34,184 nt of DNA from a virus: IMG/VR virus record IMGVR_UViG_3300031951_000670, positions 1 to 34,184 of that record; one strand, written 5' to 3'. The notes beneath the pieces were generated by a model that worked only from the letters and a program-made list of their open reading frames with translations, was not told the DNA's origin and did not search any database. Positions within the stretch are counted from its first letter, which is position 1. Each line of letters opens with the position of its first letter. A program made the position numbers and the translations under genes. Shown piece by piece: positions 1 to 34,184 of the stretch.

Positions 1-127
1 AAGCGAGGCTCAGTCAGCATCTTTTCAATTGAATCTGCTGTCAAAATCATTGAGCCAACATCGTGCTTTTTAGTCACAGCAAAGTTACTGCCGTCGTTCG
101 ACCCCAATATATTCAGGTTAGCGCTGC
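1..127. repeat. Terminal direct repeat, left copy (127 bp)
   Basis: Bases 1-127 are identical to 34058-34184. The reading frame of a minus-strand gene continues smoothly if the two copies are merged, so the contig closes into a circle of about 34,057 bp. An exact overlap of 127 bases equals a common maximum assembler word size, so I infer an assembly overlap, not a biological terminal repeat. Confidence 0.95.
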
Positions 128-275
128 CATCGAATGCGCCGAAACCGTGGATTGTAATGTGGTGAAACTCATCGACTTGCAGTGGTGCGCCATCGTCACC
201 TTGTAAAAGGCCCGTCCATTTATAGACGCGCATATGTCTGTCACGGTAGACAGTTTCCAACGCTCTAGTCGCCAT
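1..275 (-). CDS. Small late protein, N-terminal part (continues across contig end)
   Basis: The ATG is at 275 and the frame stays open to base 1. After removing the 127-bp duplicate it continues from 34057 to the stop at 33976, giving a 118-residue protein beginning MATRALETVYRDRH. No family recognised. The alternating hydrophobic pattern in the second half (for example ITIHGFGAFDG and LNILGSNDG) suggests a beta-rich fold. It overlaps the preceding gene by 11 bases and lies between the miniproteins after the terminase and the DUF6321-like/portal genes, so a virion or assembly role is possible. This is inference from position only. Confidence 0.75.
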   Translation of the reverse strand, partial: MATRALETVYRDRHMRVYKWTGLLQGDDGAPLQVDEFHHITIHGFGAFDGSANLNILGSNDGSNFAVTKKHDVGSMILTADSIEKMLTEPR

Positions 276-450
276 TGTCTTCCTCTTCGTCGGCTAGTTC
301 TGCTGCCTTCTTCATATCCATCTCGTTCGGTGTCTTGCGGCCAGCCTTCTTCGCCAACATCTTGGCAACTTTGCGCTCGAACGCCGAAGGAGTTTTCGTC
401 TCCTCTTCTTTTTCTTCTTCTTCGATCTCAATCTCAATGGAGAACTTCAT
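265..450 (-). CDS. Acidic/lysine-rich miniprotein with AKKxGRxxPN motif
   Basis: This is a 61-residue protein starting MKFSIEIEIEEEEKEEE. The ATG at 450 is chosen over an upstream TTG because a GAAAGG ribosome site sits about nine bases before it. A glutamate run at residues 5-17 is followed by a basic helix-like segment AKMLAKKAGRKTPNEMD and an acidic tail. The segment resembles one in the preceding gene (AKQMAKKSGRPYPNLVD), so the two may be diverged duplicates. Function unknown. Its stop overlaps the start of the next late gene, indicating translational coupling. Confidence 0.7.
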   Translation of the reverse strand: MKFSIEIEIEEEEKEEETKTPSAFERKVAKMLAKKAGRKTPNEMDMKKAAELADEEEDNGD

Positions 451-451
451 G

Positions 452-610
452 TCATTTGCCTTTCGCGGCTCGCATATTGTCCACAAGGTTCGGGTATGGA
501 CGGCCCGACTTCTTCGCCATTTGTTTGGCTGCGGCCTTTTGCATTGGCGTTAGCTTTTTTGGCTCACCCAAATCTTTGGGGCGTGGCTTATCCCATACCT
601 CTTTCATCAT
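452..610 (-). CDS. 52-residue miniprotein with AKKxGRxxPN motif
   Basis: This ORF encodes MMKEVWDKPRPKDLGEP and onward, ending in RAAKGK. Its start overlaps the stop of the upstream gene (ATGA). It ends one base before the ATG of the next gene, and its last codons (GCGAAAGGCAAATGA) also supply that gene's ribosome site. It is basic, and the part from LTPMQKAAAKQMAKKSGR looks helical. It shares A-K-K-x-G-R-x-x-P-N with its downstream neighbour. Function unknown; it belongs to the small-gene string between terminase and portal. Confidence 0.65.
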   Translation of the reverse strand: MMKEVWDKPRPKDLGEPKKLTPMQKAAAKQMAKKSGRPYPNLVDNMRAAKGK

Positions 611-777
611 TTGCCTTTCTTCGCCATACCGGCTTCAGACATTGCGATGGCAACCGCTTGGTCGCGTGACTTTACCTTGTCGCCGCTGGATGACTTCAGC
701 TTGCCAGCCTTGTACTCGCGCATGACTTTAGACACTTTGTCCTTCATCTTGTCTTTCGACCCATAATGCCCCGGCAT
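607..777 (-). CDS. DUF6496-like small basic protein
   Basis: This is a 56-residue protein, MPGHYGSKDKMKDKVSKVMR at the start and ending MAKKGK. The run KAGKLKSSSGDKVKSRDQAV followed by AIAMSEAG matches my memory of a conserved small-protein family (DUF6496) found in bacteria and phages; its function is not established. The start overlaps the stop of the preceding gene (TAATG) and the stop overlaps the next start (ATGA), so it is embedded in a coupled gene string. Lysine-rich composition suggests nucleic-acid or virion association, which is inference. Confidence 0.7.
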   Translation of the reverse strand: MPGHYGSKDKMKDKVSKVMREYKAGKLKSSSGDKVKSRDQAVAIAMSEAGMAKKGK

Positions 778-1031
778 TATTCGCCTCCAAGTGTTGAAGC
801 GCCACCGCCAAGTCCAAGTTCAGCATCCATGCGTTCTTGCGATAGCAATGTGCGTGAACCGCGACGGCGACGCAATGCCGTCACAGCTTGTTCTGGTTTT
901 GCTCCACTAGCAATAGATGCTGCTGGACCAGCAGGCTCACTTTGCTTTACTGCTGCTTGCGCTGGTTTTGCTGGGGCAGGCGCAGAACCGCCACGCAAAA
1001 GATTTTTTACACCTCTAACAATTGCGCTCAT
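777..1031 (-). CDS. Small protein with C-terminal RRRGxRxLLSxER motif (copy 2)
   Basis: This is an 84-residue protein. Residues 5-45 form a low-complexity Ala/Pro/Lys stretch (GGSAPAPAKPAQAAVKQSEP). The C-terminal part reads RRRRGSRTLLSQERMDAELG and closely resembles the end of the preceding gene product. The start ATG overlaps the stop of that gene by four bases (ATGA) and its own stop overlaps the next start (TAATG). No enzyme motif is visible. Similar small proteins near terminase and portal genes are common in short-tailed phages; I do not know their role. Confidence 0.75.
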   Translation of the reverse strand: MSAIVRGVKNLLRGGSAPAPAKPAQAAVKQSEPAGPAASIASGAKPEQAVTALRRRRGSRTLLSQERMDAELGLGGGASTLGGE

Positions 1032-1285
1032 AGTTGCCTCATTAATGGAAGTTCAGGAAGTCCTACTTCAGAATCAACACGCTCTGTTGACAACAGGCTT
1101 CGTGCGCCGCCACGGCGACGCGCATTGGCCTGTGCCATTAGACGCTTTGCCTCTTCAGCTTTTTCGACAGCTAGTTGTTCTTCTTGTTTTTTCAGACGCG
1201 CATCTTCACGGGCATTGGCTTGCCGCTGCAATTCCAGTTGTTCTCTGGCAGCGCGGTCGGAGCCGCCGCCGAATAATCCGCTCAT
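1028..1285 (-). CDS. Small coiled-coil protein with C-terminal RRRGxRxLLSxER motif (copy 1)
   Basis: This is an 85-residue protein. A glycine-rich start (MSGLFGGGSDRAA) leads into a charged heptad-like helix from about residue 13 to 52 (ARLKKQEEQLAVEKAEEAKR). It ends with ARRRGGARSLLSTERVDSEV, the motif repeated in the next gene. Its start overlaps the stop of the GNAT-like gene and its stop overlaps the next start, both as ATGA. Function unknown. The shared terminal motif suggests a common binding partner or a duplication. Confidence 0.75.
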   Translation of the reverse strand: MSGLFGGGSDRAAREQLELQRQANAREDARLKKQEEQLAVEKAEEAKRLMAQANARRRGGARSLLSTERVDSEVGLPELPLMRQL

Positions 1286-1773
1286 ACTTGCCTCACAATG
1301 CTCATTATGTAAAAATCACTGCGATCCGGGCCGTATGCCTGCAATGTCCCTTCGGTTTTAAACCCGATGGTTGCTGCCCATTTCACTGCCCGATTGTGAT
1401 CGCACCTTACTGTAATCTGCTGTCGGTGTAAACACATTGATATCGCCGTGATATCAATAAATGCTTTGGCTCCGTGGCACATAAACAGTGGGTAGCGTCG
1501 CAGTTCTTCGTCGGGGATGAACCAGAGTTCCGCGACTCCCGGCCAGATGGCTCCTGCCCCAAAGATACCGACAGGTCTGCCGTGCAGGAGTACCGTTACT
1601 GCGGGTCCAAGTTCTGATTGGGCGTCGATCATCTGCTGCACTGATACCAAATTGCTAATACCAACGATGTCTTGGTTGTTGGTATTTATGTAACTAAAGT
1701 GGTCAGGTGCGTAGGGTACAAAAATCGCCCCAGTGGGGCGTTGGACTCGTTCGTTTAGTTCGATGGCGGTCAT
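1282..1773 (-). CDS. GNAT-like / DUF2833-like phage protein
   Basis: This is a 163-residue protein next to the large terminase. The core IFGAGAIWPGVAELWFIPDEE, the YPLFMCHGAKAFI helix and the end NRAVKWAATIGFKTEGTLQA follow the order of a GNAT acetyltransferase: beta-bulge strand, cofactor-side helix, and the terminal A-x-x-x-G-F strand. The cofactor loop Q/RxxGxG/A is not obvious, so catalytic activity is uncertain. Family knowledge: T7-group phages carry DUF2833 (gp13-like) proteins of this build in their late region. The ATG overlaps the terminase stop by four bases. Confidence 0.75.
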   Translation of the reverse strand: MTAIELNERVQRPTGAIFVPYAPDHFSYINTNNQDIVGISNLVSVQQMIDAQSELGPAVTVLLHGRPVGIFGAGAIWPGVAELWFIPDEELRRYPLFMCHGAKAFIDITAISMCLHRQQITVRCDHNRAVKWAATIGFKTEGTLQAYGPDRSDFYIMSIVRQV

Positions 1774-3323
1774 GCGAATACATCAAAATCGCTGTTGGCA
1801 ATGGTTTGTGCTTGAAAAGTGCGGCCAGATATGGCTGAACTTTTGGTCATTCGGCGGTGTTCGCCGCCACCGAGTAACAGATACCCGAAGGCATCGCCAA
1901 CGTGGGAGTGTTCGTTCTTGTTGGGTGCGTCCCGGAAGCGTTCTTGGCCTGATCCGATGGAGATTCGCTTGAAGTGGTAGCCGCCTGCTAGGGATTTGCG
2001 AAGCAGTTTGCAGGATTTGTCCACGATCAGTCCGGGTTTGCCGCCGATTAGTCGCTGCATGGGTGCGGCTGCGGCTTCCCGACGGACTTTAAAGTCGTTA
2101 CTGGGGGTGGGTTGCGCTCGGAGGCCCAGTGTTCGCAGGTGATCGAAGGCGGTGACTTCGTAAATAGCGTCGCGCTGCATACCGGCGGGGTCGCCCCACA
2201 CAAAAATCTGGGCATTGGGGTATCGGGCGTTCAATTCGCCGAGCAATTGCTGGCCGAAACGCTCAAGACCCATGTCGAAGGTGACGATTTCGTGCAGGAT
2301 ATTCCATGTACCTGCGTTGGTTTTCTGTCCGATGACGGCAGCGGGGGTCAAACCGAAGTCGAGACCGACTTGAATGGGCTGTGTTGGATCGTAATCCAAG
2401 TCAGCGGACATCATGTTATCGTCGTATTCGGGCCAGACTGGTCTGCCTTCTTGGACGTAGGTGTATTTTCCTTCGGCGTAGCATCTGATCCAGTCGAGGT
2501 TTTTCCCCAAGAGCATCTGCTGGTAGTAACCGGCAGGCAGGTTGGAGGTATTTTCAGCTTTAGGGTTGGGCTTCCACCATCGACCTGCGCTATATATGTG
2601 ATCGTTTGCTTCAGGATTCTCTGGTAGTTCTGCCAAGTCTGCTTCTTCGATGCCTCCGGGCTGTCTGAAAAACTCCCACTTGTACGCCCCACTCATCTTC
2701 TCCTTTTCTGCCATCCTAAACCACCAATGGTCATCATCCATTGGGTTGGTATCCAGAATAATTCCGTGCCATGTCGCGCCACCATCCCGCTTACTGGGGT
2801 ATCGTCCAACGCGATGCGTCAGCCCATCGATGACTGCCTTGGGCAATTCTCTTGCTTCGTTGACCCATGCGCCGGTTAACTCTAACGACAGTAGTTTGCG
2901 GACATCTTTTGGATCATCCAATGCTAGGAAGATGACTTCGCAATCGATACCGGCAGCGCCATCTCGGGCGGGTAATCGGATGTGATGGGTAATAGGTGGT
3001 GTATGCAGCAGGGGTCCGAAAGTCGCTTCGGGGAACATATCGATCCACGTTTTGATGGTCGTGGTTTTCAGCATGGGGTAGCTGTTTCGCACAATCGCAA
3101 AGCGGCTGTATTTGATACCATCCACAGGACTCGGCTTTTGCTGGACGGCCTTCATCATGATCTCAGCGCAGCAGGCGTAGGATTTACCGGAGCCGACTGG
3201 CCCCATGATGCCGCGCACGAAGGCTTTGGACTGCAAGAACTTCCAGACGATTGGGCTGGTAGAGAAGTCGAGGTTTAGCCCTGTCTGAGGTAGAACCTTA
3301 CTGCTTGTCTCTTTGGTTTTCAA
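1770..3323 (-). CDS. Terminase large subunit
   Basis: This 517-residue packaging motor cuts concatemeric DNA and pumps it into the prohead. The Walker A motif GPVGSGKS is at residues 41-48 and a Walker B-like segment TGAWVNEARE ends with E156. The C-terminal RNase H-fold nuclease has D322 in VGLDFG, D378 in WGDPAG and D477 in HVGDAFG. The start is TTG at 3323, overlapping the previous stop (TTGA); the first ATG in frame lies at residue 40, directly before the Walker A loop, so it cannot be the true start. It follows the small subunit with one tiny gene between them. Confidence 0.95.
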   Translation of the reverse strand: MKTKETSSKVLPQTGLNLDFSTSPIVWKFLQSKAFVRGIMGPVGSGKSYACCAEIMMKAVQQKPSPVDGIKYSRFAIVRNSYPMLKTTTIKTWIDMFPEATFGPLLHTPPITHHIRLPARDGAAGIDCEVIFLALDDPKDVRKLLSLELTGAWVNEARELPKAVIDGLTHRVGRYPSKRDGGATWHGIILDTNPMDDDHWWFRMAEKEKMSGAYKWEFFRQPGGIEEADLAELPENPEANDHIYSAGRWWKPNPKAENTSNLPAGYYQQMLLGKNLDWIRCYAEGKYTYVQEGRPVWPEYDDNMMSADLDYDPTQPIQVGLDFGLTPAAVIGQKTNAGTWNILHEIVTFDMGLERFGQQLLGELNARYPNAQIFVWGDPAGMQRDAIYEVTAFDHLRTLGLRAQPTPSNDFKVRREAAAAPMQRLIGGKPGLIVDKSCKLLRKSLAGGYHFKRISIGSGQERFRDAPNKNEHSHVGDAFGYLLLGGGEHRRMTKSSAISGRTFQAQTIANSDFDVFA

Positions 3324-3541
3324 CCTTGTCCCCTTGCGCGGATGGCATTGGCTACACCACTAGGACAACTGTCGCATTGCGGCTCGTAGGACTCAGCAAT
3401 ATTTGCACACGCCTCGCGCTCTGCTGCTGCGACCGCATTGGCAAAGTCAATAAAAATTTCAAGCGACTGTTCGTCATCAGTGTCGAAATCAATCAACTTA
3501 AAAAGCTTTTGAACGTCTTCTTTACTTAATGTCTTCTGCAT
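3320..3541 (-). CDS. Small hypothetical protein between terminase subunits
   Basis: This is a 73-residue protein. An acidic, helical first half (KEDVQKLFKLIDFDTDDEQ) is followed by a segment REACANIAESYEPQCDSCP and then ANAIRARGQG. The A-C-A-x-I-A-E-S plus AIRARG arrangement recurs in many small phage proteins of unknown role. Two cysteines in CDSC could bind metal. The ATG at 3541 has GAGG seven bases upstream and overlaps the end of the small terminase gene by 20 bases. Confidence 0.7.
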   Translation of the reverse strand: MQKTLSKEDVQKLFKLIDFDTDDEQSLEIFIDFANAVAAAEREACANIAESYEPQCDSCPSGVANAIRARGQG

Positions 3542-3956
3542 CGATTACCTCGGGTGCTTTCACATTAATGCCAATGACGGACGGCTTATCAGATTCTTCT
3601 GCGGTATCCAGTAGGCCACTGGCTTTAGCCAGTATTCGCAGCACACCCACCTTATCGTACAGTTCGATGTCCAGTGTTCTAACGCACCCACCGTCTTTGT
3701 CGTGCCGCTCGTTGACTTTGATGGACTTGATTGCTTGCAGGGCGTGTTCCGGGATGTCTTTACTGGCCTTGACCTTAATATTGCCTTGGTCATCCCACTC
3801 CATGATGTCGGTGAGTTTAGTATTAGCAATGGTCAGAAGCGAATAAGCGACAGCTTCTCGATTCTTGGCGATGGTGGTGGACCCACCCAGCCGTTGCTGG
3901 ACAGTTCGGATGCCACCCCAGTTCTTTAATGAGGGTATTTGTTTATTAACGGCCAT
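3522..3956 (-). CDS. Terminase small subunit
   Basis: This is a 144-residue protein directly upstream of the large terminase. Residues 40-135 show the pattern known for small terminases of the Terminase_2/Nu1-like type: ANTKLTDIMEWDDQGNIKV, then SKDIPEHALQAIKSIKV, then a strand with DIELYDKVGVLRILAKASGL. In that family this part recognises the packaging site and forms a ring that stimulates the large subunit. The N-terminus (SLKNWGGIRTVQQRLGGSTT) would be the DNA-binding part, although no classical helix-turn-helix is evident. Confidence 0.85.
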   Translation of the reverse strand: MAVNKQIPSLKNWGGIRTVQQRLGGSTTIAKNREAVAYSLLTIANTKLTDIMEWDDQGNIKVKASKDIPEHALQAIKSIKVNERHDKDGGCVRTLDIELYDKVGVLRILAKASGLLDTAEESDKPSVIGINVKAPEVIDAEDIK

Positions 3957-3961
3957 AGTTG

Positions 3962-4090
3962 TTAGCCCCGTCTTTCCGGGGTGTCAGCAGGGTCGGTCAA
4001 CGGAAAGGAGGAGTTGATTCCTGCTGCCGCTGTTGGCAGGGAAAAACGAACGCGAAAAACCTGCGCCACCTTCGGCTGGGCATCCTGCAT
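3962..4090 (-). CDS. Possible 42-residue ORF coupled to the cysteine-rich peptide
   Basis: The ATG at 4090 overlaps the stop of the cysteine-rich peptide gene (TAATG), and the frame runs to a TAA six bases before the small terminase start, filling the gap exactly. The predicted product (start MQDAQPKVAQVFRVRF, end DPADTPERRG) matches no family I know. It has no ribosome site of its own beyond coupling. A CCCCG/CGGGG hairpin lies in its last codons. It could equally be an untranslated leader for the terminase genes. Confidence 0.3.
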   Translation of the reverse strand: MQDAQPKVAQVFRVRFSLPTAAAGINSSFPLTDPADTPERRG

Positions 4091-4236
4091 TAGTAGCAGG
4101 ACGTATTGCAGCTTGCACCATAACAGCAGGTTGTGCAAGTGACGCAGCGACCTTGATCGCAGTAGGTGTGATAAGTGCAGGAAGCGTAAACGAGAGGGGC
4201 TGTGATTGCCAGCCAGAGTGCGAAGAGGTATTTCAT
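4090..4236 (-). CDS. Secreted cysteine-rich peptide (48 aa precursor)
   Basis: The ORF encodes a typical Sec signal peptide, MKYLFALWLAITAPLVYA, with a type I cleavage pattern V-Y-A before Ser19. The mature part of 30 residues contains eight cysteines, including CVTCTTCC and a CNTSC end, so up to four disulfides could form in the periplasm. A strong AAGGAG sits five bases before the ATG at 4236. An even cysteine count and a clean export signal argue for a real gene although it is very short. Small proteins with a CTTCC core occur in other phages as far as I recall, without known function. Confidence 0.75.
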   Translation of the reverse strand: MKYLFALWLAITAPLVYASCTYHTYCDQGRCVTCTTCCYGASCNTSCY

Positions 4237-4346
4237 GTGGCTCCTTCAGTAAGGGTTAGGTGGGGGTACTCGCTACGCCTGTGGAACTTCTGCCGCGTGG
4301 GGGCATATGCCGAACCACAGTATCCGCTTTCCCCAGAACAACTATA

Positions 4347-4637
4347 TCACCACGGGATATCATCGTCCATGTCTACTTTTCTATCAGCAGGGGCAAAGCC
4401 ATTACCTTTATCAATGCTGTGTTGTGTGGGCTGTGCGGGTACCATACCGCCAAGGCTTACCGAGTAGAACGTATCGCCCTTCTTTGTCTTCTTCTCCCAT
4501 GCCGACAGATAAAACTCCTGCCCATTCATCTTAATCTTCCCAGACCAATCCGGGCTATTCTCCTTCTTCTTCTTGTCATTCCGAAACAGATTCCCTCTGT
4601 CATCTTTCAACTCATACGGCGATGCATACCCACTCAT
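4347..4637 (-). CDS. SSB-like protein (DUF736-like) with acidic C-terminal tip
   Basis: This is a 96-residue protein starting MSGYASPYELKDDRGNLFRN. The start at 4637 has GGAGAG six bases upstream; a longer frame back to 4676 lacks such a site. Residues 8-66 (GNLFRNDKKKKENSPDW, KIKMNGQEFYLSAWEKKTKK, GDTFYSVSLG) look like the small beta-barrel seen in DUF736-type proteins. The end is KVDMDDDIPW, nearly the DDDIPF tip that bacterial SSB uses to recruit partner proteins. I infer a single-strand DNA-binding helper in replication or recombination. It is downstream of the replication protein. Confidence 0.7.
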   Translation of the reverse strand: MSGYASPYELKDDRGNLFRNDKKKKENSPDWSGKIKMNGQEFYLSAWEKKTKKGDTFYSVSLGGMVPAQPTQHSIDKGNGFAPADRKVDMDDDIPW

Positions 4638-5136
4638 ATATGACTCTCCAAAGAGATTACGAAAAGTTATTTGCACTATTGTGCGGTTCTACTATACTTC
4701 ATTTCGGGGCCATTACCCAGCCCTCCCGTAGGTAGCTTGCGACCAAGGGAATAAACGTGGCGAATAGGACGGTACTCCTTATTCATACCCCCGGATGGGA
4801 TCAGGTAGAGAATATCGGGACACATTGTTCTTGCAGAGACTGACCCCTCTGTTAGCCTAGATAAACAAGAGCAAGCAATCCTCACAAAGGATTACACCCC
4901 ATATATATGGGTTAGGTTCTTTTCGTCCACGCCTGACGCGCCTTTAACCTCATCACTACGTTGGGACGCCGTATCCCGTAGGAACTGGTCAGCCCCATTT
5001 AAAAAAATTATCTTCTACTGCCCGCAAGGGCAAATGTTGCCGCTAGTTAATAAGGTTGGTACAGACTAAAAAGCGAGGGAAAAATTGAGCGAGGCACCCC
5101 GCCCCACATAGGTAGGGGCAGGGGGGCATATACCCT
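4638..5136. other. Long stretch without a convincing gene; possible origin or structured RNA
   Basis: These 499 bases separate the replication protein from the SSB-like gene. They contain a perfect 14-base palindrome CCCATATATATGGG at 4898-4911, a seven-A run at 5000-5006, a TGCCC/GGGCA hairpin near 5020-5033, a GCCCC/GGGGC hairpin near 5101-5119, and a nested inverted repeat CTAC..GGGA/TCCC..GTAG near 4957-4982. A minus-strand GTG frame (4676-4885, 69 codons) exists but has no ribosome site and unusual composition. The density of symmetrical elements beside replication genes fits an origin or a regulatory RNA. This is inference. Confidence 0.4.
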
Positions 5137-5868
5137 CTATTTCGAAGCGGCCTCAATCGCTGCCCGTTTAAATGCCGCGATTCTATGTGGTGGCTCTCTA
5201 CTGGTGCCTGCTACAGACTGAAGGACACCCAATATGACGGCATCAAGGACAGGCACTGTTACCCCTGCTGCTGCTAACTCATCAATCACTATCGCATCTT
5301 CAGGGGTTGCTATTCTGCTAAAGCCGCATTGTCGATTAAGCAATAACCATCGATTGATATATGCTCTCGAAACTAGTTCACCTTGATCAACCTTCTCTGC
5401 CGTTAACGAAACACTAGGGTCTGTCCCCATTTCTTCGGAACTGTTAAATTCTCGCTCGGCATCTTTTAACACTTTCCATTGATGCCCCGGCGGCTTTTCT
5501 TCGAAGGGTATCGACTCTAATAGTTGCTTATCTGACATTGACTCATCGTAAATGACACGCAGTATTTGCGCGGTTCGTCCCCATGAATGATTCTTTACCT
5601 TTTGCAAATAGCCGTAAGCGATAAGCTTTTTTATCTGCCTGCCTACTGCCTGCCTTGTCACTCCGTGGGTTGCGGCTAGATTCTCGTATCCCGGCCAGCA
5701 CAGGCCAGCGCGGTTTGCATAACTGCATACGCTCACCAGTACGCGCCATGCTGTAGCCCGTAGCCGCTTGTCGGATGCCGCCCGAATCGGAATAACGGAA
5801 TACTGCCTGCGATCTACTGGCTTGGCCTGCCTGATCTTTGGTTGCTCTGGTAACTCAAAGCTTTCCAT
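5137..5868 (-). CDS. Winged-helix replication protein (phage O / DnaT-like)
   Basis: This is a 243-residue protein. Residues about 35-100 form a winged helix-turn-helix: TAWRVLVSVCSYANRAGLCW, then YENLAATHGVTRQAVGRQIK, then KLIAYGYLQKVKN. This arrangement is that of the N-terminal domain of phage replication initiators of the lambda O / helix-turn-helix_36 type, which bind the origin and recruit host helicase. The C-terminal half has no motif I recognise. It is co-transcribed with the ribbon-helix-helix gene, whose end overlaps its start by 14 bases. It could instead be a transcriptional regulator. Confidence 0.7.
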   Translation of the reverse strand: MESFELPEQPKIRQAKPVDRRQYSVIPIRAASDKRLRATAWRVLVSVCSYANRAGLCWPGYENLAATHGVTRQAVGRQIKKLIAYGYLQKVKNHSWGRTAQILRVIYDESMSDKQLLESIPFEEKPPGHQWKVLKDAEREFNSSEEMGTDPSVSLTAEKVDQGELVSRAYINRWLLLNRQCGFSRIATPEDAIVIDELAAAGVTVPVLDAVILGVLQSVAGTSREPPHRIAAFKRAAIEAASK

Positions 5869-6034
5869 TAATTAACCTTGTCACCTTGTCTTCTGTACTT
5901 TCATGTTTGCGGCAATATTCTCTTATCGCTTGCTCTGCGATTGACACTCGGCTTCGGCGTTGCTCTGCCGCTTGCTTATCCAGCATCTCGCGGACATCAA
6001 CGCGCAACCTTAATAATGTCGCTTTTTGTTCCAT
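5855..6034 (-). CDS. Ribbon-helix-helix (Arc/CopG-like) DNA-binding protein
   Basis: This 59-residue protein starts at the ATG at 6034: MEQKATLLRLRVDVREMLDK, then QAAEQRRSRVSIAEQAIREY. The initial strand TLLRLRVD, first helix VREMLDKQAAEQ and the turn R-S-R-V-S-I-A before the second helix form the classical ribbon-helix-helix fold, which binds palindromic operators as paired dimers. It is the first gene of the leftward unit and sits directly beside a cluster of inverted repeats at 6043-6115, its likely target. It probably represses its own promoter, the rightward early promoter, or both. Confidence 0.8.
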   Translation of the reverse strand: MEQKATLLRLRVDVREMLDKQAAEQRRSRVSIAEQAIREYCRKHESTEDKVTRLINGKL

Positions 6035-6042
6035 GGGCGAAC

Positions 6043-6115
6043 GATATCACAATGATATCTACTGTAACAAGTGTCACTGTTACACTGTCACACAATGTGA
6101 CACTTTGTGACACTT
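6043..6115. promoter_or_regulatory. Operator cluster of inverted and direct repeats
   Basis: Three inverted repeats lie side by side. GATATCA-CAA-TGATATC is at 6043-6059, TGTAACA-(8 bases)-TGTTACA at 6063-6084, and TGTCACA-CAA-TGTGACA at 6086-6102. The last overlaps a tandem direct repeat TGTGACACTT at 6096-6105 and 6106-6115. The first and third share the same 7-3-7 build with a CAA centre. The cluster lies between the divergent regulator gene and the early promoter, the usual place for operators controlling both directions. Confidence 0.7.
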
Positions 6116-6136
6116 TCGCACCCCAAAACAAAGTAG

Positions 6137-6164
6137 TTGCACGATGGCACGGTTCTGGCATAAT
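6137..6164 (+). promoter_or_regulatory. Sigma70-type early promoter with extended -10
   Basis: TTGCAC (6137-6142) and CATAAT (6159-6164) are separated by 16 bases, with TGG directly before the -10 as an extended element. It faces the early genes and ends about 50 bases before the first ATG at 6214. It lies just right of the operator cluster. It is a fit by eye; strength is unknown. Confidence 0.65.
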
Positions 6165-6213
6165 CCCATTACCGTCATTGACGGATGTCAATTAACCAAG
6201 AAAGGATGACACC

Positions 6214-6429
6214 ATGATTACTCGCCAAGAATACAAAGAAGCAAGACGCTTCATTCGTGATAATGGCTATTCAGTGCTTCATTGGCTCTCACCTCGTCAA
6301 GTGATTGTCTTCGCTCATTTGCAAATTATCGAAGGCTCGCAGGACAGTCTCAAAGAACGTGCCGATGTCGTGGCATGGTGCAAGCGAGAGGGCATTTCCT
6401 ACAATTTCCATCACTTAGCACGGCATTAA
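6214..6429 (+). CDS. Early hypothetical protein, 71 aa
   Basis: This is the first gene of the rightward early region. AGAAAGG lies eight bases before the ATG. The product begins MITRQEYKEARRFIRDNGYS and is mainly helical with a balanced charge pattern (KERADVVAWCKREGI). No family recognised. Small first-gene products of phages often alter host functions; nothing in the sequence shows which. Confidence 0.75.
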   Translation: MITRQEYKEARRFIRDNGYSVLHWLSPRQVIVFAHLQIIEGSQDSLKERADVVAWCKREGISYNFHHLARH

Positions 6430-6436
6430 TTATCCC

Positions 6437-6450
6437 GCCCCTTCGGGGGC
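6437..6450 (+). other. GCCCC-TTCG-GGGGC hairpin in early leader
   Basis: This is a five-pair stem closed by the very stable cUUCGg tetraloop, between the stop at 6429 and the next start at 6477. There is no T-run after it, so it is not a classical terminator. It may protect or separate mRNA segments. A second stem occurs in the next gap. Confidence 0.6.
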
Positions 6451-6476
6451 TGTCTAAACCTGAAAGGAAACGACAA

Positions 6477-6668
6477 ATGAAAGACTGTTTTCAAGTTACC
6501 GCGATTTACCAGAATAGCGAAATAGGTTACGGCGAGGGCGAGAGCCTGAACTATGCCATTGACGATTGCATCGAATCAATTCCGTCAATATTTGAGGGCG
6601 CAAAGATAACGCTCTCAATTCTTGAAAACGATGTAATTCGCCAAGTAAAGAATTGGCCTATTTTTTAA
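6477..6668 (+). CDS. Early hypothetical protein, 63 aa
   Basis: The ATG at 6477 follows the leader CCTGAAAGGAAACGACAA, with the same spacing and wording as upstream of 6727. The product starts MKDCFQVTAIYQNSEIGYGE and is acidic; the pattern of strand, helix (NYAIDDCIESIPSI) and strand suggests a compact alpha/beta fold. No family recognised. An alternative longer frame from 6282 overlaps the previous gene and is rejected. Confidence 0.7.
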   Translation: MKDCFQVTAIYQNSEIGYGEGESLNYAIDDCIESIPSIFEGAKITLSILENDVIRQVKNWPIF

Positions 6669-6678
6669 TCAAACCGCT

Positions 6679-6697
6679 GGCCGGACGGTTTCCGGCC
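6679..6697 (+). other. GGCCGGA/TCCGGCC hairpin in early leader
   Basis: This is a perfect seven-pair stem with loop CGGTT, starting ten bases after the stop at 6668 and ending 29 bases before the next start. No T-run follows. It holds the same position relative to the genes as the stem at 6437. Confidence 0.6.
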
Positions 6698-6726
6698 TTC
6701 GCTCAACCCTTGAAAGGAAATAGCAA

Positions 6727-7371
6727 ATGAAAATCTCAGTAACTTCAAAACTCGACGGCATCCGTTCATGGTCTCTTCAGGCGCTCGACACTTGCCCCGG
6801 ATCAATTGCCGCTCCGGGTGAACTAGTCGATGCCTGTAAGGGTTGCTACGCAACGCAAGGAAACTATCGATTCGAGAATGTAAAAGCCCCTCGCAGGCAC
6901 AATAAAGAAGATTGGCAGCGCATTACATGGGCTGATGACATGGTTGCCGAATTGAACAAAGATCGGTTTTTCCGCTGGTTTGATTCGGGCGATATGTACA
7001 CCCTCGCCCTCGCTGAAAAGATTCTCGACGTTATGAAACGGACCCCATGGGTCAATCACTGGTTGCCCACGAGAATGTACAAGTTCCCAAAGTTTCGGCA
7101 AGTACTTGCCGAGATGCAAGCCTTGCCGAATGTATCAGTTCGGTTCTCATCCGACAGCATCACAGGCCAGTACACAAAAGGATTGCATGGCTCGGTCATT
7201 GTGCCTACTGCCGCTGATATAAAGCGAGGGATGACACTCTGCCGTGCCTACGAAAACGAGGGAAAGTGTAACGGATGCCGTGCCTGCTACGATAAAAAGG
7301 TCAAGGTCATTGCATACCCGGCACACGGCAAGACCATGCACAAAGTTATCAAGATTAAACTTGCCGCTTAA
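6727..7371 (+). CDS. GP88-family-like cysteine protein
   Basis: This is a 214-residue protein. Cysteines are grouped at both ends: C23 in DTCPGS, C37 and C40 in ACKGCYA, then C172, C181, C184 and C187 in ENEGKCNGCRACYDK. This layout matches my recollection of the phage 'gene product 88' family (named from a mycobacteriophage protein), whose function is not established. The cysteines probably bind zinc or an iron-sulfur cluster. The middle part (FRWFDSGDMYTLALAEKILD) is conserved in the family as I recall. The leader CCTTGAAAGGAAATAGCAA precedes the ATG. Confidence 0.75.
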   Translation: MKISVTSKLDGIRSWSLQALDTCPGSIAAPGELVDACKGCYATQGNYRFENVKAPRRHNKEDWQRITWADDMVAELNKDRFFRWFDSGDMYTLALAEKILDVMKRTPWVNHWLPTRMYKFPKFRQVLAEMQALPNVSVRFSSDSITGQYTKGLHGSVIVPTAADIKRGMTLCRAYENEGKCNGCRACYDKKVKVIAYPAHGKTMHKVIKIKLAA

Positions 7372-7391
7372 CCCTGAAAAGAAAACGCACA

Positions 7392-7472
7392 ATGAAATTA
7401 CTCGAATTCATCGCAGGTATAGTCCTTTTCTTTTTCTTTTGGGCATTCCTATTCGTGTTGCTGTCCTTTTAG
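7392..7472 (+). CDS. 26-residue hydrophobic membrane microprotein
   Basis: The ATG at 7392 follows the leader CCCTGAAAAGAAAACGCACA, like those of neighbouring genes. The product begins MKLLEFIAGIVLFFFFWAFL and is almost entirely one membrane-spanning helix with a charged Lys and Glu at the start. It ends 18 bases before a strong terminator. Its function is unknown. Short hydrophobic phage peptides can act on host membrane proteins, but that is speculation here. Confidence 0.6.
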   Translation: MKLLEFIAGIVLFFFFWAFLFVLLSF

Positions 7473-7490
7473 GTTAGCCCATAGCAGTAC

Positions 7491-7517
7491 AGGCCGGATA
7501 CTATGCCGGCCTTTTTT
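7491..7517 (+). terminator. Rho-independent terminator
   Basis: AGGCCGG (7491-7497) pairs with CCGGCCT (7506-7512) around the loop ATACTATG, followed by a run of six T. It would end or attenuate the first early segment before the recombination genes. Confidence 0.85.
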
Positions 7518-7550
7518 AACGCCCTATAAACCCTTTTTACGGGAGCCATT

Positions 7551-7727
7551 ATGCAACCCTCACCCCTTGCCGTTATCTACGAACTACAGCCCGATTTAAG
7601 CGAGTCGGACGCATTGCAGGCCGCATACCTTCTGAGCAATGCCCAGCAGCAAGGCATCAAGCTTACTTATTCGCTTGTCGAAAAGATAATCTTCGATGTC
7701 ACCAGCCCCTTGCATAGGTGGCAATAG
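7551..7727 (+). CDS. Hypothetical protein, 58 aa
   Basis: The frame starts at the ATG at 7551 with CGGGAG five bases upstream, just after the terminator. The product starts MQPSPLAVIYELQPDLSESD, contains a helical stretch AYLLSNAQQQGI and ends LHRWQ. It has no known family and no membrane or cysteine motifs. Its position ahead of the exonuclease suggests it belongs to the second early segment. Confidence 0.6.
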   Translation: MQPSPLAVIYELQPDLSESDALQAAYLLSNAQQQGIKLTYSLVEKIIFDVTSPLHRWQ

Positions 7728-7783
7728 CCTGAAGTTATCAATAGCAGCTTCTTAATTACTCAAATTTATATGGAGGTTCCAAC

Positions 7784-8740
7784 ATGGTTGGCAAAGTCAC
7801 ACCAAACACAATGCTGTCCGCATCGCGCCTGCCTGCCGTTATGGGGTTCAGCAAATACCGCAGCCCCAATGATGAGTTACTCGCAAGCATCAATGCGTTA
7901 AACGGCATCGATGAGGCCAGCGTTACCAATGAGGCGATGGATTGGGGGAACAAAACCGAGGAACTAATCCTAGTCGAGGCAGCGAAACGGCTAGGGGTTT
8001 CTAATCTGGTAACGCATCACCCCGAACCTTTTTTTCATCCGCTCCTGCCGCTGGCCTGTAGCATAGACGGCAAGGCCGATGGGCAGTCAATTGTCCTGCA
8101 ATCTAACCCCGATTTAGGAATCATGGTCATGGATGAGGACGCCATCACACTCGACGGTCACGGCATCCTCGAAGCCAAGCTAACTTCAGTCGCGCCAGAA
8201 CATACGCCAGCCCTCTACAGGGGGCCGATCCAGCTTCAGGCACAGATGGATATTACCGGCGCTAAATGGGGCGCTCTAGCGGTCTTATATCGCGGCACAG
8301 AGATGCGTATCTTTGTCTTCAAACCACACGCGCAAACACTCCGTGCCATCGAAGCGGCTACCCTCGACTTCCAGAAAAGACTTGACACTTGGAAACTAGA
8401 GCGGCACATTGACTACTTCCCGCCGATCAATAGCGCAGATGCAGATCGGACATGGGGACAAGCAGAAGAGCAGACCGTTAGCTTAGATGGCGAATTTACT
8501 TTGTGGGCAAGAGATATCGTCGAAGCAAAGGAAGACATCAAACAGTCCGAAGCCATCATCGCAGACCGAGAAACCAAGATCAAAACCGCTATGCAGACAG
8601 CCAGCAAAGCCACAATAGGAAACAAGTACACCGTTTCATGGCCTATGCGTAGCTACAAAGCCCAGCCAGAGAAGGTAGTGCCAGCCAAAGAAGCCTACTC
8701 TGTCCGTCAATCAACACTTAGCATAAAGGAAATAAAGTGA
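7784..8740 (+). CDS. YqaJ-like viral recombinase (exonuclease)
   Basis: This is a 318-residue protein with the PD-(D/E)XK nuclease layout of YqaJ/lambda-exonuclease proteins: an early MDWGNKTEELI segment with E59/E60, D95 in LACSIDGKAD, E130-x-K132 in GILEAKL, and IQLQAQMD at 149-156. The family degrades one strand of double-stranded DNA from its end, producing single strands for an annealing partner. That partner (RecT-like) is encoded one small gene downstream. GGAGG stands in front of the ATG. The C-terminal 100 residues form a charged coiled extension. Confidence 0.9.
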   Translation: MVGKVTPNTMLSASRLPAVMGFSKYRSPNDELLASINALNGIDEASVTNEAMDWGNKTEELILVEAAKRLGVSNLVTHHPEPFFHPLLPLACSIDGKADGQSIVLQSNPDLGIMVMDEDAITLDGHGILEAKLTSVAPEHTPALYRGPIQLQAQMDITGAKWGALAVLYRGTEMRIFVFKPHAQTLRAIEAATLDFQKRLDTWKLERHIDYFPPINSADADRTWGQAEEQTVSLDGEFTLWARDIVEAKEDIKQSEAIIADRETKIKTAMQTASKATIGNKYTVSWPMRSYKAQPEKVVPAKEAYSVRQSTLSIKEIK

Positions 8741-8982
8741 GTTACGAACTCGACGAAGAAACCAAAGAGCGAATGATGGTCAAGCGCAGACTGGACAATG
8801 CCATCGTCGTTTTCTTTGAGCATAAGTTCGGGCGCAGGATATCCAACCCTGACCGGCACAACCTGCTGCAAGCAGTGCATACCATTTTCAACATCGAACG
8901 CAATACAAAATTCCATGACAAAAATTTCTATATGGAAAAAGCGAAAGAGTTCGAATCAATTGTGGAGGGAACAAATGAGTAA
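8737..8982 (+). CDS. Small hypothetical protein between exonuclease and annealing protein
   Basis: This is an 81-residue protein starting with GTG at 8737 and overlapping the exonuclease stop (GTGA). The product (SYELDEETKERMMVKRRLDN and onward) is charged and mostly helical. Its end overlaps the start of the RecT-like gene by eight bases, so all three are translationally coupled. No family recognised. A helper of the exonuclease-annealase pair is possible from position only. Confidence 0.7.
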   Translation: MSYELDEETKERMMVKRRLDNAIVVFFEHKFGRRISNPDRHNLLQAVHTIFNIERNTKFHDKNFYMEKAKEFESIVEGTNE

Positions 8983-10000
8983 CTTGACAACACGAAACGG
9001 CTTCCTGCCGACAACATTCTCAGAAGCCAAACAGTTTGCAGGCGAACTAGCAGCCAGCAATCTTGTCCCAAAATCCTACGCAGGCAAGCCGCTCGACATC
9101 CTCGTGGCAATTCAATGGGGCAACGAGATCGGTCTAGCACCCATGCAAGCCCTGCAAAACATCAGCGTCATCAACGGCAAGCCATCGGTCTATGGTGATG
9201 CAGCAATGGCTCTGGTGCAGGCCAGCCCAGTGTGCGAAGGCGTCGAAGAGTTCTTCGAGGACGAAGGTACACCGAACCCTGTCGCCGTCTGCATAGCACA
9301 CAGGAAAGGTCGTAAGCCAGTCACCGCACGGTTCTCTGTCGAGGACGCAAAGAGGGCAGGACTGTGGAATAAGCAGGGGCCGTGGACACAGTACCCAAAG
9401 CGGATGCTACAGATGAGAGCAAGGGGCTTCGCTTTAAGGGATGCCTTTCCTGATGCGCTTAAAGGTTTGATAACAACAGAGGAAGCGCAGGACTACCCAG
9501 AAGAAGCCAAGCCACAGATCAAGGATATTCCTGCCAATCCACTAGATGCTATCGCTGCGCCAGAAGTGATTGAGGAAACCTATCAAGAGGCAGAAGTCAT
9601 ACCCATCAGTGATAAAGTTGACGCTGTGGCAGAGGTAGTCGAAGTTATAGAAGCCACCGAGGAAGCCACAGAACCTGTGCCGGAAGGTAGCTGGACGCTC
9701 TACATTCCTCGCAAAGACCCGCAAGAGTTGCCGTCATTGGAAGACTGGCTCAAAGAGTACAACGCACTGGCAGACAAGACCGCCGGTGCAGGCAAGGCAG
9801 CACCTAGAAAACGGATGACAGCCCTGCGAGAACTCCGAGAAGCCAACGATCCAACGATCAAGCGTGTGCCTACGCTGGTCAAAGTGGTCCTAACACAAGG
9901 CCACCAAACCAGACTGGCATGGCTCGGCCACCAGATGCGGGAAGAGGAAGGTAAATCTGACAACGTAAAGGAAGATCATGGACTACAACGCCAAACTTGA
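8975..10000 (+). CDS. RecT-family single-strand annealing protein
   Basis: This is a 341-residue protein starting at the ATG at 8975 with GGAGG upstream; a longer in-frame start at 8798 would overlap two genes and is rejected. Residues 1-180 carry RecT/Bet signatures: LVPKSYAGKPLDILVAIQWG, then GLAPMQALQNISVINGKPSV, then YPKRMLQMRARGFALRDAFP. The family anneals complementary strands during phage recombination and works with an exonuclease such as the YqaJ-like protein upstream. Residues 190-245 are an acidic linker, followed by an additional C-terminal domain (WTLYIPRKDPQELPSLEDWL) of unknown use. Confidence 0.9.
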   Translation: MSNLTTRNGFLPTTFSEAKQFAGELAASNLVPKSYAGKPLDILVAIQWGNEIGLAPMQALQNISVINGKPSVYGDAAMALVQASPVCEGVEEFFEDEGTPNPVAVCIAHRKGRKPVTARFSVEDAKRAGLWNKQGPWTQYPKRMLQMRARGFALRDAFPDALKGLITTEEAQDYPEEAKPQIKDIPANPLDAIAAPEVIEETYQEAEVIPISDKVDAVAEVVEVIEATEEATEPVPEGSWTLYIPRKDPQELPSLEDWLKEYNALADKTAGAGKAAPRKRMTALRELREANDPTIKRVPTLVKVVLTQGHQTRLAWLGHQMREEEGKSDNVKEDHGLQRQT

Positions 10001-10205
10001 AGCGGCAAAACAGTACCTGCGTGACAGGAAGAAACTGATTTCCGAACAGAACCCAGAAGACCCGAAGCGTTTTTGCCCGAGTCTTGCCGTCGATACCAAC
10101 ATAAGGACAACCTTTGATGAATACAGAGCCACACTTGCCGCCAAAAAAAGCCAAACCAGCACACAGACTGTTCGATTTTTTGATCGAAAGGTACGAACTG
10201 GGTAG
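9978..10205 (+). CDS. Hypothetical protein, 75 aa, overlapping two neighbours
   Basis: The ATG at 9978 has AAGGA upstream and overlaps the end of the RecT-like gene by 23 bases. The N-terminal part MDYNAKLEAAKQYLRDRKKL is a plausible charged helix. The last 30 codons overlap the XRE-type gene in another frame and read like non-coding sequence (KSQTSTQTVRFFDRKVRTG). Either a true out-of-frame overlap exists or only the first part is constrained. Function unknown. Confidence 0.5.
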   Translation: MDYNAKLEAAKQYLRDRKKLISEQNPEDPKRFCPSLAVDTNIRTTFDEYRATLAAKKSQTSTQTVRFFDRKVRTG

Positions 10206-10365
10206 CGACTATCAGTTGGCGCTAGAGATACAGGTCACACCCTCGTCGATCTGCAAGATGCGTTCAGGTAAGCCTGTCACGGCCAACATGATCCTGAAGG
10301 TACACGAACGGTTCGACATCCCGATCCGAGAAATTAAAGAGATGGTCTCTGATGCCAAGAGTTAA
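10117..10365 (+). CDS. XRE/Cro-like helix-turn-helix protein
   Basis: This is an 82-residue protein. ATG at 10117 is chosen, preceded by AAGGA; an adjacent TTG at 10114 is possible. Residues about 27-70 read as a helix-turn-helix of the Cro/C1 type: YQLALEIQVTPSSICKMRSG, then ANMILKVHERFDIPIREIKE. The A-L-E-I-Q-V-T-P-S-S-I-x-K segment is the DNA-reading helix pair. It is a candidate middle-phase regulator within the early region. The start lies 89 bases inside the preceding frame. Confidence 0.75.
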   Translation: MNTEPHLPPKKAKPAHRLFDFLIERYELGSDYQLALEIQVTPSSICKMRSGKPVTANMILKVHERFDIPIREIKEMVSDAKS

Positions 10366-10543
10366 ACATCCCGATGGCCTTCACTGGTGCAGTGCCTGCA
10401 ACGCTTATAAGACCGAGGCGACAGGCATATGGAAGCAGCTACGCAGGACCAGCCGCTTTATCTGCCGAGAATGTAATCAACGCAAATCGGATAGTTTCTA
10501 CGGAAAGCCAAGAAATGCGCTGTCTGCATTGCAAGAACCTTAA
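10352..10543 (+). CDS. Zinc-ribbon-like miniprotein, 63 aa
   Basis: The product begins MPRVKHPDGLHWCSACNAYK and contains CSAC at residues 13-16 and CREC later (RFICRECNQRKSDSF), a CxxC...CxxC pair expected to bind one zinc ion. Many short phage proteins use this fold for DNA or protein contacts. The start overlaps the XRE-type gene by 14 bases and the end overlaps the next gene by 29 bases. Confidence 0.65.
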   Translation: MPRVKHPDGLHWCSACNAYKTEATGIWKQLRRTSRFICRECNQRKSDSFYGKPRNALSALQEP

Positions 10544-10727
10544 TCTGAAAGACTATCCAGCACACGCAAAGGTAAACCTCGGCAGATGTATGGCTGTCGA
10601 TGTTTACCGCAGAGGTGTAGTCTTCATGCCGCTGCACACAGATACCGAGTGCGATCAGTACAGGGCAGCAACTGAGGAAGTTATCCAAAAAAGAAAGGAG
10701 TGGCATGAGAGCCGCAAAGGTCGATGA
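10515..10727 (+). CDS. Cysteine-containing small phage protein, 70 aa
   Basis: The ATG at 10515 is chosen because the protein then begins MRCLHCKNLNLKDYPAHAKV and has the shape of a recurring small phage protein: CxxC at the start, LGRC in the middle, ECDQY, and a basic helical end (KRKEWHESRKGR). Four cysteines probably hold a zinc ion. A longer frame back to 10374 only shadows the preceding gene. Function unknown. Confidence 0.65.
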   Translation: MRCLHCKNLNLKDYPAHAKVNLGRCMAVDVYRRGVVFMPLHTDTECDQYRAATEEVIQKRKEWHESRKGR

Positions 10728-11019
10728 GAATCAGAGGCAAATAGTAAAAGTCTTGAGGGACATGGGGTGTTCGGTTCAGCATCTTCATGCTGTGGGTGCC
10801 GGATGCCCTGACCTATTAGTCGGTTACAAAGGGTTCAATATCCTGTTAGAGGTTAAAGATGGGAGCAAGTCACCGTCCAGACAGAAGTTGACATCCGATC
10901 AAGTCGTCTGGCACAGAGACTGGCGCGGCACAGTCGAGGTTATCAACAGTAAAGAACAAGCCATCATCGCTGTACTCACCATTGCCAGAGACCTATCCGA
11001 CTTGGATGATTTGAAATGA
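10705..11019 (+). CDS. VRR-NUC-type nuclease
   Basis: This is a 104-residue protein with the compact VRR-NUC / PD-(D/E)XK core: E8 in the first helix (VDENQRQIVKVLRDMG), D36 in GAGCPDLLVGY, E49-x-K51 in NILLEVKDG and Q60 in SPSRQKLT. Family members cut branched or flapped DNA and act as Holliday-junction-resolvase-like enzymes. It fits the early recombination set, perhaps resolving intermediates before packaging. It overlaps the previous gene by 23 bases and the next by four. Confidence 0.85.
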   Translation: MRAAKVDENQRQIVKVLRDMGCSVQHLHAVGAGCPDLLVGYKGFNILLEVKDGSKSPSRQKLTSDQVVWHRDWRGTVEVINSKEQAIIAVLTIARDLSDLDDLK

Positions 11020-11228
11020 CTACAATCAAACCAACACTCGCCAAACACGCACCACGAGGAATGCAGAAGGCAAAGCTAGGCAGCAGGGAGATGCGGGAGT
11101 TTATTGAAGCCGAGGCTATCGACATTTTTACCACCATGACGAATGGCGGCTGTACGTTCCAGCAAAGTCTGGCGGCTATCTTTCTGTCAGGCATGAACGC
11201 AGCAGAGAACGCAAGGAGAGAACAATGA
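11016..11228 (+). CDS. Hypothetical early protein, 70 aa
   Basis: The start overlaps the nuclease stop (ATGA) and its stop overlaps the next start (ATGA), so it is translationally coupled on both sides. The product begins MTTIKPTLAKHAPRGMQKAK, basic at first and then helical (SREMREFIEAEAIDIFTTMT). No motif or family recognised. Confidence 0.7.
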   Translation: MTTIKPTLAKHAPRGMQKAKLGSREMREFIEAEAIDIFTTMTNGGCTFQQSLAAIFLSGMNAAENARREQ

Positions 11229-11533
11229 CCACGGATAGAGAGCTAATGCAGCAAGCGTTAGACCTGTTGGATGACATCAACCAATGCAGCTTGCCACCGA
11301 CAGGCATACCGTTACCAGCAGAAATCGATCATGTGATGGAAGCCCTACGCGCTCGACTAGCGCAGCCAGAGCCGGAAGCTGATATTTGCTGCCAAGATTT
11401 TGAGAATTGCCGTCGTTCATGTATTCCGCTTGGTCAATGGATTGCTCGTGTTTATTGTGGCTGCGGCGACCAGATCATGCCGAATGATGGTGCTGAGTGC
11501 GGCAACTGTGTGGCTGCGAGGAATGACGGGTAA
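11225..11533 (+). CDS. Small protein with ALRARLAQPE motif and zinc-ribbon-like end
   Basis: This is a 102-residue protein. The first half (RELMQQALDLLDDINQC, then VMEALRARLAQPEPE) is a helical pattern I associate with small early proteins in Burkholderiales phages. The second half has two cysteine groups, CCQDFENCRRSC and YCGCGDQIMPNDGAECGNC, the latter a zinc-ribbon-like knuckle. The fusion of these two parts is notable. Function unknown. Confidence 0.65.
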   Translation: MTTDRELMQQALDLLDDINQCSLPPTGIPLPAEIDHVMEALRARLAQPEPEADICCQDFENCRRSCIPLGQWIARVYCGCGDQIMPNDGAECGNCVAARNDG

Positions 11534-11535
11534 TT

Positions 11536-11955
11536 ATGAGACCACGTTACGAAAGACCACAGGATTTAGAAAACGAGAAAACAGTCCGAAAAATTCTGAT
11601 GCAAAAGTGGGCTGTCGAAATGCACAAGATGCCGATGGCCTATCACCTCGACTGGATGGTGACAAAGGATAGCAAGGCAGTTGCTTTCGCAGAACTCAAG
11701 TGCAGAGACAATTCCATCCTGCAATACCCAACGCTCATGCTGTCAATGCACAAGTGGATGCACGGCAGGCAGATGGCAGAGGAAATCGATGGCTCATTCC
11801 TCGTGATCGTCAGATGGATTGATGGCCTGTACTATCACAGGCAAGGCACCGCAGCAGTTACCTACGGCGTGGGTGGCAGGAAAGACAGAGGCGACAGTCA
11901 GGATATGGAACCCGTAGTCCACATCCCGACAGACAGCTTTAAACTACTGGCCTGA
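11536..11955 (+). CDS. Probable PD-(D/E)XK-type nuclease-like protein
   Basis: This is a 139-residue protein, the last gene of the rightward region. Residues 36-57 (YHLDWMVTKDSKAVAFAELK then CR) show D39, E53 and K55 in the spacing of a PD-(D/E)XK active site, with E12/E14 in the first helix. This is a motif call, not a family match. Its last 12 bases overlap the end of the convergent Rz-like gene, so the early and late units meet without an untranslated gap. Confidence 0.6.
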   Translation: MRPRYERPQDLENEKTVRKILMQKWAVEMHKMPMAYHLDWMVTKDSKAVAFAELKCRDNSILQYPTLMLSMHKWMHGRQMAEEIDGSFLVIVRWIDGLYYHRQGTAAVTYGVGGRKDRGDSQDMEPVVHIPTDSFKLLA

Positions 11956-12417
11956 TCTTAAGGTTTCGTATTGCCGGACGCATTGGTCGAGGGCGATCCT
12001 GAGTTCTTCTGCTCGGAAAGCTTCCCTGATAAGAAATTCTGCATCGGGCTTAGAAAGTTCTGCTCCCGTACAGAGGCAGGCGGGGCAGACAGCGCCGGAG
12101 GAACTGGACACGGTACTTGTCTGGGCGGCACGCTCGGGGCGCTTACGCACGCTGTCAGCCAAAGTGGCAGCAAGCTGAATAGCATTCCTTTGCTTTTCAT
12201 TTGTTTCTTCCCTTAACTGATCGGCCTCGGCCTGCAATGCTTGCTCCTTCTCACGGGCAGCAGCCTGCGCTTTGGCATACGCCTCTGCCTGCGCTGCACG
12301 TTCCCGATCCCACTCGGCCTGCACCGACGCCTTACCGTGCGCTGACCCTTTAATATAGCCAGCGCCACCGGCAAGCGCAACCGCGATAACGGCACCGGCA
12401 AGAAAGTAAGGATTCAT
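11944..12417 (-). CDS. Rz: i-spanin (Rz-like)
   Basis: This is a 157-residue inner-membrane spanin subunit. One membrane segment lies at residues 4-22 (YFLAGAVIAVALAGGAGYI), followed by a long charged coiled coil (about 30-95, rich in A/E/K/Q) reaching into the periplasm, and a C-terminal globular part with several cysteines (CPACLC). With its lipoprotein partner, encoded inside it in another frame, it fuses the inner and outer membranes at the end of lysis. The start overlaps the preceding gene's stop (ATGA). Confidence 0.9.
   Translation of the reverse strand: MNPYFLAGAVIAVALAGGAGYIKGSAHGKASVQAEWDRERAAQAEAYAKAQAAAREKEQALQAEADQLREETNEKQRNAIQLAATLADSVRKRPERAAQTSTVSSSSGAVCPACLCTGAELSKPDAEFLIREAFRAEELRIALDQCVRQYETLRSGQ
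11958..12200 (-). CDS. Rz1: o-spanin lipoprotein (Rz1-like), nested in Rz
   Basis: This is an 80-residue protein lying wholly within the Rz-like gene in another frame. A signal peptide MKSKGMLFSLLPLWLTAC ends in the lipobox LTAC (C18), followed by a proline-rich stretch SAPSVPPRQVPCPVPPALSA. This is the usual signature of Rz1 outer-membrane spanins. It pairs with Rz across the periplasm. The embedded arrangement is typical of many phages of Gram-negative hosts. Confidence 0.9.
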   Translation of the reverse strand: MKSKGMLFSLLPLWLTACVSAPSVPPRQVPCPVPPALSAPPASVREQNFLSPMQNFLSGKLSEQKNSGSPSTNASGNTKP

Positions 12418-12584
12418 TTCTGATTAGGTACAGACTTACCTTCGAGTTTCTTATGGACCTTGATCGTCTTGCAGACTTCCATGTCCTTGCCCTTGATCTT
12501 CTCAGTGCGGCAGACCTTCTTCATCTCGCCGCCAGCAAACGCAACAAGTGGAACAAACGCAATAAGTGCAATGAGTTTCTTCAT
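12414..12584 (-). CDS. Small secreted protein, 56 aa
   Basis: The ATG at 12584 has CGGAGA upstream and is preferred to a frame from 12632 that lacks one. The product MKKLIALIAFVPLVAFAGGE is a clean Sec signal peptide with A-F-A cleavage, followed by a lysine-rich mature part of about 38 residues with two cysteines (VCRTEKIKGKDMEVCKTIKV). Its position between the holin-like and spanin genes suggests a periplasmic role in lysis or envelope modification. Family unknown. Confidence 0.7.
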   Translation of the reverse strand: MKKLIALIAFVPLVAFAGGEMKKVCRTEKIKGKDMEVCKTIKVHKKLEGKSVPNQK

Positions 12585-12585
12585 G

Positions 12586-13017
12586 TCAAATCTCCGGTTC
12601 AGGTGCAGGTGGTGGTGCCTTCTTACCGCCAAAGCCAGTTACGACAGGGGCAGCTTCGAGAACAGGTTCTTGCCTGACAACAGGCTGATGCACAGGGGCT
12701 GGTGCTTTCGGTGCTGGTGGCTGCGGGTCAGTCCAGTCACTTGCCTTGCTGACTCCGGGTGGCGGCTCTACCAGTTTGGCGATACCGTCCTTACCTTTGA
12801 TCGCCAATAATGTTGCCAAAGCACCAAGTATGTACTTGCTCATATCGGAGAGCAACATAAAAAACTGTTTGTCCGCTGGCGCAATCCCGACCATAGGTTG
12901 AGTTACAAAAACGACACTATACATTGCCAAACTTGACATCATTAGCAGCACGACGCAGAACGTCGAGCCGATGATCAGCTTGATAACGCTGTCGATCTGA
13001 TCAGGTGTCCATTTCAT
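12586..13017 (-). CDS. Holin-like membrane protein with proline-rich tail
   Basis: This is a 143-residue protein. Two hydrophobic segments are evident, at about 15-39 (IIGSTFCVVLLMMSSLAMYS) and 52-73 (MLLSDMSKYILGALATLLAI), followed by a hydrophilic Pro/Ala-rich tail (EPPPGVSKASD through KKAPPPAPEPEI). The membrane part fits a holin that would release the GH19 endolysin encoded two genes upstream. The long proline-rich tail is unusual for a holin. An alternative is a structural membrane protein. Confidence 0.65.
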   Translation of the reverse strand: MKWTPDQIDSVIKLIIGSTFCVVLLMMSSLAMYSVVFVTQPMVGIAPADKQFFMLLSDMSKYILGALATLLAIKGKDGIAKLVEPPPGVSKASDWTDPQPPAPKAPAPVHQPVVRQEPVLEAAPVVTGFGGKKAPPPAPEPEI

Positions 13018-13208
13018 TTCTGTTCCTCCTGCTTATAGTCGGATGCGGGTAGCAACTGATCTGGGCAAGTGCCGGTCAAAGCGCATTCAGGCCGCTGACA
13101 TTCTGGCTTCTTCCAGTTCTTGTTATCCATACACGGATAACGAAACCGATCCTCACAGCCAGCCAACGCTAACAGACTAAGCACCAAGAATATGAAGCGC
13201 GTGTTCAT
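13014..13208 (-). CDS. Small cysteine-containing lipoprotein
   Basis: The ATG at 13208, after ACAGGA, is chosen. It gives a 64-residue lipoprotein precursor with lipobox L15-A-G-C18. The mature part EDRFRYPCMDNKNWKKPECQ and ALTGTCPDQL has four more cysteines (26, 37, 42, 48). Proteins with the GCEDRFRYPC core recur in phage lysis regions, as far as I recall, without known function. The gene starts within the endolysin gene's last codons (32-base overlap). Confidence 0.75.
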   Translation of the reverse strand: MNTRFIFLVLSLLALAGCEDRFRYPCMDNKNWKKPECQRPECALTGTCPDQLLPASDYKQEEQK

Positions 13209-13827
13209 AGTGTTTGATCCTGTCTTCAAGTCCAATCACCCCGCCATTAATCCGACGGGTCATGCCTTCTATATTATTTGCGTCCGCGAACTTATTGAGG
13301 TTGTTCGTTTCCCAGAACCAACACGCAGACTGCGCCGCACCTTCGAATGTCATTAGGTACGCAGGCACATCCTCAACCTTCATCTGTAGGCTGTCAGCAA
13401 ATGCCTGATAGTTTGAGCGTCCAGTAAGTTGGATAAGACCACGGCCACAGTAACGAAAACCATCACCACTACGCTCATCGCCATTGCCCATGCGGTTAGC
13501 ATAGATAAGGTTTGCAATGGCCTCTTGCCTGTTAGGCTTGTTGGCATACTCTTGAGCCATCTCATCGGTAAGGAAGTATTTCTTTCCAAATAGTTTGCGT
13601 AAGGTAGGCCACTTGTAGTTCAGGTTCTCTTTGAGTACCATGAACCCGCCGGACTCGTGGGCGCACTGGGCAATGAATGCAGCGATGCGCTTGGGTGTAT
13701 TGATCTCGTACTCCTCCAGCAGACTAGAGCCACCGAGTTCTTCCTGCGGCATAGCCAATGCCTCATGCCATTCCTTGATATAAGGATTACGTGGGATCAT
13801 CTGCCGGAGCTGGGCTTCTGTAATCAT
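13177..13827 (-). CDS. Endolysin, glycoside hydrolase family 19
   Basis: This 216-residue enzyme cleaves the sugar backbone of peptidoglycan. The catalytic acid is E58 in FIAQCAHESGGF, and the GH19 signature GRGLIQLTGRSNY is at about 129-141, with the following ACWFWETNNLNKFADANN as in the lysozyme/chitinase-like phage members. No export signal is present, so release needs the holin. It lies in the middle of the lysis/envelope gene cluster. Confidence 0.92.
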   Translation of the reverse strand: MITEAQLRQMIPRNPYIKEWHEALAMPQEELGGSSLLEEYEINTPKRIAAFIAQCAHESGGFMVLKENLNYKWPTLRKLFGKKYFLTDEMAQEYANKPNRQEAIANLIYANRMGNGDERSGDGFRYCGRGLIQLTGRSNYQAFADSLQMKVEDVPAYLMTFEGAAQSACWFWETNNLNKFADANNIEGMTRRINGGVIGLEDRIKHYEHALHILGA

Positions 13828-14129
13828 TGGCCATACATCCTTTCAATCAAAACATCGCGGCGCAGTTCCTTCATCTTACGGATCTCTATCTGCATTGCCT
13901 CGCGCAAGTTCATCAGATCCACATACATAAAACCAAGCACTGGCATGACAATGAAGAACGTCAGCAGCACAGCCAGCACGGTCACAATCAAAGACCAAGG
14001 TACATCTTCTGAATCGCGCTTTTCGTTATTAGCCACATTAGACCCACTGCGTACAGCACCAGAAATACGATTGCTCCAACCCATATCAGTCGAGCCTTGA
14101 GGCGATTTATTGCCCTTCTGCGTTGCCAT
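13824..14129 (-). CDS. Single-span membrane protein
   Basis: This protein has up to 101 residues and one strong membrane segment at about 46-69 (SLIVTVLAVLLTFFIVMPVL), followed by a charged helix (REAMQIEIRKMKELRRDVLI). The start is uncertain: ATG 14129 (AGGCGG upstream) overlaps the previous gene by 142 bases; ATG 14084 and GTG 14036 shorten the overlap, the last to 49 bases. Its end overlaps the endolysin start. A role in lysis or membrane remodelling is likely from position. Confidence 0.65.
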   Translation of the reverse strand: MATQKGNKSPQGSTDMGWSNRISGAVRSGSNVANNEKRDSEDVPWSLIVTVLAVLLTFFIVMPVLGFMYVDLMNLREAMQIEIRKMKELRRDVLIERMYGQ

Positions 14130-14692
14130 CTCGCCGCCTGTATCTTTCTAGTCTCTATTGCCAGCGCCTCTGCCTGCTCGTTCTGGATGTCATCCCATGC
14201 CTTCTCAAACCTTGACCACACAGACCCCAGCTCTGGTGGTGTGTTGTAAACCATTTGCTCCCGCACCTGCGCCAGCATCTCGTTTAGCTTCGACTCCAGC
14301 CGGATACGCTCCAATGCCCTGCGACCTAGCGACAGATCGCCTCGGTACACCTCCTTCGCCTCGGCCTCACTCTGTATGTATATCTTTGCTAGTGCTTCGT
14401 ACTGGTCAATGAAGTTGCCAAGGTTAGACCAGATGTCATTCAGCACATCGTCCGGTGCCGATGCTGCCTTGGCTACCTCCTGCACCTTCTTTACTTCTTC
14501 CTGATACTGCTTCTTCTGCTCTGGACTAGGGTCAACTATCTTGTGATACTGTTCCTTCAGGTCTTTCAGTACATCGCTGACGTCGCCGGTCGTGTTCTTA
14601 ATTTGCTTGTACAGCTCAACGCCGCGCTTGGCGAGGTCGATTGCTGTGGTACAGGCCTTGTACGCAGCAGCAATGGTGATAGGGTCAAGCAC
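13988..14692 (-). CDS. Coiled-coil protein with C-terminal membrane anchor
   Basis: This is a 234-residue protein. A long helical, charged region (from about 30 to 195; for example KKQYQEEVKKVQEVAKAAS) is followed by one membrane span at about 203-222 (IWVGAIVFLVLYAVGLMWLI). No enzyme motif is visible. It lies between the adhesin genes and the endolysin. A similar helical-plus-anchor protein is common in this region in environmental podoviruses, function unknown. It does not look like a spanin because the anchor is at the C-terminus. Confidence 0.75.
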   Translation of the reverse strand: MLDPITIAAAYKACTTAIDLAKRGVELYKQIKNTTGDVSDVLKDLKEQYHKIVDPSPEQKKQYQEEVKKVQEVAKAASAPDDVLNDIWSNLGNFIDQYEALAKIYIQSEAEAKEVYRGDLSLGRRALERIRLESKLNEMLAQVREQMVYNTPPELGSVWSRFEKAWDDIQNEQAEALAIETRKIQAARWQRRRAINRLKARLIWVGAIVFLVLYAVGLMWLITKSAIQKMYLGL

Positions 14693-14693
14693 A

Positions 14694-14972
14694 TCAGAAC
14701 AAGTGCAGCTGCTTCTTCATTGCAATGATCTCTTCGCGCAAGGCATCGTTCGCTTCCTCGCACTTACGGTTCTGCTCTTCGACCGCAGCCAGCCGATCAG
14801 ATAGGCGCGACACTTCCTCCCGCAGCATTTGGATAACCTGCTGGGTAGCAGCGTCAGTCGCGCTGTTGATGCGGCCTTCGCGGTTGTCAGCCAGCACCTT
14901 GCGGTACATTGCATAAGCACCGGCCACAGCAGCGCCAGCGCCCACTCCAAGGTTAGTTAGCCACTCGTTCAC
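14694..14972 (-). CDS. Small membrane-anchored coiled-coil protein
   Basis: This is a 92-residue protein. An N-terminal hydrophobic segment at residues 7-23 (NLGVGAGAAVAGAYAMY) is followed by a heptad-like coiled coil from about 40 to 88 (REEVSRLSDRLAAVEEQNRK). AAGGGG lies before the ATG. It may be a holin-like or antiholin-like component of the following lysis module, but the single weak span makes this uncertain. Confidence 0.7.
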   Translation of the reverse strand: MNEWLTNLGVGAGAAVAGAYAMYRKVLADNREGRINSATDAATQQVIQMLREEVSRLSDRLAAVEEQNRKCEEANDALREEIIAMKKQLHLF

Positions 14973-15002
14973 ATCACACCCCTTAATTTCAAATTATTCT
15001 AG

Positions 15003-18000
15003 TTAAACAGAAATTATTGTTGCGCGAGATTTTTTCACAGCAAAAACCCACCCAAGATTATTACCGCTATCAACATTGCCGTTTAAAATCAAAGAAGACC
15101 AAGTAGCGCCGCCTGTAGCATTGCTATCCTGAATGTCCAAGAACGAAACAGATACCGTACCAGACGCATCTGATAACGTAAACCGAGTTCCCGGAGTTGA
15201 GCTACGGATTGAAACCAAGTTACCCGCAGTGCCAGACAAATTGAAGGCGTTTACCGTTGTGGTTGTACTTGCCGGGAATGTGATCTGGCTTGCTGTAGCG
15301 TTCGTATTGGCAATGTCGTTAAAAGTATTTGCACCAGTAATCGTCAGCGTTCCCGCACCACCTTGGTTTAGTGTGCAGTTGTATGTTGATCCGCCGCCCA
15401 CAAATGTTTTTGCACTCGCGGATGTCATACTGATTGTGCCAGTGCCAGTACCTGCTGTAGTGGTGAAGTTAGTTGGTGCTGCGTTATTCCAAACAGTTGC
15501 GCCACTTCCGCTAAGAGCTAATGTTCCGCCATTAAAGGTTAAGTTTTTAGTGCCAGCGGCAGTTGAAGCTGATGTATTGGTTAAAGTAAACCCGGCTAAA
15601 TCTAGCGTTCCGTTAGTTAGCGTTAATGACGCATTTATACCGGCATCAGCTAAGGTTGTTGTAATCCCCGCTGTATTAATATTTAATATGTCTATTGTCT
15701 TACCTGTGTAAGTCAGTGTTCCTGTTCCTACAGTTGTAAAGTCTGTGCTTGTGTAAGTACCGCCAGATGCAAGTGTAAACCCATGGCAACTAATAATTAC
15801 TGCACCGGGATTGCAAGTTGATCCGGTAAAGTTAATTTGCCTGAAGCTACCCGTAAATGTGGGTACAGACGCGCCTGACGTTAAGTTAAGATTAAGCCTG
15901 TTACTTGTCGTTGCTCCCGCAGTTCCACCAAAGTTAAATGTCCTTGTAACAGACATTGCTGCGCTAATATTTGACGTACCTGTAAACGTAAAGTTTGTGG
16001 CAGTTGCCATAGACAACACTGTTGACCCAGCAGTTGCGGTTGTTACCGTAATTCCACCAGTACCAAACGCTATTGATCGTGTGTTGCTGTTGTCTGAAGA
16101 AAAAATACCGGTTGACAATATTAAATTGTTTAGGTCAAGCGTACCATTAGTTAATGTGCAAGTTCTAGTAGCTCCTAACGTCATTGCATCTTGAAGCTGC
16201 CATGTGCCGCCTACGCCGTTAAACGTAACAGGGAAATCCATTGTCTTCCCGTTGCTGGTAATAGTCTTTGTGCCGCTAGTGGCAGCAAACGTCATTGTTG
16301 ACGATGAAGCAGTCAAAGACATTCCAGTAGACAATGTTAAGTCACCGTAAATTGTTGCAGTGCTAATCTGCTGCCATGTTCCAGCATACCCAGTAAAATT
16401 TACATTACGTGCTGTATTTCCACCAGTACCCAAAAAAAACAGCGCATAAGTACCGCCAGTAAAATTAAAATCAAATGATGTTGCTTCAGACGATGAACCC
16501 GCAACAACAGTGATTGAAGTCGAACCTGTAGATGTAATGTTTACTGTCCTACTTGTGCCAACAAATGTATGAACATTGTTACAACTAAAAGCAGTACCTG
16601 TTCCAGTTATGTTGATTTGTCCAGTAGAGCCAAATGTAAGTACTTTTTGCACAGCAGTAAATGTACCGCTGTCCCATGTGGCAATATTTACTGTTCTATC
16701 TGAAAAATTAAAATGACCATACCGAATGTTAAATGTTTGAGTACAAGTCAACGTATTATTTATTAATCTTAATCCACCAGAACCACTATTCGCGAAACAA
16801 TCAATACGCATACTGACATCAAACGTATTGCCTCCAGTATCAAGATCAAGAATTGATGTTCTTCTCCATAAAAATCTAGGTGAAGTTGCTCTATTTACTG
16901 TTACGCCTGAGTTTAAAATCCAATTTCCTGAAATTGGAATTTCTGGACTAGATTCATCACCTAAAGAACCTGCTGTCAACGTCCAAGGAAGTGTTCTATT
17001 TGTTGCATTGATTGCACAAACATTACAACTATTTGTAAATATAAAACTCGCTCCTGACGGAAATCCATTATCGTCTATAATCAATGTGTCTTGTGGCAGC
17101 GGCATATTATTAAGACTGCCAGACCCGCCAGAACTTAGAGCATAGCTTGCAGACGTAAACTGAGTATTTGCAGTCGACACAAGGTAAACGGTTTTTGGCG
17201 TAGAAAAAGTAATGTTTGAGTTAAGACCAGCATCGCCAAATGACGTACCACTTAAAGTGCCAACAGCGCCAGCAATTGTTATGCCAAAAAAATCAACATA
17301 ATTAATTCCACTTGCCGCCGCAATTGTCAAAATTCTAGAAGTCGCAATTGAACTTTCAAATGCTTGACGACAATTTGGAGCTGATGCGCCACCAGTAAAA
17401 GAAAACGTGCCAGTAATTGTTAAGTCATTACTTATTGAGACTTTTCTATGTGTTGCTGCTGCTGTTCGTACAAATGTAAGATTGGTAAACGTAGACGCGC
17501 CAGTAATACTATTTACAGCAGAACCGGAAGCCGGCATATTAAAACGCACATCATAAAAAGTATGCGCGCCAGATATACCTGAAGTAGCACCAGTAAACAA
17601 AATTTGAGATTGACCTGCATTAAATGTAAGATTTGTTATGGTGGCACAAGAGAAAGAACCACTAAGTGTTACTATAGAGTTATTAAGTTTAATTGTTCTT
17701 GTATTACTGTTACTTGAACTAAATGTACCAGCACTAACAGCATAATTTGATGTGCTTGTATCAAATGTTCCGTTCGTTACAGTTAATGTGCTTAATCCAC
17801 AACTAAAAGCAGAGCCAAGTGTCCATGCGCCACCAACGCCGTCAAATGTAACAGGCCCACCAAATGCCACACCGTTCGTTGTTATTGTTTTTCCGGTAGT
17901 CGTAGCGTTAAATGTCGTAGTGCCTGTGTAACTGCGAGTGAAGTTTGTAGCAGGAAAAGATAAAGACCCGCTGACAGTCAATCCAATGCTTGTGCCAGCT

Positions 18001-18233
18001 AGTGTCATTGCACCGTCAAGACCGCTGATTGTGATGTCGTTACAAACCCTTGGCGTGTTTGCCATCGTAACGGTAAACGCGCCTGTACCTACGTTAGAGT
18101 TGGCATCAAAGAATACGTTATCAGCAGCCGTTGGAACTGACGCACCTGTAGCGCCGCCTGATGAGGCAGACCAGTTAGCCGTGTTGGTACTACTCCACGT
18201 TCCAGTTCCACCAACCCAATAGCGATCTGCCAT
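15003..18233 (-). CDS. Large repetitive beta-structured adhesin / tail protein
   Basis: This is a 1076-residue protein rich in Thr, Ser, Gly and Asn. It begins MADRYWVGGTGTWSSTNTAN, a start I recognise from many phage tail or fibre proteins. It is built from irregular strand repeats such as LTNGTLDLN and GTFSSSNSNTRTI, typical of beta-helix or autotransporter-like adhesins. Residues 104-187 and 645-726 are diverged duplicates. The end GNNLGWVF is also recurrent. It most likely forms an outer tail appendage for receptor binding. It follows a separate T7-like fibre gene. Confidence 0.8.
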   Translation of the reverse strand: MADRYWVGGTGTWSSTNTANWSASSGGATGASVPTAADNVFFDANSNVGTGAFTVTMANTPRVCNDITISGLDGAMTLAGTSIGLTVSGSLSFPATNFTRSYTGTTTFNATTTGKTITTNGVAFGGPVTFDGVGGAWTLGSAFSCGLSTLTVTNGTFDTSTSNYAVSAGTFSSSNSNTRTIKLNNSIVTLSGSFSCATITNLTFNAGQSQILFTGATSGISGAHTFYDVRFNMPASGSAVNSITGASTFTNLTFVRTAAATHRKVSISNDLTITGTFSFTGGASAPNCRQAFESSIATSRILTIAAASGINYVDFFGITIAGAVGTLSGTSFGDAGLNSNITFSTPKTVYLVSTANTQFTSASYALSSGGSGSLNNMPLPQDTLIIDDNGFPSGASFIFTNSCNVCAINATNRTLPWTLTAGSLGDESSPEIPISGNWILNSGVTVNRATSPRFLWRRTSILDLDTGGNTFDVSMRIDCFANSGSGGLRLINNTLTCTQTFNIRYGHFNFSDRTVNIATWDSGTFTAVQKVLTFGSTGQINITGTGTAFSCNNVHTFVGTSRTVNITSTGSTSITVVAGSSSEATSFDFNFTGGTYALFFLGTGGNTARNVNFTGYAGTWQQISTATIYGDLTLSTGMSLTASSSTMTFAATSGTKTITSNGKTMDFPVTFNGVGGTWQLQDAMTLGATRTCTLTNGTLDLNNLILSTGIFSSDNSNTRSIAFGTGGITVTTATAGSTVLSMATATNFTFTGTSNISAAMSVTRTFNFGGTAGATTSNRLNLNLTSGASVPTFTGSFRQINFTGSTCNPGAVIISCHGFTLASGGTYTSTDFTTVGTGTLTYTGKTIDILNINTAGITTTLADAGINASLTLTNGTLDLAGFTLTNTSASTAAGTKNLTFNGGTLALSGSGATVWNNAAPTNFTTTAGTGTGTISMTSASAKTFVGGGSTYNCTLNQGGAGTLTITGANTFNDIANTNATASQITFPASTTTTVNAFNLSGTAGNLVSIRSSTPGTRFTLSDASGTVSVSFLDIQDSNATGGATWSSLILNGNVDSGNNLGWVFAVKKSRATIISV

Positions 18234-18236
18234 GAC

Positions 18237-18413
18237 TTACCCCTGTTGTTCTGCGTCTTCTATTGGAGGAGCTTCAATAACAGCAATCCAGTTAGTCAAC
18301 CGTTGCTGCTTCATAGCCTCAATTTCTGCCTCTGTGTAACTATGGTCATCAGGCAAATGCAAAGCATCACAAAACTTGCCGTATTCTGTATCAAAAGAAA
18401 AATCTATCGTCAT
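18237..18413 (-). CDS. Small tail-fibre-associated protein, 58 aa
   Basis: The ATG at 18413 overlaps the stop of the tail fibre gene (ATGA). The frame ends three bases before the start of the large adhesin gene. The product is acidic and starts MTIDFSFDTEYGKFCDALHL, with PDDHSYTEAEIEAMKQQRL in the middle. Short proteins of this kind follow fibre genes in many environmental phages as I recall; a chaperone or fibre-tip role is possible but unproven. Confidence 0.75.
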   Translation of the reverse strand: MTIDFSFDTEYGKFCDALHLPDDHSYTEAEIEAMKQQRLTNWIAVIEAPPIEDAEQQG

Positions 18414-19780
18414 GTTTTGGTCACTTTCAAAGAAATTGTCGCCAAAGTAATTGATGTTGGCGTTGCGTCAACTTCAAACTCCAAAATGTCTCCAGCCAAT
18501 AGAGAAGTTGTCCACCCTGTTAATGTACTGCTTTGCGCTTTTTGAGCGCTAGATATAGCTGGCGTTGCGCTGGCAGTAATGCTGGAAGTAGTTGGGTAGC
18601 CAGAATAAGTGGATTTATTTATGTCAATTACTATTGAGCCAGTTTGATCCGCAGTTATTGTCCACTTATTTATAGTGCAATTAAATGGAATTTCAATAGC
18701 GCCTTTTTTCCCGCTAGTAATTACAATACCACCACCATCAATAGTCATTACAATTTCTGCACCAACCATTGATGTTAATGACGATGCCGCACTAGTGGCA
18801 GAATTAGCCGCATTAGTAGCAGAGGTTGACGCAGAGGTTGCGCTGTTTGAGGCGTTCGTTGCAGATGTTGATGCCGCAGATGCGCTATTGCTTGCATTAG
18901 TCGCAGATGTTGATGCGCTCGTTGCTGACCCAGATGCAGAGGTTGCGGAGCTAGCTGCATTGCTGGCTGATGTTGCGGCGTTTGAAGCAGATGTACTGGC
19001 GTTCGATGCTTGAGTGCTGGCAGTCGAAGCGGAGCTGGCAGCATTGCTTGCAGAGGTCGAGGCATTACTAGCTGACGTTGCGGCAGCAGAAGCCGATGCC
19101 GCCGCCGCTGTTGCAGAGGAACTGGCAGCCGCTGCGTCAACTACCAAATCCCATTTAGCAGAATCAGCATTGCTGGAGATTGGCGTTGTGCCAGACGATG
19201 TATGTGCTGTGTTGCAACGATAAACATTGCTATTGCTAGAATCTTTTACCAAATCACGTTTGGCATAATAAGTTGTAGCAGCCCAGTTACCTCTCCACTC
19301 ACCAATTTCGTCAACGGCAATTGGATCGCCTGTTACCGAGTCAAATGACAAAACCTTACCAAGCCTATTCGCCTTGGTTGGCAGCGTCATGTTGATATCC
19401 GTTGGATCGTAGACTGGAGCCTTTAGGCCACGCAGCGCAAGTTCATACGTCTGCTGTGCGAAGATAGTCTGCGAGTCTAGTTCATCGTTCAGACTGTTTG
19501 CCAGCAGGTCGCCGCCAGTCACAAAATCTGTTGAACGTGCGATGCCTCGCGCACCGACGATGGTGATGTTGTTTGTACCAGCCGTTGCCACTAACGTCAC
19601 AGAACCAGTGCCATCAATATTGATGCTAACGGTATAGTCTGTTGTCAGCGTCAGTAGTGTTGACCCACGGTAAACGTCAATGTCAGTCTGAGAAAGAATC
19701 TCAAACGTGAATTGGTATGGCCCTGTTCCACTGGGCGCATAGACCACTCGGCGCAGCACATCAGAGATATCGATTGCCAT
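18410..19780 (-). CDS. Tail fibre protein with T7-like N-terminus and C-terminal receptor domain
   Basis: This is a 456-residue protein. Residues 1-155 resemble the T7 tail-fibre attachment domain (RRVVYAPSGTGPYQFTFEIL; TDYTVSINIDGTGSVTLVAT; ELALRGLKAP). Residues 162-212 (GEWRGNWAATTYYAKRDLVK and on) look like a CBM5/12 carbohydrate-binding module. Residues 215-337 are an Ala/Ser/Asn repeat shaft. Residues 338-456 form a beta-rich end domain (FNCTINKWTITADQTGSIVI) common at phage fibre tips. Together these suggest attachment to the tail, a flexible shaft and a receptor-binding tip. Confidence 0.88.
   Translation of the reverse strand: MAIDISDVLRRVVYAPSGTGPYQFTFEILSQTDIDVYRGSTLLTLTTDYTVSINIDGTGSVTLVATAGTNNITIVGARGIARSTDFVTGGDLLANSLNDELDSQTIFAQQTYELALRGLKAPVYDPTDINMTLPTKANRLGKVLSFDSVTGDPIAVDEIGEWRGNWAATTYYAKRDLVKDSSNSNVYRCNTAHTSSGTTPISSNADSAKWDLVVDAAAASSSATAAAASASAAATSASNASTSASNAASSASTASTQASNASTSASNAATSASNAASSATSASGSATSASTSATNASNSASAASTSATNASNSATSASTSATNAANSATSAASSLTSMVGAEIVMTIDGGGIVITSGKKGAIEIPFNCTINKWTITADQTGSIVIDINKSTYSGYPTTSSITASATPAISSAQKAQSSTLTGWTTSLLAGDILEFEVDATPTSITLATISLKVTKT
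18770..19138 (-). repeat. Ala/Ser/Asn repeat shaft of the tail fibre
   Basis: About 123 residues consist of degenerate units such as SASNAST, SASNAAS and SATNASN. At DNA level they are short imperfect GCT/TCA-rich repeats. They probably form a coiled trimeric shaft and are prone to length change. Confidence 0.75.
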
Positions 19781-19782
19781 GA

Positions 19783-22734
19783 TTAATCCTCAAGCATTAA
19801 ACGGGTTGCAAGGTCGGGTTCTTTGAGTTTCAGCTTTTCCAATGCCATTCGGTCAAAGGCAGAAGCAATCGACTGCAACGACTCCTTCTTCTGATCCTTG
19901 TCCATTGCTGCATACTCAGGGGAGTTCATCCGGCTGACCATCAAAGCGTACATGGTTGACCCCGGATCATAGCCATCCCCAGAGGCGCTTCGCTCCCCCG
20001 GCATCCTGCCAGCAACATCAATCTCCATCGCCGTTTTCAGGAGGAAATTATATTGCTCGGCGTTGAAAATAACACCACCTTTTTTCTTTTCTGGCATCTT
20101 TATGCCAGCCTGTAGCCGCTCTAGTTCCTTGCCAACTTGGCTATGTCTGGACTCGAAGGTACGCCACGGAGTAACCACGTCCCAGCCAGAGCCACTACCC
20201 TGTGGGACCACCTCGGCCCAGCGGTTAAGCTTGGGAGGCACATCCTTAGAAAAGAACGGGTTCCGTGCCTTGGCCTTCTGTAGCGCCTCGTAGAAGCCTC
20301 TTAAGGCAGGATTCAGACGGGTAGGGTCTTCGCCTGCCAGACCAGCACGAGGCATCATGGTGGACGATCCATCCGGCATGATCCAGCGTTCCATCGCAGC
20401 CGAAGCCGATGAGACTGTTGGGGCCACATTCAGGGCGGCAGAGACAGACTTCTCAGAGAAGGTTTGAATCAATCTGCCCAGCTTATCCTTCCATGTACGG
20501 TACTCAGGACCAAAGGCTTTTGAGATATCAGAGACGCCTTCGACCATCGGCAAGTCGGTCATGTACTGAGCCACACCGACAGTTGCAGCAAAGGCAAGAT
20601 TCTCTAATGTTTCGGGGTCATCTTCATGTTGAGCGAAGTAGGCAAAGTCTGCGGCGATTGCCATCAACCCTGCGTGTGGGCCTAGCTGGTTATAGCTGTA
20701 ACCAGTCCACGATCCATCCTCATTTTTGAAGTTGATCGTGTACGGCATGATGCCCATTGCTTCCAAGTTCTGTCTGGCCGCAAGATCTTCAGGACCAGCA
20801 CCAGTAATCATTACATTGTCGCCAAAGCCGCCCATCGATCCCCATGCCAGCATACCGATAGCACCATTGCCCAGCATGAACTTGGATATAGCCATGTCTG
20901 CGTCAGGACCACCAGCTTTGATAGTCTGGTAGAACTTTGGATTCAATAACTGTGTTGGGCTACGCTCAAGTGTTGCCAAGATAACATTGCTAGGCGTCTT
21001 GTAAAACGGCACAACCAGCTTGACCACTGGGTTGTTAAATGCAGGCTCCATCTTTGCCAAGAAGTCTGGCAAGTCAGACTGGAACACCATCTCTTTTGCA
21101 CCCTCACGGACATCCGTGATAATGCTTTCAGGCGGGTTCTCCATCACATCCGCATAGCGACGGGCAGCAGCTTCACGAGCAAAGGTCTTGTCCTTACCCT
21201 GCTCAATCAGATCGTCGTACAGCTTCATGCTGTCGCGCTTGGCTGCTTTGCGTAGCAGGTGGTTGGATGCTACTGACTTAAACACTTCATCTTCAGTCAC
21301 CAGCATACGCCCCGGCAAGCGGTAGTATGTTCCAAGTAAATCAACGGCACGACCACCAAGACTTTCTTCTGGGATATTAAAGTTCTGTGCAGTAATGGCC
21401 TTGCGTTGGTTCAACTCAATCTTATTTGCAACACTCAGCGGTTCACCTTTGGCAAATGCTTTACCGCCAATCAGGAACGCATCACGCATAATCTCTGGCG
21501 CATCAGACAGCGACGCGAATGCCTCGCTTGAATACACGCGATCAGTGTCGCCTGTCAGCTTGGTACGCACCTTGCCGACAACACCAGCAAATGCGGTCTC
21601 AGGTATGTCAGCCATCAAACGGATAAAGTTCGATGTGACGTTGACCATGTGTGTAACTGGGCTGCTCAAGATGGAGTTGATGTATATCTCCATCAGCGCA
21701 TCAACTGTCTTGGCACCGATACCCTTCTTCACAAACCTTGCCTGCGTGGCCGGATTGTCCAGACTCTCATACAGACGAATAGCAATGTCGATGTTCTCTT
21801 CACCACCAAACTGCTTCGAGATTCGCATAAGTTCTTCTGCACGGCCAGCAACTGCCTCCATGCGAACGCCGGTGGTCTGCGCCAACTGACTGACCGCATA
21901 CATGGTCCGGCCACTCTCACTCGCCACACCAGATACCGATGCCAGCATCTCTGCTTCAGCCGATACGACCTTCATCCACGCATCTTTGTCAGCCTTGGCA
22001 CCACTCTGCAATGCCTTCTTGCCCAGCGCACGGGCTTCGTTGTTTAGGCTAACGGTAGCGATAAAGCCAGCCACAAAGTCTTCTGCGTTGAAGACCTCGC
22101 CTTCCTTACGCTTTAAGAACTGACGCACAACATCGTCCATGCCACGGGCTTCAGCCGCAGCAACCAACGAGTCCATGTTCAACGTGCCACGACGCGCACT
22201 CTCAATTAAGTCTTTGTTGGCGTTCTTAACCGCATTCAGGTACTCAAGGCTATCCCGTGTCTCACCACTCACCTCATCGATGATGCGGACAAGGTTGATG
22301 CCCTTACCCTTCTGTGCGCCCAATGCCGTGATGAACGAAGACATACCCGCTTCGTCTTCCGGCATGATGGTGATGGTCGTGCCAGATATTCTTGGCTGTG
22401 GCTGCTCAATCAGGACACTGCGCTCTTCAGCCTCTGCGGTAGCTTTCTTGACGCGTTTGATAAAGTTAGGTGCCGTCTGCTCAACAACAGTCTCAACAGC
22501 TTCAGCAGCCTTCTTAGGCAATACCTTCTTTGCAGCCTTAGTCACCAATGTGCCAAGGCCAGCAACCGGCTCGAACTCTGGCATCTCTTCTGTCTGCAAT
22601 CCAGCCGCAGCAGCAAGGTCTTGGTCTACCAGTTCAGCATCAGCCTGCGTGACTTGCGGAACAGGGATAGACTCACCCTGAACAGACGCTGACATCTGCT
22701 CAAGATCGCCTTGGATGTTTTCTTGGATTGCCAT
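19783..22734 (-). CDS. Internal virion protein (DNA-ejection, gp16-like)
   Basis: This 983-residue protein is the largest of three consecutive internal virion proteins in the T7-like order after tail tubular protein B. It is mostly helical. A membrane-friendly region (MEIYINSILSSPVTHMVNVT, residues about 345-365) and an aliphatic part near 625-660 (FMLGNGAIGMLAWGSMGGFG) may enter the host envelope during ejection. I see no lytic transglycosylase motif, unlike T7 gp16. The N-terminus begins MAIQENIQGDLEQMSASVQG and is acidic. Confidence 0.75.
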   Translation of the reverse strand: MAIQENIQGDLEQMSASVQGESIPVPQVTQADAELVDQDLAAAAGLQTEEMPEFEPVAGLGTLVTKAAKKVLPKKAAEAVETVVEQTAPNFIKRVKKATAEAEERSVLIEQPQPRISGTTITIMPEDEAGMSSFITALGAQKGKGINLVRIIDEVSGETRDSLEYLNAVKNANKDLIESARRGTLNMDSLVAAAEARGMDDVVRQFLKRKEGEVFNAEDFVAGFIATVSLNNEARALGKKALQSGAKADKDAWMKVVSAEAEMLASVSGVASESGRTMYAVSQLAQTTGVRMEAVAGRAEELMRISKQFGGEENIDIAIRLYESLDNPATQARFVKKGIGAKTVDALMEIYINSILSSPVTHMVNVTSNFIRLMADIPETAFAGVVGKVRTKLTGDTDRVYSSEAFASLSDAPEIMRDAFLIGGKAFAKGEPLSVANKIELNQRKAITAQNFNIPEESLGGRAVDLLGTYYRLPGRMLVTEDEVFKSVASNHLLRKAAKRDSMKLYDDLIEQGKDKTFAREAAARRYADVMENPPESIITDVREGAKEMVFQSDLPDFLAKMEPAFNNPVVKLVVPFYKTPSNVILATLERSPTQLLNPKFYQTIKAGGPDADMAISKFMLGNGAIGMLAWGSMGGFGDNVMITGAGPEDLAARQNLEAMGIMPYTINFKNEDGSWTGYSYNQLGPHAGLMAIAADFAYFAQHEDDPETLENLAFAATVGVAQYMTDLPMVEGVSDISKAFGPEYRTWKDKLGRLIQTFSEKSVSAALNVAPTVSSASAAMERWIMPDGSSTMMPRAGLAGEDPTRLNPALRGFYEALQKAKARNPFFSKDVPPKLNRWAEVVPQGSGSGWDVVTPWRTFESRHSQVGKELERLQAGIKMPEKKKGGVIFNAEQYNFLLKTAMEIDVAGRMPGERSASGDGYDPGSTMYALMVSRMNSPEYAAMDKDQKKESLQSIASAFDRMALEKLKLKEPDLATRLMLED

Positions 22735-23885
22735 TATTGCTTCTCCTGCTTTGCCGCAGCTTTACGAATAAAGACGATATTCTTGTTGCCTTCTGTGACG
22801 CGCTCAAACTGCCCCTTCAGTACATTGGCAGCAAGGCTTCTAACCTTTTTCAGTTCTGCTTCATTCGCAAAGGTAATCGATTCAATGGCTCGTGGCGCAA
22901 TAACATCAGCCTTATATTCTCTACCCGTCATCGCCCCAGTCATCGGCTTTACATTTTCTTCGCCACTAACCGAATTAGGACGGAACGTAACCTTTACACC
23001 CTTGTTTGCGCCTTGTCCAATTGCCAAGTCTGGATTGTCTGTCACGAACGCAGGTGAGTAAGCAAACTGGCTGTCATTACGCAAGAAGTCTGTCAGATTA
23101 TCCACGTTCATTTCACGATGCAAAGGAACATCAGGGGCGACTACTTTCGGCTTAATGCTTGCTGGGCCAACTGGGAACCGCTGAATAGAATCAACTCGTG
23201 GCATTGGATCAGTTACATGCTTGGCAACAGACTCAGGTGCAACGGCCATTGTCGCCCCAGTCTTACGAAGATAGTCTTGAGCCATCTTGTCAACGGTCGG
23301 GCCAAGTGACTCGGCAATCTTCGGTCCAGCTTTCTTGGCAAGCTTGACTGCGCCAGTTACTGCCGGTGCTGCATTGATTAGTTCAACGGATTCCATTGTC
23401 GGGCGCAGCGTCTGGCCGCTACCTGTTACCGGTGGCATCCCTTCAGCAATGTTGACCAGTACCTTGCCCAAGTCACCAACTGTCAAGTCCTTCAGTGTCA
23501 GCGTACCGATACCCGGGAAGCCCAGCACATCAAAGTCAATCTTCTCGGCACCCGACTGGATCAATTCACCCACTTTCTTTAGCGCACCCATAGCGCCAGC
23601 AGGTTCGAACTTACTTGTCGCATAGCCCAGATCAAGCTGGCCTTGGTTTGGCTGGGCTACTGGTTTCTTCTTTGCAGGCTTTGCAGCCGTGACAGGCTCT
23701 GGTTTACCTGTCACAACGACTTCAGGTAATGACGGCGTTGGCGCAGCAGCAGGTGCTTCCTCTGCTACAGCTTGTTCTTCGGGCAAGTAGTAACGCATGA
23801 CGCCATCGGCATCCAACCGCATATCAAGCGGCTGGTCGCCAGACTTCATCATCTTTGCCTTCATGTACTCCTGATCGAAGTCCAT
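22734..23885 (-). CDS. Internal virion protein with possible ART-like C-terminal domain
   Basis: This is a 383-residue protein between two large internal virion genes, sharing one base with each. Residues 30-80 are Pro/Ala-rich (VAEEAPAAAPTPSLPEVVVT). Residues 254-345 form a separate globular domain: LHREMNVDNL, then YSPAFVTDNPDLAIGQGANK, then GREYKADVIAPRAIESI. The R257, S278 and E323 order loosely resembles R-S-E ADP-ribosyltransferases. No confident family assignment. Position suggests packaging into the head and ejection with the DNA. Confidence 0.65.
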   Translation of the reverse strand: MDFDQEYMKAKMMKSGDQPLDMRLDADGVMRYYLPEEQAVAEEAPAAAPTPSLPEVVVTGKPEPVTAAKPAKKKPVAQPNQGQLDLGYATSKFEPAGAMGALKKVGELIQSGAEKIDFDVLGFPGIGTLTLKDLTVGDLGKVLVNIAEGMPPVTGSGQTLRPTMESVELINAAPAVTGAVKLAKKAGPKIAESLGPTVDKMAQDYLRKTGATMAVAPESVAKHVTDPMPRVDSIQRFPVGPASIKPKVVAPDVPLHREMNVDNLTDFLRNDSQFAYSPAFVTDNPDLAIGQGANKGVKVTFRPNSVSGEENVKPMTGAMTGREYKADVIAPRAIESITFANEAELKKVRSLAANVLKGQFERVTEGNKNIVFIRKAAAKQEKQ

Positions 23886-26062
23886 TATTGACCCTTCTGC
23901 AACGTATCAAGATCGTTGATATAAATCTGCAAATCCTTTGGCGTCAGCTTCGTATTGATGTCGCTCTTCTGCCCAGCGATACTTAACTGAATCTGCTTGC
24001 GGACATCAGCGTCTGTGTATTTCTTGTCTTTAGCCAAGTACGTTCTGGTAAACGAATCAACACGGCTACGCGCACCATCGATTACGCGCTTCTGCTTATC
24101 AGCAACTGCGCCTGCCAACAGCTTGTCCATCTCTTCAGTGGCATTCCAAGGCTTGTAGTCTTTCGTGCCAATCGTCTTACGATGCGTCAAGAATCGATTG
24201 TTAAATTCTGTCTCAACCGCAATGTAAGAATTCTGCGCCTCAATGTCTGCCGCTGTCTTATTGACTGCCGCCGCAATGTCCTTGGTGTACTTTAATTTGC
24301 CACGCGCCTTGTCCAACGCAATACCATTCTCTTGATTACTGACTGTCAGCGCATACGCAAAGTATTGCTCTTGGGAATTTAGCGTCAGTGAACCGGCAGA
24401 CTTCAGTACCATGTCGGTAGTCAACTCACCTCTGGCTCTGGCGAGTTGCAGGCTGCGAACTATATTCGGATCGTCTTGGGTTCGGGAAGCACTAAAACCC
24501 TTGGTGATTTGATCCCACTTAACAGCGTCAATGGTTTTAAGTGTAGCCAAGGCATCTCTAACTTCTTTAGAACCTCTTGGCTTTTCAAATATCACCTGCA
24601 CAAGTTCGTTGGCGCGGTCCTTTTTAATGTCTTCTCTACGGCGATCTTCGCTGGCACGGAGTTCATTACGCGCCTGAATCTCTTTGCCCATGTGCAAGCG
24701 TAATTCATTACGCAAGTCCATGTCCGCTGTTGTCATCATGTAATTAATTGCAGGGGCATCCTTCACCGGAACGCCAGCCATTATCTGCGTAATCTGTTCT
24801 TCAGTTGGATTGGACTGAATAAAGTCAGTTAAGAATGACTTCCCAACTGTAGCGATAGCAGCACGGGCATTCTTGTAGATGTCTGGCGAGTTAGTCGCCT
24901 TTGCTGTCGCGGCAGACTCTTTAAGCTTGTTGGAAATAAAGTCAGAGATTGATAGTTCATCAACGCCAATCGTACCGACATTCAAACCGATCAGCTTGTT
25001 CTTCAGACTTTCTGCAAACTCTACCGTAGCAGCGGAGCCAGTCAATTCAGCAATCTTGGAACTCTTAATCAGCACGTTATAGCGTGAATCAAAGGCAGCA
25101 TTAAACGACTCGCGGACAGCTTTCTTTTCGTCATCCGTTAAGTAGTCCCACTCTGCTTGGTAATTCATTCGCTGCGGCTTACCAGCAACATTGATTTCGA
25201 CATCAAACTTACCGCTTTGTAATGCCTGCTGAACTACCGGTGGATTGTCCAGTGACGCAGGCGCATTGACTGCATCTTTTAATCTGCCGGCAACAGCCTC
25301 ACGGAATGACTTAATTGCAGGTTTGTAGAACGTGTCCACATCACCATGCTTGGCAGCAAACATCTTTGGCGCCTCCAAGATGGTCTTCTCAATTTGTTTA
25401 AAGTCAACTGGGATGCCAGCCTGAACTGCCTTATCAACTTGATTGCCAATCATCGACGGCATATTGCTGACATACTGATTCATTGAAATGGTGTCGAATG
25501 TTTTGACACGCTTGGCTGTTACATCGGCTGCTTTCTCATAAACACTTGAACCACGCATTGCCACGTTGGCTTTAAACTTCAAACCAACTTCAGGGTCCAT
25601 CGCAGCAACAACCGGCGTAGCACCGTCAATTGCATTCTTTACATCAGCAATTGCTGCCTCTTCTGTAACCTCACCAACCTCAAGCTTTTTCTTTAGGTCA
25701 TCAAACTTGTTCTCAAGCGAAACCTGCAACTCAGAACTCAGGTTGGCAGCCTGCGCGGCCATGAACACATCTTTGAAGATGCGACCTTGACCGGAGAAAT
25801 ATTGCTCTAGCTTCTTGCTATCTGCACGAATGACATCCCATTGTGCTGCGGTAACTGGGCGATCAACAGCAAACTGCGCTGCCTTCTTACGAACATCTAA
25901 CTCTTGGTCCTTGGCAACCATTGCAGCCATGCGGTCTAACGCATCGCCGATATTCGATGCACCACGCGCACTGACGGCCAAGTCCTCAAAACGCAAGGTC
26001 GGCACATCAGCCAACAACGCTCGTTGTGCGCCAGCAGATTGAACTTTAGGTAACTCAGCCAT
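23885..26062 (-). CDS. Internal virion protein (gp15-like, helical)
   Basis: This 725-residue, strongly helical and charged protein starts MAELPKVQSAGAQRALLADV. Long Lys/Glu/Ala helices run throughout, for example SLENKFDDLKKKLEVGEVTE. No enzyme motif is visible. Size, composition and its place between the gp14-like protein and the other internal proteins fit the T7 gp15 slot, which forms part of the ejection tunnel. Assignment is by gene order, not sequence match. Confidence 0.75.
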   Translation of the reverse strand: MAELPKVQSAGAQRALLADVPTLRFEDLAVSARGASNIGDALDRMAAMVAKDQELDVRKKAAQFAVDRPVTAAQWDVIRADSKKLEQYFSGQGRIFKDVFMAAQAANLSSELQVSLENKFDDLKKKLEVGEVTEEAAIADVKNAIDGATPVVAAMDPEVGLKFKANVAMRGSSVYEKAADVTAKRVKTFDTISMNQYVSNMPSMIGNQVDKAVQAGIPVDFKQIEKTILEAPKMFAAKHGDVDTFYKPAIKSFREAVAGRLKDAVNAPASLDNPPVVQQALQSGKFDVEINVAGKPQRMNYQAEWDYLTDDEKKAVRESFNAAFDSRYNVLIKSSKIAELTGSAATVEFAESLKNKLIGLNVGTIGVDELSISDFISNKLKESAATAKATNSPDIYKNARAAIATVGKSFLTDFIQSNPTEEQITQIMAGVPVKDAPAINYMMTTADMDLRNELRLHMGKEIQARNELRASEDRRREDIKKDRANELVQVIFEKPRGSKEVRDALATLKTIDAVKWDQITKGFSASRTQDDPNIVRSLQLARARGELTTDMVLKSAGSLTLNSQEQYFAYALTVSNQENGIALDKARGKLKYTKDIAAAVNKTAADIEAQNSYIAVETEFNNRFLTHRKTIGTKDYKPWNATEEMDKLLAGAVADKQKRVIDGARSRVDSFTRTYLAKDKKYTDADVRKQIQLSIAGQKSDINTKLTPKDLQIYINDLDTLQKGQ

Positions 26063-26082
26063 TTCTATGCCTTGTCAGATTG

Positions 26083-26673
26083 TTATGGGCTTGGCATACC
26101 ATATGCCGGAACTGGTGATGCACCGGGGTAATTCAGCGGATTTACCCCTGTTGTTGTTGTGGCCCCGACTGATCCACGGCTTGCTACGCTGGGCGTTGCC
26201 AAGTCTTGACCTGTCTTGAAACCCATAAACGCAGAGATACCCGCATCCAAAAGACCTTGGGTAAATGCCGTCTTGCCAGCTTGACGATAAATTTCACCCT
26301 GCGCTTCACCAGCCAGTTGCGCTTCCAGACCCATATTGACGGCCTGAATCGCGTTCTCACGGGTAATGTCAAAGTCACGACCCGATAAGATACCCTGCTG
26401 GAACACAACCTCTGCTGCCGATCCTTCACCACCGCGAACACCACCAGCCGCCGCACGAGCATTAACTGCTGCCATATACTTACGATAGTTCTTCAGGACA
26501 TCCAGCGCCTGATTGTTGTAGTTCAACGCAGCGATACGGCCCTTTAATGCCTCACGCGCACCTTGCAAGCGAGATTGCTCGGCCTGCAAGTTGTACATCT
26601 TCTGCGTTTGAATGCCACCGTATATCTTCGATCCGGCAGCTACAGCAGCAAGTGCATAAGGTAAAAATTGCAT
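26083..26673 (-). CDS. Internal virion protein (gp14-like)
   Basis: This is a 196-residue protein directly after tail tubular protein B. It has an N-terminal hydrophobic helix (QFLPYALAAVAAGSKIYGG), a helical core (RLQGAREALKGRIAALNYNN) and the recurrent segment VNARAAAGGVRGGEGSAAEV known from podoviral gp14-type proteins. In T7 this protein inserts in the outer membrane at ejection. The start shares a base with the preceding stop (TAATG). Confidence 0.85.
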   Translation of the reverse strand: MQFLPYALAAVAAGSKIYGGIQTQKMYNLQAEQSRLQGAREALKGRIAALNYNNQALDVLKNYRKYMAAVNARAAAGGVRGGEGSAAEVVFQQGILSGRDFDITRENAIQAVNMGLEAQLAGEAQGEIYRQAGKTAFTQGLLDAGISAFMGFKTGQDLATPSVASRGSVGATTTTGVNPLNYPGASPVPAYGMPSP

Positions 26674-28649
26674 TATGTCCCCGCGTAAGTCGATACTTTA
26701 TATTCGAGACCCAGCAATGTCATCTTTAGTGGAAGTGTTTGTTTGACATCAACATACGCCTCTTTGCTGTAGCCCAAGATGCCTTCGAGTTCTTTTAGCC
26801 CGGTATAGGTCGGTTCAGGTTGGTCAAGAATGTCCTCACCGAACTTCTTAAACGTCACCAGTTTGTCGTTAATGACAAAGTGCTGGGTCTCATACACCAT
26901 TGCATTAACTTCAACGATGCGCTTTTTAAACGATGTGCGTACCCCAGCTGTTGTTTTTACTTCAACTGGCATTGTCTTGACTTGTGTATTAAATGGCAAC
27001 CCGACTTCATACGATGCTGCCGCAGGACGTTCAAACGTCACTGAACCACTAGCAACGACTTCGTTCTCTAAGACAACCCCGTCGGCCAAAACATTAACAG
27101 TTTTGCCATTAAGCGGCAGGCCTGTAGCACTACTAGCAGCGCCACCAGTTTTATTACAGTCGGTATAAGTCCCGTCTGTAAATAACTCCACAAAGTATCG
27201 ATCAGACCCACCAACCACCCGTTTCACAAGTACATAAATGTCTGACACATCGACGCCGACTTCTTCAAATGTTCCATCTGTCGTAAACTCAGACGCAGCC
27301 ACAATTTGTTGAGAGCGCAGCACGGTGTAGACCGCCATTGTGCCATCAGAAACATTTGGCACCAACAGCAAATCACCTTCGTCTGTCGATGTTGCCTTAC
27401 GCAAAGCCAGACGCTTTGGGTTCTTCATCAGGTGCGATGAAAGTAGCGACACCCGCTGCGTCGTATATGTGGCTTCAACATCGGTATAGATGAATTCGTT
27501 GAGCGATTTGCCTTGGCGTTGCAAGTAGATCGTCCCACCGTCAAGCTGCTGAACACGAGCGCCTTCTTTCGCACCATTCTTACTTGCCGCTTTGACAAAG
27601 AAGTTGGTCGGAGTAATTGGGTCTAGGCCCGACTGCGGAACATAGAACTCAGCCCCAGTAGTAAACACTTGCAGATCACGAGCAGAAATAATATCAACGA
27701 TTGTATTAAGCTGATTCGTGTCGAGAGTGGCTTCAAGCGCATCGTCTTCATATCCGCTGTCAGGTCTGAAATCAAAGAACAAACCTACTTTGCTGCCCCA
27801 GACCGTCGAGACACGCGACTTGGAACCGCCAAAGAAGAGCCTTCCTTCGTGGAACGTGACTGAGCGAGGCCACCCACGACTGGCGGACCAAACAGCCTCA
27901 TAACCCCCTTCGACTTCCCATGATCCACTTGCGATGGCATTGGTGTCAAAGAACGGGATTTCAGTGATTCCGCGAACCACCGTGCCAGAATCATAAGCCG
28001 TTATCCTTAGTCGCCCTTGTGGCGTTGCGTTGATGTACTGACCTACGCTACCCGCAGTAAAGACTGACGCCGATGCTGTTAGCTTTACCGTGCCAGATGT
28101 TTTATCCGGTGTCAGTGTCGCAGCAGGATTGGTAAACGTCTGCGTAAATGCGTAAAACGGAATTGAATCAAAAGTTATAGTGGAAATTGTCCACGACGCA
28201 TCTGTGCCGCCTCGGACCAGCTTAATAGGGTTAACGTCTGGATGCACGATAATCATCGTGTCAGCCGATTGGGTATAGCAAATTGTGTTTAAACGGGAAC
28301 CTGTTAGACCAACACTGCTAGTGTTTAGATAAGCATTACCAGAGCCATTGATGTTCGTAATCAAGGAACCGTCTTTAAAGACAGCCATTTGGTTATTGGT
28401 AAACACCAACATATAACTGTCAGCCACTGAGAACTCAAACGGAACCAGTCGTGCGCCTGATGAGGCATTAGCGATCTCAGCAATATACTTTGAGCCGGAA
28501 CGACGCTTCACACCACCTTGCGGCTGAACGATTACATTCGTCAACTTAGAGCAGGCATTCTCGTATTGTTTTAAATCAATACGCGCCCTTAACAACGGAT
28601 CAATCTCGCCCGAAGTAAAGTTCGTCTGAATGTTGATGAAGCGAGTCAT
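26673..28649 (-). CDS. Tail tubular protein B (gp12-like nozzle)
   Basis: This 658-residue protein starts MTRFINIQTNFTSGEIDPLL, then RARIDLKQYENACSKLTNV and QPQGGVKRRSGSKYIAEI, which is the familiar beginning of the T7 gp12 family. It forms the hexameric tail nozzle below the gp11 ring. The gene follows the gp11-like gene with a one-base overlap, as usual. Full length for the family. Confidence 0.93.
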   Translation of the reverse strand: MTRFINIQTNFTSGEIDPLLRARIDLKQYENACSKLTNVIVQPQGGVKRRSGSKYIAEIANASSGARLVPFEFSVADSYMLVFTNNQMAVFKDGSLITNINGSGNAYLNTSSVGLTGSRLNTICYTQSADTMIIVHPDVNPIKLVRGGTDASWTISTITFDSIPFYAFTQTFTNPAATLTPDKTSGTVKLTASASVFTAGSVGQYINATPQGRLRITAYDSGTVVRGITEIPFFDTNAIASGSWEVEGGYEAVWSASRGWPRSVTFHEGRLFFGGSKSRVSTVWGSKVGLFFDFRPDSGYEDDALEATLDTNQLNTIVDIISARDLQVFTTGAEFYVPQSGLDPITPTNFFVKAASKNGAKEGARVQQLDGGTIYLQRQGKSLNEFIYTDVEATYTTQRVSLLSSHLMKNPKRLALRKATSTDEGDLLLVPNVSDGTMAVYTVLRSQQIVAASEFTTDGTFEEVGVDVSDIYVLVKRVVGGSDRYFVELFTDGTYTDCNKTGGAASSATGLPLNGKTVNVLADGVVLENEVVASGSVTFERPAAASYEVGLPFNTQVKTMPVEVKTTAGVRTSFKKRIVEVNAMVYETQHFVINDKLVTFKKFGEDILDQPEPTYTGLKELEGILGYSKEAYVDVKQTLPLKMTLLGLEYKVSTYAGT

Positions 28650-29263
28650 CAGTACCTCACAGCAATCAAGCTAAAATCTTCAATTGCTTGTGGCGTCTGA
28701 CCTTGCCCATCAATATTGGCAGCAATACGGAAATACCCACCACGCCCATTGTCTGATGGAGCGCCAACGGCTACGCTTTGCCAGTATTGTGCTTTTGTTG
28801 CTTGATCAGTCAATGGTTCTGCCAAGTGCCATGCCATCATGTACTTCAGCAGCTGAACAAAGTACACCGGCATTTTGTTCTCAGGCACCGAAAATTGATA
28901 GTCAACCACTATCGTTGGTGAGTTAGTTAATAGCTTATCTTCATAGATTTCCCACTCTTGGAATGGCCTAGCGCCGACAGCGGTGCTGGTAAACACAGCG
29001 CGTGGTGGGCCAATGCGGTCAGCAGGAAGTTGGTATTCGTATTTCCACTCGTTAATAGGCGTGTTGATTGTTTGTGCCAGCGAGACTTTCTTGAACGAAA
29101 ACGCCCAAGGATACTGCTGGATCAACGCATCACGAATGTTGGGATACAGCCGGTCGCAGATGTTGGCTGAATCAGTGCCTTCGCTAAAGGATGAGATCGG
29201 CTTTTCGCCAAGAATCAACAGAGCGTCAGAGCAAATACGCAAAGAGGAATCGCCAGCAGCCAT
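28649..29263 (-). CDS. Tail tubular protein A (gp11-like adaptor)
   Basis: This 204-residue protein has the gp11-family segments ICSDALLILGEKPISSF, then YPNIRDALIQQYPWAFSFKK and WKYEYQLPADRIGPPRAVF. It forms the ring joining the portal to the nozzle. GAAGGA precedes the ATG at 29263. Normal length for the family. Confidence 0.92.
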   Translation of the reverse strand: MAAGDSSLRICSDALLILGEKPISSFSEGTDSANICDRLYPNIRDALIQQYPWAFSFKKVSLAQTINTPINEWKYEYQLPADRIGPPRAVFTSTAVGARPFQEWEIYEDKLLTNSPTIVVDYQFSVPENKMPVYFVQLLKYMMAWHLAEPLTDQATKAQYWQSVAVGAPSDNGRGGYFRIAANIDGQGQTPQAIEDFSLIAVRY

Positions 29264-29284
29264 TACAAATCCTTCATGTAAGAA

Positions 29285-29316
29285 GGGGCTGACCTCCCAA
29301 GTGAGAAGCCAGCCCC
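29285..29316 (-). terminator. Hairpin between decoration-like and tail genes (weak terminator)
   Basis: GGGGCTG (29285-29291) and CAGCCCC (29310-29316) form a seven-pair stem around an 18-base loop. On the minus strand it is followed by TTCTT, not a full T-run. It may partly reduce transcription from capsid to tail genes. Confidence 0.45.
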
Positions 29317-29335
29317 GGAACTACTTCGAACCGAA

Positions 29336-29617
29336 TTAGTCTGAGTCGGTTGCAGTGACTGTCAGACCATCAGTTACGTCTACCACGGTGCCGGAGTTGG
29401 CGTTTACCCAGACGATTGACATCGCCGGAGTACCACCCGTGCTGGTGTGGCAGAAGATGATGTCGCCGACTTTGAGCAACGAAGCTACGCTATTGAAATA
29501 GCCAGCAGTGTTGACATCGCCGATTGCATCGGTGGTGGTGTATGTCCACATCTGTGGGGCGTTACCAGCTTTAGACTGAGCGCCAGCAGAGTTAAGACCA
29601 GTTGAACTAAATGCCAT
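29336..29617 (-). CDS. Small head protein (probable decoration/stabilisation protein)
   Basis: This 93-residue, beta-rich protein starts MAFSSTGLNSAGAQSKAGNA, then MWTYTTTDAIGDVNTAGYFN and SVASLLKVGDII. Proteins of this build follow the capsid gene in many phages and are found in virions as far as I recall. A head decoration role is therefore likely. AAGGAG precedes the ATG; the gene starts 12 bases after the capsid stop, so the two are probably made in similar amounts. Confidence 0.75.
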   Translation of the reverse strand: MAFSSTGLNSAGAQSKAGNAPQMWTYTTTDAIGDVNTAGYFNSVASLLKVGDIIFCHTSTGGTPAMSIVWVNANSGTVVDVTDGLTVTATDSD

Positions 29618-29629
29618 GATTATTCTCCT

Positions 29630-30475
29630 TTACGCGCCGTTTTCATCGCAGGTGATTTCCACGATGCCTTCGGCGTCGATAGCCACAGCACCAGCCGAGA
29701 ACATCGAAGCGACCAAATATGAGGTCTTTTCTGGGATGTAGTCGATACGAGTGGTGAGACCCATGCCTTCGGCCATACCAACAGATTGCTTGTGGAAAGC
29801 GTAGACTTTGCGGTCGCCCGATGCCAGCGGCAAACCACCTTCGTCACGATCACCAACGGTGATGAACTTGAAGCCGAGGTAAGTATCGACCTGACCAGCC
29901 ACCAGTGCTTTCACGGTGTTGAAGTCAGACGATTTAACTTCGGTTTCGTCCAGCAGCGATGCCAAGTTGTTTGCGTGGATAACCACGAAACGGTCAGTCG
30001 GAGGCACGTTCTTGGCGTCCAGTTGCTTCTTAGCAGCCAGCAGCTTGTCCAGATTCAGGTTGGTGTTGGCACCACCGATGCTGGAGGCGACTGTCAGCGC
30101 AGTACCGGAGTTAGTCAGTGCATCGATAATCAGCTGGTCTTGGCGACGTGCGATCGACTTCGATACAACCTGAACGAGTTCTTGACGCTCATCAAAGTTG
30201 ATCTTAGCTTGGTTGAAGATATCCGAATATTCGGCAGCAATGTAGTCGCTCAAAGTCACAGTTACCTGTGAGTAAGAGACATTTAGCGGAGTGACATCAG
30301 TTTGCGGAACGCGAACTGTGGCAACGCCTTTGCCGATCTTTGGGAACTTGTGTGTTGCAGCCTCTACGCCTGTACGGAGCCGAACAGTGTTACGCAGGAC
30401 GGACTCAGCCTGATAAGCCTGCTTAACTTCGGCATCGAACAGGGTAACGAAGGCATTAGATACTGAAATTGCCAT
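29630..30475 (-). CDS. Major capsid protein (HK97 fold)
   Basis: This 281-residue protein comes after the scaffold gene. Segments VSNAFVTLFDAEVKQAYQAE, then THKFPKIGKGVATVRVPQTD, then DYIAAEYSDIFNQAKINFDE and RQDQLIIDALT are typical of capsid proteins of T7-like and pelagiphage-like short-tailed phages. It has its own terminator-promoter unit upstream and a GAGGT ribosome site, which suits high expression. Confidence 0.9.
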   Translation of the reverse strand: MAISVSNAFVTLFDAEVKQAYQAESVLRNTVRLRTGVEAATHKFPKIGKGVATVRVPQTDVTPLNVSYSQVTVTLSDYIAAEYSDIFNQAKINFDERQELVQVVSKSIARRQDQLIIDALTNSGTALTVASSIGGANTNLNLDKLLAAKKQLDAKNVPPTDRFVVIHANNLASLLDETEVKSSDFNTVKALVAGQVDTYLGFKFITVGDRDEGGLPLASGDRKVYAFHKQSVGMAEGMGLTTRIDYIPEKTSYLVASMFSAGAVAIDAEGIVEITCDENGA

Positions 30476-30617
30476 GATGTTACCTCGTCAAAAAGTTAGA
30501 AAAACACTCTTTGCCTTGGTTATCCAGAGTTTCTGGGCCGCGACTTGCGTTTACGCCACGCCATAGGCGGGAAGATTCACCTCCATCAAGGGCCGCGAAG
30601 GTTGTCCTTACGGCAAG

Positions 30618-30646
30618 CTTATACACCCTTTTTTTAAAAAGTGCAA
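30618..30646 (-). promoter_or_regulatory. Sigma70-type late promoter for capsid genes
   Basis: On the minus strand TTGCAC (30646-30641) and TATAAG (30623-30618) are separated by exactly 17 bases. The -35 lies directly behind the T-run of the terminator. It leaves about 135 bases of leader before the capsid ATG at 30475. Confidence 0.75.
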
Positions 30647-30647
30647 T

Positions 30648-30671
30648 AAAAAAGCCCCGCCGAAGCGGGGC
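30648..30671 (-). terminator. Strong rho-independent terminator after scaffold gene
   Basis: GCCCCGC-TTCG-GCGGGGC read on the minus strand is a perfect seven-pair stem with a UUCG loop, followed by six T. It ends transcripts from the terminase-portal-scaffold segment and is placed immediately before the capsid promoter. Confidence 0.92.
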
Positions 30672-30693
30672 AATGCCAAGTGGCAGGGAGTCG

Positions 30694-31473
30694 TTAACTT
30701 CCGAACGTCTGTTGGAACAGTTTCTCTACTTTGCGACGGTAAGCTGGATCGGTCTTGTACTCTGGCCGACCCACCATTTCATACAGTTCTTCCTTGCTTG
30801 GAGCGCCTTCCATCTGGACGGATTCTACCGGAACTCGACCTTCGTAAGTCTCACGAAGTTTTGTCAAAGCGTTAAGACCACGGGCTGTACCACCCCAAAC
30901 CTTGAACTCTTCGAAGTCCTCGGCTGACCAGATACCCTTCTGCACCAGACCTTTTGCCCATTGGACATGGCCTTTGATGATGGCATCAGCCTTTGGACCT
31001 AACATGGCAAGTTCACGCTCTCTGCTTTGCTGCGTTTCTTCTGCCTGACCACCCATAATTTCGGCAAACTGACCGGCCATCTCATCAAATGCTTCCTGAC
31101 TTAGGCCATATTTTGCCGCCCAGCCAACATAGGCGCTTGCCAACGGATCATCGGAAATGTCGCCACCCAAGACACTGGTGTCATACTTCCCACCTTCCGG
31201 AGCTTTGTGCTTTCCTGCACGAAACTTCTTTTCCAGTTCTGTGTACGATTTGGCAATTTCCTCCAGTAAAGGTTCATTGCCATCCTTGTTCCAAAACTTC
31301 TCAGGCCAATAGTCTGGCCGCTCTAAGGGACCGTCATCGTTTTCAACTGCGGAAGCTGTAGTGGGCTGTTCGATATGCGGAACATCTACACCAGTCTCCG
31401 TGGTTGTCGCCTCATCTGGGGAATCAATCGACTCACCAGCGAGGAGGCCGCCGGTATCTGCTGTGTCACTCAT
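30694..31473 (-). CDS. Scaffolding protein
   Basis: This 259-residue, acidic, helical protein is placed just upstream of the capsid gene, as is standard for scaffolds. Residues 50-75 (RPDYWPEKFWNKDGNEPLLE) and the C-terminal GRPEYKTDPAYRRKVEKLFQ segment are recurring features of podoviral scaffolds; the basic end probably contacts the capsid protein. The first 45 residues are disordered and acidic. GGAGAG precedes the ATG. Confidence 0.85.
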   Translation of the reverse strand: MSDTADTGGLLAGESIDSPDEATTTETGVDVPHIEQPTTASAVENDDGPLERPDYWPEKFWNKDGNEPLLEEIAKSYTELEKKFRAGKHKAPEGGKYDTSVLGGDISDDPLASAYVGWAAKYGLSQEAFDEMAGQFAEIMGGQAEETQQSRERELAMLGPKADAIIKGHVQWAKGLVQKGIWSAEDFEEFKVWGGTARGLNALTKLRETYEGRVPVESVQMEGAPSKEELYEMVGRPEYKTDPAYRRKVEKLFQQTFGS

Positions 31474-31730
31474 TGCAATGCTCTCCTTATACGGACTTCA
31501 AGATCGCGGACAACGGCGTTCTGGCCTTCGCGCCAGTAGCCATAACTGTTATCCGCTCCGGGTTGCCAAGATGGATTCTCAAGATAGACCTCTCGCATCC
31601 ATTTCAGCAATTTCTGACCGTCCTCAGTGCCAAACACACGTTGTACCAAGCGGTCTAAGTCTTGTCGTTTTGTCGTTAGTTCTTCTGTATCGACTTTGGG
31701 AATTGCGTCTAAATCATCCCACCCTGCCAT
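31470..31730 (-). CDS. Bbp19-like head protein
   Basis: This is an 86-residue protein. The segment LVQRVFGTEDGQKLLKWMRE and the later GYWREGQNAVVRDLEVRIRR match the small Bbp19-type family, first named from a Bordetella podovirus and always near portal and scaffold genes. Role in head assembly presumed. AAGGAGG precedes the ATG and the end overlaps the scaffold start. Confidence 0.8.
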   Translation of the reverse strand: MAGWDDLDAIPKVDTEELTTKRQDLDRLVQRVFGTEDGQKLLKWMREVYLENPSWQPGADNSYGYWREGQNAVVRDLEVRIRRALQ

Positions 31731-31739
31731 TTGTCCTCC

Positions 31740-32063
31740 TTATTTTGGAACTGCGAACTTCTCTCCTTCTTCGGCATACGGTGACTTGTTTTGCTTCATC
31801 CTTTGCACCGCATGGTCTACTGCTTTATCGATAATTGATGGAGGAATGCGCTTCATAAAGTCTTTAGACTTGGGATCATTCTTCATCAGCGCATCCAACT
31901 CTTGCTTATTTAGAGTCGGCACGATCAGCGGTATTTGCGTTTCTTTACCGTTCAATCCTACGCCAATGCTGATCTCGGTCATGACGTTGCCATCGGGACG
32001 TTTGATCTCACCAAAGTACCCACTGCCCTTTGGCATTCCATCAGGTCGTTTGCCGTAATCCAT
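31740..32063 (-). CDS. Conserved phage protein with RPDG / IPLIVPTL motif
   Basis: This is a 107-residue protein. The pattern KGSGYFGEIKRPDGNVMTEI, then GLNGKETQIPLIVPTLNKQE is one I know from podoviral and cyanophage structural regions, sometimes as a domain inside much larger virion proteins. A helical lysine-rich end follows. The start overlaps the portal stop by one base. Function not established. Confidence 0.75.
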   Translation of the reverse strand: MDYGKRPDGMPKGSGYFGEIKRPDGNVMTEISIGVGLNGKETQIPLIVPTLNKQELDALMKNDPKSKDFMKRIPPSIIDKAVDHAVQRMKQNKSPYAEEGEKFAVPK

Positions 32064-33652
32064 TACGCCGCTCCAATATCCATTTCGCCTGTTGCTTGCT
32101 CGACGGCCTGCGTCGATCCCTGTGGAATTTGACCCTGAAACTCTGCCATTGCCGCAGCCGCTTGCGCCTGTGCTGCCATCATTTGCTGACGCTCAATAGC
32201 ACTGGTACGCAAAGTAGCAGGCACACCCAGCTTGTCGCCGATGTAGTCCACGGTCTCACCATTGTTCAGCGCCATTGCACCCTCTTGTCCAAAGGTCTCA
32301 GCAATCTGCTTGAACTGCATGATGTTCTGAATCTCTTCCATGTTCTGCGCCATTGCCAGCGGAGCAACCGGCGCAACCTTGATCTGCATACCGTTAACCT
32401 TCAACGGCATTACCAGCAGACCTTTTTCGTCCATCACCTCCAGCATCTTGGACACGAGCGGGATCATGGTCTCGTTAATCAAGCGACCAAATGCCGAACC
32501 CAAGTTCTGCGACAACTCCTTCATACGCTCAACCACCTCAGTGGCCGAACGTGCGCTCATGTTGTCAGGTGGCAGCGACTCATCCAGCAGGGTACGCTTG
32601 ATGTTCTGACGCAGATCATTGATAACGATCTGGCTGACGTTGAAGTCCCCAGCACGGGGCAGTGCTTTGAGAGACTCGCCTTGCGGACCACCGTTTCTCG
32701 CCACTGGGATAACCGCACCGGGGACAATCCTCACCGTCTGCGGGTTCAATACGCCATCATCCGCAGCGGTGTACACACCCGAGATTGCCAGCGAAGCATT
32801 CTTCAGCAGCAATTCAAGCGTTTTGTTCAATGTCTTAATGTCAGGCAGCGCCGTAATCGCAGGACCACGACCATAGATTTCACCAGCCACCTTCATGTAG
32901 CGGCTAATCACCCACGGACTTGTCTTTAATGTGCGCTCATAAATCTTGCTCTTGCTCTTCTCATGCACCACGCAGTAATGGTATTCACCACGGCGGTAGT
33001 TAAACAGCGTCGCCTCAGTAAAGTCGATATCTTCGGTCGGCTTGTCTTCGATCATCCGTGCCAAGTCGGACGGAATCTTTGCGCCTTTCCACTGTTGTGC
33101 AACGGCCTCGCCTTTTACACGCATCATGCGGTAGACGTTATCCACCATGCCGTTTGCGCCCTCTTCATACGACACGAGGAACTGTGGCACTGGGGTAAAC
33201 GAGATAGGATTATCATCCGTTCCCGGCTGCACCATCATCACGGCTGTACCGATGGAGAGGTCCAACAGGAACTCACCAATCACCATATCGAAGTTCGACT
33301 GCTTTAGTGCAGCAAACATCTTCTCGGTGTACTGGTCGAGAACGACTTGCGCTTGATAACGCTGATCTTCTGGAATCTCTGGTCCCGGCTCTAGGCGGCA
33401 CCACTTACGCTGCGGCGGGAAGATACCGGACTGCATCCGGTTAGCGAATCGTTGAATTGAATTGATTGCCGTCGAGTCGAACACTCGTGCCATCTTCTTC
33501 TGGCCGGGGCTACGTCCTTCGTACTCACCGCCATAAAGGTTACGCTGTGGCAGGCAGAACTCGTAAGCGTCTTCGTACAAATCGCGGAACAATTCTTTCT
33601 TTGCTCGTGCGAGTTTGTGCCGCTTGATGATCTCATCGACGGAGTAATTCAT
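32063..33652 (-). CDS. Portal protein (head-tail connector)
   Basis: This 529-residue protein has segments KKELFRDLYEDAYEFCLPQR, then ARVFDSTAINSIQRFANRMQ and SGIFPPQRKWCRLEPG, and RRGEYHYCVVHE. These are typical of the Head-tail_con family of T7-like portals. It forms the dodecameric DNA gate at the head vertex and binds the terminase during packaging. The C-terminal 80 residues are Gln/Ala-rich (ERQQMMAAQAQAAAAMAEFQ), probably disordered or helical inside the head. GGAAGA precedes the ATG. Confidence 0.93.
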   Translation of the reverse strand: MNYSVDEIIKRHKLARAKKELFRDLYEDAYEFCLPQRNLYGGEYEGRSPGQKKMARVFDSTAINSIQRFANRMQSGIFPPQRKWCRLEPGPEIPEDQRYQAQVVLDQYTEKMFAALKQSNFDMVIGEFLLDLSIGTAVMMVQPGTDDNPISFTPVPQFLVSYEEGANGMVDNVYRMMRVKGEAVAQQWKGAKIPSDLARMIEDKPTEDIDFTEATLFNYRRGEYHYCVVHEKSKSKIYERTLKTSPWVISRYMKVAGEIYGRGPAITALPDIKTLNKTLELLLKNASLAISGVYTAADDGVLNPQTVRIVPGAVIPVARNGGPQGESLKALPRAGDFNVSQIVINDLRQNIKRTLLDESLPPDNMSARSATEVVERMKELSQNLGSAFGRLINETMIPLVSKMLEVMDEKGLLVMPLKVNGMQIKVAPVAPLAMAQNMEEIQNIMQFKQIAETFGQEGAMALNNGETVDYIGDKLGVPATLRTSAIERQQMMAAQAQAAAAMAEFQGQIPQGSTQAVEQATGEMDIGAA

Positions 33653-33979
33653 TTAATCTTCCTTATCCAGCTTATACTTTTCGAGTAGGTTACGACCTTT
33701 AGCGGCAAGTCGTGCTGCGGATGCGGCAGTGCGCGGCACAGGCTCACCCCATGCGTTCGCAGCGAGTGCCAAGCGTGTCGGCTCACCTTTATCGTTAACC
33801 AATGGCCCACTCGGATTGGTGTAGAACCGAGTGAGGAAAGACCCTTTGCGTCTGGCTTTCTCGCCAGTGGGGGATGACTCTTTGACTCCGGGCTTTAAGT
33901 TCTTGCTCTCACCCGAGGCTTCGAACTTTCTGCGACCGGCTTCTGTCAATCCACCTTCAGGGTCTTTGTACTTACTCAT
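33653..33979 (-). CDS. DUF6321-like small protein
   Basis: This 108-residue basic protein has segments YKDPEGGLTEAGRRKFEASG, then ARRKGSFLTRFYTNPSGPLV and PTRLALAANAWGEPVPRTA. They match my recollection of DUF6321, a small-protein family in phages and some bacteria with no known function. It is located directly upstream of the portal gene and its start overlaps the preceding stop (ATGA). A virion or DNA-associated role is conceivable. Confidence 0.75.
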   Translation of the reverse strand: MSKYKDPEGGLTEAGRRKFEASGESKNLKPGVKESSPTGEKARRKGSFLTRFYTNPSGPLVNDKGEPTRLALAANAWGEPVPRTAASAARLAAKGRNLLEKYKLDKED

Positions 33980-34184
33980 GTCGTGCCGTCAGTTCGCAAA
34001 ACAACCCAGCAAGCGATGTTCGTTGATGCGTTACCCGACGTAATGCTGGGCTTAATAAAGCGAGGCTCAGTCAGCATCTTTTCAATTGAATCTGCTGTCA
34101 AAATCATTGAGCCAACATCGTGCTTTTTAGTCACAGCAAAGTTACTGCCGTCGTTCGACCCCAATATATTCAGGTTAGCGCTGC
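33976..34184 (-). CDS. Small late protein, C-terminal part (continues at contig start)
   Basis: This is the C-terminal part of the gene whose ATG is at 275. Bases 34058-34184 are the duplicate of 1-127, so a caller limited to the linear contig would wrongly pick an internal ATG at 34164. The last residues read TNIACWVVLRTDGTT. It overlaps the DUF6321-like gene by four bases. See the entry at 1-275 for the whole 118-residue product. Confidence 0.75.
   Translation of the reverse strand, partial: SANLNILGSNDGSNFAVTKKHDVGSMILTADSIEKMLTEPRFIKPSITSGNASTNIACWVVLRTDGTT
34058..34184. repeat. Terminal direct repeat, right copy (127 bp)
   Basis: Identical to bases 1-127. This marks circular closure of the contig; one copy should be removed to obtain the unique genome. 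Confidence 0.95.

Follow-up and report, generated by a model that had tools for sequence, protein, structure and literature searches.

Here we show that a 48-codon open reading frame (ORF) in an IMG/VR virus record is a real gene under selection, a member of a family that is new to the libraries searched here. Hundreds of uncultured aquatic phages keep this gene under strong selection in several different replication clusters, and no family model that we searched covers it. The sequence supports an exported, disulfide-rich small protein of a sort that annotation tends to miss. With regard to function, we tentatively favour an early periplasmic binder or inhibitor whose most likely benefit to the phage would be superinfection exclusion, achieved by blocking entry in the way that the Spackle protein of phage T4 does, while a conserved target in the host envelope is its main and close rival.

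Results

The window and the miniprotein ORF

The window, by which we mean the whole stretch of DNA analysed, is a single IMG/VR virus record with a length of 34,184 bases and 49.6% G+C. Its closest cultured phage is Methylophilales phage MEP301 (76% for the terminase large subunit, TerL, and 69.5% for the major capsid protein), and its terminase small subunit-like (TerS-like) gene matches the annotated TerS of MEP301 at 68% (tblastn). Read along the minus strand, a gene for a single-strand DNA-binding-like (SSB-like) protein is followed by the peptide ORF, the TerS-like gene and the TerL gene (Table 1), and the location upstream of the terminase claimed in an earlier, sequence-only reading of this DNA therefore stands. 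That reading also had the interval and the peptide right but gave no strand, gene family, replication-gene setting or fold. The plus strand of 4090-4236 carries another, different open frame.

The ORF starts with an ATG at 4236-4234 and stops at 4092-4090. Its precursor, MKYLFALWLAITAPLVYASCTYHTYCDQGRCVTCTTCCYGASCNTSCY, divides into the leader MKYLFALWLAITAPLVYA and the mature peptide SCTYHTYCDQGRCVTCTTCCYGASCNTSCY, which begins with the Ser that follows VYA and holds exactly eight cysteines, those of CVTCTTCC among them. The sequence agrees with the earlier description of a signal peptide with type I cleavage, here a predicted event, ahead of an eight-cysteine mature part of 30 residues. The strong ribosome site described at the same time is likewise present, its AAGGAG core lying a few bases 5' of the ATG. 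The palindrome in the leader between the SSB-like and peptide genes was found in 3 of the 80 close loci that were checked. Downstream of the peptide gene no RNA element was indicated (folding z-score -0.85), and a promoter scan returned promoter matches at about chance level.

Elsewhere in the window, a lysis cluster with a GH19-type endolysin and Rz/Rz1-like frames occupies 11944-13827, distant from the peptide gene. A repetitive Thr/Ser/Gly-rich protein of 1076 residues, possibly surface or tail-associated, is encoded at 15003-18233 (minus strand). The product of 6727-7371 (plus strand), which adjoins RecE/RecT-like genes, matches phrog_1392, of unknown function (E=2.3e-28).

Table 1. Positions in the window of the miniprotein gene, its parts and its neighbours
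Feature	Coordinates	Strand	Evidence
Exported (predicted) eight-Cys miniprotein ORF, 48 codons + stop	4090..4236	-	homologues, pN/pS
Signal peptide MKYLFALWLAITAPLVYA, predicted type I cut after Ala18	4183..4236	-	sequence; -3/-1 pattern in 163/164 relatives
Mature 30-mer, predicted three-stranded beta-meander, four inferred cross-strand disulfides	4093..4182	-	AlphaFold2; all-or-none extra Cys pair
Ribosome-binding site, ...TGAAGGAGCCAC ahead of ATG	4237..4250	-	purine-rich site also retained in relatives
Perfect palindrome GGCATATGCC in 110-nt leader, SSB-like gene to peptide gene	4302..4311	.	also before duplicated unit of L009
SSB-like gene, upstream neighbour	4347..4676	-	phrog_18154 E=3.5e-11
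TerS-like gene, downstream neighbour	3522..3956	-	PF03592 E=2.7e-5, just under curated cut-off
TerL gene, context	1770..3323	-	phrog_2 E=1.7e-21

A real gene under selection

Among ORFs of 40-70 amino acids, at least eight cysteines within the last 30 residues occurred in one of 85 in the window and in one of 36,168 in 300 first-order shuffles of it. The translated search proposed in the earlier reading yielded 536 confirmed related loci in one IMG/VR scan, which speaks against a chance frame, and a second, profile-based IMG/VR scan gave at least 531 confirmed relatives; many of the family contigs are near copies of one another. Synonymous differences greatly exceed nonsynonymous ones across the family. 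For the whole gene, pN/pS was 0.16 among the 77 genes with eight Cys and 0.33 among the 90 with six, and for the mature part it fell to 0.14 and 0.24 in the respective sets. The shuffles together with pN/pS rule out both a chance frame and non-coding conservation. Disruption of the frame in close relatives had been named as an outcome that would count against the gene; in the 15 loci with TerL at least 88% identical no broken frame was seen, and the peptide was intact in 12, represented solely by a diverged paralogue in one, cleanly missing from one, and beyond the end of the contig in one.

Family anatomy and predicted export

As the family set we used 164 distinct full-length peptides drawn from the matches listed in the IMG/VR relative and motif scans. 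All 164 share the core C-x13/14-C-x2-CC-x4-C-x3-C, bar small loop changes, although the invariance of its CxTCC[YF]G part is partly built in by the set motifs with which the scans were run. Six cysteines are present in 102 peptides, eight in 61 and nine in one, the ninth sitting in the signal peptide, and none has seven. The extra pair, at mature positions 8 and 13, is all-or-none, no peptide having just one of the two; in six-Cys peptides these positions are mostly hydrophobic.

A signal peptide is retained by the whole family, and the end of the leader fits the -3/-1 signal peptidase rule in 163 of the 164, with a nearly invariant Ala at -1. Three places before the first Cys, just ahead of the cleavage-site Ala, 153 of the 164 peptides have Trp or Tyr, although signal peptides in general tend to vary there. 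No fusion that would hint at a partner protein was present among the motif-bearing ORFs of the family loci.

Predicted structure

Modelled at full length with homologues derived from the loci, AlphaFold2 gave a leader helix followed by strands at 19-27, 30-39 and 42-47; modelled alone, the mature 30-mer gave strands at 2-9, 12-21 and 24-29 (mean pLDDT 90.6, pTM 0.41). The mature part is thus predicted to be a three-stranded beta-meander. Disulfide pairing was read from the strand and turn registers rather than from coordinates: two-residue turns give registers i+j=21 and i+j=45, under which all eight cysteines face each other in four pairs, so that the probable disulfides, all cross-strand, would be C2-C19, C8-C13, C16-C29 and C20-C25 (mature numbering). 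The all-or-none pattern backs the C8-C13 pair, and the other three pairs are invariant in the family, so covariation is uninformative on them. Foldseek found no match among PDB structures at E<=0.001, and the best VIA match (Z 3.3) covered common three-strand pieces only; this lack of a structural match does not make the fold new.

Genomic setting, gain and loss

Setting could be counted in 157 loci with enough sequence. The stop of an SSB-like gene lies 8-15 nt upstream of the peptide start in 56 of these, while in the window that distance is 110 nt and the peptide gene is not coupled to the SSB-like gene. Thirteen of the 157 have a Cro-like (PF14549) gene upstream, overlapping by 4 nt (ATGA) in eight cases, and another 17 have an upstream gene without a family name, of which 13 overlap by 4 nt. 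A DUF1376-type gene stands downstream in 39 of the 157, and ERF, YqaJ and RecT-type genes are found near peptide loci. The structural modules differ where they could be typed: PF12236 was present in four of 19 records, each from the lineage to which the window belongs, and PF04860 in two of 17. Taken together, these arrangements suggest that the peptide gene co-moves with DNA replication and recombination genes rather than with tail genes, and early expression is predicted from the gene order. A scan of 19 full peptide-bearing records, some of which may be fragments, found no integrase of the tyrosine type, the only type covered.

Within the stretch seen, the peptide was absent from every locus with TerL at 78-83% and from MEP301, in which the SSB and TerS genes directly abut. 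It thus appears to be an accessory gene, gained or lost around the window's TerL lineage. In one locus (L292) the peptide is cleanly missing from between the SSB-like and TerS genes, but the leader and trailing stretches on either side remain, which looks like an exchange of the ORF by itself. A diverged tandem paralogue, MTYLLAISLSLPPPDTLEKCFWRHYCTLEKCVSCSICCYESSCMKSCF, is present at 2856-2999 (plus strand) of locus L009 and in 13 further loci, upstream of the usual copy by about 230 nt and behind a leader that resembles the usual one. It keeps all eight Cys spacings with most other residues changed, has a weak signal peptide, and is identical as a protein in all loci where it was found.

Relatives outside the virus set

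The window peptide had no significant profile match in Pfam, PHROGs, NCBIfam or PADLOC, and no significant match among PDB sequences. The best profile for any family member, phrog_27496 (E=0.0011), was rejected as the identity of the family, since in the member checked it aligned with residues 1-33 only, mainly the signal peptide. A resemblance of the TCT motif to insect antifreeze proteins was also dropped, the motif being short and the fold different. A match in BFVD, A0A6J5M8Q5, a 49-residue protein of an uncultured Caudovirales phage, is clearly a family member (the mature 30-mer is 60% identical, and the predicted structures align with a TM-score of 0.93); its name, 'Lipoprotein', is automatic, and no function was found for it.

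In the phage record collection the peptide was present in two records only, both from Manatee Spring. One of these genomes, MW202462.1, encodes a six-Cys-core peptide that is 52% identical to that of the window and, unlike it, lacks the second Cys pair; it precedes a DUF1376-type gene. The record has no CDS on the strand of this peptide, in keeping with the earlier remark that the gene is shorter than gene callers usually accept; at 755-898 of locus L082, where it lies, the opposite strand has a CDS that partly covers it. One scan of 84,980 bacterial and archaeal genomes returned a single clear relative, which lies on a contig of 33 kb in an alphaproteobacterial MAG. We found no description of the family in the literature, although the catalogue of phage small genes by Fremin et al. 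2022 (cited in PMC11364881) may list it.

Discussion

Gene order and sequence agree in predicting an early periplasmic protein. Such a peptide would be a small protein that virulent phages make early and secrete, its gene transcribed, as the neighbours suggest, together with genes for DNA replication and recombination. It is predicted to be exported by Sec, to lose its signal peptide and to fold oxidatively in the periplasm into a rigid 30-residue sheet of three strands, held by cross-strand disulfide staples. While the lytic cycle proceeds, the folded peptide may then bind and inhibit a protein of the envelope or of phage entry. Of the possible outcomes, superinfection exclusion would be the likeliest: the entry step of later phages would be blocked, and this is the simplest role that we infer for the peptide.

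Two observations argue against exclusion: the peptide gene of the window is not beside a gene for a receptor-binding protein, unlike llp of phage T5, and phages whose structural modules are unlike share a strongly conserved mature domain, whereas an exclusion factor that tracked a variable receptor or rival should, by expectation, diversify. The same observations bring a conserved host target close as a rival. An early exported peptide could bind a conserved periplasmic or outer-membrane host factor (a protease, a chaperone, or a protein of assembly or wall synthesis) to the benefit of the phage, exclusion then being of secondary importance or not occurring; we consider this somewhat unlikely, though only a little further from expectation than exclusion itself. 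It fits the low pN/pS of the mature part in the eight-Cys set across phages with differing structural modules, and a gene that travels with replication and not tail genes; against it, there is no candidate for the target, nor any host-genome homologue pointing to one. Rather unlikely, in our view, is a wider proposition, of a class of early secreted miniproteins that is phage-wide and freely exchanged, with a disulfide-ladder fold not among the solved structures searched here and one conserved target in the Gram-negative envelope. Such a class, if real, would reveal a host target whose blocking is needed by many unrelated phages of aquatic habitats.

Three further readings are improbable. Lipidation of precursor Cys20, leaving the remainder tethered to the membrane as in Llp, Cor and Rtp45, would accord with a loose PROSITE-style lipobox in 78 of the 164 peptides and with the name given to A0A6J5M8Q5. 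Yet the strict lipobox fits only one of 164, VYASC of the window fits neither pattern, and T, N or Q precedes the Cys in 34 of 164; moreover, mature Cys2 has a partner in the model, and with Cys20 lipidated the remaining cysteines would be odd in number, whereas the counts are even (six or eight). Soluble periplasmic export with type I cleavage is therefore favoured over lipidation on these sequence patterns. A role in lysis timing, as an antiholin-like or endolysin-restraining peptide of the periplasm, has about the same low probability: periplasmic phage peptides with such roles exist, but the window has a separate lysis cluster far off and the gene goes with replication genes. Lower still we place a released factor with an extracellular action on neighbours, as signal or toxin. 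The predicted product is small, stable and secreted, and the divergent tandem paralogue keeps its Cys frame while other residues change, as might suit such a factor; on the other side, neither a receptor gene nor any export system other than Sec is linked to it, and the net charge is 0 to +2 in all 164 peptides, unlike that of cationic membrane-active peptides, on which ground a cationic antimicrobial peptide was rejected.

If superinfection exclusion is indeed the function, the peptide would represent exclusion by a minimal protein. Binding to a conserved host factor would instead reveal a target in the envelope that phages have hit upon repeatedly. The peptide is short enough, at 30 residues, for chemical synthesis and direct testing.

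As a kind, the peptide falls with the small exported early proteins of phages. T4 Spackle (gp61.3) is an early, periplasmic, disulfide-bonded protein of 75 amino acids that inhibits the gp5 tail lysozyme (PMC7677548), and the peptide is predicted to resemble it in being early, small, periplasmic and disulfide-bonded, with a cleaved export signal. The two differ in build, mature Spackle being an alpha-helical bundle with one disulfide and the 30-residue peptide being predicted as all-beta, in both models, with four; nor did the 'spackle' family phrog_1586 match the window peptide, one family member reaching E=0.069. Rtp45, an exclusion lipoprotein of 6 kDa that resides in the periplasm and has a hairpin and a disulfide, binds LptD (PMC12685063), and the lipidated, receptor-blocking Llp is expressed early from a gene beside that of the receptor-binding protein (PMC9586334). 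Spackle thus sets a precedent for exclusion by an early disulfide protein of the periplasm, and Rtp45 and Llp for exclusion by envelope proteins of very small size. The peptide would share with Rtp45, Llp and Cor a very small size, an envelope location and at least one disulfide, and with Rtp45 a beta hairpin. It differs from all three, which are lipidated, in its poor lipobox, and from llp in that its gene lies beside SSB, Cro-like or replication genes.
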